Origin: Gammaproteobacteria bacterium
Lineage (GTDB): Bacteria; Pseudomonadota; Gammaproteobacteria; Steroidobacterales; Steroidobacteraceae
Assembly: GCA_024642505.1 (NCBI GenBank)
Contig: JAHEAZ010000011.1
Span: 1 to 54,374 of the forward strand
DNA: 54,374 nucleotides
Reading direction: 5' to 3'
How positions within the stretch are numbered: the stretch's first letter is position 1; each line of letters begins with the position of its first letter. A model generated the notes under the pieces. That model saw only the letters and a list, made by a program, of their open reading frames with translations, had not been told where the DNA came from and searched no databases. Position numbers and translations under genes: made by a program. Of this stretch, positions 1 to 54,374 are shown in pieces.

Positions 1-93
1 TCGGAGCGAAAGGGGGAACTCCCCGCCCGCAGCCAGCGGCAGACCCGGATCAAGCCCGCCGGCTTCCACTACACGGATACGCCTCGCGATCTT
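1..93. other. Window edge, no gene seen
   Basis: Short GC-rich stretch downstream of the minus-strand lipoprotein gene. No convincing coding frame or RNA gene is visible. It is probably the 3' flank of the operon or of a neighbour outside the window. Confidence 0.4.
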
Positions 94-558
94 CTAGAGC
101 TTCGCGATCCTCGCTGCCCCATCCCGGCGCGAGAAGACCTTGACCTTCTCGCCGATCGAGAACGGCTGGTCGGCCGCCTGGACGACCGCGATGGTGTGGC
201 CGCCATCGAGTGCGACAGTGATCTGCAGGCCCCGCTGGCGAGTCACGCCTTCCTCGATGGCCTCGCCGGCCACCGCGCCCGCAACGGCTCCCACCGCGCC
301 ACCGATGTCGCCACTGCTGCCATGCCCGCCAATCACCCGGCCCGTCTCGTAACCGACATAGCCACCGCCTATGCGACCAAGCGAGGTCCGCTGGCCCTCG
401 ATGGTGACCGGATCGACGTCAGTCACCTGGCCGTAGCGCACATCCCAGGATTGGCGAGTTTCCTTGCGCGAATAGACGTCCCCGCGTGAAGGCAGGCTGC
501 AGCCTGCAACCCCGGCAATCATCATGATCGCCACCGCCATCAAGACCACGCGCACCAT
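94..558 (-). CDS. Glycine-zipper outer-membrane lipoprotein (SlyB/Pcp-like)
   Basis: Predicted 154-residue lipoprotein. Seen: a hydrophobic signal ending in the lipobox VAGC, which makes Cys20 the likely lipidated residue. Residues about 60-105 are a Gly/Ala-rich glycine zipper (GGGYVGYETGRVIGG, then GGAVGAVAGAVAG), and a short beta-rich C-terminus follows. This is the layout of the SlyB/17-kDa surface antigen family, which sits in the outer membrane and affects envelope integrity. It is the last gene after a Mce-type lipid transport operon on the same strand, 50 bp below the PqiC-like lipoprotein gene, so it may be co-transcribed, but a direct role in lipid transport is inference. The family assignment is fairly sure; the exact function is not. 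Confidence 0.75.
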   Translation of the reverse strand: MVRVVLMAVAIMMIAGVAGCSLPSRGDVYSRKETRQSWDVRYGQVTDVDPVTIEGQRTSLGRIGGGYVGYETGRVIGGHGSSGDIGGAVGAVAGAVAGEAIEEGVTRQRGLQITVALDGGHTIAVVQAADQPFSIGEKVKVFSRRDGAARIAKL

Positions 559-608
559 GGCCTCCTCCTGTTCGAACGACCGCTACTACGGCTAACGCGC
601 GGCGCCGT

Positions 609-1223
609 TCAGGGTTGACCGGCGAGATCAGCGGCAACCGCCTCGTGGGTCCAGACGACCACCTCACTGGCTGCCTTGCCAAAAGCGTCATCGAGCGCAG
701 CGGCCACGGTCGAGAGGGTGTTGCCGCCGGCAACAGTTTCGGCTGAGACAGTCGTGGTCATCAAGGCCCGACGATCGCCATAGCGGGCGACCGTCGCGGC
801 CAGGGTCACCTCGGCGGTGGGCGCGCCACCTGCAGAGTAGTCGGCCTCGAGTCGGATGACCTCCACGCCCAGCACATGGGTGGCGCGGAAGCGGCCCGGG
901 TCGCCCTCTGCCGTCCGCAGCCTTCCAGAGCCGCGGAAGGCCTGGACCAGCGCGCCCTGCACCACTGAGCCCAACTCGCCGCTCCAGCGCGCATCCGCAT
1001 AGTAGTCGAGACGGTTACCAGGCCACGAGTTGGCGATCCTGTCGGTACGCAGGCCGGGCGCGACGACCGGTCGCAACACCAGCAGGTCGGCGACGATCGC
1101 CGGCCCACCCGCGATGGCCGGCGGCGCCAACCGATACACGGCCGGCTCCGGTGCATCGCGCTTGAGCCCACCGCCGCAGGCAACCAGCATCACGGCCACT
1201 GTGACCAGCACTATCGATCTCAT
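609..1223 (-). CDS. ABC-type transport auxiliary lipoprotein (PqiC/ABC_trans_aux-like)
   Basis: A 204-residue lipoprotein with a signal peptide and lipobox (LVAC, Cys16). The body has the family pattern of PqiC and ABC-transport auxiliary proteins: YRLAPP near residue 30, VLRPVVAPGL near 48, and a NRLDYYADARWSGEL segment near 70-84, followed by alternating beta strands. Known members are outer-membrane-anchored partners of Mce/MlaD-type periplasmic bridges. The start overlaps the stop of the MlaD-like gene (ATGA), so translation is probably coupled. This supports a four-gene transporter in which this protein receives or gates lipid at the outer membrane, though the direction of transport cannot be read from sequence. 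Confidence 0.85.
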   Translation of the reverse strand: MRSIVLVTVAVMLVACGGGLKRDAPEPAVYRLAPPAIAGGPAIVADLLVLRPVVAPGLRTDRIANSWPGNRLDYYADARWSGELGSVVQGALVQAFRGSGRLRTAEGDPGRFRATHVLGVEVIRLEADYSAGGAPTAEVTLAATVARYGDRRALMTTTVSAETVAGGNTLSTVAAALDDAFGKAASEVVVWTHEAVAADLAGQP

Positions 1224-2155
1224 GGCGGAATCTCCACGCCGCGCGTCGCGGGCTGATAAATGAGACGCGACGGATCCTCTTCCAGTCGCCGGCCGAGCCG
1301 CTCGATGGCCCGGGACGACTCGCGCATGTCACGCACCATTGCCTGGATCTCGGTCAGGCCCTCATCCGCAAAGCGCGAAACGCTGGCCTCGTTGGCGGCT
1401 ACCAGCCCGTCAAGCCTGGCGCTCGTTGCGGCCATGCTTTCTGCGGCCTCGCGCAGCCGCTTGATCGCCAGTTGCAGCTCTGGCGCGGCATCCCGCGTCA
1501 CGGCCCTGACGTCTGCAGCGATGGCGCCGATTTCCGCGGCCGCGCCCTGAATTTCTACCAGCAACCGGCGCGTGTCGGCGACGGCGGCGGGCAAGTCCCT
1601 GGTAGCGACCTCGACGCTGCCGATCGCGTCTGTCGCGGCCTTGATGTTGCGATCCGACAGCATCGTGTTCATCCGGCTCAGGACCTCCGATGCCTTGGCG
1701 ATTGCGTCCGGCAGGCTGCTGACGAAGACGTCGAAGTCGGACCTCTCCGCGGGAATGACCGGATGCTCGATGCTCGGAACGGCATCTGACGGCGTTTTGC
1801 CCGGGTCAGCTGGCTTGAGGTCAATGAACAGCAGCCCGGTTACGCCCTGCAGGGCGAGCCGCGCTACGGTCTCGCCGGCTATCGGCGTGTCATCCGAAAT
1901 CTCGGCGACCACTCGCACCCGGCTGGGGTCGCGCGGGTCGAGCCCGATGCGCATGACGCGGCCGACGGCGACGCCCAGGTAGCGCACCGAGCCGCCCTCG
2001 GACAGCCCGAAGACGCTGCCGTCGAAGTAGATCTCATAACGTTGGTAGCTGCGTCGATCGCCTGTCTCCGAGTACCAGAGGACGAAGCTGGCCGCCATCG
2101 CCAGCAGCACCAGTACGAACGCTCCAACCGCAACGTAATTGGCATCCCTATCCAT
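1220..2155 (-). CDS. MlaD family protein (MCE domain, periplasmic lipid-binding subunit)
   Basis: A 311-residue protein with one N-terminal membrane segment (about residues 9-29) and then one MCE domain (about 38-120, with VFGLSEGGSVRYLGVAVGRV and LQGVTGLLFIDL). A long Ala-rich alpha-helical tail (about 150-290) is probably a coiled coil. MCE proteins form hexameric rings or tubes that carry phospholipids between inner and outer membranes. E. coli MlaD is about 180 residues, so the extended helical tail fits the longer MCE type used with PqiC-like lipoproteins. It sits 3 bp after the ATPase gene and overlaps the lipoprotein gene downstream. Confidence 0.9.
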   Translation of the reverse strand: MDRDANYVAVGAFVLVLLAMAASFVLWYSETGDRRSYQRYEIYFDGSVFGLSEGGSVRYLGVAVGRVMRIGLDPRDPSRVRVVAEISDDTPIAGETVARLALQGVTGLLFIDLKPADPGKTPSDAVPSIEHPVIPAERSDFDVFVSSLPDAIAKASEVLSRMNTMLSDRNIKAATDAIGSVEVATRDLPAAVADTRRLLVEIQGAAAEIGAIAADVRAVTRDAAPELQLAIKRLREAAESMAATSARLDGLVAANEASVSRFADEGLTEIQAMVRDMRESSRAIERLGRRLEEDPSRLIYQPATRGVEIPP

Positions 2156-2158
2156 CAG

Positions 2159-2917
2159 TCATCGCCTTTCCTGCACGGCCCGGCTGCGCTCGCCGTGGAA
2201 GTACGCACGGATCCAAGGATGCTCGTGTCGCACGATTTCGTCGAGTGTGCCGCTGATCATCCGGCGATCCACGATTACGCCCACCCGGTTACAGGTACGG
2301 AAGATCGTGTCCAGGTCATGGGTGATCATCACTACCGTCAGTTTCAGGCTTTGTTGCAGGTATAACACGAGCTTGTCGAATGCCGCCGCGGAGATCGGAT
2401 CGAGGCCGGAGGTCGGCTCATCGAGGAACAATAGCACCGGGTCCAGCGCCAGCGCCCTTGCCAGGGCCGCACGCTTGACCATGCCGCCCGACAGCTGCGC
2501 CGGGAGCTTGTCCGCGGCATCAATCGGTAGTCCGACCATGCGAATCTTGAGTTCCGCCAGCTCGCGTAGTGTCGTCTCGCTCACAGCATAGTACTCGGCG
2601 ATGGGCAGCTCGACGTTCTGTGCCACCGACAGCGCGGTGAACAGCGCCCCTTGCTGGAAGGTCACGCCGTAGCTGCGCTTGACCTCCTGCAGATCACCGG
2701 CCGAAGCACCGATGACCTGTCTGCCCTCGATCTCCACCGAGCCGGACTCCGGCCTCTGCAGGCCTAGCATGGTCCGGAGCAGGACCGACTTGCCGGTGCC
2801 CGATCCACCCACGATGCCGAAAACCTCACCGGGCATGACATCCATGTCCAGCCCGTCGTGCACGAGCTGGTGGCCAAAGCGGTTGACGACACCGCGGACC
2901 GAAATGACGGGCGTCAT
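2159..2917 (-). CDS. ABC transporter ATP-binding protein, MlaF-like
   Basis: A 252-residue ABC ATPase. Walker A is GGSGTGKS (about residues 37-44), the signature is LSGGMVKRAALARAL (about 142-156) and Walker B is LLFLDEPTSGLDP (about 162-174), with a switch His in MITHD. The signature GGMVKR is typical of the MlaF/Mkl lipid-transport ATPases rather than of drug or sugar importers. It powers the MlaE-type permease encoded just upstream, with which it overlaps by one base (TGATG). All catalytic motifs are intact. Confidence 0.92.
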   Translation of the reverse strand: MTPVISVRGVVNRFGHQLVHDGLDMDVMPGEVFGIVGGSGTGKSVLLRTMLGLQRPESGSVEIEGRQVIGASAGDLQEVKRSYGVTFQQGALFTALSVAQNVELPIAEYYAVSETTLRELAELKIRMVGLPIDAADKLPAQLSGGMVKRAALARALALDPVLLFLDEPTSGLDPISAAAFDKLVLYLQQSLKLTVVMITHDLDTIFRTCNRVGVIVDRRMISGTLDEIVRHEHPWIRAYFHGERSRAVQERR

Positions 2918-4038
2918 CAGATATCGAGCTCCATGAACAGCACCGCAAACATCGCGTCGAACAGTATTACCAGGAATATGGACTGCACCACGGCAACCGT
3001 CGTCAGCCGCCCGAGTTCCCGGGAGGAGCCACGCACCTGCATGCCGCGCATGGTGCCGACCAGTGCAATCACGTAAGCGAACACCGGCGCCTTGACCAGA
3101 CCCACCCAGAAGGTCGTGCTGGCAATCGATTCATTGACCCGTTCCACGTACTGCGTGAAGGTGATATCCACCAGCGACCAGGACAGCAGCGCGCCGCCGG
3201 CCAGGCCCATGCCATCCGCGACTACGGTCAGCAGCGGCAGCGCGATGACCAGCCCCAATATTCGCGGCACGATCAGTACTTCGACCGGGTCCATGCCGAT
3301 CGCCCGCAGCGCGTCCACCTCGTCGTTGAGCTTCATGACGCCGATCTCGGCAGCGAAGGCGCTGCCGGAACGGCCAGCCACGATAATCGCCGTCAGCAAC
3401 ACACCGAGTTCGCGCAGGACTGCGATGGTGACCAGGTCGACCACGAATATCTCGCCACCGAACTGCCTGAGTTGCTGCGCGCCGATGTAGGCCACGATGA
3501 CCGCAATCAGGGACGCAATCAGCGCCACGATCGGGATGGCCAGCACACCGGTCTCGTAAACGTGCCGGACGATCGATGGCAACCGCAGGCGCTTCGGGTT
3601 GAACAGCGCCCTGGCCAGGACGGTGACGACCGCACCGAACATGGCGACGTGCTCGAGCAGGTTGTCGCGGGCCTTGATGGTCAGCCAACCCACGGTCCTG
3701 AGTGGCACTACCATCAGGCTGCGATGATATTCGTGCTCCTCGTGCGGCGTGGGCCCGCGCTTGACCGCATCATCGATGAACGCCAGCTGCTCTGGGCGGG
3801 CCGGCGTCCAGGCTACCTCGCTTCCTGCCTGGACCAGGCGGCCCTCTAGTGATCTGAGCAGCCAGGCCCCGGTCAGGTCCAGCGACTCCAGTCCGCTGGT
3901 GTCAATCGTCGTGGCAGCCGCTGAAGCCGCGCCGGCTTTCGCAATGGTCGTCTCCAGAGCCGCGACATTTGCCACGGTCCACCGCCCGCCGAGCGCGAGC
4001 CGTCTCCCCTCCGGTGTTTCGCGTGCTTCAAGGTGCAT
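2917..4038 (-). CDS. MlaE-family permease with fused N-terminal STAS domain
   Basis: A 373-residue inner-membrane permease. Residues about 1-105 are a STAS-like domain (TIDTSGLESLDLTGAWLL resembles the MlaB/anti-sigma antagonist fold). Residues about 120-373 are the MlaE domain, with five or six membrane segments and the conserved AGRSGSAFAAEIGVMKLNDEVDALRAIGMDP region. In E. coli the STAS protein MlaB is separate; here it is fused, as in many non-enteric proteobacteria. First gene of the operon. The ATG at 4038 is chosen because it starts the STAS fold. A 119-bp divergent spacer separates it from the KefB-like gene. There is no mlaC in the cluster. Confidence 0.9.
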   Translation of the reverse strand: MHLEARETPEGRRLALGGRWTVANVAALETTIAKAGAASAAATTIDTSGLESLDLTGAWLLRSLEGRLVQAGSEVAWTPARPEQLAFIDDAVKRGPTPHEEHEYHRSLMVVPLRTVGWLTIKARDNLLEHVAMFGAVVTVLARALFNPKRLRLPSIVRHVYETGVLAIPIVALIASLIAVIVAYIGAQQLRQFGGEIFVVDLVTIAVLRELGVLLTAIIVAGRSGSAFAAEIGVMKLNDEVDALRAIGMDPVEVLIVPRILGLVIALPLLTVVADGMGLAGGALLSWSLVDITFTQYVERVNESIASTTFWVGLVKAPVFAYVIALVGTMRGMQVRGSSRELGRLTTVAVVQSIFLVILFDAMFAVLFMELDI

Positions 4039-4157
4039 GGTCGTACCGTGTCCGCCAACCCGATGCTAGCAGGCTGTACGCAACCGCCGGTAGCGCGACT
4101 GTTGCCTGCCGGCGCGTGCGCCCCCACCATGTAGCGGATTCCGCCGGGAGGGTGCGA

Positions 4158-6137
4158 ATGACTGACAGCGTGCTCGTCGACGTCCTGGTGCTGCTGGCAG
4201 CGACGCTGGTGGTGGTGGCTTCGCTGCGCCGCCTGCGGCTGCCGCCAGTTCTCGGGTTCCTGGTGGTGGGCGCTGCGCTCGGCCCCCACGCCCTAGGCTG
4301 GGTCGAGGATACGGAAACCACCAGCACCCTGGCTGAATTCGGCATCGTGTTCCTGCTGTTCACGCTTGGCCTCGAGTTCTCGCTGCCGCGCATGATCGCC
4401 ATGCGCAACGAGGTCTTCGCGCTTGGCAGCGCCCAAGTCGGGCTGACGGCGGCGGCTTTCGGCGCGATTTCCTGGTGGCTCGGCGCTCCGCCGGAGGTGG
4501 CGGCCGTGCTGGGTGGGGCCGTCGCCATGTCCTCCACCGCAATTGTCATCCAGCAACTTACCGAGCAGGGCGAGCTGAACCGGACCCATGGCCGGCTTTC
4601 CTTCGGTATTCTGCTGTTCCAGGACCTGGCTTTCGTACCCTTTCTCGCGCTGGCAGGCGTCATCGGCGCGGCGGGCGCCGATTACTCGGCCGCAGACGTT
4701 CTCGCGGCGATCGCCAAGGGAGCCGCAGCGCTTGCTGTCGTGCTGGCTGCCGGACGTTGGCTGCTGCGGCCACTGTTCCACGAGATCGCCGGCAGCCGCA
4801 CCCCCGAACTGTTCACCCTGGCGGTGCTGTTCGTCGCGATGGCGGCGGCCTGGGCCACCCACGCGGTCGGCTTATCGCTGGCACTCGGCGGTTTTCTGGC
4901 CGGAATGATGCTGGCGGAGACCGAATACCGTTACCAGGTCGACGCCGGCATACGCCCTTTCCGCGACATCCTGCTCGGGCTGTTCTTCGTTACCGTTGGC
5001 ATGCAGCTCGACCCGCGCCTGTTGGGCCAGCAGACGCTGGTCGTGACTGGCCTGTTGATCGGACTGCTGCTGCTCAAGGCCGGGGTCGTCACGCTGGTGG
5101 CCCGACGCTATGCGGGCAGCTGGTTCAAGTCGCTGAGGACCGGCATCGTGTTGAGCGAGGGAGGTGAATTCGGCTTCGCCCTGATCGCGTTGCTCCTGCA
5201 GAACCGACTGATCAGCCAGGATCTCACCCAGCTGCTGCTGGCGGCCATCACCCTGAGCATGGTCCTCTCGCCATTCCTGATCCGGCACAACAAGCGCCTC
5301 GCGCGCTATCTCCTGCGCGAAAAGGGCCCGGTCGAGACTGCCATGTCACGTACCGAGGCCGCCACCGACGCGCTCGCGCATCGCGAGCACGTCATCCTTT
5401 GCGGATTCGGCCGGGTCGGCCAGAACGTGGCGCGCGTCCTCGAGTCGCAGGGCTTCGAGTATCTCGCCATGGACCTCGATCCGTTCCGGGTGCGCACCGC
5501 GCGCGAGGCCGGCGAGCCGGTGATCTACGGCGACGCTGCCGATGAAAGAGTTCTTGCCGCCGTGGGACTGGAGCACGCCAGCGCGGTGGTGATCTCGTTC
5601 TCGGATCCGGACCGGGCGCTGGGCATCGTCAAGTCCATCCGCCGCCTCAACGACAAGGTCCCGCTGCTGGTACGCATGGCCGACGACACGCGCCTCGAGC
5701 AACTGCATGCGGCGGGCGCAACCGAAGTCGTCCCGGAAACGCTGGAGGCCGCACTGATGCTGGTGTCACACGCACTGCTGGTGCTCGATGTGCCGCTATC
5801 ACGCGTAGTGAAGACCGTCGGCGAAATACGCCGCCATCGCTACAGCATGTTGCGCAGCATCTTCCGCCGTGAAAAGGCCGACTTGATAGATGAGAGCCAC
5901 GACCTGCGCGAGGAACTACACACGGTCGTGTTGCCGCCGGGGGCGTGGTCGATCGACCGCCCGATTGCCGAGGTCCGCGCGCGTGGCGCCGAGGTCTCCT
6001 TCACCGCAGTGCGCCGCGGCGGTATCGTCGGCCGCGACCCCGACGACACGATGCAGCTACGACAGGGAGACGTGGTGGTCATCTACGGAACGCCGGAAGC
6101 GCTCGAGCACGCGGAGGCGGTGCTGCTGGCGGGCTAG
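4158..6137 (+). CDS. KefB/KefC-type monovalent cation:proton antiporter with TrkA domains
   Basis: A 659-residue CPA2 antiporter. The ATG at 4158 is preferred because a GGGAGG ribosome site lies 5 bp upstream and the first membrane helix follows at once; the frame stays open upstream. Residues 1-385 hold about 12 membrane segments, with SSTAIVIQQL and FQDLAFVPF characteristic of Kef proteins. Residues about 411-525 are a TrkA-N (RCK) nucleotide-binding domain (VILCGFGRVGQNVARVL, then YGDAADERVL), and about 587-655 are TrkA-C. It likely effluxes K+ in exchange for H+ under NAD(H) or ligand control. Glutathione gating as in E. coli KefC is not provable here. Confidence 0.9.
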   Translation: MTDSVLVDVLVLLAATLVVVASLRRLRLPPVLGFLVVGAALGPHALGWVEDTETTSTLAEFGIVFLLFTLGLEFSLPRMIAMRNEVFALGSAQVGLTAAAFGAISWWLGAPPEVAAVLGGAVAMSSTAIVIQQLTEQGELNRTHGRLSFGILLFQDLAFVPFLALAGVIGAAGADYSAADVLAAIAKGAAALAVVLAAGRWLLRPLFHEIAGSRTPELFTLAVLFVAMAAAWATHAVGLSLALGGFLAGMMLAETEYRYQVDAGIRPFRDILLGLFFVTVGMQLDPRLLGQQTLVVTGLLIGLLLLKAGVVTLVARRYAGSWFKSLRTGIVLSEGGEFGFALIALLLQNRLISQDLTQLLLAAITLSMVLSPFLIRHNKRLARYLLREKGPVETAMSRTEAATDALAHREHVILCGFGRVGQNVARVLESQGFEYLAMDLDPFRVRTAREAGEPVIYGDAADERVLAAVGLEHASAVVISFSDPDRALGIVKSIRRLNDKVPLLVRMADDTRLEQLHAAGATEVVPETLEAALMLVSHALLVLDVPLSRVVKTVGEIRRHRYSMLRSIFRREKADLIDESHDLREELHTVVLPPGAWSIDRPIAEVRARGAEVSFTAVRRGGIVGRDPDDTMQLRQGDVVVIYGTPEALEHAEAVLLAG

Positions 6138-7783
6138 AACCCTTCGGCCAGTGACAGGTCCTTGCTGTAGGTTACATTCATGACGTTGTCGTACCAGCCC
6201 TGGACGCGGTCGGCGACCAGGTGCTTCGAAACGTAGAAGAAAAGCGGAATCACTGGCACATCGTCGAGCATCCGCCGCTCCGCCGCGGCCAGCGTCGCGG
6301 CGCGTTTCGCCGGATCGGCCGCGACACCGGCGGCATCGAGCAGCCCGTCGTATTCGGCATTTTGGTAATGCGGCAGGTTGATCCCGAAACCGCCGCTCAG
6401 CACCTGAAGGAATGACTGGGCATCGTTGTAATCGGCGATCCAGCTGCCGCGGAAGGCCTCGGCCTGGCGCGCATCGATGGTCTGCTTGAGCACCCGGAAC
6501 TCCTCGGCCCGCAGCGTGACCTCGACGCCTAGCTGCTGCTTCCACATGGCCGCGACGGCAAGCGCGATCCGATCGTGGAGCGGGCTCTTGTTGTAGCTGA
6601 GCTCGAAGGATAGGGGCCGACCGGCCGAGTATCCGGCCCGCTCATACAACCGCCGCGCCTCCCCGAGCCGGCGCTGGACTGGCCAACCCGACCATTCGTA
6701 GCGCTGCGAATCGTAGCCAGCGACACCCGGCGGCACCCACCCGTAGGCGGGAATCTCACCGTCGCCCAGAACCTTGCTCGCCAGGATTTCCCGGTCAATG
6801 GTCATGGTCAGGGCACGCCTCAGTTCCGGTGCGTCCGCGAACGGCGGCAGGTCGAGCGCCAGGCCATAATAGTAGACACCGAGTTGGGCACCAGTGTGTA
6901 GTTCCGCGCCCGCCGCGGCAGACAACCGCGCGAGTTGCCCCGGCGGCAGCGTGTAGGTGACGTCGAGTTCCCCGGCGCGATAGCGGGTCAGTTCCGCGGC
7001 TGGGTCGCTGATGTGCAGGTAGCGGATCGTGTCGATGGCGGTGGCGGAATCGTTCCAATAGCGAGGATTGCGTTTCGCCAGTACAAGAGCGCCCACTTGC
7101 CATTCCACCGGCACGTAGGCGCCGTTGGTGACCGCGGTGCCGGGCCGCGCGAATTCCTCGCCATGCAGGGCGAGTGTCGGCGCGTGTACCGGAAATGTGC
7201 TTGGGTGAGAGAGCAGCGCAGGGAAATATGCGGTGGGCCGCGCGAGCCGGACCTTCAGCAGCAGCGGCTCAGCCGCCTCGACGGCGAGACTCTCCGGCGG
7301 CAGCTCGCCGGTGATGACAGCCTCGGCTTGTTCAACGGGCTCCAGCATCTGCGCGTACTGCGAGGCAGTGGCCGGATCGACCAGCCGCCTCCACGCAGCC
7401 ACGAAGTCCGAGGCGACCACGGGGTCGCCGTTGGACCAGCGGGCCCCCGGCCGCAGCCGGAATGTATAGGTGAGTCCGTCATCGCTGACCGACCAGGACT
7501 CTGCTGCGCCTGCTGCGACTCCGCCGCTCGCATCCAGCGAAGTCAGCCCTTCGTAGCAGTCGCGCAGGATGGTTAACGCCGAATCCATCCTCGCAAGCTG
7601 CGGATCGAGGGAGTCCGGTTCCGAACCATTGCCGCGGGTCAGCTGCCGCGCGACCTGCCGCGCCGTGGCGGGAGTGCCCGGCTGAGCGGGAGCCTGTGCC
7701 TTCCACCAGGCGAAGCCGGCTGCCGCCAGAACCACCAGCAGTACCAGCCAGCGGCCGCGGCCCTCCGGCTTGCTGCCCGTCAC
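6134..7783 (-). CDS. Peptide-type ABC transporter substrate-binding protein (SBP_bac_5)
   Basis: A 549-residue solute-binding protein of the OppA/DppA class. The N-terminus is a basic stretch plus one hydrophobic segment (about residues 12-28) with no lipobox Cys, so it is an uncleaved anchor or a weak signal peptide. NGSEPDSLDPQLA (about 51-63) and the FRLRPGARWSNGDPVVASDFVAAWRR region (split by the usual loop) are hallmarks of the family. The usual permease and ATPase genes are absent nearby: the neighbours are an antiporter (converging, 4-bp overlap) and a GST gene. It may serve a transporter encoded elsewhere. The ligand is unknown. Confidence 0.88.
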   Translation of the reverse strand: MTGSKPEGRGRWLVLLVVLAAAGFAWWKAQAPAQPGTPATARQVARQLTRGNGSEPDSLDPQLARMDSALTILRDCYEGLTSLDASGGVAAGAAESWSVSDDGLTYTFRLRPGARWSNGDPVVASDFVAAWRRLVDPATASQYAQMLEPVEQAEAVITGELPPESLAVEAAEPLLLKVRLARPTAYFPALLSHPSTFPVHAPTLALHGEEFARPGTAVTNGAYVPVEWQVGALVLAKRNPRYWNDSATAIDTIRYLHISDPAAELTRYRAGELDVTYTLPPGQLARLSAAAGAELHTGAQLGVYYYGLALDLPPFADAPELRRALTMTIDREILASKVLGDGEIPAYGWVPPGVAGYDSQRYEWSGWPVQRRLGEARRLYERAGYSAGRPLSFELSYNKSPLHDRIALAVAAMWKQQLGVEVTLRAEEFRVLKQTIDARQAEAFRGSWIADYNDAQSFLQVLSGGFGINLPHYQNAEYDGLLDAAGVAADPAKRAATLAAAERRMLDDVPVIPLFFYVSKHLVADRVQGWYDNVMNVTYSKDLSLAEGF

Positions 7784-7784
7784 C

Positions 7785-8417
7785 TCAGGCCCACTCGGTC
7801 AGGCCCTCGCGTTCGTACAGGACAGTAAATGATGGCCGGGCTTTCATGCGCGCAACGTAATCGCGTATCGCCGGCCACTCGGTGGCTGGCTTGGGCATGT
7901 TGCGCGACCAGCGCATAAGCATCGTGGCGAGGAAATCCGCTGCACTGGGCGCGTTCCCGGCGATGTAGCCGCCGCTCACCGCCAGCTGCGCTTCCACCCG
8001 GTCCCAGGCCAGCTCGACCTGCCCGCGGGCAAAGTCCTTGACGCGGGGTGCCACGTCCTCGCCGGCCGTCTCCTGTGGATGGAACCAGCCGCGGAACGTA
8101 GCTTGCACCGTATTCGTGAGGTGCGTCATCCACTGCAGGTAGGCCAGCCTGGCGGCACTATCTGGGGCCGGAGACAGGCCTGCCTCGGGGTGGCGCTCCG
8201 CCAGCAACAGCAGTAACGCCGCGCATTCATATACCGGCGTTCCGTCAACCACCAGCGTCGGCACCAGGCCGTTGGGATTGAGCTTCAGGTATTCCGGCCG
8301 TTTGTGTTCTCCGGCGCCCAGGTCCAGCCGTACCGCTTCAATGGGAACGCCGAGATCGATGAGCATCCAGTGGGCTGCCAGGCTGGCGGCGCCCGGAGCG
8401 TAATAGAGTTGGTACAT
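7785..8417 (-). CDS. Glutathione S-transferase family protein
   Basis: A 210-residue soluble protein with a thioredoxin-like N-terminal domain (about 1-80: LYYAPGAASLAAHW, then NPNGLVPTLVVDG with the cis-Pro, then YECAALL) and an all-helical C-terminal domain (about 88-205). This is the beta-class bacterial GST layout; members conjugate glutathione to electrophiles or reduce hydroperoxides. In place of the usual ES(A/L)AI motif it has ECAALL, with Cys in the glutathione-contacting Ser position. The gene lies between mnmG and the solute-binding protein gene on the same strand, with only 1 bp to the latter. The substrate is unknown. Confidence 0.88.
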   Translation of the reverse strand: MYQLYYAPGAASLAAHWMLIDLGVPIEAVRLDLGAGEHKRPEYLKLNPNGLVPTLVVDGTPVYECAALLLLLAERHPEAGLSPAPDSAARLAYLQWMTHLTNTVQATFRGWFHPQETAGEDVAPRVKDFARGQVELAWDRVEAQLAVSGGYIAGNAPSAADFLATMLMRWSRNMPKPATEWPAIRDYVARMKARPSFTVLYEREGLTEWA

Positions 8418-8444
8418 GTCTGCAGGCTCCGTGACCGGCGCGCG

Positions 8445-10343
8445 TCAGGCTGCGCGCGCGCGTTTCTTCAGATGAATGAGCAGTATGGACACGGCGGCGG
8501 GCGTGATGCCTGGCAGCCGCGCAGCCTGGCCGAGCGTCGCCGGTCTTGCTTCCGCCAGCCGCTGCCGCGCTTCGTTCGACAGCCCAGCTACCCGGGCGTA
8601 GTCGAGGTCCCCCGGCAGCTGCGTTTCCTCGCTGCGGCGCTGCCGCTCGATTTCCTCGCGCTGCCGCCCGATGTAGCCCGCGTACTTCGCCTCGACATCG
8701 ACCTGCAGTGCCACCTGGGCCGCCAGGCGCTCGTCGGGCAGCGGCGCGCCCGGCCCGATGCAGTCGAGCGATACGAGCTGCCCATAGTCCGTTCCTGGCC
8801 GTCGCAGCAGCTCCAATGCACGTTGCTCGCGCGAGATCGGACCTCCCAGCACCCTGATGGCATCGGCATCAGCAACATCCCGCGGCCGCACCAGCAGCGC
8901 GGCGAGCCGCGCCGACTCGCGCCCGGCCGCATCGCACTTTGCGCTAAAGAACTCCCAGCGCTCGGCACCGACCAGTCCCAGTTCACGGCCCTTCGGCGTC
9001 AGCCGCAAGTCCGCATTGTCCTCGCGCAACAACAACCGGTGCTCGGCCCGGCTGGTGAACATGCGATAGGGCTCGATGGCTCCACGGGTAATCAGGTCGT
9101 CTACCAGTACACCGAGGTAGGCCTCATCGCGGCGCGGCCACCAGGGCTCCTCGTCCCGAACCGCAAGCGCAGCATTCAAGCCCGCCAGGATTCCCTGCGC
9201 CGCGGCTTCCTCATACCCCGTCGTGCCGTTGATCTGGCCGGCAAAGTAGAGCCCGTCGACGAACCTGGTCTCGAGCGAATGGCGGAGGTCACGCGGGTCG
9301 AAGTAGTCGTATTCGATCGCGTAGCCAGGGCGGGTCAGGTGCGCCCGCTCGAAACCGCGGATGCTGCGTACGAACTCCACCTGCACGTCGTGGGGCAGGC
9401 TGGTTGAAATCCCGTTCGGGTAAACCTCGTGCGTGTCGAGCCCCTCTGGCTCGACGAAGACCTGGTGCGACGCTTTGTCCGCGAAGCGCACCACCTTGTC
9501 CTCGACCGACGGACAGTAACGAGGTCCGGTGCCCTCGATCACGCCAGTGAACATCGGCGAACGGTCTGTTGCTGCGCGAATCAACTCGTGGGTCCGCTCG
9601 TTGGTTGCGGTGATATGGCAGCAGACCTGCGCTGGATGGTCCCCGGTCCGGCCCAGGAAGGAGAACACGGGCCGCGGGTCATCACCCGGCTGGGGCGTCA
9701 TCATCGAGTAGTCCAGGCTGCGCCCATCAAGCCTGGGTGGCGTTCCGGTCTTGAGCCTGCCGACCCGGAAAGGCAGCTCACGGAGGCGCGCGGCGAGACG
9801 ATTGGACGGCGGATCGCCGGCGCGACCCCCCGCATGGTTCTCGAGTCCCACGTGAATGCGGCCGCCGAGAAAAGTGCCCACTGTAAGCACCACGGCACGG
9901 GCCTCGAACGCCAGACCCATGCGAGTCACGACGCGCCGGATGCGGCCGCCTTCGATTTCGAGGTCCGCTACCTCCTGCTGGAACAGCTCGAGTCCCGGCT
10001 GGCTCTCCAGCATGGCGCGAATTGTGCGCCGGTAAAGCTGCCTGTCGGCCTGGGCACGCGTCGCGCGCACCGCAGGTCCCTTGCTGGCATTCAAGGTGCG
10101 GAACTGGATGCCGGCGCGATCGGCCGCCCGGGCCATTGCGCCGCCGAGCGCGTCGATTTCGCGTACCAGGTGACCCTTGCCGATGCCGCCAATCGCAGGA
10201 TTACAGCTCATCTGGCCCAGCGTTTCGATGCTCTGGGTCACCAGCAGGGTGCGCGCACCCATGCGCGCCGCCGCCAGCGCCGCCTCGGTGCCGGCGTGGC
10301 CGCCGCCGATTACGATGACGTCGTAGTTCCTGCTGTCGCGCAT
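8445..10343 (-). CDS. mnmG: tRNA uridine-5-carboxymethylaminomethyl(34) synthesis protein MnmG
   Basis: A 632-residue flavoprotein, the usual length for MnmG/GidA. The N-terminal FAD site is [14 protein letters not shown] (about residues 10-23). [11 protein letters not shown] (about 47-57) and the Cys-containing segment YCPSVEDK (about 274) are conserved, and the C-terminal helical domain binds tRNA and MnmE. With MnmE (also in this window) it installs the cmnm5 group on wobble U34 using methylene-THF and glycine. AGGA lies 5 bp before the ATG at 10343. In many proteobacteria it heads a mnmG-rsmG-parA-parB operon; here a GST gene follows instead. Confidence 0.97.
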
Positions 10344-10489
10344 GGGTCCTGCCCGTTTCCGTACCGCTTCGCCGAGCGGGCAATTCTACAGGCTCGCATG
10401 CCGCGGCATCGTGCGACGAGCGGCCTCGGGTGTCACAATGAGCGCCGACCAGGGCGCCCGGGCCCGCCGACCGGCCCGGCGAGGGCGCA

Positions 10490-12001
10490 ATGCCGCAGGG
10501 GCTTGGAATCATGCAGGAAAACGCTGTCCCGTGCGCCACCGGCGCGCTTGCGACGATACTTTGCGGCTTGTGGCTGTCTGGCCCGGCGGGAGCACAGTCT
10601 TCAGACGGACTGGCGCTCGCGGCCTGCAGGCTCGAGCATCCCTACGGACTTGGCTCGGTGGCCGCACGCTGCGGCAGGCTTCGCGTCGCCGAGAATCCCG
10701 ATGCGCCGCATGCAAGGCAGATCGACCTCGCCGTCGCGGTCATTCCCGCCGTCTCGGCCCAGGCCAGAGCGGATCCCCTGTTTCTGTTGGCGGGAGGCCC
10801 CGGCCAGGGCGCGCGCGATTCCTTCGTCGGCATGCTAGGCACGCTGGCCGCTGTCCGGCGCGAGCGTGACATCGTATTGGTCGACCAGCGCGGCACGGGC
10901 GATTCCAACGTCATGGCCTGCGACATGCCGGACGAGGGCTGGGAATCCGTCGCCTCTCCCGACGATTACCGTCATCTCGCCTCCGCGTGCCTCTCCGGGC
11001 TGCCCGGAGATCCGCGCTTCTATACGACCAGCATCGCGGTCCGGGATCTTGACGCGGTGCGCGCTGCGCTCGGCTATGAGCAGATCAATCTCTACGGCGC
11101 GTCCTACGGCACGCGCGTCGTGCAGCACTATGTGCGCCGCTATTCCGAACACGCCCGTGCTGTCATCCTTGACGGCGTGGTCAACCCGTCTCTGGCACTC
11201 GGCGCATCCATGGCGCTCGATGCCGAGTCCGCGTTGCGGGCAGGCTTCGCGCGTTGCGAGGCAGACCCTGGCTGCGCCAGCCGCTACCCGGACATCGCTG
11301 CCGAATTCGACACGCTGCGGGCGCAACTCGACCGGCATCCGGTCACCGTTCGGCTGCCCGATCCGGTCACCGCCGAAGGGCGCGAGATCGAGTTCACCGC
11401 CGGGCACCTGGCGCTTGCCACCCGGATGCTGATCTACTCGGACAGCAGCGCCGCGCTGCTGCCGCTGTTCATCCACGAGGCGCACAAGAACGGGAACTTT
11501 ACACCGCTGGCGGCACAGGCCCAGATGGTGGGCGAGCAGCTCCGGGACGCGCTGGCCTACGGGATGCACAACGCCGTGGTCTGCAGCGAGGACCTGCCTT
11601 TCCTGGACCGGGCAGCGCTGGATCAGCGTGCGCTCGGCGCGTCGTTCCTGGGAAGCGCCATGCTGGACGGCCTGAGCGCCATGTGCGAGGTGTGGCCGCG
11701 CGGCACCGTGGACGTCGACCTGAAGGATCCGCTGAACTCGGCCGTTCCAGCCCTGCTGCTCTCCGGACAGTTCGACCCGGTTACGCCGCCCGCCTATGCC
11801 GCCGCTGCGGCCGCGGGATTCAGCGATCACGCTGAAATCGTATTCAAGGGCCAGGGACACATCCAGCTCGGCCTGAAGTGCGCCCAGTCCATGATCCGTC
11901 GCTTCCTCGATGCCGGCACGACCGCCAACCTCGATACCCATTGCGCCGATGTCGTCGAACCGTCGCCGTTCTTCCTGAACTTCAACGGGGGTGCGCCGTG
12001 A
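10490..12001 (+). CDS. Secreted alpha/beta hydrolase (tripeptidyl aminopeptidase/proline iminopeptidase-like)
   Basis: A 503-residue secreted hydrolase with a signal peptide (about residues 1-36, ending near GAQS). The oxyanion loop is LAGGPGQG (about 100-107) and the nucleophile elbow is GASYGTR with Ser205. The C-terminal TAP-like part supplies Asp in SGQFDPVTPP and His in GQGHIQLG, so the triad looks complete. Relatives remove N-terminal peptides or proline. An alternative ATG at 10511 would give a shorter signal. The stop codon overlaps the start of the ABC ATPase gene (GTGA), so all three downstream-facing genes are probably one translationally coupled operon. The substrate is unknown; the coupling to an exporter is the interesting point. 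Confidence 0.85.
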   Translation: MPQGLGIMQENAVPCATGALATILCGLWLSGPAGAQSSDGLALAACRLEHPYGLGSVAARCGRLRVAENPDAPHARQIDLAVAVIPAVSAQARADPLFLLAGGPGQGARDSFVGMLGTLAAVRRERDIVLVDQRGTGDSNVMACDMPDEGWESVASPDDYRHLASACLSGLPGDPRFYTTSIAVRDLDAVRAALGYEQINLYGASYGTRVVQHYVRRYSEHARAVILDGVVNPSLALGASMALDAESALRAGFARCEADPGCASRYPDIAAEFDTLRAQLDRHPVTVRLPDPVTAEGREIEFTAGHLALATRMLIYSDSSAALLPLFIHEAHKNGNFTPLAAQAQMVGEQLRDALAYGMHNAVVCSEDLPFLDRAALDQRALGASFLGSAMLDGLSAMCEVWPRGTVDVDLKDPLNSAVPALLLSGQFDPVTPPAYAAAAAAGFSDHAEIVFKGQGHIQLGLKCAQSMIRRFLDAGTTANLDTHCADVVEPSPFFLNFNGGAP

Positions 12002-12729
12002 TCGAGGTCGAGTCGCTGGCCAAGCACTTCGGCACCGTGCAGGCGGTCCGGGACGTCAGCTTTGCCGCCGCCGACGGCCGGATCACCGGCCTGCTCGGGC
12101 CCAACGGCGCCGGCAAGTCGACCACGCTCAGGATGCTCTACACGGTGCTCCGACCGGACAGCGGCGCCGCGCGCATCGATGGCATTGATGTCCTGACCGA
12201 CCCGCTCGGCGCAAGGCGCTCGATCGGCGTGCTACCGCATTCGGCCGGAATCTATCCCAATCTGAGCGCACGCGAAAACATCCGCTTCTACGGCGAGTTG
12301 CATGGCTTGTCGCCGGTGGTGCTAGAAAACCGCCTCGAAGAGCTGGTCGATCAGCTCGGTATGTCGGAGTTCGCCGACCGGCCCGCCAGGGGTTTCTCCC
12401 AGGGCCAGCGCATCAAGGTGGCGCTGGCCCGTGCTCTGGTGCACTCGCCCAGGAATGTGCTGCTGGATGAACCCACCAACGGCCTGGATGTCATGGCAAC
12501 GCGGGCACTCCGGGACCTGGTTCTCGGCCTGAAAGCTAACGGACATTGCGTACTGTTCTCCAGCCACGTCATGCAGGAGGTCGCGGCGCTCTGCGACGAA
12601 ATCGTGATCATCGATCACGGGCGCGTCGTCTGCGACGGGACGCCCGCCGGCATCCAGTCGCGCTTTGGCGGGAGCAGTCTGGAGGAAGCCTTCGTGCGGG
12701 TCCTCGGCGAGCCGGAGGGCCTGGCATGA
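11998..12729 (+). CDS. NatA-like ABC transporter ATP-binding protein
   Basis: A 243-residue ATPase. The GTG at 11998 is chosen because it overlaps the hydrolase stop (GTGA) and the protein then opens with IEVESLAKHFG, as NatA proteins do. Walker A GPNGAGKST is at about 36-44, the signature FSQGQRIKVALARAL at about 132, and Walker B LLDEPTNGLD at about 154, with a SSHVMQE switch. The signature reads SQGQ instead of SGGQ, a common variant in ABC-2 exporters. It partners the permease that follows with a 4-bp overlap. Related NatAB systems export Na+; other ABC-2 exporters move peptides or polymers, so the substrate is open. Confidence 0.9.
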   Translation: MIEVESLAKHFGTVQAVRDVSFAAADGRITGLLGPNGAGKSTTLRMLYTVLRPDSGAARIDGIDVLTDPLGARRSIGVLPHSAGIYPNLSARENIRFYGELHGLSPVVLENRLEELVDQLGMSEFADRPARGFSQGQRIKVALARALVHSPRNVLLDEPTNGLDVMATRALRDLVLGLKANGHCVLFSSHVMQEVAALCDEIVIIDHGRVVCDGTPAGIQSRFGGSSLEEAFVRVLGEPEGLA

Positions 12730-13907
12730 TTGGCACGCTCCGCGCCGTGTTTCGCAAGGAATTCCTGGAAACCGTACGCGACCGGCGAGCGCTGTTGTCG
12801 AGCCTGGTAATGGGCCCCTTGTTTGCGCCGCTGATGTTCCTCGGCATCCTGACGCTATCGCTCAACCAGTCTGTTTCGTCGCTCGATGAGGCCATCGCCG
12901 TGGCCGTTTGCGGCGGTGACCATGCGCCCAACCTGGTGCAGTTTCTGCGCGAGCAGGGCCTTGCAGTAACGCTCAAGGACGGCACGGACACCGATATCCG
13001 CGCCTGGATCGGGGACGGCATCGACCAGGTCGTCGTCGCGATACCTACCGCCTATGGGCAGCAGTTGGCGGGCGGCCAGCCGGCACGGGTGCTCGTCTAT
13101 GCCGACGGCTCCGACAACAAGGCAGAGCGTCGCGCGGGCAGGGTTCGCGCGGCGATATCCGGTTACTCCGGGTCCATCGCCGCGTTGCGTCTGCAGGCGC
13201 GCGGCATCTCGCCGTTGGTTGCACAGGCCGTCGTGGTGGACAGCATTGATGTCTCCACACCTGCATCGCGCGCGACGCTGGTTCTCGGCATGCTTTCCTA
13301 CATTGTCCTGCTGGTGACGCTGCTTGGCGGGATGTACCTGGCGATTGATGCAACCGCGGGCGAGCGCGAGCGCGGTTCGCTCGAGCCGCTGCTGACGACG
13401 CCGGTGCCGCGCACCCACCTGATCTACGGCAAGGTACTGGCCTCTGCTTTCTTCATGGTCGTCGCGCTGGCGCTGGTGACGGTCACGATAGCGCTCGCAG
13501 TGCGCCGGGTGCCGCTGGAGGAAATCGGCATGTCGGCCAACTTCGGCGCCGGTGTTGCGTTCGCCGTATTTCTGGCGACGTTGCCCTTCGTCGCAGTCGG
13601 CGCATCGTTGTTGACGGTGGTCGCATCCTTCACGCGCAGCTACAAGGAAGCGCAGACCTGGCTCGGCGTGGTGCTGCTGGTGCCGACACTACCGATCGCC
13701 GTCGCCGGCCTGCTCGACATCAAGGCAAGCGCCGCGCTCATGCTGGTGCCCAGCCTGTCCCAGCACCTCTTGATACAGGGTTTCCTGAAGAGCGAGGCGT
13801 TGCCTGCTTCCTACGCCGCCATCTCGACGCTGAGTACCCTGGCGCTCGGTGCGCTGCTGACCTGGGTGGCAGGAAAGCTGTACCAGCGCGAGAGGATATT
13901 AGGATAA
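12726..13907 (+). CDS. NatB-like ABC-2 transporter permease
   Basis: A 393-residue membrane protein. The ATG at 12726 overlaps the ATPase stop (ATGA); an ORF continuing upstream is only the read-through of another frame. It has one N-terminal membrane helix (about 25-45), a large extracytoplasmic domain (about 50-170), then five or six C-terminal helices including TAGERERGSLEPLLTTPV, the ABC-2/NatB signature before the second helix. This is the usual topology of the NatB family. Last gene of the hydrolase-NatA-NatB operon; 29 bp later the convergent GDYXXLXY gene ends. Confidence 0.9.
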   Translation: MIGTLRAVFRKEFLETVRDRRALLSSLVMGPLFAPLMFLGILTLSLNQSVSSLDEAIAVAVCGGDHAPNLVQFLREQGLAVTLKDGTDTDIRAWIGDGIDQVVVAIPTAYGQQLAGGQPARVLVYADGSDNKAERRAGRVRAAISGYSGSIAALRLQARGISPLVAQAVVVDSIDVSTPASRATLVLGMLSYIVLLVTLLGGMYLAIDATAGERERGSLEPLLTTPVPRTHLIYGKVLASAFFMVVALALVTVTIALAVRRVPLEEIGMSANFGAGVAFAVFLATLPFVAVGASLLTVVASFTRSYKEAQTWLGVVLLVPTLPIAVAGLLDIKASAALMLVPSLSQHLLIQGFLKSEALPASYAAISTLSTLALGALLTWVAGKLYQRERILG

Positions 13908-13936
13908 CGGAATTTGCCAGCAGCTCTCAGCGTACC

Positions 13937-14482
13937 TTACGTGGCCTCAGCCTGATCCGCGGTGCCGGTGCTGGGCATCGCCGGTTTCCTGACTTCCAGC
14001 CTTATTGGCCGGGGCGCCCCTTCGCGCGGGACCGTCACCTCGGCCCAGAGTACCTCGCCTGGCGCCAGTCGCGTCGGGTCGGCGGCCTCTTCCGGCAGGA
14101 AGAAAGCGATCGGTTCCGCCAACGCCCAGACCTGTCCGGCCGGCGTCGAGACGCGTTGTGCCATCGGGCCCGTCCAGCCAATGAACGCTTCCTCAGATGG
14201 TGTGGCGACAATGGCGCGCAAGGACCCGTCGATCGCGGTCAGCTCGACCGGGTATACATTCACCCTCTGCTCTTCCATGCCTGGCCCGTTGATGCGATCG
14301 ACCTGGACGACGAGCCGTAACGACACGTAGCGCCCGCGAATCGGCAGCATGGGGTCGATGCCCGTGGTCTGCGCCCACACCCTCGGCAGGGTCTCCCGGT
14401 CATATAGCAGCTTGCCGGCGACGCCGGCCACCAGCATGACCTGAACCAGCGCGATCACCAGCCCGCGCAACAGCGGATTCAT
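13937..14482 (-). CDS. GDYXXLXY domain protein (DUF2157-associated)
   Basis: A 181-residue protein. The start at 14482 is chosen because it overlaps the stop of the DUF2157 gene and the protein begins with a membrane anchor (about residues 5-26). After it comes the diagnostic segment PIRGRYVSLRL, matching the GDYxxLxY motif with Arg in place of Asp. The rest is a beta-rich extracytoplasmic domain. The family is defined by this motif and is nearly always encoded beside a DUF2157 protein, as here. No biochemical role is known. A longer open frame upstream is the shadow of the DUF2157 gene. Confidence 0.82.
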   Translation of the reverse strand: MNPLLRGLVIALVQVMLVAGVAGKLLYDRETLPRVWAQTTGIDPMLPIRGRYVSLRLVVQVDRINGPGMEEQRVNVYPVELTAIDGSLRAIVATPSEEAFIGWTGPMAQRVSTPAGQVWALAEPIAFFLPEEAADPTRLAPGEVLWAEVTVPREGAPRPIRLEVRKPAMPSTGTADQAEAT

Positions 14483-15648
14483 TGAGCCTCCTCGCCAAGG
14501 CGCGCGATCAGACGCCTGCGGATGCGCTCTGCCAGCCACCCGCCCAGGATGCACAGCAGGCCCATGCCGATCAGCCCAACTGCTCTTCCAAGCATGTCGA
14601 ACAGGCTGGAGAAATAGAAAGCCAGAACCGTCAGCACGAAGCCCAGCACCCCGAGGTTGACCCGCAGCCGCTGGCGATCGAGCAGGCCCCATCCGACCAG
14701 CCCTACGGAGCCTGTCGCGTACACCAGGTAGATACACAGGCGCTGCCACGTGATCGCCGGATCGAGTGCGATGACGATCGCAGCGAGCGCCGCCGCAAGC
14801 AGCACCGGCCAACCCTCGGCGCGGCGTAGCCAGCCGGCCACGACCAGTGGTAGCCCCAGCGCAACCGACCAGCCGACTGTCAGCAACATGGTGGGAACTG
14901 GCTGCCGTTGTGCTTCGACCATGAGTTCCTGGCCGCTGCCAGCCAGCCCGCTCGCCGCGAGGATCAGGCACACGGCCCCGAGGCGCGCCAGTGCCTGCCG
15001 CCACGGAGTCTCGCCGCCTCGCGTGGTCGCCGCCAGGTAGGCGGTGCTAAGCAAGACCAGTCCGAAGGGAACGACCGATTCGATCGCCTCGCCAGAGATC
15101 GCCCGATACCACGGGAAGTTCGAAGCCCACTCAGACACAAGCCAGGCCGGAGCAAGGATGGCGACCCACAGAACCTGCGGCCAGTCCCTCAGCAACAAGG
15201 CTGCAACGCCGGCCCCCAATGCCCATAGCAGGAATGCCTCGGGCCAGTGCGCCTGGAGGTTGAAGATCTGGCCCGACAGGAAGATGCCGGCACCGAGCGC
15301 CGCGGTACCCACCGCGTGCAGCGTGGTTGCAAGTGCCTCACTGAACCGTGCGCCAAGAGCGGCCCCGATATGAAACGCTGCGACCATGGCCAGAACGATC
15401 GCGAACCGGGACCAGGGCGACAGGTCCTGCCAGTTCGCCGAGACGAACAGAAATACGCCCGCTGCCAGAAGTAACCCACCAAAGCCGAATGCCAGGACAG
15501 CCATTCGCCCGGTCTGCGTCGGCTTTCGGGCAGTCTCGTGCGCCCGCAACCGTCCGGCTGTCGCAGCATCGATCAAGCCCGCCTCGCTCCATCGTGCGAT
15601 GGCACGCTGAATGTCATTGGGTGACTTGATGATCGGCTTGTGCCTCAT
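14479..15648 (-). CDS. DUF2157 multi-pass membrane protein
   Basis: A 389-residue protein. The cytoplasmic N-terminal DUF2157 helical region (about residues 10-50: IQRAIARWSEAGLIDAATAGRL) is followed by about ten hydrophobic helices up to residue 375 and a basic C-terminus. The start at 15648 is preferred because the domain begins there; an in-frame ATG 60 bp earlier is also possible. It is paired by a 4-bp overlap with the GDYXXLXY gene. Function unknown; the two proteins probably form one membrane complex. The gene is divergent from the Anbu operon, with about 200 bp between starts. Confidence 0.82.
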   Translation of the reverse strand: MRHKPIIKSPNDIQRAIARWSEAGLIDAATAGRLRAHETARKPTQTGRMAVLAFGFGGLLLAAGVFLFVSANWQDLSPWSRFAIVLAMVAAFHIGAALGARFSEALATTLHAVGTAALGAGIFLSGQIFNLQAHWPEAFLLWALGAGVAALLLRDWPQVLWVAILAPAWLVSEWASNFPWYRAISGEAIESVVPFGLVLLSTAYLAATTRGGETPWRQALARLGAVCLILAASGLAGSGQELMVEAQRQPVPTMLLTVGWSVALGLPLVVAGWLRRAEGWPVLLAAALAAIVIALDPAITWQRLCIYLVYATGSVGLVGWGLLDRQRLRVNLGVLGFVLTVLAFYFSSLFDMLGRAVGLIGMGLLCILGGWLAERIRRRLIARLGEEAQ

Positions 15649-15744
15649 GCAGCGATTCCCTCCAGTCAACTTGAGCGCGTCTGCGCGAGGCCGCATCGTG
15701 ACTTGCACCGATTCGGGGCAATCGACCGGCCCGCTGCGCGCTGA

Positions 15745-15750
15745 TATACC
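15745..15750 (+). promoter_or_regulatory. Weak candidate -10 element for the Anbu operon
   Basis: TATACC, with a poor -35 match (TCGACC) 17 bp upstream at 15722-15727. A short inverted repeat (CCCTT-ATC-AAGGG) begins at about 15749. If transcription starts near 15757, the upstream TTG at 15763 would be almost leaderless, favouring the ATG cluster at 15847. Position and context are the only support. Confidence 0.25.
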
Positions 15751-15846
15751 CTTATCAAGGGGTTGCCCGTCTTCTCAGGCGCGACGGCGGAGCGTGTTCT
15801 GGCTAAACTGGGCTGGCAGCTGGCAACGCGATCGCCCGACTCACTG

Positions 15847-17259
15847 ATGATGATGCCTTACGACGAAATGCGCGACGGCGAGGGCCGGGTGCGCGGTCAC
15901 TACCGGGAATTCGACTCCTGGCTGGCCGGCATGCCCGGCGACCGTCTCGCGCAGAAGCGCGTTGAGGCCGACGGGCTGTTCCGCCGCACCGGCATTACCT
16001 TTGCCGTCTACGGCGAGGAAGCCGGTGCAGAACGGCTGATACCGTTCGACGTCGTCCCGCGCATCATCACCGCAGCAGAGTGGCGCAAGTTGTTCAAGGG
16101 GCTGAAGCAGCGCGTCACTGCGCTAAACGCCTTCATCGCTGACATCTACCACGACCAGGACATCCTCAAGGACGGCCGTATCCCGCCCGAGCAGGTGCTG
16201 TGCAACACGCAGTACCGTCCGGAGATGCAGGGGATCGAGGTGCCCGGCGACATTTACGCGCATATCGCCGGCATCGACGTCGTAAGGGCCGGCGAAGGCG
16301 AATTCTACGTTCTCGAGGACAACCTGCGCGTGCCATCCGGCGTCTCCTACATGCTCGAGGACCGCAAGGTGATGATGCGGCTCTTTCCCGAGCTGTTCGC
16401 TCGCTACGCGGTGGAGCCAGTCCAGCACTACCCGGACATCCTGCTCGACAACCTGCGCAGCGTCGCGCCGCCTGGCGTCCGCGAGCCCACGGTCGCGCTG
16501 CTGACGCCGGGGGCGCACAACAGCGCCTACTTCGAGCACGCTTTCCTGGCCCAGCAGATGGGCGTCGAGCTGGTCGAGGGACAGGATCTTGTCGTTCGCG
16601 ATGGCTTCGTCTTCATGCGAACCACCCGCGGTCCGCAGCGCGTGCACGTGATCTATCGGCGGGTCGACGACGACTTCCTCGATCCCCTGGCATTTCGGCC
16701 GGACTCGATGCTCGGCGTGCCGGGACTGCTCGCCGCCTACCGGGCAGGGCACGTCACCATCGCGAACGCGATCGGCACCGGCGTGGCCGACGATAAGTCT
16801 ATCTACCCGTACGTCCCCGAAATGATCCGCTTCTACCTGGACGAGGAGCCGGTCATCGACAACGTGCCGACACGCATCCTGAGACGGCCCGAAGACCTTG
16901 CCTATACGCTCGAGCACCTTGACGAGTTGGTCGTGAAGGAGGTGCATGGCGCAGGCGGCTACGGCATGCTGGTGGGACCCAAGGCGAGCCGCGCCGAGCT
17001 CGAGCAATTCCGCGGCCTGATCAAGGCTCATCCCGGGCGCTACATAGCGCAGCCCACGCTCGCGCTGTCGACCTGCCCGACCTTTGTTGACGAGGGCGTC
17101 GCGCCGCGCCACATCGACCTCAGGCCCTTCGTGCTCTCTGGCCGCGACGTGCGCATCGTCCCCGGCGGCCTGACCCGAGTCGCGCTGCGGCCAGGGTCGC
17201 TGGTGGTGAATTCCTCGCAGGGGGGCGGTACCAAGGACACCTGGGTGCTGGAACGCTGA
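15847..17259 (+). CDS. Circularly permuted type 2 ATP-grasp protein (Anbu operon)
   Basis: About 470 residues. Start chosen at the triple ATG (15847/15850/15853), since the conserved family opening PYDEM...GRVRGHYREF follows at once; an in-frame TTG at 15763 would add 28 residues. The protein carries the DUF404/DUF407 circularly permuted ATP-grasp core, with LCNTQYRPEMQGI, FYVLEDNLRVPSGVSYMLEDR, HAGxYxAQPT-like and NSSQGGGTKDTWVLE segments. Such proteins are predicted peptide-bond-forming ligases that add amino acids or make peptide tags. First gene of a four-gene operon (stop touching the next ATG) with alpha-E, transglutaminase and Anbu. The chemistry is inferred from fold and context only. 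Confidence 0.9.
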   Translation: MMMPYDEMRDGEGRVRGHYREFDSWLAGMPGDRLAQKRVEADGLFRRTGITFAVYGEEAGAERLIPFDVVPRIITAAEWRKLFKGLKQRVTALNAFIADIYHDQDILKDGRIPPEQVLCNTQYRPEMQGIEVPGDIYAHIAGIDVVRAGEGEFYVLEDNLRVPSGVSYMLEDRKVMMRLFPELFARYAVEPVQHYPDILLDNLRSVAPPGVREPTVALLTPGAHNSAYFEHAFLAQQMGVELVEGQDLVVRDGFVFMRTTRGPQRVHVIYRRVDDDFLDPLAFRPDSMLGVPGLLAAYRAGHVTIANAIGTGVADDKSIYPYVPEMIRFYLDEEPVIDNVPTRILRRPEDLAYTLEHLDELVVKEVHGAGGYGMLVGPKASRAELEQFRGLIKAHPGRYIAQPTLALSTCPTFVDEGVAPRHIDLRPFVLSGRDVRIVPGGLTRVALRPGSLVVNSSQGGGTKDTWVLER

Positions 17260-18206
17260 TGCTCAGCCGCACTGCAGACCATCTGTACTGGATGTCGCGT
17301 TACACCGAACGCGCGGAGAACCTCGCCCGCATGCTCCAGGTCAACGTACGCATGGCGCTGCTGCAACGCCAGTCGGACGAGCCCGACCAGTCCTGGGCTG
17401 CGACACTGGCGATGATCGGCCAGCTCGAGGCCTATCGCGAGCGCTACAGTGCCGTGACGCCCGAACGGGTTGTGGACTTCCTGGCCTTCGATGAAAGCAA
17501 TTCCGGCAGCATCGTCCGTGACCTGCGCGCCGCCCGCGAGAACGCCCACGCGGTGCGCGGCACACTCACCTCGGAGCAATGGGAAACCATCAACTCGACC
17601 TGGCTCGAAATGCGTGGCCACAAGCTGAAGGACCTGTCGACCGACGAATTGATCGAGTTCCTGGAGTGGGTCAAGTTCCGTTCGCACCTGGTGCGCGGCG
17701 TAACGCACGGCACGATGCTGCGCGACGAGGGCTTCAACTTCACTCGTATCGGCACCGTCCTGGAACGTGCAGACAACACCGCGCGGATCCTCGATGTGCA
17801 GCTTCGGCTGCTCGCCCCCGGCGGCGTGGGCCAGGCGACCCGTGCGGACTATTACAAGTACTCGGCACTGCTGGCCTCGGTGTCGGCTTTCGAGATTTAC
17901 CGCAGGGTCTATCGTGACCGCATCACGCCAGCGCGGGTCGCTGAGCTCCTGATCCTGCGATCCGATATGCCGCGTTCGCTGCACCGCTGCATGAACGAGC
18001 TGGTGGTCTACCTCGGCGAGGTCGCGAATGACCAGTCCGCCGAAACCATCAGGCGTGCCGGTGCGCTCAGGTCCACGCTGCGCTACGGCCGTATCGACCT
18101 GATCCTCGAGGAGGGTGTGCACGAGTTCCTGACCGGGTTCCTGGGCCGGGTCCGGGACATTGGCCGGCGCATTGCCGAGGACTTCCTCGTCTCCACTACG
18201 GGCTGA
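17259..18206 (+). CDS. Alpha-E domain protein (DUF403)
   Basis: A 315-residue, mostly alpha-helical protein beginning LSRTADHLYWMSRYTERAENLARML, the typical start of alpha-E proteins (named for their conserved Glu and helical fold). No known catalytic motif. It starts on the last base of the ATP-grasp stop codon and ends 3 bp before the transglutaminase gene. Alpha-E proteins almost always accompany the permuted ATP-grasp; some are fused to it, so the two likely act as one enzyme or complex. Role unknown beyond that. Confidence 0.9.
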   Translation: MLSRTADHLYWMSRYTERAENLARMLQVNVRMALLQRQSDEPDQSWAATLAMIGQLEAYRERYSAVTPERVVDFLAFDESNSGSIVRDLRAARENAHAVRGTLTSEQWETINSTWLEMRGHKLKDLSTDELIEFLEWVKFRSHLVRGVTHGTMLRDEGFNFTRIGTVLERADNTARILDVQLRLLAPGGVGQATRADYYKYSALLASVSAFEIYRRVYRDRITPARVAELLILRSDMPRSLHRCMNELVVYLGEVANDQSAETIRRAGALRSTLRYGRIDLILEEGVHEFLTGFLGRVRDIGRRIAEDFLVSTTG

Positions 18207-18209
18207 AAC

Positions 18210-19046
18210 ATGCTGCTTTCCATACGCCACGAGACCGTCTATCGCTACAGCCACAAGGTGGATCACTCGGTGCAGATCGTGCGCCTGACACCACGTCTGG
18301 AGCCCGGGCAGCGGACGGTCCGCTGGAAGCTCACTTCGCCCGGCCGGCAGGTCGAGCAAGTCGACGCCTTTGGCAACATCTCCCACCTCGTGACCGTGGA
18401 CGAGGCCATCATCGAGATCCGGCTGTTGGCCGAGGGCCAGGTGGACACCAGTGATACGGAAGGCGCGCTGCCGACCGAGGAGGGTGGCCTGTCGCCGCTT
18501 GCCTTCCTGGCGGAAACCGCGCTGACCGAGCCGGACGAGGCAATCCGCGGCTTGGCGTCGCGCTGGCCGGCGGAGTTGCTGCGTGAACCCGAGGGGCTGC
18601 TCGAACTGGCCGCGTCGATTCGTAGCGCAGTGATTTGGGAACCCGGCGTTACCACCGTGGAGCACAACGCAGCCGGGGCGCTTAGTCTCGGACGCGGGGT
18701 CTGCCAGGACCACGCTCACCTCTTCGCTTCAGTCTGCCGCCTGCAACGTGTGCCGGTCCGCTACGTCAGTGGCTACCTGCACACCGGCGAATCCAGCTTC
18801 GCCAGCCACGCATGGATCGACGCCTGGCTGGGTGAGGAGCGCGGCTGGTTCAGCATCGACATCACCAACAGCATCCCGGCTGGCCCCAATCACTGTCGGT
18901 TGGCCGTAGGCAGGGACTACCTCGACGCCGGCCCGGTGCGCGGTGTCCGCCGTGGCGGCGGCGACGAAGCGATGCAGGTGGACGTAGAAGTCTCTGGCGA
19001 ACCGACCCGGGCCGATCGGCGCTCGCGGCGCGAACGGCAGCAATGA
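18210..19046 (+). CDS. Transglutaminase-like cysteine peptidase/transferase (Anbu operon)
   Basis: A 278-residue soluble protein. The N-terminal beta domain (Bact_transglu_N, about 1-80, with YRYSHKV and QVDAFGN) is followed by the transglutaminase core: Cys165 in GRGVCQDHAH, His200 in FASHAW, Asp217 in SIDITN, giving a complete triad. There is no signal peptide. In the Anbu operon this enzyme may cleave or attach the peptide made by the ATP-grasp ligase; that is inference from gene context. The C-terminal tail (about 245-278) is basic and probably disordered. Confidence 0.92.
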   Translation: MLLSIRHETVYRYSHKVDHSVQIVRLTPRLEPGQRTVRWKLTSPGRQVEQVDAFGNISHLVTVDEAIIEIRLLAEGQVDTSDTEGALPTEEGGLSPLAFLAETALTEPDEAIRGLASRWPAELLREPEGLLELAASIRSAVIWEPGVTTVEHNAAGALSLGRGVCQDHAHLFASVCRLQRVPVRYVSGYLHTGESSFASHAWIDAWLGEERGWFSIDITNSIPAGPNHCRLAVGRDYLDAGPVRGVRRGGGDEAMQVDVEVSGEPTRADRRSRRERQQ

Positions 19047-19117
19047 TCTGCATTTACAGCGGGCGGTGCCTGCGATTAGCATCGGCCCCGCTCCCACCAA
19101 CATCCTGAAGGATTCCC

Positions 19118-19849
19118 ATGACCTATTGCGTCGGCATGCTGCTCGATGCTGGCCTCGTGATGATGGCCGACTCCCGAACCAACGCCGGCGTCGACAACAT
19201 CAGCACGTTCCGCAAGGTAACCATCTTCGAGCGTCCTGGCGATCGCGTGTTCGTGCTGGCAACGGCCGGCAACCTCTCGCTCGCGCAGTCGGTCATCAGC
19301 CTGTTGAGGGAAGCGATGGAGGTCCCGGAAGGCCAGTCGAACCTCTTTAACGTCGCCAACATGTTCGAGGCTGCACACTGCATAGGCGACACGATTCGTG
19401 CCGTACACGCCCGCGATGCCGCGGCGCTCGAGAACTTCAAGATGGAGTTCAACGTATCGATGATCCTGGGCGGCCAGATCCTCGGCGAGGCGCCGCGGAT
19501 GTTCAACATCTACCCCGCCGGGAATTTCATCGAGGCAACGGAAGAAACCTGCTATTTCCAGATCGGCGAGTTCAAGTACGGCAAGCCGATCATTGACCGG
19601 GTCATCACCCGCGAGGTCCGGCTGCAACGGGCAGCCAAGTGCGGACTGGTGTCCATGGACTCGACCATCCGCTCGAACCTGACAGTCGGGATGCCGATCG
19701 ACGTCGTCACCGTCAAGACGGACGAGCTGCGCGTCAGCAGCCACAAGGTCATCGAGCCTGACGATGATTACTTCGAATTGGTTCGTGCAAGCTGGAGTGA
19801 CGCGCTGATTCAGGCATTCCGCGACCTGCCCGATCCCGACTGGCTGTGA
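19118..19849 (+). CDS. Anbu proteasome-type peptidase
   Basis: A 243-residue Ntn-hydrolase related to HslV and 20S beta subunits. After Met removal the N-terminal residue is Thr1 (MTYCVG), with Asp17 in ADSRT and Lys32 in FRKV forming the standard proteasome active site. The length is that of Anbu (ancestral beta subunit), which is larger than HslV (about 175). A GAAGGA ribosome site lies 6 bp before the ATG. Reported Anbu structures form open helical rings and activity has been hard to detect. It closes the ATP-grasp/alpha-E/transglutaminase operon after a 71-bp spacer that may hold its own promoter. No HslU-like ATPase is nearby. Confidence 0.95.
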   Translation: MTYCVGMLLDAGLVMMADSRTNAGVDNISTFRKVTIFERPGDRVFVLATAGNLSLAQSVISLLREAMEVPEGQSNLFNVANMFEAAHCIGDTIRAVHARDAAALENFKMEFNVSMILGGQILGEAPRMFNIYPAGNFIEATEETCYFQIGEFKYGKPIIDRVITREVRLQRAAKCGLVSMDSTIRSNLTVGMPIDVVTVKTDELRVSSHKVIEPDDDYFELVRASWSDALIQAFRDLPDPDWL

Positions 19850-19861
19850 CGCCTCGTCAGT

Positions 19862-21088
19862 TCAAGCCTGCCGTTCATCCTCGGCTCGCGTCTCCGGCAT
19901 CACTGTCGGCAGGACCGTCGGCAGCGTGAAGTCCGGCGGAGGCTTGTGCGTGAACAACGCCGGCATGATCGTGGTCACGAACGCGTAGACGATCAGGCCA
20001 CCGAACAGCCAGGACGGGATGTCGTATTCGTCCCGCAGGATGCCGGCGATCACCAGCGTGAAGACCAGCGTCGGTAGCATTGGTACCGCGACTTTCAGGG
20101 TCGAACGTAATGGTTCCTTGAGCGCCAGGCGCCGGTGCAGCGCCACGGTCAGGAGCCGGATGGGGACCGCACAAACCACCATCACCAGGCCCGCAACCAA
20201 TGCCTCGATCGAGAAATCGTCCCGTGTAAGCTCGATTCCCGCATGAAAGAAATAGAAGGGTACCAGCAAGGACGCGAGCGCCTCGACGGCGCGCAACATA
20301 TGGTCGGATTGCATGGACGGCATGTGCGCGCGGAAGTTCTGTGCGACCACGCCAACGATGAATGCCCCGACGAGATAGTAGACCCCAAGGTTCCTGGTGA
20401 TCAGTGCGCAGGCGGCGGCTACGATGACCAGAAATGCGAAATCGCTCTTCGGCGCGTGCGGCAACACGACCCGGGCGAATGCCCGGAACATCAACGGCAG
20501 TATGAGAATCATCGCCAGCAGCGCCAGGGTACTCAACCCAAGGTCTTCGACACTCTCCGATTTCAGTGTGAAGAACATCGCCGCCAGCGCCACCATTTCA
20601 ACCGCGATGGCCTTGGAGCGAATCCAGAAGCGGTCCTTTTCATTCTGGGCCAGGCTGTCCAGCGAGTCGAGGATGAAGCCGGTGGAGGGAGTCAACAACG
20701 CAAGTGAAACGAGGATCGCCGGCCGCCAATCGAACGAGACCATACGAACGATCACCCAGGCGACACCACCGACCAGCAGGATGCGGATCACGAGGTGCTG
20801 GATGAGGACCGCGGCGCCTTTGCGCAGGTCCGGAAAATTGACCTCGAGACCAGCGAACAGGAACAGGGAAACGATGCCAAGGGTCGCGAGCAGCGAAATG
20901 GTCTCGTCGCCATGAAACAGCCCGAAGCCGAGGCTCGCCGCCGCGCCAATGGCAAAGGCGGTAATCGCCGTGGGCACGCCCCAGCGCTGCAGGATTCGCG
21001 GCACCACGAACAGGCCGAACAGTAACGCTACGTAGGCGATTTCGCTGGTCAGGTCGATGCTCGAAAAATCCAGGTTTACGTCCATCAT
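19862..21088 (-). CDS. CPA2-family cation:proton antiporter without TrkA domains
   Basis: A 408-residue membrane protein. The start at 21088 (MMDVN) is preferred because the first helix follows about 16 residues later; an upstream extension is low-complexity. About 12 membrane segments belong to the Na+/H+ exchanger domain (LLTPSTGFILDSL near residue 125; LVGAFIVGVVAQNF near 265). It lacks the C-terminal TrkA/RCK domain found in the KefB-like protein of this window, so it is probably regulated differently. It converges on the Anbu gene with 12 bp between stops; the two are not obviously related. Confidence 0.88.
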   Translation of the reverse strand: MMDVNLDFSSIDLTSEIAYVALLFGLFVVPRILQRWGVPTAITAFAIGAAASLGFGLFHGDETISLLATLGIVSLFLFAGLEVNFPDLRKGAAVLIQHLVIRILLVGGVAWVIVRMVSFDWRPAILVSLALLTPSTGFILDSLDSLAQNEKDRFWIRSKAIAVEMVALAAMFFTLKSESVEDLGLSTLALLAMILILPLMFRAFARVVLPHAPKSDFAFLVIVAAACALITRNLGVYYLVGAFIVGVVAQNFRAHMPSMQSDHMLRAVEALASLLVPFYFFHAGIELTRDDFSIEALVAGLVMVVCAVPIRLLTVALHRRLALKEPLRSTLKVAVPMLPTLVFTLVIAGILRDEYDIPSWLFGGLIVYAFVTTIMPALFTHKPPPDFTLPTVLPTVMPETRAEDERQA

Positions 21089-21221
21089 CACTCCAGGCTG
21101 CCGCGGCGATGCTAGCAGGACCGTCTGCCGTTCGCCGCCTTCCCCGGCTTCCCCGGCTTCCCTGCCGGGTTGCGCAGCCGTCGGGCGTCTGTGATCCTGC
21201 GCCGATCCTCTTCGGGCCGGC

Positions 21222-21842
21222 CTGCCGTGCCGCGGGAGCATCCCGATACAAGACCAGAAACAGACGATTCGCCCCGCAGTTTCGGCCGACGCGACCCTGC
21301 TAGCCGAACTGATCGACCTCGCCGGCGAGGGGATCCCTTCATTTCTGTGGCGCGAACAGGCCGCGGCCGGAGAATCGCCGTTGGCCGTTGGCGCGCGCCG
21401 GGCTGCCCGCGCCGAGGGCGGCTTCAGCTATCGAAACGCCTGGGTGCTGGAGCTGGACGGTCGTGCAGCCGGCATGATGCTCGGCTACACACAACCGGAT
21501 CCGTGCGAGTCCGGCCCGCTGGCCGAGTTGCCTCCCATGGTTCGGCCGCTGGTAGAACTCGAAGCGCTGAGCCCTGGCAGCTGGTACGTCAACGCCATCG
21601 CCGTGATGCCCGATCGGCGCGGTCTGGGCCTCGGATCCACCCTCATGGCTCATGCCGGCGAGCTGGCCCGCCTGGCCGGGTGCCCCGAACTGAGCCTGAT
21701 CGTCGCGGAGCAGAATGCCGGGGCGGTCGCGCTATACCGACGCCTTGGCTATATCGAGCGGGCCCGCCGCCCGCGAATTCCATTCTCCGGGTCCGGGCAT
21801 GAGGGCGACTGGATCCTGATGACCCGAAGGACGCTGCCCTGA
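21222..21842 (+). CDS. GNAT family N-acetyltransferase, start codon unclear
   Basis: An acetyltransferase of the GNAT fold. The C-terminal half has motif A, WYVNAIAVMPDRRGLGLGSTLM, written here as NAIAVMPDRRGLGLG with the acetyl-CoA pyrophosphate loop RRGLGLG, and motif B ELSLIVAEQNAGAVALYRRLGY. The N-terminal strand and helix (TIRPAVSADATLLAELI, coded from 21264) are clearly present, but no ATG, GTG or TTG lies between the in-frame stop at 21192 and that point; the first is TTG 21381, inside the fold. A CTG at 21222 is therefore given as the working start. The true start may be CTG or another rare codon, or the sequence may carry an error. Substrate unknown. Confidence 0.75.
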   Translation: MPCRGSIPIQDQKQTIRPAVSADATLLAELIDLAGEGIPSFLWREQAAAGESPLAVGARRAARAEGGFSYRNAWVLELDGRAAGMMLGYTQPDPCESGPLAELPPMVRPLVELEALSPGSWYVNAIAVMPDRRGLGLGSTLMAHAGELARLAGCPELSLIVAEQNAGAVALYRRLGYIERARRPRIPFSGSGHEGDWILMTRRTLP

Positions 21843-21941
21843 CGGCCCGTCAGACTGCCGCGGCCAGCTTGCCGCGAGCGGCCTGGTTTGGGATGCTGGT
21901 CCTGTTTGAACACAGGGTTCCGATCAGCTGGAGACCTCTGC

Positions 21942-22829
21942 ATGAAAGCCCTCCATTCAGCCGCGCTTGCCGCCATCTGCTTCGTCGCCGCCGCAGCCGG
22001 TGCCGAGGATATCGTCCGTGACGGCACCGAGGCGCTTGCCTGGCGCGCCAAGATGACCTGCGGAACCTCCGAGCAGGGCGTCACCCGCTATGGCTACTGG
22101 GAGGGCCGTCTGTGGAGCCGGGTACCAGGCGAGCGTGATCGCCATCTGTTCGACGTCATCGGGATCAACGTACGCCAGTGCGCCATGCTCAGCGACGCCA
22201 GGCGCGGCCCCGGATTTCGCAGCGTGTCCCGGGAAATCATGGTCTACCTGGATCCGGAAACGAGAGAGCCGATCGACAGCTGGAAGAATCCCTGGACCGG
22301 CGACACCGTCACCGTGATGCATGTCGCCAACGACCCGGTAAACATGCGTTCTCCGTCCTTTGCCTTCGACGAGAACGGCGCTCCGTCGAAAGTCGAACTG
22401 CGGCTCTACGACGAAACCCTGGTCGCATCGAACGAGATACCGCTTTTTTACACGAACCCGCTGGGAGGCAATTACCAGCGCTATGTGGGCGGCCAGTATC
22501 ACGCCATGGAGATCTTCAACACCTTTTACCGGGCAGCGGACTTCCTGGATCCTGGCGTCGTCCGAATCGGGGATTCGCGCCTCGCCTGGCAACGGGTGTC
22601 GACATTCATGCCATGGATGGAGATGGGCGACAGGAGCGGCTTGATGGTCTTCAACGCCACTGGCTTCTCGACCTTCGATCCCGATCGCATCCCCGATAAG
22701 TTGTGGAAATTGCTCGACGCGCGTTACCCGCTCTACCGGACGCCTCCGCCGATCGACGACGCGCGGCCAAACGAGACGACCTGGACCGTTTTCAAGAAAC
22801 AGGTGGACGGCGCATCGCCAGGCCGTTGA
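21942..22829 (+). CDS. DUF1838 family secreted protein
   Basis: A 295-residue protein with a signal peptide (about 1-21, cut near AGA-ED). The mature part matches the DUF1838 pattern: WEGRLWSRVPGE, LFDVIGINVRQC, SREIMVYLDPETREPIDSWKNPWTG (broken here only for description), VMHVANDPVN and a late HAMEIFNTFYR. The family is found in environmental proteobacteria, often near steroid- or terpenoid-degradation genes, but its activity is not known to me. The ATG at 21942 starts the signal peptide. It is followed after 59 bp by a second exported protein and then an FAD oxidase, all on the same strand. Confidence 0.82.
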   Translation: MKALHSAALAAICFVAAAAGAEDIVRDGTEALAWRAKMTCGTSEQGVTRYGYWEGRLWSRVPGERDRHLFDVIGINVRQCAMLSDARRGPGFRSVSREIMVYLDPETREPIDSWKNPWTGDTVTVMHVANDPVNMRSPSFAFDENGAPSKVELRLYDETLVASNEIPLFYTNPLGGNYQRYVGGQYHAMEIFNTFYRAADFLDPGVVRIGDSRLAWQRVSTFMPWMEMGDRSGLMVFNATGFSTFDPDRIPDKLWKLLDARYPLYRTPPPIDDARPNETTWTVFKKQVDGASPGR

Positions 22830-22888
22830 GCCGGATGTCCGGGAACACGGGGTTGCGTGGCCCATCGAAGCAGCGTGGAGGACAGGAG

Positions 22889-23401
22889 ATGAGAACGGAA
22901 TTACGCGCGCTGGCGACTGCGATCATGCTGTTTCTGGCCGCTTCGGCCCAGGCCCAGGTCTACACCGTTCCGATGAAGGGCATTGGCAACGAGTGGGTGA
23001 AGCAGCTGACCCTCAAGGGGACCATGGACTGGGAGTGGATCGAGACCTACCCCGACCAGGTTTTCTTCACGACCCGCCAGGATGCCCGTCGCGACGGCGA
23101 CATAGTCACCATGTGGATGCGGATTGAATACCAGCAGGCACGAAGCCCGGGGCCGCACAAGAGTGCTCTCAGCAAGGATGAATGGGACTGCGGACAGAAG
23201 CGGCGGGCCAACGTCGGGACATTCTTCTTCCGCTGGAACAATCTCGAGGATGACGACCCGGAGCATGCAAACGCCATGATGCGCAGCTGGGAGGCGATCG
23301 AGCCGGGCACGCTGGCCCAGACACTGCTCGAATTTGCCTGCAGCATCCAGCCCACGCAGCAACTTGTGGACCCGAATAGCGCTCCTGCCGGCAAGCCCTG
23401 A
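22889..23401 (+). CDS. Periplasmic protein, possibly Adhesin-E-like
   Basis: A 170-residue exported protein with a signal peptide (about 1-22, cut after AQA) and GGAGG upstream of the ATG. The mature part has RDGDIVTMWMRIEY, a paired Cys (WDCGQKRR near 111 and EFACSI near 153) and ends the fold with SWEAIEPGTLAQTLLEFAC. That pattern resembles the surface-adhesin-E-like domain seen in many small proteobacterial periplasmic proteins, where the two Cys form a disulfide. Function unknown. It sits between the DUF1838 gene and an FAD oxidase gene (10 bp away), suggesting one operon. Confidence 0.65.
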   Translation: MRTELRALATAIMLFLAASAQAQVYTVPMKGIGNEWVKQLTLKGTMDWEWIETYPDQVFFTTRQDARRDGDIVTMWMRIEYQQARSPGPHKSALSKDEWDCGQKRRANVGTFFFRWNNLEDDDPEHANAMMRSWEAIEPGTLAQTLLEFACSIQPTQQLVDPNSAPAGKP

Positions 23402-23411
23402 GGATGCCCCT

Positions 23412-24980
23412 GTGACCGAAAGCGCCGAGCTTGCAGCGATGCTGGAACCGATCGTCGGCTGCGACGGCTTGATCGTCGACCCTGAGCAGCGCGAAGCCCT
23501 GTCGGCCGACATCTATTCCGCTGGCGCGACCTGCGCCGCAGTCCTCCGGCCCGCGGATCGGCGTGCGCTGGCACAAGCGATCGCCCTCGTAACGACGGCC
23601 GGCTACGCGGTAATTCCTCGCGGCGGCGGCATGACCTATACCGGCGGCTACACACCGCCCCACGAACGCTCGATCATCGTCGACACCTCACTACTCGACC
23701 GCATTATCGAGATCAGTGCAGAGGACATGTTCATCACCGTGGAAGCGGGCGTCACCTGGAAGCAGATCCACGAGGCGCTCGCGCCGCATCGTCTGCGGCT
23801 ACCATTTTTCGGCACCTTTTCCGGCGCTCGTGCCACGATCGGCGGCGGGCTTTCGAACGGCGCGCTGTTTCATGGCACCGCTCGCTACGGGACCGGAGCG
23901 GATGGCGTGCTCGGGCTCGAAGTGGTGCTCGCCGACGGCTCGATACTGAAGACCGGGCAAGCCGGTTTCGGGGGACGGCCCTTCTATCGCACCTATGGGC
24001 CCGACCTGACGGGCCTGTTCCTGCACGATTGCGGCGCGCTCGGCATCAAGGTCGAGGCAAGCCTGCGCCTGATTCGCGCCCCGACCCATACCGGTTTTGT
24101 TTCCTTCGCCGTGCCGGACATCATGCATGCCGCCTTGCTGCTTGCCGAGATCACGCGTTGCGGTGCTGCCGAAGAGGTATATGTCTTCGACCCGAATTCC
24201 ACCAGGAAGAACCTCGATGGGGTGGATCTCGCCCAGGCGATCAGGACACTCGGCGGCGTGCTGAAGGGCCAGGGAAGCTGGCTAAGGGGGTTGAAGGAAG
24301 GGGCGCGCCTGGTGGCAGCAGGACGCGACTTCGTGCCGGAACATGCCTATTCGGTCCATGTTGCCTGTGCAGGGCGCAGCGCGGCTGCGGTCGAGGCCGA
24401 CCTGGAGGTTTGCCGCAGGATCGCGGCGGGCGGTGGTGCTGCCGAAATCCCGAACTCGATCCCCAAAGCTGTACGGGCCGATCCGTTCCCGCCGCCGCAG
24501 GCGCTTGGCAATGACGGCGAAAGATGGGCGGCGCTCAACGCCAAGGTTGCCCACGCCGACGCAATCCCGCTGATCGAGGCGGCCGAGGCGCTGTTGGTCC
24601 GGCACGCCGCCGAAATGGAACGCGCGGGCGTGTGGATGAGTCGGCTCATGATCGGCATCGGCAACCACGCCTTCAGCTATGAACCCGTGTTTCACTGGAG
24701 AGACTCGTGGCTGCCGATACACCGGCTGACAGTCGAGCCGGCGACCCTTGCCAGCCATCCGGAGCCCGGCCCGAACCTGGCCGCAAGAACACTGGTGCAG
24801 GACCTGCGCAGCGAGCTGGTAGAGCTGTTCCGGTCGCACGGCGCCGCCTCGAACCAGATCGGCCGGACCTATCCTTATCTCGCCGCCGCAGAACCGGATA
24901 CGCGGCGCATCATCGAAATGATCAAGCACGGCCTCGATCCCCGGCGGGTGATGAATCCCGGCGTACTGGGACTCGGTTAG
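23412..24980 (+). CDS. FAD-binding oxidoreductase (FAD_binding_4, VAO/PCMH type)
   Basis: A 522-residue flavoprotein. The GTG at 23412 lies 10 bp after the previous stop, and the FAD domain fills residues about 45-225 (VIPRGGGMTYTGGY binds the pyrophosphate; ATIGGGLSNGALFHGTARYG follows). The C-terminal cap domain runs to the end, which closes with RRVMNPGVLGLG, the usual GlcD/VAO ending. The VAO group oxidises phenols, alcohols, 2-hydroxy acids or sugars; similarity to 4-cresol dehydrogenase and eugenol hydroxylase flavoproteins is my impression, not shown. No obvious covalent-FAD His or Tyr could be assigned, and no cytochrome partner is adjacent. Confidence 0.85.
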   Translation: MTESAELAAMLEPIVGCDGLIVDPEQREALSADIYSAGATCAAVLRPADRRALAQAIALVTTAGYAVIPRGGGMTYTGGYTPPHERSIIVDTSLLDRIIEISAEDMFITVEAGVTWKQIHEALAPHRLRLPFFGTFSGARATIGGGLSNGALFHGTARYGTGADGVLGLEVVLADGSILKTGQAGFGGRPFYRTYGPDLTGLFLHDCGALGIKVEASLRLIRAPTHTGFVSFAVPDIMHAALLLAEITRCGAAEEVYVFDPNSTRKNLDGVDLAQAIRTLGGVLKGQGSWLRGLKEGARLVAAGRDFVPEHAYSVHVACAGRSAAAVEADLEVCRRIAAGGGAAEIPNSIPKAVRADPFPPPQALGNDGERWAALNAKVAHADAIPLIEAAEALLVRHAAEMERAGVWMSRLMIGIGNHAFSYEPVFHWRDSWLPIHRLTVEPATLASHPEPGPNLAARTLVQDLRSELVELFRSHGAASNQIGRTYPYLAAAEPDTRRIIEMIKHGLDPRRVMNPGVLGLG

Positions 24981-25097
24981 GTAGGTCTCGATGGCCTCGG
25001 AAACCGTAACTGGCCTGCGTACTTGCCGGGGGGTTCCGCTCCGGCGCCACAAAGACCACAATCGCGGTGCCACAAGCAAAAGACGGGGATCGCCCGC

Positions 25098-25739
25098 ATG
25101 AAACTCCTGTCCGTGCTGATGCCGCGCGAGAGGCATTTCTTCACGCTGTTCAATCGCCATGGCAGCCTCGTCGTCGAGGGAAGCAAGGCGCTTATCCAGA
25201 TGCTGGAGAACTACGATCACAATGGCCGGCGCGAGGAATGGGTCAAGAAAATCCAGGACATCGAGCACGCCGCCGACGACGTGACGCGCGAGACAGTAGC
25301 GCTGATGCACAGCACCTTCGTCACGCCCTTCGACCGCGACCAGATCAACAGGCTGATCTCGCGCATGGACGACATCCTCGACCTGATCCAGGACACCGCC
25401 GAGTCGATGATTCTCTACGATGTGCACGCCGTCACCCCGGAGGCCTCGCATCTCGCCAACCTGATCGAACTCTGTGCCGGCCGCGTCCAGTCCGCCGTCG
25501 GCCTGCTCTCGTCGATGGACAACGGCCCCGAAATACTGAAGGTCTGCCAGGAGATTGATGCCCTCGAGAGCGACGCCGACCGTGTGATGCGGGACGCGAT
25601 TTCGCGGCTGTTCCGCGAAGAGGACGATGTCCGTGAGCTGGTCAAGCTCAAAGCCGTATACGAACTGCTCGAGACAACCACCGACAAGTGCCATGACGTC
25701 GGCAAGGTAATCGAAGGCGTCGTGCTCGAGAACGGCTGA
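25098..25739 (+). CDS. DUF47/TIGR00153 PhoU-like phosphate transport regulator
   Basis: A 213-residue all-helical protein of the PhoU-related DUF47 family, opening LMPRERHFFTLFNRHG and containing the metal-binding-type repeats EHAADDVTRE (about 57) and ALESDADRVMRD (about 155), each an E(x)2-3AD motif. Such proteins accompany low-affinity Pit phosphate transporters and are thought to regulate them. The ATG at 25098 is chosen because the conserved domain starts there. The Pit gene begins 2 bp after its stop. Confidence 0.92.
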   Translation: MKLLSVLMPRERHFFTLFNRHGSLVVEGSKALIQMLENYDHNGRREEWVKKIQDIEHAADDVTRETVALMHSTFVTPFDRDQINRLISRMDDILDLIQDTAESMILYDVHAVTPEASHLANLIELCAGRVQSAVGLLSSMDNGPEILKVCQEIDALESDADRVMRDAISRLFREEDDVRELVKLKAVYELLETTTDKCHDVGKVIEGVVLENG

Positions 25740-25741
25740 TC

Positions 25742-26743
25742 GTGGACGCACAGACTGTCACGCTGACGCTGGTCGCGCTGATCGCGATCGCGCTGGTCTT
25801 CGATTTCATGAACGGCTTCCACGACGCCGCGAACTCGATCGCCACCATCGTGTCGACCGGGGTGTTGAAGCCCTACCAGGCCGTGGCCTGGGCCGCCTTC
25901 TTCAACTTCGTCGCCATCGCATTGTTCGAGATGAAGGTGGCGGCCACCGTCGGCAAGGGCATCGTCAGCCCGGACGCCGTGGATAACCAGCTGATCTTCG
26001 GTGCGCTGATCGGCGCCATCATCTGGAACATCATCACCTGGTACTACGGCCTGCCGTCGAGCTCCTCGCACGCGCTCATCGGCGGGATGATAGGCGCGAC
26101 GATCGCCAAGGCGGGTACGGGCCCGCTGCTGGCGCCAGGCATCATCAGGACCTCGAGCTTCATCCTGGTCGCGCCGCTGCTCGGCATGCTGCTCTCCGGA
26201 CTGATCATGATCGGCGTTTCCTGGGTGTGTCGGCGCCGGTCGCAGCGCTTGACGGACCGCTGGTTCCGCAGGTTGCAGCTGGTATCTTCCGCCCTGTACA
26301 GCATTGGTCACGGCAGCAACGATGCGCAGAAGACGATGGGCATCATCTGGCTACTGCTGATCTCCGCCGGGCTGACGACGCGCGATCACCTTCCGGGATG
26401 GGTGATCGTGTCCTGCTACCTCGCCATCGCGATGGGGACCCTGTTCGGCGGCTGGCGCATCGTCAAGACCATGGGCCAGCGGATCACAAAGCTGAAACCG
26501 GTTGGTGGGTTTGCGGCTGAGACCGGTGGCGCCATGTCGCTATTCCTGGCCAGCAGCCTCGGTATCCCGGTCTCCACCACCCATACGATCACCGGCTCCA
26601 TCATCGGCGTCGGCAGTGTGCAGCGTACACGTGCCGTTCGCTGGGGCGTCGCCGGCAACATCGTGATCGCCTGGATCATTACCATTCCCGCCTCCGGCCT
26701 GCTGGCGGCACTGGCCTTCTGGGCAAGCGGCCGGCTGTTCTGA
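25742..26743 (+). CDS. PiT-family inorganic phosphate transporter
   Basis: A 333-residue membrane protein starting at GTG 25742. It carries the two PiT signature repeats: DFMNGFHDAANSIATIV (about residues 21-37) and GHGSNDAQKTMGI (about 190-202), each in an inverted half of the transporter, plus PVSTTHTITGSI near 278. It is shorter than E. coli PitA (about 500) because the long cytoplasmic loop is missing, which is normal for the DUF47-linked type. It imports neutral metal-phosphate with H+ or Na+. Confidence 0.93.
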   Translation: MDAQTVTLTLVALIAIALVFDFMNGFHDAANSIATIVSTGVLKPYQAVAWAAFFNFVAIALFEMKVAATVGKGIVSPDAVDNQLIFGALIGAIIWNIITWYYGLPSSSSHALIGGMIGATIAKAGTGPLLAPGIIRTSSFILVAPLLGMLLSGLIMIGVSWVCRRRSQRLTDRWFRRLQLVSSALYSIGHGSNDAQKTMGIIWLLLISAGLTTRDHLPGWVIVSCYLAIAMGTLFGGWRIVKTMGQRITKLKPVGGFAAETGGAMSLFLASSLGIPVSTTHTITGSIIGVGSVQRTRAVRWGVAGNIVIAWIITIPASGLLAALAFWASGRLF

Positions 26744-26807
26744 TCGCCATGCGTCGCGGTCTGTCACCGTTGACAATCCGCGACGAGGTCACACGGACGA
26801 CGCGTCA

Positions 26808-27881
26808 GTGAACATGGCCGGCGATTCGTCCCGGGAACTCACGCAGGCCTATGCTCTACCGCCCGGGTACTACACCGGCGTCGAGATGCTGGAGCGCGAC
26901 CTCACGCGGGTGTTGGCGCGCAGTTGGCAGCTGGTCGCCCGCCGTGGCCAGCTGGACGGGGCCGGCGATCACGTGGTGAGCCTGGTGGGCAGGACGCCGG
27001 TGCTGGTGGTGCGCGGCGAGGACGGCGCACTGCGTGCCCTGGCAAACGTCTGTCGGCACCGGGCGGGACCGCTCGCACAGTGTGACGGCCGGGCCGCCAA
27101 GGCCCTGCACTGCAAATATCATGGCTGGACCTACGATCTTCAGGGAAGGCTGCGACATGCGCCCGAGATGGGCGGTGCCGAAGCATTCCGCGTCGAGGAT
27201 GTCCGCCTGCCACAGTATCGCGCGGCAGTGTGGCAAGGCCTCGTCTTCGTGGCGCTGGACCAGGGCACGCCGCCACTGGAATCAGTCTACGGCGGCATCG
27301 CGGAGCGCATCGCCCCAATCGACCTGGCCACCATGGACTTCGTCCACCGTGACACCTACGAAGTCGCCTGCAACTGGAAAGTCTACGTCGACAACTTCCT
27401 TGAAGGCTATCACCTACCCTATGTCCATCCCGGACTCAGCAAGGTGCTCGACTATCGCGCTTATCACACGGAGCTCTTCCGCTGGCATTCGCTGCAGCAT
27501 TCCCCCTTGCGGGCCAACGACGGTATTTACGGTGGCGGCGAGGCTTTCTACTACTTCGTGTATCCCAACGTGATGCTCAACATCATGCCCGGTCGGCTGC
27601 AGGTCAACCGCATTCTGCCGCTCGGTCCAGAGCAGTGCCGGGTTGAGTTTGACTACTACTATTCGCCTGACCCGGAAGCGCGTGCGCGCATTGGCCGCGA
27701 CCGGGAGTTCAGTGAAGAAATCCAGCAGGAGGACATCGCAATCTGCGAGGCCGTCCAGCGCGGCCTGGCTTCCGACGCTTACCAGGCGGGTCGCCTGAAC
27801 CCACGCCGCGAGAGCGGACTGTGGCACTTCCAGAATCTGCTGCGGGAAGCCTACGCGGCGCCAGAGGCCGCGCGGCTTTGA
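26808..27881 (+). CDS. Rieske aromatic-ring/amine hydroxylating oxygenase, alpha subunit
   Basis: A 357-residue non-heme iron oxygenase. The Rieske 2Fe-2S ligands are Cys82, His84, Cys102 and His105 (CRHRAG and CKYHGW). The mononuclear iron site has Glu199, His202 and His207 in FLEGYHLPYVHP, with the third ligand Asp in QQEDIAICEAVQRG. That last motif and the single-subunit size are typical of the choline monooxygenase/GbcA/CntA group, which act on quaternary amines, rather than of ring dioxygenases. No reductase gene is adjacent. Start GTG 26808; ATG 26814 is an equal alternative. Its stop overlaps the start of an APC permease (TTGA), which suggests a shared nitrogenous substrate. Substrate unproven. 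Confidence 0.9.
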   Translation: MNMAGDSSRELTQAYALPPGYYTGVEMLERDLTRVLARSWQLVARRGQLDGAGDHVVSLVGRTPVLVVRGEDGALRALANVCRHRAGPLAQCDGRAAKALHCKYHGWTYDLQGRLRHAPEMGGAEAFRVEDVRLPQYRAAVWQGLVFVALDQGTPPLESVYGGIAERIAPIDLATMDFVHRDTYEVACNWKVYVDNFLEGYHLPYVHPGLSKVLDYRAYHTELFRWHSLQHSPLRANDGIYGGGEAFYYFVYPNVMLNIMPGRLQVNRILPLGPEQCRVEFDYYYSPDPEARARIGRDREFSEEIQQEDIAICEAVQRGLASDAYQAGRLNPRRESGLWHFQNLLREAYAAPEAARL

Positions 27882-29242
27882 ACGCCGACCGCAGCCCTTC
27901 ACCGCCCGTACACAGGCAGCTAGGATTCTGGATGTCCACGGCGTTGGTGATAGGCAACGTCATCGGCATGGGCATTTTCATGCAGCCGGCGTCGTTGGCA
28001 CCTTACGGCTTCAATGCTTTCATTGCGTGGGCGATTACCGTGATCGGCTGCGCCGCCCTGGCGCTGGTGTTCGCGATGCTGGCGCGGCGCCTGCCGCATG
28101 CGGACGGCCCCTTTGGCTACATGCGGGAGACGCTCGGCGAGGGCGTCAGCTTTGCCGCGCTGTGGTGCTACTGGATTTCAGTCTGGGTAACCAACGCCGC
28201 ACTCGCCGTGGGCGTCACCGGTTACCTGGTCGCGGTCGTTCCCGACCTGGCCACCTGGCCGCCCGCAGGGTTGGCCGTCGGCATGGTGTGGCTGTTCGTT
28301 GCCATCAACCTCCTGGGTACCCGGTCTGGCGGCGGCGTGCAGGTCGTGACCACGGCGCTCAAGCTGGCGCCGCTGGCCCTGGTAATGGCGCTGGGCCTGT
28401 GGGTGCTGCTCACCGAGCCCGCAGCATACGCTGCCAGCCCGCCGACCACCCCGGTCTCCCTGCCGGCCACGCTGGGGGCATCAACCATAGCGCTGTTCGC
28501 CATGCTGGGGCTGGAATCGGCCGCCATTCCGGCCGGAAAGGTCCGCGATCCGCAGCGCACGATTCCACGGGCGACGCTGGTCGGCACGCTGCTGACCGCC
28601 GCGATCTACATCGCGGTCACCGCCATCGCGCTGCTCCTTGTGCCCCAGGATACGCTGGCGCATTCGAATGCCCCGTTCGTCGAGGTGCTGGACCGCCTGG
28701 CCGGGGTGGGCTACGGTCGGTGGCTGGCGCTGTTCGTGGTGATCAGCGGGCTTGGCGCCCTGAACGGCTGGACGTTGCTGGTGGGCGAACTCACCCGCAC
28801 GCTGGGGGCACACGGCCTGCTACCGGCCATCGTCAGCCGCGACAACTCCCGCGGTGCGCCGGGCGCGGCGCTCGTCCTGACCGCCGCACTGGCCACTGCG
28901 GTGGCGTTGATGAATTACAGCAAATCGCTCGTCGATGGCTTCACCTTCCTGAGCATCGTGGTGACCGCCGCCAACCTGCCGCTATACCTGTGCTGCGCCG
29001 GCGCCCTGCTGGTGCTGTGGCGCCGCGCCCCGGGACTACTCCCCCGCGGCGCCTGGATCCTGGGCCTCGCCGGCGCCGCCTATAGCGTATTTGCCTTCGT
29101 CGGTGTGGGCACGGAGGCTTTCCTGTGGGCATTGGTACTGGCCCTGGCCGGCATTCCGCTGTACGCCTGGCGTTGCCTGCGGCGAGCGCATCTGGCGCCG
29201 GCTGCCGGCGCCCCGGGCACGGCACTGGAATCTCGGGAGTAG
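27878..29242 (+). CDS. APC-family amino acid permease/antiporter
   Basis: A 454-residue transporter with about 12 membrane helices. The TTG at 27878 overlaps the oxygenase stop; an ATG at 27932 would remove 18 residues before the first helix. The helix-1 substrate-binding break reads GNVIGMGIF, which corresponds to the GSGIF/GTGIF motif of AdiC, PotE and CadB-type proteins. It imports or exchanges amino acids or amines across the inner membrane. The close coupling to a Rieske oxygenase suggests it brings in that enzyme's substrate or exports its product. Confidence 0.88.
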   Translation: MNADRSPSPPVHRQLGFWMSTALVIGNVIGMGIFMQPASLAPYGFNAFIAWAITVIGCAALALVFAMLARRLPHADGPFGYMRETLGEGVSFAALWCYWISVWVTNAALAVGVTGYLVAVVPDLATWPPAGLAVGMVWLFVAINLLGTRSGGGVQVVTTALKLAPLALVMALGLWVLLTEPAAYAASPPTTPVSLPATLGASTIALFAMLGLESAAIPAGKVRDPQRTIPRATLVGTLLTAAIYIAVTAIALLLVPQDTLAHSNAPFVEVLDRLAGVGYGRWLALFVVISGLGALNGWTLLVGELTRTLGAHGLLPAIVSRDNSRGAPGAALVLTAALATAVALMNYSKSLVDGFTFLSIVVTAANLPLYLCCAGALLVLWRRAPGLLPRGAWILGLAGAAYSVFAFVGVGTEAFLWALVLALAGIPLYAWRCLRRAHLAPAAGAPGTALESRE

Positions 29243-29330
29243 CCAGCCGCCGAGACCGCGCCGAAAGTCTTGTTACCCCAGGCACAATGACCGTTAAGAT
29301 CGCCCGACGATGGCTTGGAATGGACCAACC

Positions 29331-31367
29331 ATGAGTGGCGCCCCCGGCCCGGTCGGTACCCTCGAAGTCGCCCTGGCGCACGCCGAAAGGCTGCTGGCGA
29401 CCGAGCCAGTGCTGGCCGCCAAACAGGCCGCCGAGATCCTCGTGGTAGTCCCCGGACACCCGGCCGCCTCCCTGCTGCTCGGCGCAGCACGACGGCTGAC
29501 CGGGGACATCCCCGCAGCTTTGTCCATCCTCGAGCCGCTGTCCTCGTCCCAGCCAGACTGGGCAGCCGTGCACTATGAACTGGGCCTGGCGCTCGGTGCC
29601 GAACGCCGTGGCGAAGCCGCCGTAGCCGCGCTCAGGCGGACGGTCGCGTTGCAGCCGGATATGCCCGACGCATGGCGGGTGCTGGCGGATCATCTGGCCG
29701 CGATGGGTGATGTCGAGGGCGCCGACGCTGCCTACGCGCAGCACATCCGCTATTCGACCCGCGATCCGCGGCTGCTGCGGGCCGGCACCGCACTGTGCGA
29801 GAACCGTATCGCGCAGGCCGAGGCCCTGCTGCGATCGCATCTCAAGCAGCGGCCGACCGATGTGGTGGCGATCCGGATGCTGGCGGAGGTGGCGCTGCGG
29901 CTTGGCCGGAATGTCGATGCCGGCAACCTGCTGGCACGTTGCCTGGAACTGGCGCCCGGCTTTACGCCGGCCCGCCACAACTATGCCGTCGCTTTGCACC
30001 GGCAGGGGAAGCCCGCCGAGGCGCTGGCCGAAATCGAGCTGGTGCTAGCCCAGGATCCGCGGAACCCCGGCTACCGCAACCTGCAGGCCGCCATCCTTGG
30101 CCGAATCGGCGAGTTCGATCGCGCGCTCGAGGTCTATGCCGGCGTTCTGGCCGAGTACCCCCAGCAGCCCAAGGCCTGGATGAGCTACGGCCATGCGCTC
30201 AAGGCAGCCGGCCGCCAGGCCGACAGCATCGGCGCCTACCGCAAGAGCATCGAGCTCTCCCCAGAACTCGGCGAGGCCTGGTGGAGCCTTGCCAACCTCA
30301 AGACGTTTACGTTCACGGCCGAAGAGATCGACGCGGTGCGCCGGTTGCTCGCCCGTGACGACCTGTCCACCGAGGACCGCCTGCACTTCGAATTCACGCT
30401 CGGCAGCGCGCTGGAGGATGCCGGACAGCATGCCGAGGCCTTCGCCCACTACGCGCAGGGCAACCGCCTGCGACGCAGCATCGCGCATCATGACGCTGCG
30501 GAAGTGACGGCGCAGGTGCAGCGCTCGAAGGCCCTGTTCACGCCGGCGTTCTTCGCCAGTCGGGCCACCTGCGGCAACCCAGCGCCGGATCCGATCTTCA
30601 TCGTTGGCCTGCCGCGCGCCGGGTCAACCCTGCTGGAACAGATTCTTTCCAGCCACTCCGCGGTCGAGGGCACGATGGAGCTGCCGGACGTGATCTCGAT
30701 CGTACAGAACGTGGCCGGGCGGCACGGTCGGTCGGACGACGCGAAGTATCCGGCGGTCCTCGCCGGCCTCGATCCGGGCGAGTTCCACGCCCTCGGTGAA
30801 CGCTACCTAGAATCGACGCGCATCCAGCGCAAGACCGCGGCGCCGATGTTCATCGACAAGATGCCGAACAACTGGGGGCACGTGGGCCTGATTCACCTGA
30901 TGCTGCCTAATGCGCGCATCATCGACGCGCGGCGCCACCCCCTCGCCTGCTGTTTCTCGAACTTCAAACAGCATTTCGCCCGCGGTCAGCGGTTCACCTA
31001 CGATCTCGAGGACATCGGCCGCTATTATCGGGACTACGTCGAGCTCATGACGCACTTCGACGCGGTGTTGCCCGGACGCGTCCATCGCGTGTTCTACGAA
31101 CGCGTGGTGGAGGACACCGAAGCCGAGATCCGTCGCCTGCTCGACTACTGCGGACTGCCGTTCGAGGACGGCTGTCTGCGCTTCTACGAGAACGACCGCG
31201 CCGTCAGGACCGCGAGCTCCGAACAGGTCCGGCGACCGATTTACCGGGAAGGCATCGACCACTGGCGGCACTTCGAGCCGTGGCTCGAGCCGCTCAAGCG
31301 CGTCCTCGGGCCGGTACTCGAGGCCTACCCCGGCATTCCGCCCTTCGACCCGACCCATCCGAACTGA
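29331..31367 (+). CDS. TPR-repeat sulfotransferase family protein
   Basis: A 678-residue two-part protein. Residues about 5-400 are tetratricopeptide-like helical repeats (recurring A...P..A.A...LG/LA patterns). Residues about 418-650 are a sulfotransferase domain: the PAPS 5'-phosphosulfate loop is GLPRAGSTLLEQIL (about 425-438), and the 3'-phosphate site lies in DARRHPLACCFSNF (about 539-552). There is no signal peptide, so it is cytoplasmic. The acceptor is unknown. Members of this group are often encoded next to TonB-dependent receptors, as here (31 bp upstream of one). Start ATG 29331; the ribosome site is weak. Confidence 0.9.
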   Translation: MSGAPGPVGTLEVALAHAERLLATEPVLAAKQAAEILVVVPGHPAASLLLGAARRLTGDIPAALSILEPLSSSQPDWAAVHYELGLALGAERRGEAAVAALRRTVALQPDMPDAWRVLADHLAAMGDVEGADAAYAQHIRYSTRDPRLLRAGTALCENRIAQAEALLRSHLKQRPTDVVAIRMLAEVALRLGRNVDAGNLLARCLELAPGFTPARHNYAVALHRQGKPAEALAEIELVLAQDPRNPGYRNLQAAILGRIGEFDRALEVYAGVLAEYPQQPKAWMSYGHALKAAGRQADSIGAYRKSIELSPELGEAWWSLANLKTFTFTAEEIDAVRRLLARDDLSTEDRLHFEFTLGSALEDAGQHAEAFAHYAQGNRLRRSIAHHDAAEVTAQVQRSKALFTPAFFASRATCGNPAPDPIFIVGLPRAGSTLLEQILSSHSAVEGTMELPDVISIVQNVAGRHGRSDDAKYPAVLAGLDPGEFHALGERYLESTRIQRKTAAPMFIDKMPNNWGHVGLIHLMLPNARIIDARRHPLACCFSNFKQHFARGQRFTYDLEDIGRYYRDYVELMTHFDAVLPGRVHRVFYERVVEDTEAEIRRLLDYCGLPFEDGCLRFYENDRAVRTASSEQVRRPIYREGIDHWRHFEPWLEPLKRVLGPVLEAYPGIPPFDPTHPN

Positions 31368-31398
31368 TCCAGGGCCCAAGAGCCAGGAGGACCGGACC

Positions 31399-33828
31399 AT
31401 GCAACGATCCCGAAAGCGCAAGACCCGGCGCCGGCCGAACCTGCAGCGCAGCCTGCCGCTCGCCACCTCACTGCTCGCCGCGATGTCAGCGGCCTACGCG
31501 CAGGAAGCGCCCAACCAGCTGGAGGAGATCGTCGTTACCGCCCAGAAGCGGACGGAGAGCCTGCAGGACGTACCGATGAGCATCCAGGCGCTTGGCAGCG
31601 AAAGGCTCGACCAACTTGGCGTCCAGAATTTCGCTGCCTACGCGCAGCTGCTGCCGAGCCTGTCGTTCCAGAATGGCGGACAGAACGGCGGCCCCGGGTT
31701 TTCACGCGCCTACATGCGCGGCGTCGCGAGCGGCGGTGACGGCAATCACTCCGGTTCGCAGCCAAGCGTCGGCACCTACCTCGACGAGCAACCCGTGACC
31801 ATGATCCAGGGAGCGCTCGACATCCACATCTACGACGTCGAACGGGTCGAGGTCCTCGCCGGTCCGCAGGGCACCCTCTACGGCGCCAGTTCGCAGGCCG
31901 GCACGATCCGCATCATCACTAACAAGCCCGATCCCTCGGGCTTCAAGGCCGGCTACAATCTCGAGGCCAGCTCGCTGACGGACGGCGGCGAGAGCTACCT
32001 CGCCGAAGGCTTCGTCAACCTGCCCATCTCCGACAATGCGGCCCTGCGCCTGGTCGGCTGGTACCGCAAGGACGGCGGCTTCATCGACAACGCACGGGGA
32101 TCGGTGACCTATCCCACCTCGGGCATCACCATCGACAATGCCGACCGCGCCAAAAAAGACTACAACGACGGCGACACGGCTGGCGCGCGCGCGGCGCTGA
32201 AGATCGACCTCGACGACAGCTGGACCATCACCGCCGGCCTGTTGGGCCAGGACCAGACGGTTAACGGCAGTTTCGGCTACCGCGCCAGCGACGACAAGCT
32301 GGAGCTGACCCGCTTCAAGCCGGAGCGCAGCGAAGACCGCTGGGTGCAGGCGGCGCTGACGGTCGAGGGCCGCTTCAGCAACTTCGACGTCGTCTACGCC
32401 GGCTCATACCTGAACCGCAAGGACGAGTACGACCTCGACTACGTCGACTACTCCTACTACTACGACTCCTGCTGTGGCTACGGCAGCTACGTCTACGACG
32501 ACGCTGGCACCCTCATCGACCCGACGCAGTACATCCTGGCCAACGACCGCTACGACAAGCAAAGCCACGAGTTGCGCATTTCCTCGAGCAGCGATGGCCG
32601 ATTCCGCTACGTGGCGGGCCTGTTCTACCAGGAGCAGGACCACGACATCGAGCAGCGCTACGTCATCGACAACCTCGCCGGCCCGGATACAGTGGTGGAT
32701 CCGCCCGGATCGCTGTGGGTCACGGGCTGGCCGGACACCTGGTGGCTAACCGAGCAGAAACGCGTCGACCGCGACTATGCTGCCTTCGGCGAATTGACCT
32801 ACGATCTGACTGAGCAGTTCTCCGTCACCGGCGGCATTCGCTTCTTCGAGTCGAAGAACTCCCTGGAAGGCTTCTTCGGCTTCGGCCTGACCAATCCCTT
32901 CTATCCGGACTACGGCGAGCCGCAATGCTTCAATCAGCTCGACCCGGGATATGTCGACAGCCCGATCAAGGGCGCGCCGTGCACCAACGTCGACAAGGTG
33001 GTCAAGGAATCCGGCAACACGGCCAAGCTCAACCTGACCTACCGTTTTGATGGTGACCGACTGGTTTACGCCACGTACTCGGAGGGGTTTCGGCCGGGCG
33101 GCGTCAACCGGCGCGGCGACCTTCCCCCGTACAAGGCTGACTACCTGAAGAACTACGAGATCGGCTGGAAGACCAGCTGGGCCGACAACACGCTGCGCTT
33201 CAATGGCGCCTTGTTCATCGAGGAGTGGAAGGACTTCCAGTTCTCCTTCCTCGGCCAGAGCTCGCTGACGCAGATCGCCAACGCTGCCAATGCCCGCATC
33301 CAGGGCGTCGAGGCCGACTTCCAGTGGGCCGCCACGGATGCGCTGACGCTCGCCGGTGGCGCGGCCTGGATCAACGCCGAGCTGACAAGGCCATATTGCG
33401 GCGAACTCGACGATGACGGCAACGACCTGAGTCCCTGCCCGCGGGAGCCGTTCGCTCCGAATGGCCAGCAGCTTCCGGTGACGCCCGAGTTCAAGGGCAA
33501 CCTGTCTGCGCGTTACGTCTTCGCACTGGGCGGCTGGGATGCCCACGTCCAGGGCGTGGTCGCCTATGTCGGCGAACGCTGGCCCGACCTGCGCACGGAG
33601 CAGCGGGAGATCCTCGGCAAGGTCGAGGCCTATACGATTGCCGACTTCACGGCCGGCATCGCCCGCGGAGGCTATACGCTGGAGCTGTTCCTCAACAACG
33701 CCTTCGACGAGCGTGGACAGCTCGACCGCTGGGCGCAATGCGATGCCTCCATCTGTGGCTCTTCGGGGACCTACATCACGCCGGTGATGCCGAGGACGAT
33801 CGGGCTGAGGTTCGGCCAGCGATTCTGA
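31399..33828 (+). CDS. TonB-dependent outer-membrane receptor
   Basis: An 809-residue receptor with AGGAGG 9 bp before the ATG. The signal peptide has a very basic N-terminus (residues 1-13), a hydrophobic core and a cut near AYA-QE. The TonB box region is LEEIVVTAQKR (about 41-51), then the plug domain (about 55-180, VERVEVLAGPQGTLYG), then the 22-strand barrel to a C-terminal Phe (RFGQRF). The long Fe-pesticin/sugar type is most likely. An extracellular loop at about 342-365 is Tyr-rich with a vicinal Cys pair (YYYDSCCGYG). Ligand unknown; the preceding TPR-sulfotransferase is its likely partner gene. Confidence 0.93.
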   Translation: MQRSRKRKTRRRPNLQRSLPLATSLLAAMSAAYAQEAPNQLEEIVVTAQKRTESLQDVPMSIQALGSERLDQLGVQNFAAYAQLLPSLSFQNGGQNGGPGFSRAYMRGVASGGDGNHSGSQPSVGTYLDEQPVTMIQGALDIHIYDVERVEVLAGPQGTLYGASSQAGTIRIITNKPDPSGFKAGYNLEASSLTDGGESYLAEGFVNLPISDNAALRLVGWYRKDGGFIDNARGSVTYPTSGITIDNADRAKKDYNDGDTAGARAALKIDLDDSWTITAGLLGQDQTVNGSFGYRASDDKLELTRFKPERSEDRWVQAALTVEGRFSNFDVVYAGSYLNRKDEYDLDYVDYSYYYDSCCGYGSYVYDDAGTLIDPTQYILANDRYDKQSHELRISSSSDGRFRYVAGLFYQEQDHDIEQRYVIDNLAGPDTVVDPPGSLWVTGWPDTWWLTEQKRVDRDYAAFGELTYDLTEQFSVTGGIRFFESKNSLEGFFGFGLTNPFYPDYGEPQCFNQLDPGYVDSPIKGAPCTNVDKVVKESGNTAKLNLTYRFDGDRLVYATYSEGFRPGGVNRRGDLPPYKADYLKNYEIGWKTSWADNTLRFNGALFIEEWKDFQFSFLGQSSLTQIANAANARIQGVEADFQWAATDALTLAGGAAWINAELTRPYCGELDDDGNDLSPCPREPFAPNGQQLPVTPEFKGNLSARYVFALGGWDAHVQGVVAYVGERWPDLRTEQREILGKVEAYTIADFTAGIARGGYTLELFLNNAFDERGQLDRWAQCDASICGSSGTYITPVMPRTIGLRFGQRF

Positions 33829-33835
33829 CTGCCGG

Positions 33836-33882
33836 CCCCGCGCGGGAACTGTCTCCGAAAGGAACCGTTCCCTCCCGCGGGG
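33836..33882 (+). terminator. Strong GC hairpin after the TonB receptor gene
   Basis: Two arms, 33836-33849 and 33867-33882, form 13 base pairs around a small internal loop, with a 17-nt loop. There is no T-run, so it is not a classical intrinsic terminator; it may block 3' exonucleases or reduce read-through into korA. Confidence 0.45.
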
Positions 33883-33960
33883 GCCCGCGCCCTCCTTTCC
33901 TGTCACAGCGGGCATCCTGGCGCCGCGCCGTTTAGAATTCGCGGCCTCGAGGACATCCCC

Positions 33961-35721
33961 GTGCCCCACCCTACCGACATCGCCGACAACACCAGTCCGG
34001 GAGCCGCGCAGCGGTCCAGCCTCTCCGTCGCGCTCGTCGGCAGCGGCGGCGCCGGCGTCATGACCGCGGGCAATATCCTGCTCGAGGCGGCGGCGACGGC
34101 CGGCTACTACGCCCTGATGACGCGTTCCTCTGGGCCGCAGATCCGCGGTGGCGAGGCGGCCGCCATGATCCGTATCGCCACCCATCCGGTGGAATGTATG
34201 GATGATCGTTTTCACGTCCTTGCCGGTGTCGATTGGGAAAACGTCCACCGCTTTGCCGCTGAAATTTCCCTCGCCCCTGACGGCGTGATCGTCGGGGACC
34301 CCGGTCGCGGCGAGGCGCCGCTGGTCTTCTCGCGATCGGGAGCAGCTTTCGAGCCTCTGCCGCTGGCAAGAATTGCTAAGGAAATCTCCGGCGGCCGCGC
34401 CAACATGGTCTTGCTTGGCTACCTGGCCGCGCTGCTGGGTCTGCCGGAAGACGCCCTGCGGCAGGCTACCGCCAGCCTGCTTGGCAAGCGGCCGGCTGCG
34501 CTGGAAGCGAGTCTCGTCGCGCTGGCGGCCGGCCGCGAAGCGGCACCAGCCGCCGCCCGGCTCGTGCTCGAGCCTGCGCTTGCCGGGCCCGCCGCGCGTT
34601 GGCTGGTCACCGGCAACGAGGCGACCGGCCTGGGCGCAATAGTGGGCGGCGTACGCTTCGTCGCAGCCTACCCGATCACCCCGGCGACCGAACTGCTCGA
34701 GTGGCTGAGTCCGGCGCTTGCCTCCGTCGGCGGCGTGCTGGTGCAAGCCGAGGACGAACTCGCCTCCATCAACATGATTATCGGCAGTTCCTTCGGGGGC
34801 GTTCCGGCACTGACGGCCACTTCCGGCCCGGGGCTCGCGCTCATGACGGAGTCCCTCGGCCTGGCCGTTGCAGCGGAGATCCCGCTGGTCGTTGTCGACG
34901 TGATGCGCGTTGGTCCCTCGACCGGCATTCCAACCAAGTCGGAACAGGGCGACCTGAACATCGCGCTCTGCGGCCTGCACGGCGACGCCCCGCACCTGGT
35001 GCTGGCGCCGAACGGCGTGGCCGACTGCTTGCAGACCGCGCAATGGGCGGTGGCACTCGCGGAGGCCCTGCAGGCACCCGCGATCGTGCTGGCCGACCAG
35101 TTCCTTGGCCAGGCCCGCGCGGTTGTCGACAGCCCGCGCGACCCGAGGTTGTATGGAAAACGTCTGTGCGCGGCGGTTGGGAGCAAGGACTACCAACGAT
35201 ATGAGCTGACAGCGGACGGGGTGTCGGCGATGGCGATTCCGGGCACGGTCGGCGCAGCCTACACCGCCGACGGCCTGGAGCACAGTGAGCGCGGCACGCC
35301 CTCGTCGCAGGCTGCCGATCACGTGGCGCAACTGGGCAAGCGGCGACGCAAGCTCGAGCTGCACGACTACGGCGCCCTGTGGGCAGATATTGAGGGCGCT
35401 GGCGAGTTCGCCGTGGTGACCTTTGGATCCAGTACCGGCCCCGTTCGCGAGGCACTCGCCCGGCTGCCCGGGCACATCCCGCCCATTCGGCTCGTTTCGC
35501 TCCGCCTGCTGGCACCCTTGCCGCGTGACCGGCTGTCGGAGGCGCTGGCCGGTGTGCACAAGCTGCTCGTGATCGAGCAGAACGAGTCCGGACAATTGTT
35601 CCACTACCTGCGCGGCGTCGCGGACTTGCCGCCGGAATCCTCGAGCCTGCGCAAACCCGGGGGGCAGCAGTTCAATCCCGGTGAAATAGCGCAGCACCTG
35701 ATTGAATGGAGTGGCACATGA
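33961..35721 (+). CDS. korA: 2-oxoacid:acceptor oxidoreductase, fused gamma-alpha subunit (KorA-like)
   Basis: A 586-residue protein starting at GTG 33961. Residues about 20-190 are the gamma domain (LVGSGGAGVMTAGNILLEAA, SSGPQIRGGEAA) and about 215-586 the alpha pyrimidine-binding domain (AYPITPATELL, SGPGLALMTE, GPSTGIPTKSEQGDL). This fused form is characteristic of aerobic two-subunit 2-oxoglutarate:ferredoxin oxidoreductases, which convert 2-oxoglutarate and CoA to succinyl-CoA and reduced ferredoxin. The stop overlaps the start of the beta subunit. 2-Oxoglutarate is the likeliest substrate, but pyruvate or branched-chain acids cannot be excluded from sequence alone. Confidence 0.92.
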   Translation: MPHPTDIADNTSPGAAQRSSLSVALVGSGGAGVMTAGNILLEAAATAGYYALMTRSSGPQIRGGEAAAMIRIATHPVECMDDRFHVLAGVDWENVHRFAAEISLAPDGVIVGDPGRGEAPLVFSRSGAAFEPLPLARIAKEISGGRANMVLLGYLAALLGLPEDALRQATASLLGKRPAALEASLVALAAGREAAPAAARLVLEPALAGPAARWLVTGNEATGLGAIVGGVRFVAAYPITPATELLEWLSPALASVGGVLVQAEDELASINMIIGSSFGGVPALTATSGPGLALMTESLGLAVAAEIPLVVVDVMRVGPSTGIPTKSEQGDLNIALCGLHGDAPHLVLAPNGVADCLQTAQWAVALAEALQAPAIVLADQFLGQARAVVDSPRDPRLYGKRLCAAVGSKDYQRYELTADGVSAMAIPGTVGAAYTADGLEHSERGTPSSQAADHVAQLGKRRRKLELHDYGALWADIEGAGEFAVVTFGSSTGPVREALARLPGHIPPIRLVSLRLLAPLPRDRLSEALAGVHKLLVIEQNESGQLFHYLRGVADLPPESSSLRKPGGQQFNPGEIAQHLIEWSGT

Positions 35722-36554
35722 CCGAAGCAGCAACTGCGACGATACCCGTACCCAGTGACTACAAGTCCAACGTCAAGCCGGTGTGGTGCCCGGGCTGCGG
35801 CGACTTCGGCGTGCTCAATGCGATGGCAAAGGCGATGGCCCGGCTCGGGCTGCGGCCCGAGGAACTCGCCGTGGTGTCGGGAATCGGGTGTTCCTCGCGA
35901 ATTCCCGCCTACACTGCGTGCTATGGCTTTCATGGTGTGCACGGTCGCGCACTGCCGACCGGCACCGGACTGAAGCTCGCACGCCCCGACCTGACGGTTA
36001 TCGTTACCGGCGGCGACGGCGACGGGTATTCGATCGGCGGCAATCATTTTCTGCACGCCTGCCGCCGCAACGTCGACCTGACCTATATCGTCATGGACAA
36101 CCGCGTCTACGGCATGACCAAGGGCCAACCCTCACCGACCACGGAGACACACTGGACCTCGAAGTTGGCGCCGCTCGGCACCGGTATCAACGAGTTTCAC
36201 CCTATGGCGATCGCGCTGGCCGCTGGCGCCAACTTTGTAGCCCGCGGTTTCACCGGCGATCCGAACGGGCTGGCCGACATCATCGTGCAGGCAATCGAGA
36301 CGCCTGGATTCTCGTTCATCGAGGTGCTCTCGCCCTGCATCACCTTCCGTCCTGAGCAGAAGGACTGGAAGAAGACGGTGCGTCACGGCAACCTGTCTTC
36401 CACCGCCGATCTGGCGCTGGCGGCGCGGCAGATATTTTCCGACGACGGCATGAACCTCGGGGTGCTCTACGCCGGCGCGCGGCCTCCCTACCGGCCACCG
36501 ATCGGCCGCGGCCGCGTGGCCGCCGCGGACCTCGCGGCGGAGTTCAGGATATGA
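35718..36554 (+). CDS. korB: 2-oxoacid:ferredoxin oxidoreductase beta subunit (KorB-like)
   Basis: A 278-residue subunit. The ATG at 35718 overlaps the KorA stop (ATGA); another ATG lies 12 bp earlier. The thiamine-diphosphate motif is GGDGDGYSIGGNHF (about residues 96-109) with the following RRN. The 4Fe-4S ligands are the two Cys of WCPGCGD, the Cys of GIGCSSR and the Cys of LSPCITF, all present. With KorA it makes a heterodimeric or tetrameric enzyme that feeds low-potential electrons to ferredoxin. No ferredoxin gene is adjacent. Confidence 0.93.
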   Translation: MTEAATATIPVPSDYKSNVKPVWCPGCGDFGVLNAMAKAMARLGLRPEELAVVSGIGCSSRIPAYTACYGFHGVHGRALPTGTGLKLARPDLTVIVTGGDGDGYSIGGNHFLHACRRNVDLTYIVMDNRVYGMTKGQPSPTTETHWTSKLAPLGTGINEFHPMAIALAAGANFVARGFTGDPNGLADIIVQAIETPGFSFIEVLSPCITFRPEQKDWKKTVRHGNLSSTADLALAARQIFSDDGMNLGVLYAGARPPYRPPIGRGRVAAADLAAEFRI

Positions 36555-37075
36555 GCGATCGGGACCGGAACGACCCCGGCAGCGCCAATGAATTCATGGC
36601 CCAGGCCTGCGCGCTGGAGGCCGAGGCGGCCGAGCGCTACGCCGAACTCGCCGAGCTGATGCGTGCGCATCACAATTCCGAGGTCGCCGAACTGTTTGGC
36701 AAGCTCGCGCGTATCGAGGGCTTGCACCGGGACCAGATACTCGAGCGCATGGGCTGGGCGAGCGCACCCGACCCTGCCACCTTCCGCTGGCAAACACCGG
36801 AGGGTCCCGAGACCACCGACTTCGCAGACCTGCATTACCTGATGACGCCATGGCATGCGCTCGGGCTGGCGGAGCACAACGAGCGGCGTGCTGCGGAATT
36901 CTTTGAGAGGGTGGCTGGTCGCGCAGACTTGTCAGCGGACCTGCGTGCAGTGGCCGCGGAAACTGCTGTGGAGGAACGCGGGCACGTCCGGTTGATCCAG
37001 GCGTGGCAGGCAAGATTCCCCGAGCCTGGTCCAGACTGGGACGAAGATCTCGATCCGCCCGCGGCGGTTGACTGA
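36551..37075 (+). CDS. Ferritin-like/rubrerythrin-type protein
   Basis: A 174-residue helical protein, the third gene of the kor operon (ATGA overlap). It contains the two metal-binding-type helices expected of a ferritin-like di-iron fold: EAEAAERYAELAE with ExxE and later LARIEGLHRDQI (E..H), then RAVAAETAVEERGHVRLI near 137-152 (E..ExxH). No rubredoxin domain is attached. In related genomes such proteins protect iron-sulfur enzymes from peroxide or store iron; here that role for the KorB cluster is inference. Confidence 0.75.
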   Translation: MSDRDRNDPGSANEFMAQACALEAEAAERYAELAELMRAHHNSEVAELFGKLARIEGLHRDQILERMGWASAPDPATFRWQTPEGPETTDFADLHYLMTPWHALGLAEHNERRAAEFFERVAGRADLSADLRAVAAETAVEERGHVRLIQAWQARFPEPGPDWDEDLDPPAAVD

Positions 37076-37113
37076 CACCGGCCGGTTTGCCGCTGTCAAC
37101 GCCGGCAGGCCCG

Positions 37114-38565
37114 CTACTTGCCGATGCAGAAGTCGGAAAATATCCGGCCCAGCAGGTCGTCGCTGGTGACCTCGCCGGTGATCTCCCCCAGAGATCGCTG
37201 CGCGAGCCGCAGCTCCTCCGCTACGAGCTCGAAAGAAGAGCGTGCCTCGAGCAGTCGCCAGGCCTCGCCCGTACGGCGGCGCGCCTCCTCCACCGCCGCG
37301 ACGTGTCGCGCGCGTGCCGACCAGCTGCCCGCCCCGGCTTGTTCGTAGCCAGCCTGCTTTTTGATGCATTCCCGCAGGGCGTCGAGGCCGAGACCGGTGG
37401 TGGCAGATATTCGCAGTTCGTCGGGCGAAGAACCGGGCGCCGACCCATGCACCAGATCGGCCTTGTTCCACACCCTGACTACCGGCACGCCGCCCGGTAG
37501 TTCGGCCAGTTCTGCGGTGAGCGCCGCGGCTCCAGGCGGCTCGCTCGAATCGATGAGATACAGCACCAGCCCCGCCCGCTCAATCTCTCCGCGGGCACGG
37601 CGCACGCCTTCGCCCTCGACCAGGTCATCGGTCTGGCGCAGCCCGGCCGTATCGACTACGTGGACCGGCAGGCCATCGATGTGGATGCGCTCCCGCAGTA
37701 CGTCGCGGGTCGTCCCCGGAACGGGCGTGACGATGGCCGCATCGTAGCCGGCCAGTGCATTCAGCAGGCTCGACTTGCCCGCGTTCGGCCGGCCGGCGAT
37801 CACCACGTTGAGTCCATCGCGCAACAGGCGACCCTGTGCTGTAGCGCGCGCCACACGCTCGAAGCGCGCGTTGATTTGCTTGACGCGCGCACTTACTTCG
37901 GGGCTTGCCAGAATCTCCATGTCCTCGTCGGGAAAATCGATGGCGGCCTCGACGTAGACACGCAGATCCGTCAGGCCTTCCACCAGCTCGCGCACCTCCG
38001 TGGAAAACTCGCCCTGCAGCGAGCGCATGGCGGCGCGCGCCGCCTGGGCCGAACCCGCATCGATCAGGTCGGCCACGGCCTCGGCCTGCGCAAGGTCGAT
38101 CTTGCCGTTCATGAAGGCCCGCTCGGTGAACTCGCCCGGGCGCGCCACGCGCGCCCCGAGTTCCATCACCCGGCGCGCCAGCAGGTCGAGGACCACCGGC
38201 CCACCGTGGCACTGGACTTCCAGCACGTCTTCGCCGGTGAACGACGCGGGTCTCGCAAAATACAGGGCGATGCCCGCGTCGATCGCTTCGCCCGCGCCGT
38301 CCTGGAAGGCCGCGAGCGTTGCGCGGCGTGGCTCGGGCAGCGTGCCGATGAGCGCCGTGGCAATCGCACGCACGTCAGGCCCCGAGACGCGCAGTACGCC
38401 CACGCCGCCGCGACCGGCCGGCGTCGCCGGTGCGACGATCGTGTCGGTACCCGGGTCAGGCACGGACCAGAAGCCAGTCCCGCCGTCGAAATCGGGCGCG
38501 GGCCAGCTGCCGGTTACCGCGTCACGCGGCGGGTTCCCTCCCTGGTCCCCTCCCGAAGCCGCCAT
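37114..38565 (-). CDS. mnmE: tRNA modification GTPase MnmE
   Basis: A 483-residue GTPase. The N-terminal THF-binding domain begins near residue 42 (DTIVAPATPAGRGGVGVL). The G domain follows at about 250-380: G1 GRPNAGKSS, G2 TTRD, G3 DTAGLR, G4 NKAD. The C-terminus is FCIGK, with the conserved catalytic Cys. It works with MnmG on U34 of tRNAs. The ATG at 38565 is used because AAGGA lies 8 bp upstream; it gives a Gly/Pro-rich leader of about 40 extra residues. GTG 38463 would give the usual N-terminus but has no ribosome site. Confidence 0.96.
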   Translation of the reverse strand: MAASGGDQGGNPPRDAVTGSWPAPDFDGGTGFWSVPDPGTDTIVAPATPAGRGGVGVLRVSGPDVRAIATALIGTLPEPRRATLAAFQDGAGEAIDAGIALYFARPASFTGEDVLEVQCHGGPVVLDLLARRVMELGARVARPGEFTERAFMNGKIDLAQAEAVADLIDAGSAQAARAAMRSLQGEFSTEVRELVEGLTDLRVYVEAAIDFPDEDMEILASPEVSARVKQINARFERVARATAQGRLLRDGLNVVIAGRPNAGKSSLLNALAGYDAAIVTPVPGTTRDVLRERIHIDGLPVHVVDTAGLRQTDDLVEGEGVRRARGEIERAGLVLYLIDSSEPPGAAALTAELAELPGGVPVVRVWNKADLVHGSAPGSSPDELRISATTGLGLDALRECIKKQAGYEQAGAGSWSARARHVAAVEEARRRTGEAWRLLEARSSFELVAEELRLAQRSLGEITGEVTSDDLLGRIFSDFCIGK

Positions 38566-38624
38566 GACTGTTGTCCTTGCCGAATGGCTCGCGCGCCACG
38601 CAGCTTCTTGCGCAGCCCGCGCAG

Positions 38625-38891
38625 CTACTTGGTGTAGGTGACCCAGGCGCCTTCGGTGTCGCCGTTCTCAGTGTGAACCTCGAGGTTGGCGAAGCGCCAA
38701 CCGTCCTTTTCCATCGTCGCGTGGCTCTCGTTGAGCTTCTTGGTGATGGAGGACCCGCCGTGACCACTGATATAGACGGTGACCATGGTCGTGGCGGGTT
38801 TCGGCTCGTCCTTGGCCATCGCCAGCGGCGCGGCAGCCAGTGTGGTCGCCATCATGGCGGCGGTCAGCAAATTGCGGTACGCGGATATCAT
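38625..38891 (-). CDS. Small exported protein of unknown function
   Basis: An 88-residue protein with GAGGAGA 6 bp before the ATG. It has a clear signal peptide (about 1-26, cut after AMA), leaving a mature domain of about 62 residues: MVTVYISGHGG, a helix (KKLNESHATMEKDGW) and two strands ending TEGAWVTYTK. The helix plus 'DGWRFANLEVH' resembles the DUF4177 fold of small alpha-beta proteins, but I do not recognise the family with certainty. It sits between yidC and mnmE, an otherwise very conserved pair, and is therefore a lineage-specific insertion. Confidence 0.7.
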   Translation of the reverse strand: MISAYRNLLTAAMMATTLAAAPLAMAKDEPKPATTMVTVYISGHGGSSITKKLNESHATMEKDGWRFANLEVHTENGDTEGAWVTYTK

Positions 38892-38910
38892 CGATTTCTC
38901 CTCGGCGGTA

Positions 38911-40599
38911 TCAGCCGGTCCGGTGCTTCTTTTCCTCAGCCTCGACCAGCCTGTTGATTTTCCACTGTTGCGCGATCGAAAGCACGGTGTTTGTCAGCCA
39001 GTACAGAACCAGCCCGGCCGGGAACCAGGCGAACATGGCCGTCATGATGATGGGCATGAAGGCGAACACCTTGGCCTGCACCGGATCCGGCGGCGTCGGG
39101 TTCAGCTTGAACTGCAGGAACATCGCGCCGCCCATCAGCAGCGGCAGGATGAAGAACGGATCGCGCGACGACAGGTCCTGGATCCAGCCCATGAACGGCG
39201 CCTGTCGCATCTCGACGCTTTCGAGCAGCACCCAGTAGAACGCCAGGAAGAACGGGATCTGCACCAGCATCGGCAGGCACCCCGCCACCGGGTTGATCTT
39301 CTCGCGCTTGTAAAGCTCCATCATGGCCCGCGCCTGGCCTTCGCGGTCATCCTTGAAGCGCTCCTGGATGGCCTTCATGCGCGGCGCCGCGGTACGCATC
39401 TTGGCCATCGACCGGCCGCTCGTTTCCGCCAGCTTGTAGAACGCCAGCTTGATCAAGAACGTGACGATGATGATCGTCCAGCCCCAGTTGCCGATGAAGC
39501 CGTGCACCTTGTCCAGCAGCCAGAAGAGCGGCTGGGAAAGGATGGTCAACTTGCCGTAGTCGGCCGTGCGCTGAAGCTCCGGGCCGGTTTCCGCCAGTTG
39601 CGCCTGTAGCTTTGGTCCGACGAACAACGTCTCCTCGAATTGGCCGCTGGCGCCGGCAGCGACCGTCTGCGTCGGCCCGATGGCCCTGAGCAGGTAGTCC
39701 TTGTCCTGTACCTTCAATGCAAACCGGTAGGCTTGGCCGGCCGGCGGGACAATGGCCGCCACGAAGTGATGCTGGAGCGCAGCGATCCACCCTCCCGTTA
39801 CGGCCTGGGTGAACTGCTGGTCGTCCTCGTCGTCCACCTTGAGCTTGCTGTACTTCTCACCGTCATACACGGCAGGTCCGCGGAACGCGTAGCTCTCGAC
39901 ATTGAACATGGAGCGTTCGACCGGCACCCAGTGCCGGACAAGCTGTGCATAGGGCGCAAGCGCCAGCGGCTCGGCCGATGCGTTGCGAATGTCGTAGTGC
40001 ACCTCCACGGCGTAGTGTCCGCGCCGCAGCAAGAACGACTTGGTGACCGCGACTCCCGTGCCATCACTCCACGACAGCGGGATCGCCAGTTCGTCCTGGC
40101 CTGGCTCGAGGCGAAATTCACTGGCCGCCGTCGTGTACCGAGCCTTGTGGTTCGGCTCGTCGCGTCCCGCCTGCCCGGTGGTCAGCCCCGATTGGTACAG
40201 GTACAGCGAATCGGCACTGTCAGTGTTGAATAGCCTGACCTTGGTGTCGGGATCGTCTTTCTTCAGCGGATAGTCCAGCAGGTCGGCACGAACGATGTCA
40301 CCGCCGGCCAGCGAGATGTCCATGTCGAGAACGTCGGTGACCACGTGAATGGTCGCCCCGATCACTGGGGCCGGCTCCCCCGGCACGCCTGTCGGTGCGC
40401 CGCCCGCTTCTGTCGTTGCCGGCGGCGCACCGACGCTCGGCAGGGATTCGGTCAACGATGAGACCGGCGCGCTGGCTGGCGCTTCCACCGCGGCGGGCGC
40501 TGGCGCGGCTCCGCGCCCATAGTCCTTCATCCACGCATCAACGTTGAGCCATACCAGGAACAACAGGGCGAGCCACAGGAAGATGCGCGGGTTGTCCAT
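38911..40599 (-). CDS. yidC: Membrane protein insertase YidC
   Basis: A 562-residue insertase, the usual gammaproteobacterial length. The start at 40599 gives the typical opening MDNPRIFLWLALLFL with the first membrane helix. Residues about 75-345 are the periplasmic beta-sandwich domain, and about 360-550 the conserved five-helix core (GWTIIIVTFLIKLAFY with the groove region, INPVAGCLPMLVQIPFF, TNTVLSIAQQW). It inserts and folds inner-membrane proteins with or without SecYEG. The gene is encoded 13 bp after yidD, in the conserved rpmH-rnpA-yidD-yidC order. Confidence 0.97.
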   Translation of the reverse strand: MDNPRIFLWLALLFLVWLNVDAWMKDYGRGAAPAPAAVEAPASAPVSSLTESLPSVGAPPATTEAGGAPTGVPGEPAPVIGATIHVVTDVLDMDISLAGGDIVRADLLDYPLKKDDPDTKVRLFNTDSADSLYLYQSGLTTGQAGRDEPNHKARYTTAASEFRLEPGQDELAIPLSWSDGTGVAVTKSFLLRRGHYAVEVHYDIRNASAEPLALAPYAQLVRHWVPVERSMFNVESYAFRGPAVYDGEKYSKLKVDDEDDQQFTQAVTGGWIAALQHHFVAAIVPPAGQAYRFALKVQDKDYLLRAIGPTQTVAAGASGQFEETLFVGPKLQAQLAETGPELQRTADYGKLTILSQPLFWLLDKVHGFIGNWGWTIIIVTFLIKLAFYKLAETSGRSMAKMRTAAPRMKAIQERFKDDREGQARAMMELYKREKINPVAGCLPMLVQIPFFLAFYWVLLESVEMRQAPFMGWIQDLSSRDPFFILPLLMGGAMFLQFKLNPTPPDPVQAKVFAFMPIIMTAMFAWFPAGLVLYWLTNTVLSIAQQWKINRLVEAEEKKHRTG

Positions 40600-40612
40600 G
40601 TCGGGTCTCTCG

Positions 40613-40846
40613 TCAGTGCATTCGCGCGTGGCGCGTTTCGGGGACTGGGTCGTAGCCGCCTTCGTGCCAGGGGTGGCAGCGGCAGATCCGCTTGGTAGCA
40701 AGCCAGGAGCCGCCCAGCGCGCCATGCCGTTCGATCGACTCCAGCGCATAGGCGGAACAGGTCGGCTGGTAACGACAGTTCGGTCCGAGCAACGGGCTCA
40801 GGAACCATCGGTAGAGCTGGATCAGCGCTCGCAGGATGTGCTTCAT
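40613..40846 (-). CDS. yidD: Membrane protein insertion efficiency factor YidD
   Basis: A 77-residue protein with the YidD signature: [21 protein letters not shown], in which the amphipathic helix precedes [13 protein letters not shown], then [18 protein letters not shown]. All conserved Cys are present. The start at 40846 overlaps the rnpA stop (ATGA). It is a membrane-associated helper of YidC-dependent insertion. Confidence 0.95.
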
Positions 40847-41208
40847 AAGACTCGAATCTGCCCCCAGAGACGTTGCAGGCTCGCGGCAATCTCCGCGTTG
40901 CTGGCCCCTTTGCTCGCCATTCGTGCCGATACAAAGATATCCGCTGCCGGCAGCTCGTGCTGATGCAGCCTGAAGCATTCGCGGATCGCGCGCCTTATCC
41001 GGTTGCGCTGCACCGCGTTGCCCGCGACCCGCACGCCCACAGCCATGCCAAGCCTGGCGTGACCACGGCCGTTCGCTACGTAATGGATTCCGAAGAGTGC
41101 GTCGCCGGTGCGGCGGCCGGCTTTGCGTGCCTGCTCGAAGTCCCCGGCTGAACGGAGCTTCTGCGCCGGCTTGAAACCGAAGCGGACCGTGGGGCTGCTG
41201 CCGATCAG
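40843..41208 (-). CDS. rnpA: Ribonuclease P protein component, non-canonical start
   Basis: About 121 residues. RnpA is identified by the RNR motif [13 protein letters not shown] and the preceding [10 protein letters not shown]; the N-terminal part [18 protein letters not shown] and RLGMAVG is also typical. The frame upstream of the internal ATG (41046) is open into rpmH but has no ATG, GTG or TTG at all; starting at 41046 would remove the first half of the fold. CTG 41208 (or ATC 41205), overlapping the rpmH stop, is the likely start. The protein pairs with RnpB RNA to mature tRNA 5' ends. The alternative is a sequencing indel. Confidence 0.88.
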
Positions 41209-41351
41209 CGAGACATGCCTACAGCCAACCGCTTGCGGCCTTTCGCCCGGCGCCGCTTCAGGACCTGCCGGCCCTTTTTCGTGGCCATGCGGGCACGAAA
41301 ACCGTGGGTGCGCTTGCGCTTGATCTTGCTCGGCTGGTAGGTGCGCTTCAT
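41205..41351 (-). CDS. rpmH: 50S ribosomal protein L34
   Basis: A 48-residue, very basic protein: [14 protein letters not shown], then [15 protein letters not shown] and [13 protein letters not shown], the near-universal L34 sequence. It was too short to appear as a large open frame and was read directly from the minus strand. It starts the rpmH-rnpA-yidD-yidC operon and is divergent from dnaA. Confidence 0.97.
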
Positions 41352-41656
41352 GGCAGCGGCCTTAAATCTTCAAGAAAACAAAGACATGCCCAGAAGGGCA
41401 AAGGGCGGCAAGAGTAAGGCCCGGATCGCGGCAAGTCAACCGGAAGCGCTGGCCCGCACGGCTCCGATAGTAGGCCTGGATCCCGCCCCGCTCACCCGTA
41501 CCCCGCGGAGCTTCCCGTCAGGCTCCCGACAGCCGGCCCGGGCCGCCCTCTGCCGGCCCCGCCCTGTGGATAACTCTGGCGTGGACCCTTCACCAGCGAT
41601 AGACTTCGCGGCCTTTCCAGTCATTCGTCTCAAGGACGGTCCAGGGGGACTGGCTC
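41352..41656. promoter_or_regulatory. rpmH-dnaA divergent intergenic region
   Basis: A 305-bp spacer between divergent rpmH and dnaA. It must hold both promoters, but no strong -35/-10 pair could be assigned. One perfect DnaA box is present (see separate entry). No gene or RNA is seen. Confidence 0.6.
41565..41573 (-). promoter_or_regulatory. DnaA box upstream of dnaA
   Basis: TGTGGATAA is the exact complement of the consensus TTATCCACA. It lies 83 bp before the dnaA GTG, a position suited to DnaA autoregulation. Confidence 0.8.
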
Positions 41657-42994
41657 GTGCAGGGCTCGCTTTGGCATCGCTGTTTGCGCCAACTCGAAGG
41701 CGAGGTTCCCGAACAGCAGTTCAATACCTGGGTCCGGCCGCTGCAGGCTATCGATTCCGAGGGCCTGCTGCGGCTCCTGGCGCCCAACCGCTTCGTCGTG
41801 GACTGGGTCCAGCAGAATCTCTACTCGCGGATCGTGGAGCTCGCGGCCCGGGAGTGCGCTTCCGGCAGCCACCAGGTGATTATCGAAGTCGGTTCGCGGC
41901 CCAGCGCTGTCGAGGATTCCGCTACCGCCGCAGCCGGGCCGGCTGTCCGCCGGCCCGCCATCCCGCCCCTGGTCGGCGGTCGGGTCAATCCGGAGTTCAG
42001 TTTCGAGAATTTCGTCGAGGGCAAGAGTAACCAGCTGGCGCGGGCTGCGGCCGTGCAGGTCGCGGAAAACCCTGGGAGCGCGTACAACCCGCTGTTCATC
42101 TACGGCGGTGTCGGCCTGGGCAAGACGCATCTGATGCACGCGGTGGGCAACGCGCTCCGACAGCGCAATCCCGAAGCACGTGTCGCCTATGTCCACAGCG
42201 AGCGTTTCGTCAGTGAGATGGTCCGCGCCCTGCAGCACAACACTATCGCTGAATTCAAGCAGACCTACCGTACGCTTGACGCGCTGCTGATTGACGACAT
42301 CCAGTTTTTCGCTGGCAAGGATCGTTCGCAGGAGGAGTTCTTCCACACCTTCAATACGCTGCTGGAGGGTCAGCAGCAGGTTATCCTGACCTGCGACCGT
42401 TACCCAAAGGAGGTGGCGGGCCTGGAGGAGCGGCTGAAGTCGCGTTTCGGGTGGGGTCTTACCGTCGCCATCGAGCCGCCCGAGCTGGAGACCTGCGTCG
42501 CCATCCTGATGTCCAAGGCCCAGGCCAGCGCGGTCGCGCTGCCCGAGGAAGTGGCATTCTTCATCGCCAAGCGGATCCGCTCGAACGTCCGGGAGCTCGA
42601 GGGCTCGCTGCGGCGCGTGATTGCGAATTCCCGGTTCACAGGCCGCCCGATCACGCTGGATTTCGCTAAGGAGGCTTTGCGCGACCTGCTCGCCCTGCAG
42701 GAGCGGCTGGTCACCATCGAGAACATCCAGAAGACCGTGGCTGAGTATTTCAAGATTCGCGTTGCGGACCTCCTATCGAAACGGCGCAATCGTTCCATTG
42801 CCCGGCCGCGGCAGGTCGCAATGGCCCTGGCGCGGGAGCTGACAAATCACAGCCTCCCGGAGATTGGCGACGCGTTTGGCGGCAGGGATCACACCACCGT
42901 CATGCATGCCTGCGAGCGGGTCCGGGGGTTGCGCGAGACCGAGCGACGGACGGGCGAGGATTACCTCAACCTGTTGAGAATCCTGACTGGTTGA
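41657..42994 (+). CDS. dnaA: Chromosomal replication initiator protein DnaA
   Basis: A 445-residue initiator starting at GTG 41657, which gives the usual opening [21 protein letters not shown] (domain I, shown only in part). Domain III AAA+ has Walker [10 protein letters not shown] (about 149) and Walker [10 protein letters not shown] (about 213). Domain IV ends with the DNA-binding signature [15 protein letters not shown] (about 407). Domain II is short and Pro/Ala-rich. It binds DnaA boxes and opens oriC. It heads the dnaA-dnaN-recF-gyrB series. Confidence 0.98.
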
Positions 42995-43225
42995 TGTGGA
43001 TAATGTGTGGTTGGCCGGGGGATGCTTTTTTGTCCACAAGGCGCCCACAGGGCGGGCATAGGCTGCGGCGTGTTTGCTCCGTCGTCCGTGCCCAGGGCAA
43101 CTGGTTGATCGGGCGCTGTTTTAGTGGCTTTTCCACCGGTTTTGGCTTGCTCTATAGCTATAACATCTATCTTGAGGCTTTCTCGTTTAACCAATAAATG
43201 ATGAACCACTTGAGCGGGAGCGCAG
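42995..43225. other. dnaA-dnaN spacer, candidate oriC
   Basis: A 231-bp spacer with a perfect DnaA box directly after the dnaA stop (42995-43003, TGTGGATAA), a one-mismatch box TTGTCCACA at 43030-43038, and an AT-rich stretch at about 43145-43205 that could serve as the unwinding element. This combination is the usual oriC layout, but only two boxes are clear; the recF-gyrB spacer is a rival. Confidence 0.5.
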
Positions 43226-44320
43226 ATGAAGTTCACTGCCGAGCGTGAAGATATCCTGGCCGCATTGCAGGCCGCCATCGGCGTGGTTGAACGCCGCCAG
43301 ACCATGCCTATCCTGGCCAACGTGCTGTTGTCAGCGAAGGAGAACCGCCTCGCGGTGACCGCGACGGACCTGGAGGTCGAGTTGGTAGCTCAGGCCGCCA
43401 TCAAGTCGTCCGCCGACGGTGCGATCACCGTGCCGGGACGCAAGCTGCTGGATATCTGCAGGTCGTTGCCGGACAAGGCCAAGATCACCGTGGCCGTTGA
43501 AGGTGAGCGGATCCTGCTGCGCGCGGCCAAGAGCCGCTTCACGCTGACGACCCTCCCGGCGGCGGAGTTCCCGGTCATTGACGAGATCAACACCCAACAA
43601 ACCATCGACATTCCGCAGGCTGACATCAAGCGCTTGCTGGACAAGACCCATTTCTCGATGGCCCAACAGGACGTGCGCTACTATCTAAATGGAATGTTGC
43701 TGGAAACGGACGGGAAAATGCTGCGAACGGTTGCGACTGACGGCCATCGTCTGGCATTGTGCGAGATGGCACTGGCGACCAAAGGAAAGGGCCAACAGAT
43801 CATCGTCCCGCGCAAGGGTGTCCTGGAGCTGCAGCGGCTGTTGGGAAATGAAGGCAGCGTCACGCTAACCGTCGGAACAAACCACATTCGTGCGCAGATC
43901 GGCGACATTCGCTTCACTTCGAAGCTAATTGACGGCAGATTCCCGGAGTACGGCCGGGTGATCCCGGCCAACCCACCGCGCGCCGTTCTGGCAGACCGGG
44001 AAGTTCTTCGTGGTGCGCTGCAGCGGACGGCGATTCTATCCAATGAGAAATATCGGGGTATCCGCCTGGCGCTGAAGGCCAAGAGCATGACCATCCAGGC
44101 CCACAACCCGGAGCAGGAAGAAGCGGAGGAAGAGATAGAGGTCAAGTACGACAGCGACGAATTGGAGGTGGGCTTCAACGTCAATTACTTGCTGGATGCG
44201 ATCGCTGCGGTGGAAGGTTCAGAGGTGGAGATAGGATTGACGGACGGCAACTCGAGCTGCCTGATCCATGCGCCAGGAAGTAGCAGCAGCCGGTATGTCG
44301 TGATGCCGATGCGCCTGTAA
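43226..44320 (+). CDS. dnaN: DNA polymerase III beta subunit (sliding clamp)
   Basis: A 364-residue clamp with the normal three-domain length. It opens MKFTAEREDILAALQ, and contains RRQTMPILANVLL, LLDKTHFSMAQQDVRYYLNGMLL (shown in part) and ends with YVVMPMRL, the conserved C-terminal hydrophobic cleft residues. GGGAG precedes the ATG. It tethers polymerase III and other DNA enzymes. Confidence 0.98.
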   Translation: MKFTAEREDILAALQAAIGVVERRQTMPILANVLLSAKENRLAVTATDLEVELVAQAAIKSSADGAITVPGRKLLDICRSLPDKAKITVAVEGERILLRAAKSRFTLTTLPAAEFPVIDEINTQQTIDIPQADIKRLLDKTHFSMAQQDVRYYLNGMLLETDGKMLRTVATDGHRLALCEMALATKGKGQQIIVPRKGVLELQRLLGNEGSVTLTVGTNHIRAQIGDIRFTSKLIDGRFPEYGRVIPANPPRAVLADREVLRGALQRTAILSNEKYRGIRLALKAKSMTIQAHNPEQEEAEEEIEVKYDSDELEVGFNVNYLLDAIAAVEGSEVEIGLTDGNSSCLIHAPGSSSSRYVVMPMRL

Positions 44321-44330
44321 CGCGGACGAA

Positions 44331-45401
44331 ATGCCACTGACCTGGATCCAGGTCGAGCGGTTTCGCTGCCTGGAAAAGGTGGAGCTGGAACTCGACCCGC
44401 ATTTCAATCTATTTGTAGGAGCCAACGCCTCGGGCAAAACCAGCTTGCTTGAGGCGTTGTTCTTTCTGGGTCGTGGCCGGTCGTTTCGATCCCGTCGCCT
44501 CGAGACCCTCATTCAGCAAGGAGCAAAAGACTTCCTGGTCGTTGGCAAGACGGAGGCGGCGGGCGCTGTCACCACGCTGGGCGTTCGCGGCAGCCGTTTG
44601 GGTACGGAGGTGCGGATTGCCGGCCGGCCGGCGCAGTCGGCTGCGGAGCTGGCTGAACATTTCCCGCCGCAAGTAATCGATCCGGAGGTTCACAAGCTCC
44701 TTGAAGAGGGTCCCGGCCGGAGGCGGCGCTTTTTGGACTGGGGCGTGTTCCACGTGGAACGGGCATTCCTGCCGACCTGGCAGCGCTATCACAAGGCGCT
44801 GCGTCAGCGGAACGCGGCGCTTAAACAGGAGCTTTCAGACGAGGCGGTTGGGGTCTGGGACGGCGAATTGGCTGAGGCCGGCGAGGCATTGTCGGCCCAG
44901 AGGCTGGCGTATCTCGAGCGCCTCTCCGAGCCGCTTGGAGCAATGGGTAGGCGCCTTCTGGGTATGGACGTAGCGCTGGTCTATCACCGCGGTTGGCCGG
45001 ATGAACGCGGCCTTCGGGAATCGCTTGCCCGAGATGTCGAGCGGGATCGGCGTTATCGAGCAACCCAGCACGGCCCACATCGCGCTGACGCCGTAGTTCG
45101 AGCCGGAGGCCAAGCGGCCAAGGATCGGGTGTCACGCGGGCAACAGAAGCTGCTGGCGGCCGGCCTGACGCTGGCACAGTTACAGGTCCAGGAAATGGAG
45201 CGGCCCGGCCGGTCGGCGCTGCTGCTGGATGACCCAGCGGCAGAACTGGATGCCACCAGTCTTGGGAGGCTGCTGGAGTGCGTTAGGGAGCTGCCAGTGC
45301 AGCTTCTGGTGACTTCCCTGCGGGCAGAGGTCCCCGGGCTGCCGGCCGCGGGCAGGCTGTTCCACGTGGAACGGGGGCGCATTGCGGTCGCGCCGTCCTA
45401 G
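44331..45401 (+). CDS. recF: DNA replication/repair protein RecF
   Basis: A 356-residue SMC-like ATPase. Walker A is GANASGKTSLLEAL (about 31), the signature is SRGQQKLLAAGL (about 265) and Walker B ALLLDDPAAELD (about 296). It loads RecA at gaps with RecO and RecR. Ten bp follow dnaN. Unusually, its coding sequence contains two parS-type palindromes, each encoding Phe-His-Val-Glu-Arg (near codons 142 and 346). Confidence 0.97.
   Translation: MPLTWIQVERFRCLEKVELELDPHFNLFVGANASGKTSLLEALFFLGRGRSFRSRRLETLIQQGAKDFLVVGKTEAAGAVTTLGVRGSRLGTEVRIAGRPAQSAAELAEHFPPQVIDPEVHKLLEEGPGRRRRFLDWGVFHVERAFLPTWQRYHKALRQRNAALKQELSDEAVGVWDGELAEAGEALSAQRLAYLERLSEPLGAMGRRLLGMDVALVYHRGWPDERGLRESLARDVERDRRYRATQHGPHRADAVVRAGGQAAKDRVSRGQQKLLAAGLTLAQLQVQEMERPGRSALLLDDPAAELDATSLGRLLECVRELPVQLLVTSLRAEVPGLPAAGRLFHVERGRIAVAPS
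44746..44761. other. parS-type site inside recF (site 1)
   Basis: TGTTCCACGTGGAACG: a near-perfect 16-bp palindrome matching the ParB target TGTTnCACGTGnAACA except at the last base. The same TGTTCCACGTGGAAC core occurs in Pseudomonas parS sites. Confidence 0.8.
45358..45373. other. parS-type site inside recF (site 2)
   Basis: A second exact copy of TGTTCCACGTGGAACG, 612 bp after site 1 and about 30 bp before the recF stop. Confidence 0.8.
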
Positions 45402-45495
45402 GCCTGGCTAGATGTGCCGGGAACTCTTGTCCACAGAGGCGGCGCATCGGTGTTGGGGCGCCGGAGGGGAGTGCGTCCTGCCGGACCCGCAGCAG

Positions 45496-45511
45496 TGTTT
45501 CACGTGAAACA
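45496..45511. other. Perfect parS centromere site
   Basis: TGTTTCACGTGAAACA, the exact universal ParB-binding palindrome; symmetry extends to 20 bp (45494-45513). ParB spreading from here positions the origin through ParA and SMC. Confidence 0.92.
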
Positions 45512-45607
45512 CTAGCGGGAAAAACGCCTTGCCGCGAAAGCCGAACAGCGGGGCGCTTGCAACCACTGCGGCAATTATTCGTTGTTCTCGCATTGCGCCC
45601 GGCTGGT

Positions 45608-45628
45608 TTATCCACAGCTCTATCCACA
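45608..45628 (+). promoter_or_regulatory. Tandem DnaA boxes upstream of gyrB
   Basis: A perfect TTATCCACA (45608-45616) and a one-mismatch CTATCCACA (45620-45628), same orientation, 3 bp apart. Confidence 0.75.
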
Positions 45629-45774
45629 GATGGTCGGGCCCTGAAGAAACCATTGGTGCTGCGAGCGGCAGACAAGCACCATCCATTTCGTTGAGAGCCA
45701 TGCGCAGCCCGCGGCGTGTGGCCCACCTCGGTAGCAACCGCCTGAAAACAAAGCAAAAACAGGCCAAAAGCTGC

Positions 45775-45780
45775 TACAAT
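45775..45780 (+). promoter_or_regulatory. Candidate gyrB -10 element
   Basis: TACAAT, 27 bp before the gyrB ATG, downstream of an A-rich stretch that could act as an UP-like element. No good -35 hexamer is seen. Confidence 0.35.
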
Positions 45781-45804
45781 TGATCGGTTGTGGCCTTGGG
45801 TTAG

Positions 45805-48225
<2,421 letters not shown>

Positions 48226-48240
48226 AGCGCGGGGCAGCGC

Positions 48241-48960
48241 TCAGCGATAGGCGGAAGAAATTCTGGCCATCGAGTCTTCCACCCACGCTTGCGCCTGACG
48301 GTTCAGTTCGCGCGGATCCCGGCCGAGGGTATCGATTGGCGGACCGATCACGACCCGGATCGTCCCCGGCCGCTTCAGCAGGCCGCGCCGTGGCCAGAAG
48401 TCGCCGGCATTGTGCGCCACCGGCACGAGCTTGGCGCCGGTCTGTGAGCCGAGCAGGGCACCCGACAACCCGTACTTTCGGGTCTGTCCTGGCAACACGC
48501 GTGTTCCCTCCGGGAACAGCAGGATCCAAAGGCCCTGGGCGAGGCGTTGCTTGCCCTGTTCGACCACCTGGGTTACTGCCCGGTGGCCGGCCGAGCGGTT
48601 GATGGCGATGGGACGCATGCAGGCCGTGCCCCAGCCGATCAGCGGAATCCACATGATCTCCTGCTTCAGCACCCACGACTGGGGCGGGAAGATCAGCGTC
48701 TGCGCCATCGTCTCCCAGGTCGACGAGTGCTTCCAGTAGGAAATATGGGCGCCCTCGCGCGGGATGTTCTCCACGCCCTCGACGGTATAGTGCAACCCGC
48801 ATATCGCCCCGAGCAGCCACATGTTGGTACGCGCCCAGGCGCGCGCGCTGGCATGTGACGCGTTTAGTCCGAACGGCCTGGAGAGGATGACCAGCAAAGC
48901 AAACAGAAAGGTATCTGCGAACAGGAGCGTGGTGCAGACGAAGGACTTCAGCCACTGCAT
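48241..48960 (-). CDS. 1-acyl-sn-glycerol-3-phosphate acyltransferase (PlsC-like)
   Basis: A 239-residue membrane enzyme with an N-terminal membrane helix (about 8-28). Catalytic block I reads KHSSTWET, an H(x)4E form in place of H(x)4D, which is common in this subfamily. Block III is LLFPEGTR (about 148-155), and block IV IPLIGWGTACMRPI-like. It acylates lysophosphatidic acid to phosphatidic acid. Position between gyrB and glyS matches the Pseudomonas gene usually called lptA or plsC. It converges on gyrB with 15 bp between stops. Confidence 0.92.
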   Translation of the reverse strand: MQWLKSFVCTTLLFADTFLFALLVILSRPFGLNASHASARAWARTNMWLLGAICGLHYTVEGVENIPREGAHISYWKHSSTWETMAQTLIFPPQSWVLKQEIMWIPLIGWGTACMRPIAINRSAGHRAVTQVVEQGKQRLAQGLWILLFPEGTRVLPGQTRKYGLSGALLGSQTGAKLVPVAHNAGDFWPRRGLLKRPGTIRVVIGPPIDTLGRDPRELNRQAQAWVEDSMARISSAYR

Positions 48961-48984
48961 GATGGCGCCGCGTTTCCCGCGGAA

Positions 48985-51138
48985 TCAGCCAGGTAGCCGC
49001 GACAGATCGGCGGTCTCAGTAAACAGGCGCGCCAGCGCAGCCAGCAGCGCAAGCCGGTTGGCCCGCACAGCCGGATTATCCGCCATCACCATTACGCCGT
49101 CGAAGAAGGCGTCCACGTGAGGACGCAGGGTGGCGAGCTGGCGCAGCGCCCCCTCGTAGCGCCGCTCGGCCAGCAGCGACTCGACACTCTCGCGCAAGCC
49201 CTCCAGTTCGGAGGCGAGCCTGCGTTCCGCCGTGTGCTGCAGCAGTGACGGATCGACGCGCGCTGGAATGTCCTGTTCCGCCTTGCGCAGGATGTTGGCG
49301 ATGCGCTTGTTCGCCGCGGCAAGGCTGGCGGCGTCGGGCAGGGACAGAAAATCCGTCAGGGCCCGGAGGCGCGCGTCGAAATCGAGCGGAGAAGCGGGGC
49401 GCCTGGCGAGGACGGCGTCAAACATCTCGGTGGTCACACCGCGGTCGCCGTCGACATAATAGGCGCGCAACCGCTCCATGATGTACTCATAGATCTCAGC
49501 CGCGACCGGATCGGCTTCCTCGAGCTTGGCAAAGCTGCCGGTCGCCATCACCGTATTGACGTCCTTCGGTGGTGCCCGCTCGATGGCTGCCGCCCGTATG
49601 TCAGCTCGCACAGCTACGAGCGCGGTGTCGATGAGCGTTTGCAGGTCGATGTCGATACGCTTCTCGACCACCATGCGTAGTACGCCCAGGGCGGCACGCC
49701 TGAGGCCGAAGGGGTCCCTCGCGCCCGTGGGTTTCTGGCCGGCGGCGAAAACACCGACGATGGTATCGAGCTTGTCCGCCACGGCCAGTGCCGTACCGGC
49801 GCTGGTCTCGGGCAGCCGATCGCCGGCGAAGCGCGGCCAATACTGCTCCTCGAGGGCGGCCGCGACTTCCGGATGCTCTCCATCGTTCGTCGCGTAGTAG
49901 CGGCCCATGAGTCCCTGCAGTTCCGGAAACTCGCCGACCATCGCCGTCATCAGATCGCACTTGGCCAGATCCGCGGCACGGCGCGCCAGGGCCGGGTCTG
50001 CTCCGGAGACCTCCGCGATCCGTTCAGCGAGCTCCGCGACACGCTCGCTCTTGGCGAGCACCGAGCCGAGCTGCTTCTGGAAGGTCACGCTCCCAAGCGC
50101 CTTGCGGCGGGCCGCAAGTGGCTGCTTGCGGTCGGTATCCCAGAAGAAGGCGGCGTCTGCCAGCCGCGGCCGCACGACGCGTTCGTTACCGGTGCGAACC
50201 TGGGCCGGGGCGCTGCTATCGATGTTGGACACGGTAATGAACCACGGCGTGAGCCGGCCGTCCGCATCGCGAACCGGAAAATAGCGTTGGTGTTCCTGCA
50301 CCGTAGCGATCACCACCTCCGGCGGCAGCTCGAGGAAGCGGTCCTCGAAACGACCGGCGATGGGGACCGGCCACTCGACCAGCGCGGTTACCTCGTCAAG
50401 CAGCGCGCTGTCCATCAACGCCACGCCACCGAGTGAGGTGGCAAGCTCGCCAACGCCGCGGCGTATCCGCTCGCGCCTTGCAGCGAAGGACGCCACGACA
50501 TGGCCCGACGACGCGAGCCTGCGTTCGTAAGTCGCGGGCGAGACCGTGATGGGCCGGTTCGAATGAAAGCGGTGTCCGCGGGTGCTGTTGCCCGCGGCGA
50601 TGTCGAACAAGGAGCAGGGGACGACGGCATTGCCCAACAGCATCACCACCCAGTGTACCGGCCGGACGAACTCGGCGGTGCCATCGCCCCACCGCATGCG
50701 CTTCGCGATCGGCAGCTGGTCGAGGGACTCCTGCACGATGCCAGGCAGAAGCGTTGCCGTATCCTCGCCGACGCGCAGGCCGGTGAAGAACAGGAAGGCC
50801 CCCTTGGTTTCCTCGACTCGACCGAGGTCGACGAGGTCTGCACCGCAGGAAGCCGCAAACGCGGTTGCGGCACGCGTCGGTTCGCCGTTCGCATCAAAGG
50901 CGGCGGTCACCGGCGGACCCTTGCGGCGAATCTGCTGGTCCGGCTGGCGCTCGGCAAGCCGGAACACCCGCACAGCGAGGCGCCGGGGCGTCGCGAAGGC
51001 GACGATTTCACCATGCGCAAGTCCGGCGGAATCCAGGCCGGCTGCGATGCCGTCGGCGAACGCTTGGGACAGGCCGGGCAGCGACTTGGGCGGCAACTCC
51101 TCGGTGCCGATCTCGACCAGGAAATCGCGCTTCCTCAT
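48985..51138 (-). CDS. glyS: Glycine--tRNA ligase beta subunit
   Basis: A 717-residue beta subunit of the bacterial alpha2-beta2 glycyl-tRNA synthetase. It opens [18 protein letters not shown], has [10 protein letters not shown] and [21 protein letters not shown] (shown in part), and the C-terminal anticodon-binding DALR-like region ends in [12 protein letters not shown]. coli GlyS is 689 residues. Start overlaps the glyQ stop (ATGA). Confidence 0.97.
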
Positions 51139-52118
51139 CGGCCAGACTCCTGCGAGTCCGCGCCCGGACCGGACACGGTTCCCGGCGGGGACGGCCCCCC
51201 AAGCATCGGAAACCCGAGCGACTCACGACTGCAGTAGTAGGCTTCCGCCACCGCGCGCGCCAGCGCGCGCACGCGCAGGATGTATCGCTGCCGCTCGGTT
51301 ACGGAAATGGCACGACGGGCATCGAGTAGATTGAAAGTGTGTGAGCACTTCAGCATCTGCTCGTAGGCCGGCAGCGCCAGGCCGGCCTCCAGCAAGTGCT
51401 GGCAGGCCAGTTCGTGGGCGTCGAACTGCCGGAACAACTCGGCGACGTCGGCGAGCTCGAAGTTGTACTTTGACTGTTCGACCTCGTTCTGGTGATAGAC
51501 GTCGCCGTAGGTCACGCGCCCCAACGGCCCGTCAGTCCAGGTCAGGTCGAAGATACTCTCGACACCCTGCAGGTACATGGCCAGGCGCTCGAGACCGTAG
51601 GTGATTTCGCCCATCACCGGCCTGCAGTCCAGCCCGCCGACCTGCTGGAAGTAGGTGAACTGCGTGATTTCCATGCCATTGAGCCAGATTTCCCAGCCGA
51701 GCCCCCAGGCACCCAGCGTGGGTGACTCCCAGTTGTCCTCGACCAGGCGGATGTCGTGCGTCAGCGGGTCGAAGCCTAGCGCGCGCAATGATCCAAGGTA
51801 TCTGTCGACGATGTCTGCGGGGGACGGTTTGATGACCACCTGGAACTGATAGTAGTGCTGCAGCCGGAACGGGTTTTCGCCGTAGCGACCGTCGGTCGGG
51901 CGACGGCTTGGCTGTACGTAAGCGGCGCTCCACGGCTCCGGCCCGACTGCGCGAAGGAAGGTCGCGGGGTGAAAGGTGCCGGCGCCCATTTCCATGTCAT
52001 AGGGTTCGAGAAGCACGCAACCCTGCTCCGACCAGTATTTCTTCAGCGCGAAGACCAGTTCCTGGAAGGTGGCCGGAGGGGTGCCGAGCTTCTGTCTGGG
52101 TGGCATGCGAACCCGCAT
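51135..52118 (-). CDS. glyQ: Glycine--tRNA ligase alpha subunit
   Basis: A 327-residue catalytic subunit: [52 protein letters not shown] and [16 protein letters not shown] are all hallmarks. The start at 52118 is chosen for AAGGA 7 bp upstream; ATG 52106 is a less likely alternative. Makes the Gly-adenylate and, with GlyS, charges tRNA-Gly. The C-terminal tail (about 300-327) is a Pro/Gly-rich extension. Confidence 0.96.
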
Positions 52119-52141
52119 CGATTGATCCTTGATCGGCCGCG

Positions 52142-52147
52142 AGTATA
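52142..52147 (-). promoter_or_regulatory. Candidate glyQ -10 element
   Basis: TATACT on the minus strand, 24 bp before the glyQ ATG. No convincing -35 is seen at 17 bp (GTCGGA). Confidence 0.35.
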
Positions 52148-52234
52148 AGCGAGTCCGCCAAGCCTCCGACGCACTGCAAAACAACGGCTCCGGCAGGTAG
52201 TCAGACGGACGAGAGACGTTCCCCGGCTGAATCA

Positions 52235-52251
52235 AGCACCAACATGGTGCA
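52235..52251. promoter_or_regulatory. NtrC (GlnG) enhancer site
   Basis: AGCACCAACATGGTGCA: matches the NtrC consensus TGCACCAnnnTGGTGCA at all but the first base and is a near-perfect dyad. Centre is about 128 bp before the predicted sigma-54 transcription start, a standard enhancer distance. Confidence 0.85.
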
Positions 52252-52270
52252 AACAAGCCCCGATGCGCTC

Positions 52271-52276
52271 TATAAT
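52271..52276 (+). promoter_or_regulatory. Sigma-70-type -10 element (glnAp1-like)
   Basis: Perfect TATAAT inside the small palindrome CTCTATAATAGAG. A 17-bp spacing puts the -35 (weak, TGCAAA at 52248-52253) on the NtrC dyad, so bound NtrC would block it, as reported for enteric glnAp1. Confidence 0.6.
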
Positions 52277-52344
52277 AGAGCAAGCGCCCAAGCTTGGTCG
52301 GCATTTGGGTTCATAAGTCACTGATGCACAAAGTACTGTTGTCA

Positions 52345-52360
52345 TGGCACGGTTCCTGCA
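52345..52360 (+). promoter_or_regulatory. Sigma-54 promoter of glnA
   Basis: TGGCACGGTTCCTGCA: -24 GG (52346-52347) and -12 GC (52358-52359) with the required 10-bp gap. Predicted start near 52371, about 86 bp before the glnA ATG. A partial NtrC half-site (TGCACCA, 52357-52363) overlaps the -12. Confidence 0.88.
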
Positions 52361-52456
52361 CCAATTTGGTACCGGCCCCAAGACCGGTCGCGGCCGCGGC
52401 GTGGCGAGCCGGAACAGCCGCAGTGCTTGGATACGCCACCTACCCGGAGACTGACC

Positions 52457-53866
52457 ATGACGCCCGATGACGTTCTCAAGTTGATCAAGGACAAGGAGGT
52501 CGGTTACTGCGACCTTCGTTTCACCGACACCCGCGGCAAGGAACAGCACGTCACGATTCCGACGCGGCTCGTGGATGAAGATTTTTTTGCCGACGGCAAG
52601 ATGTTCGACGGGTCGTCGATCGCCGGCTGGAAGGGCATCAACGAGTCCGACATGATATTGATGCCGGATCCGGCCACGGCGATGCTCGACCCCTTCTACG
52701 AAGAGACCACGGTGCTACTGCGCTGTGACGTCGTCGAGCCGCTGACCATGCAGGGTTATTCCCGCGACCCGCGCTCACTGGCGCGCCGCGCCGAGGCCTA
52801 CCTGCAGTCGACTGGCATTGCCGATTCGGCGCTGTTCGGGCCGGAAAACGAATTCTTCATCTTCGACAGCGTCCGCTGGACCAACGAGATGAACGGTTGC
52901 AGCTACAACGTAGATTCCGTGCAGGGTGCCTGGAACTCGGGCGTGCAGTACGAGGGCGGCAACCTCGGTCATCGTCCCGGCGTGAAGGGCGGCTATTTCC
53001 CGGTTCCTCCCATGGATCGCTTCCAGGACTTGCGCACCGCCATGTGCCAGGCCTGCGAGGAGCTGGGCCTGAAGGTCGAGGTACACCACCACGAGGTGGC
53101 GACCGGCGGCCAGGGTGAAATCAACGTCGCCGCCAATACCCTGATGAAGAAGGCCGACGAAGTGCAGCTGCTGAAGTACGCGCTGTGGAACGTCGCGCAC
53201 GGTTACGGCAAGACGCTGACCTTCATGCCGAAGCCGATCGTAGGCGACAACGGCAGCGGCATGCACGTGCACCAGTCGCTGCAGAAGGACGGCAAGAACA
53301 TCTTCGCGGGCGACAAGTATGCCGGCCTGTCCGAAACCTGCCTGTACTACATCGGCGGCATTATCAAGCACGCCAAGGTGCTTAACGCGTTCACGAACCC
53401 GAGCACCAACAGCTACAAGCGCCTGGTGCCCGGCTTCGAAGCGCCGGTCATGCTGGCCTACTCAGCCCGCAACCGCTCGGCCTCAATCCGCATTCCCTGG
53501 GTATCGAACCCCAAGGGCCGCAGGATCGAGACGCGCTTCCCGGACTCGACTGCAAATCCGTACTTTGCCTTCGCGGCGCTGATGATGGCCGGCCTGGACG
53601 GTATCCAGAACAAGATCAATCCGGGCGACGCGGCCGACAAGGACCTGTATGACCTGCCGCCCGAAGAGGCGAAGAACATTCCCGAGGTCTGCTACTCGCT
53701 CGACGAGGCTCTCAGGCACCTCGATGCCGGGCGCGCCTTCCTGACCAAGGGTGGCGTATTCACTGATGACCTGATCGACGCTTATATCGGTCTCAAGCAG
53801 CAGGAGATGACGCGCTACCGGATGTCGACCCATCCAGTGGAATTCGACATGTACTACAGCCTCTGA
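52457..53866 (+). CDS. glnA: Glutamine synthetase, type I (GSI-beta)
   Basis: A 469-residue enzyme starting at ATG 52457 behind GGAG. Conserved: [16 protein letters not shown] (about 52), metal ligands in [10 protein letters not shown] (about 133), [12 protein letters not shown] (about 264), NRSASIRIP (about 345). Tyr398 in DLYDLPPEE is the adenylylation site, so activity is likely controlled by GlnE/GlnB. It makes glutamine from glutamate, ammonia and ATP. The upstream control region indicates NtrC and sigma-54 regulation; a DUF4124 gene follows after a terminator. Confidence 0.98.
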
Positions 53867-53887
53867 AGCCGTCTCCGGGGATGGCGG

Positions 53888-53923
53888 CGGGGACGGCGTT
53901 CACAGGACGGCGTCCCCGTTTTT
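53888..53923 (+). terminator. Intrinsic terminator after glnA
   Basis: Stem CGGGGACG (53888-53895) with CGTCCCCG (53911-53918), a 15-nt loop and a five-T run directly after. It lies 22 bp after the glnA stop. Confidence 0.82.
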
Positions 53924-53956
53924 GTCAGGCTGCGCTGTCAGGGATATGCTGTCGCC

Positions 53957-54374
53957 ATGCGCACAGTACTCCTGATGGCCGGGCTGCTCGTTTCCCTGGT
54001 GGCACAGCCCCAGGAGATATACAGGTGGGTGGACAAGGACGGCATCGTTCAGTACGCGGATCAGCCGGGCTCGCCGGATGCGGAGCTTGTGCTTCTGCCG
54101 GGCCTGGGCGCTTCCCGGGACGATGGCGAGCCGCCGGACCTGTACCAACCGGATACGCAGGACGAACCGGCGGGCGCCGCCTACGGATCGTTGCAGATCA
54201 CCAGTCCGACGGCGGACCAGGTCTTCTATGGGGGCGATGTCGCAGTGAGCGTGCAGCTGAGCCTCGACAGGGATCTGCGTCCGGGCGACAAACTGAACGT
54301 CTTCGTCGATGGCCAGCGGGCGCCGGAGTTCATCGGCTTGTCCACGACGCTGACCGACCTGGCGCGCGGCACAC
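53957..54374 (+). CDS. DUF4124 domain periplasmic protein (partial, cut by window end)
   Basis: At least 139 residues, running off the right edge without a stop. A signal peptide (about 1-17) precedes the short DUF4124 motif EIYRWVDKDGIVQYADQPG (about 20-38). After an acidic linker comes a beta-rich segment (LQITSPTADQVFYGGDVAVSVQL) resembling an Ig-like fold. Such proteins often lie between glnA and the ntrB-ntrC genes in gammaproteobacteria, so ntrBC may follow outside the window. Function unknown. Confidence 0.85.
   Translation, partial: MRTVLLMAGLLVSLVAQPQEIYRWVDKDGIVQYADQPGSPDAELVLLPGLGASRDDGEPPDLYQPDTQDEPAGAAYGSLQITSPTADQVFYGGDVAVSVQLSLDRDLRPGDKLNVFVDGQRAPEFIGLSTTLTDLARGT

Follow-up and report, generated by a model that had tools for sequence, protein, structure and literature searches.

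Candidate parS centromere sites inside recF of a Steroidobacteraceae gammaproteobacterium and their place between dnaN and gyrB across the class

Bacteria use short DNA signals termed parS to separate their new chromosomes, and the 16-bp palindromic chromosomal form was first defined in B. subtilis. We know of no parS that overlaps recF in Bacillus. In a member of the Gammaproteobacteria (Steroidobacteraceae; assembly GCA_024642505.1, contig JAHEAZ010000011.1, whose 54,374 nucleotides are called the window here) three parS-like sites span 766 bp, two of them in recF and the third between recF and gyrB. This raises the questions of whether they form a centromere, whether selection on DNA or on protein maintains them, and whether recF or its chromosomal position is what matters. 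The features concerned are the following.

41657..42994, + strand: dnaA (TIGR00362, 1.1e-177), origin-region marker
43226..44320, + strand: dnaN (TIGR00663, 1.7e-107), with parS directly downstream in many genomes lacking recF
44331..45401, + strand: recF (TIGR00611, 1.5e-96, over cut-off), host of sites A and B
44746..44761, no strand assigned: parS-like site A, recF codons (V)FHVER, perfect 14-bp palindrome
45358..45373, no strand assigned: parS-like site B, recF C-terminal codons (L)FHVER, inner 14 bp palindromic
45496..45511, no strand assigned: parS-like site C, between recF and gyrB (about 95 nt past the recF stop), perfect 16-bp palindrome
45808..48225, + strand: gyrB (NF011501, 1298.9 bits), downstream boundary of the parS address

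The two copies of TGTTCCACGTGGAACG inside recF (44746-44761 and 45358-45373) are identical and 612 bp apart, and both are read in the same phase as xTG-TTC-CAC-GTG-GAA-CGG, that is (V/L)FHVER, which bears out the Phe-His-Val-Glu-Arg assigned to each by the initial annotation. Each matches the 16-bp consensus except at the final base, and the inner 14 bp, GTTCCACGTGGAAC, are a perfect palindrome. The spacer copy, TGTTTCACGTGAAACA at 45496-45511, is the same perfect palindrome as the parS of B. subtilis, although the gene setting differs. Against the chromosomal parS palindromic consensus TGTTNCACGTGNAACA the mismatches number 1 (A), 1 (B), and 0 (C). Matches with up to three mismatches occur six times in the window as compared with 0.99 expected, a number reached by none of 100 shuffles. 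In the whole draft genome (3,109,212 bp, 156 contigs) these three are the only matches with at most one mismatch, and both their coordinates and this uniqueness uphold the first reading of three parS sites in about 770 bp, two inside recF. The search with two mismatches which that reading proposed adds four matches with exactly two (one at window position 2352), a level regarded as background because a reversed control pattern yields five at two mismatches or fewer.

The order of genes in the window is dnaA, dnaN, recF, gyrB. GC skew changes sign, negative to positive, at about 41-43 kb, and exact DnaA boxes, TTATCCACA, lie at 41565 (-), 42995 (-), and 45608 (+); for these reasons the sites are considered origin-proximal, and all three cluster within their 766 bp beside dnaA and dnaN, the boxes and the skew turn. 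The DnaA box at 45608 is exact and lies in the recF–gyrB spacer, about 100 bp past site C, while the other two flank dnaA.

A cognate partner is encoded in the same genome. The initial annotation had found no parA or parB in the window, and both were located outside it, on contig C136, where the genome's single parB_part match adjoins parA and the neighboring genes are read as rsmG and atp. The ParB is full-length, with ParB_N, HTH_ParB, and ParB_C domains (N-terminal, helix-turn-helix and dimerization), so that the lack of a ParB, which would have spoken against the sites, does not apply. Its closest solved relative is itself a ParB (6t1f, 3.2e-52). Aligned with Caulobacter ParB (positions mapped with a 10-residue offset), it carries Arg and Gly at R173 and G201, which a passage of one paper describes as absolutely conserved in extant ParB (PMC7383237). 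The three sites very probably constitute, as judged from sequence, the centromere of this bacterium's chromosome, a parS cluster lying about 4 kb or less from the DnaA boxes and the GC-skew turn. Following the established ParABS mechanism, from which loading and a function in segregation are inferred for this organism, ParB made from the parAB genes on the other contig would load at sites A, B, and C and then spread over the origin region, and ParA would move ParB so that the new origins separate; ParB probably would load SMC as well.

The parS-like sites belong to a known kind, and a location in recF has a precedent in P. aeruginosa, where parS1 and parS2 lie within recF according to passages of two papers (PMC5521831, PMC3909081); the comparison with Pseudomonas made at the outset was exact in this respect. 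Other passages report that the intragenic parS of P. aeruginosa were mutated with no amino-acid change (PMC4368675) and that the half-site GTTCCAC is a motif of its ParB (PMC7022226). Both organisms have two parS in recF near oriC, the P. aeruginosa pair being known here from these papers, and the two in the recF of the window occupy codons shared with most genomes of the class. The pair is spaced 627-633 bp in the named Pseudomonas, Stutzerimonas, and Azotobacter recF loci (630-633 bp in five Pseudomonas). P. aeruginosa differs in having, as the same literature describes, the intergenic parS3 and parS4 and six diverged sites, whereas the genome of the window has one extra site, in the spacer, and no others within one mismatch; moreover, binding and function have been tested for the P. 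aeruginosa sites, while those of the window are known from sequence.

Among the genome of the window and 29 relatives, sites with at most one mismatch occur in 26 of 30, and 18 have a pair 606-612 bp apart. No such site was found in four, namely G014 (same family, 96% complete) and G001, G004, and G005 (same genus, 74-87% complete). The recF profile had no match in the loci of relatives G006, G010, and G002, and contig ends cut the recF of some relatives. G010, of the same family as the window, contains six parS-like sites with at most one mismatch in 422 bp near a contig start (C97:186-607, L026) and, on a different contig, a pair spaced by 606 bp.

Across the class, the exact 14-mer GTTYCACGTGRAAC occurs in 314 of 370 genomes, most commonly twice per genome, while its reversed control occurs zero times or once. 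The class recF set comprises 134 of the 297 genomes with a recF match over the cut-off, mostly the higher-scoring ones (G180, G207, G209, G210, G211, and G284 are examples with a match that lie outside it), and includes 129 genomes with ParB, three without and two uncertain. In the 129 ParB-bearing genomes, 218 of the 278 genome-wide copies of GTTYCACGTGRAAC are inside recF, 90 genomes have all of their copies there, and the gene holds two exact 14-mers in 97, one in 24 and none in eight. Of the 56 class genomes with no GTTYCACGTGRAAC, 55 are itemized and the remaining one is outside the 129, whose eight members lacking a recF site were checked singly. Sites A and B occupy homologous codons in most rows of an alignment of 153 recF loci. 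When 20 genomes of family f37 are added to the 129 (n = 149 with ParB), the exact 14-mer is present at the homologous codons of site A in 111 of 149 recF genes and of site B in 122 of 149 (four not alignable there), counts that are slightly low because MAFFT misplaced a few rows. At least one exact site is found in the recF of 136 of 149 genomes with ParB versus 0 of 35 without, ParB status being assigned by HMM alone and the absences representing about two independent losses. Drafts with no clear ParB (G403, G406, G417, G143, G371, and G414) and relatives G001-G029 except G008 and G024 are excluded from these counts.

Named genomes, taken as recF plus 1.5 kb on each side and grouped by taxon label rather than by ParB status, show a similar distribution. 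Outside Enterobacterales and Pasteurellales, 51 of 62 recF loci have at least one exact site and 46 of 62 have two or more; the 11 without a site include all six Vibrio/Vibrionales, one of two Photobacterium, Shewanella, Thiomicrospira, and Francisella. No exact site occurs in the 18 recF loci of Enterobacterales and Pasteurellales, and passages of two papers describe Enterobacteriaceae and Pasteurellaceae as having no par genes (PMC3909081, PMC4368675).

The 35 genomes without ParB serve as a natural control and consist of 30 of family f163, four of a single f37 genus and E. coli K-12, that is, about two loss clades. The 31 f163 genomes, 30 of whose recF genes were examined, contain no full chromosomal-type ParB match (six weak matches to the ParB model, two barely over the cut-off), and the E. 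coli control genome also gave some match to the model TIGR00180. The f37 members are small single-contig genomes of a genus in which congeners retain ParB, and their recF genes carry near-miss remnants of the sites. The exact site is absent from all 35 recF genes, and the codon tests described below show no excess in them; Val is missing from site A in 35 of 35 and Glu is retained in five. In this set two columns of site B, the preceding codon and His, remain high in the ranking for synonymous bias (18th and 24th of 346), which probably reflects the close kinship of these genomes. A pair of broken recF genes from f37, one from a ParB-bearing genome with two exact sites 613 bp apart (G413, L311) and one from a ParB-less genome with none (G412, L312), was set aside, since gyrB is broken as well in the two assemblies and indel errors are therefore suspected.

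The codons used at the sites in ParB-bearing genomes depart strongly from the usage of their own genes. His is CAC in 116 of 118 cases at site A and 113 of 114 at site B (49.9 and 48.9 expected from each gene's own codon usage), Val is GTG in 110 of 113 and 110 of 115 (34.7 and 35.6 expected likewise) and Glu is GAA in 98 of 102 and 93 of 98 (54.5 and 51.9), with P values of about 1e-22 to 1e-56 that take genomes as independent and are descriptive. When the 357 codon columns of recF are ranked for synonymous bias, places 1, 2, 3, 5, 6, and 7 go to His, Val, and the codon in front of the site, at A and B alike, and places 12 and 15 to Glu; Phe is unremarkable, and both of its codons fit the motif. 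Various residues precede the site (Val, Leu, Met, Thr, Arg, Ala, and others), mostly with a codon that ends in G (120 of 139, 49.5 expected, and 73 of 89, 28.4 expected, with Met and Trp omitted), while the residue after it is mostly His, Pro, Gln, or Arg, with codons that begin with C (137 of 149 and 134 of 148). The comparison shows selection at the DNA level on sites A and B, which thereby set the choice of codons and impose the peptide FHV(E/K) on two places of RecF that are not homologous to each other. The proposal of the initial annotation that such selection shapes the protein is sustained by synonymous codons that are almost frozen where ParB is present and by the lack of an exact site where it is not, and the synonymous drift in relatives that would have counted against it is very small in ParB-bearing genomes.

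Two genomes have the same altered core in both of their recF sites, CACGTA in G177 (L156) and CACATG in G051 (L101), where both peptides have Met in place of Val. A common variant is what would be expected if one DNA-binding protein reads both sites, possibly through co-evolution of ParB and parS.

A further element was noticed at the end of recF. Of 210 aligned recF genes, 52 (e.g., L036, L038, L065) have TGNTATAAT, a consensus extended -10 element, at their stop codon; none of the 35 ParB-less genes has it, and a plain TATAAT is present in two of them. The spacing was measured in 52 genomes, and in 49 of these TATAAT begins exactly 21 nt past the closest parS 14-mer on its upstream side. This arrangement, which the recF end of the window does not show, suggests a gyrB promoter with its -35 region abutting parS. 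Columns 509/510 of the recF alignment, which are also synonymously biased, were assigned to this TATAAT-like element at the stop codon and not to parS.

Genomes without a recF match help to separate the gene from its position. No match to recF better than 1e-30 was obtained in 72 genomes of the class, of which 68 were retained (G045, G178, G272, and G379, all without the exact 14-mer, being omitted). The exact 14-mer is present in 38 of the 68 and absent in 30; dnaN is matched in 53 and missing in 15, so some of the absences are draft gaps. The places of the sites are listed for 32 of the 38 genomes (six unlisted), and in 24 of these 32, from 11 families, parS lies within 1 kb downstream of dnaN, the nearest copy at 5-200 nt (median 23); four of the other eight have parS elsewhere on the contig of dnaN and four on a different contig. 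The order dnaN-parS-gyrB is seen in the nine recF-less genomes fetched, with dnaA preceding dnaN in eight and the contig of G202 ending inside dnaN. The 863-bp dnaN-gyrB gap of G202 contains no RecF-like frame and has parS near both ends, 722 bp apart. In G129, which has no recF match, twelve exact parS 14-mers follow one another with a strict 43-bp period (C48:1287-1773).

Sites also move where recF is retained. In the 129 ParB-bearing genomes, the 1.5-kb flanks of recF add 22 sites downstream, from the end of the gene to about 1.2 kb on, and one upstream, and among the 32 genomes whose recF has one exact site or none, 12 have a site in these flanks; new exact copies inside recF occur in G398, G400, G401, and G351. 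In four loci of an f37 genus (g269; L170, L181, L183, L187) site A is gone and another exact 14-mer is found 717-735 nt into the trimmed recF frame, apparently as a result of parS turnover within the same gene. The address appears selected because parS sits directly after dnaN in many recF-less genomes, and it is shown in part that selection acts on the chromosomal address (the dnaN-gyrB interval), with recF as host, rather than on recF itself.

Several other explanations have to be weighed against a centromere under selection at the level of DNA. Chance matches to a palindromic motif have in their favor that the motif is short and nothing else; they are contradicted by the whole-genome counts, the shuffles and the conservation, which leave them a negligible probability. 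It is highly improbable that the parS-like DNA simply follows from a need of RecF for Phe-His-Val-Glu at both places. Across 16 aligned RecF sequences, E. coli and one other ParB-less member among them, site A always has Phe and His and site B always has Phe and Val, so part of the motif is tolerated or wanted by RecF; this need of the protein would nevertheless not account for the near-frozen synonymous codons, for flanking bases that are mostly fixed though the flanking residues vary, for the loss of Val (and frequently Glu) from site A in genomes without ParB, or for sites between dnaN and gyrB even when recF is missing. An improbable alternative is that the recF sites serve mainly in ParB-dependent control of dnaA-dnaN-recF-gyrB transcription and not as a centromere. 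Excess ParB lowers gyrB and the following genes in P. aeruginosa, as a passage of one study reports (PMC5521831), and the fixed 21-nt spacing to TATAAT would fit such a function; but the same source describes, in parB-null/parS-null P. aeruginosa, no rise near the intragenic parS1 and parS2 and a rise only near parS3/4, a single parS of the oriC cluster is described elsewhere as necessary and sufficient for segregation (PMC4368675), and the recF end of the window, as noted, shows no TATAAT arrangement.

A more serious, if still somewhat doubtful, competitor accepts the centromere and disputes the address: parS would have entered an ancestral recF by chance and been locked in, as its loss would cost segregation, the address being unimportant. 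The homologous codon pair shared by so many genomes does resemble inheritance from a single ancestor, and some ParB-bearing genomes have parS away from dnaN. Against it, the sites move, as new copies within recF or up to 1.2 kb after it, yet mostly remain in the interval, and parS is commonly found in the same interval of recF-less genomes. Additionally, passages of a study in Caulobacter, an alphaproteobacterium, report that inserted parS show a hot spot at recF-gyrB, by a mechanism that its authors call unknown (PMC5815017); the same neighborhood is thus favored for parS, with the difference that those parS were introduced by transposon and that the native parS cluster forms a hot spot of its own. 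For the selected address, the chances seem about even that a single one, the stretch after dnaN, has persisted through most of gammaproteobacterial history, with recF overprinted twice and the element outliving its host gene. As parS can be shifted away from dnaN-gyrB, by a few hundred bases or as much as tens of kilobases, the reason for the fixed clustering is directly testable.

Conservation of parS in recF across the class is not stated in the titles, abstract beginnings and passages of the papers listed, and term counts show 'recF' to be absent from the main text of two reviews (PMC7022226, PMC7333895); the survey of Livny 2007 was outside this scope, and a prior description is possible. 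What is added to the P. aeruginosa case is that the recF location would be an address selected at the DNA level, and shaping RecF, in most of the ParB-bearing Gammaproteobacteria examined. The sites at this address are gone where ParB is gone, and the address is commonly still occupied where recF is gone. The locus provides an example of overlapping selection on a wide scale, a centromere written through a protein-coding gene, with natural controls, and cautions that residue conservation in RecF (Val-Glu at site A, His-Val-Glu at site B) can stem from a constraint on DNA and not from protein function. If this reading is true, a DNA-repair protein carries peptides dictated by a centromere, and selection on the address (on distance or order relative to oriC, dnaN, or gyrB) would explain the recF-gyrB insertion hot spot of Caulobacter.
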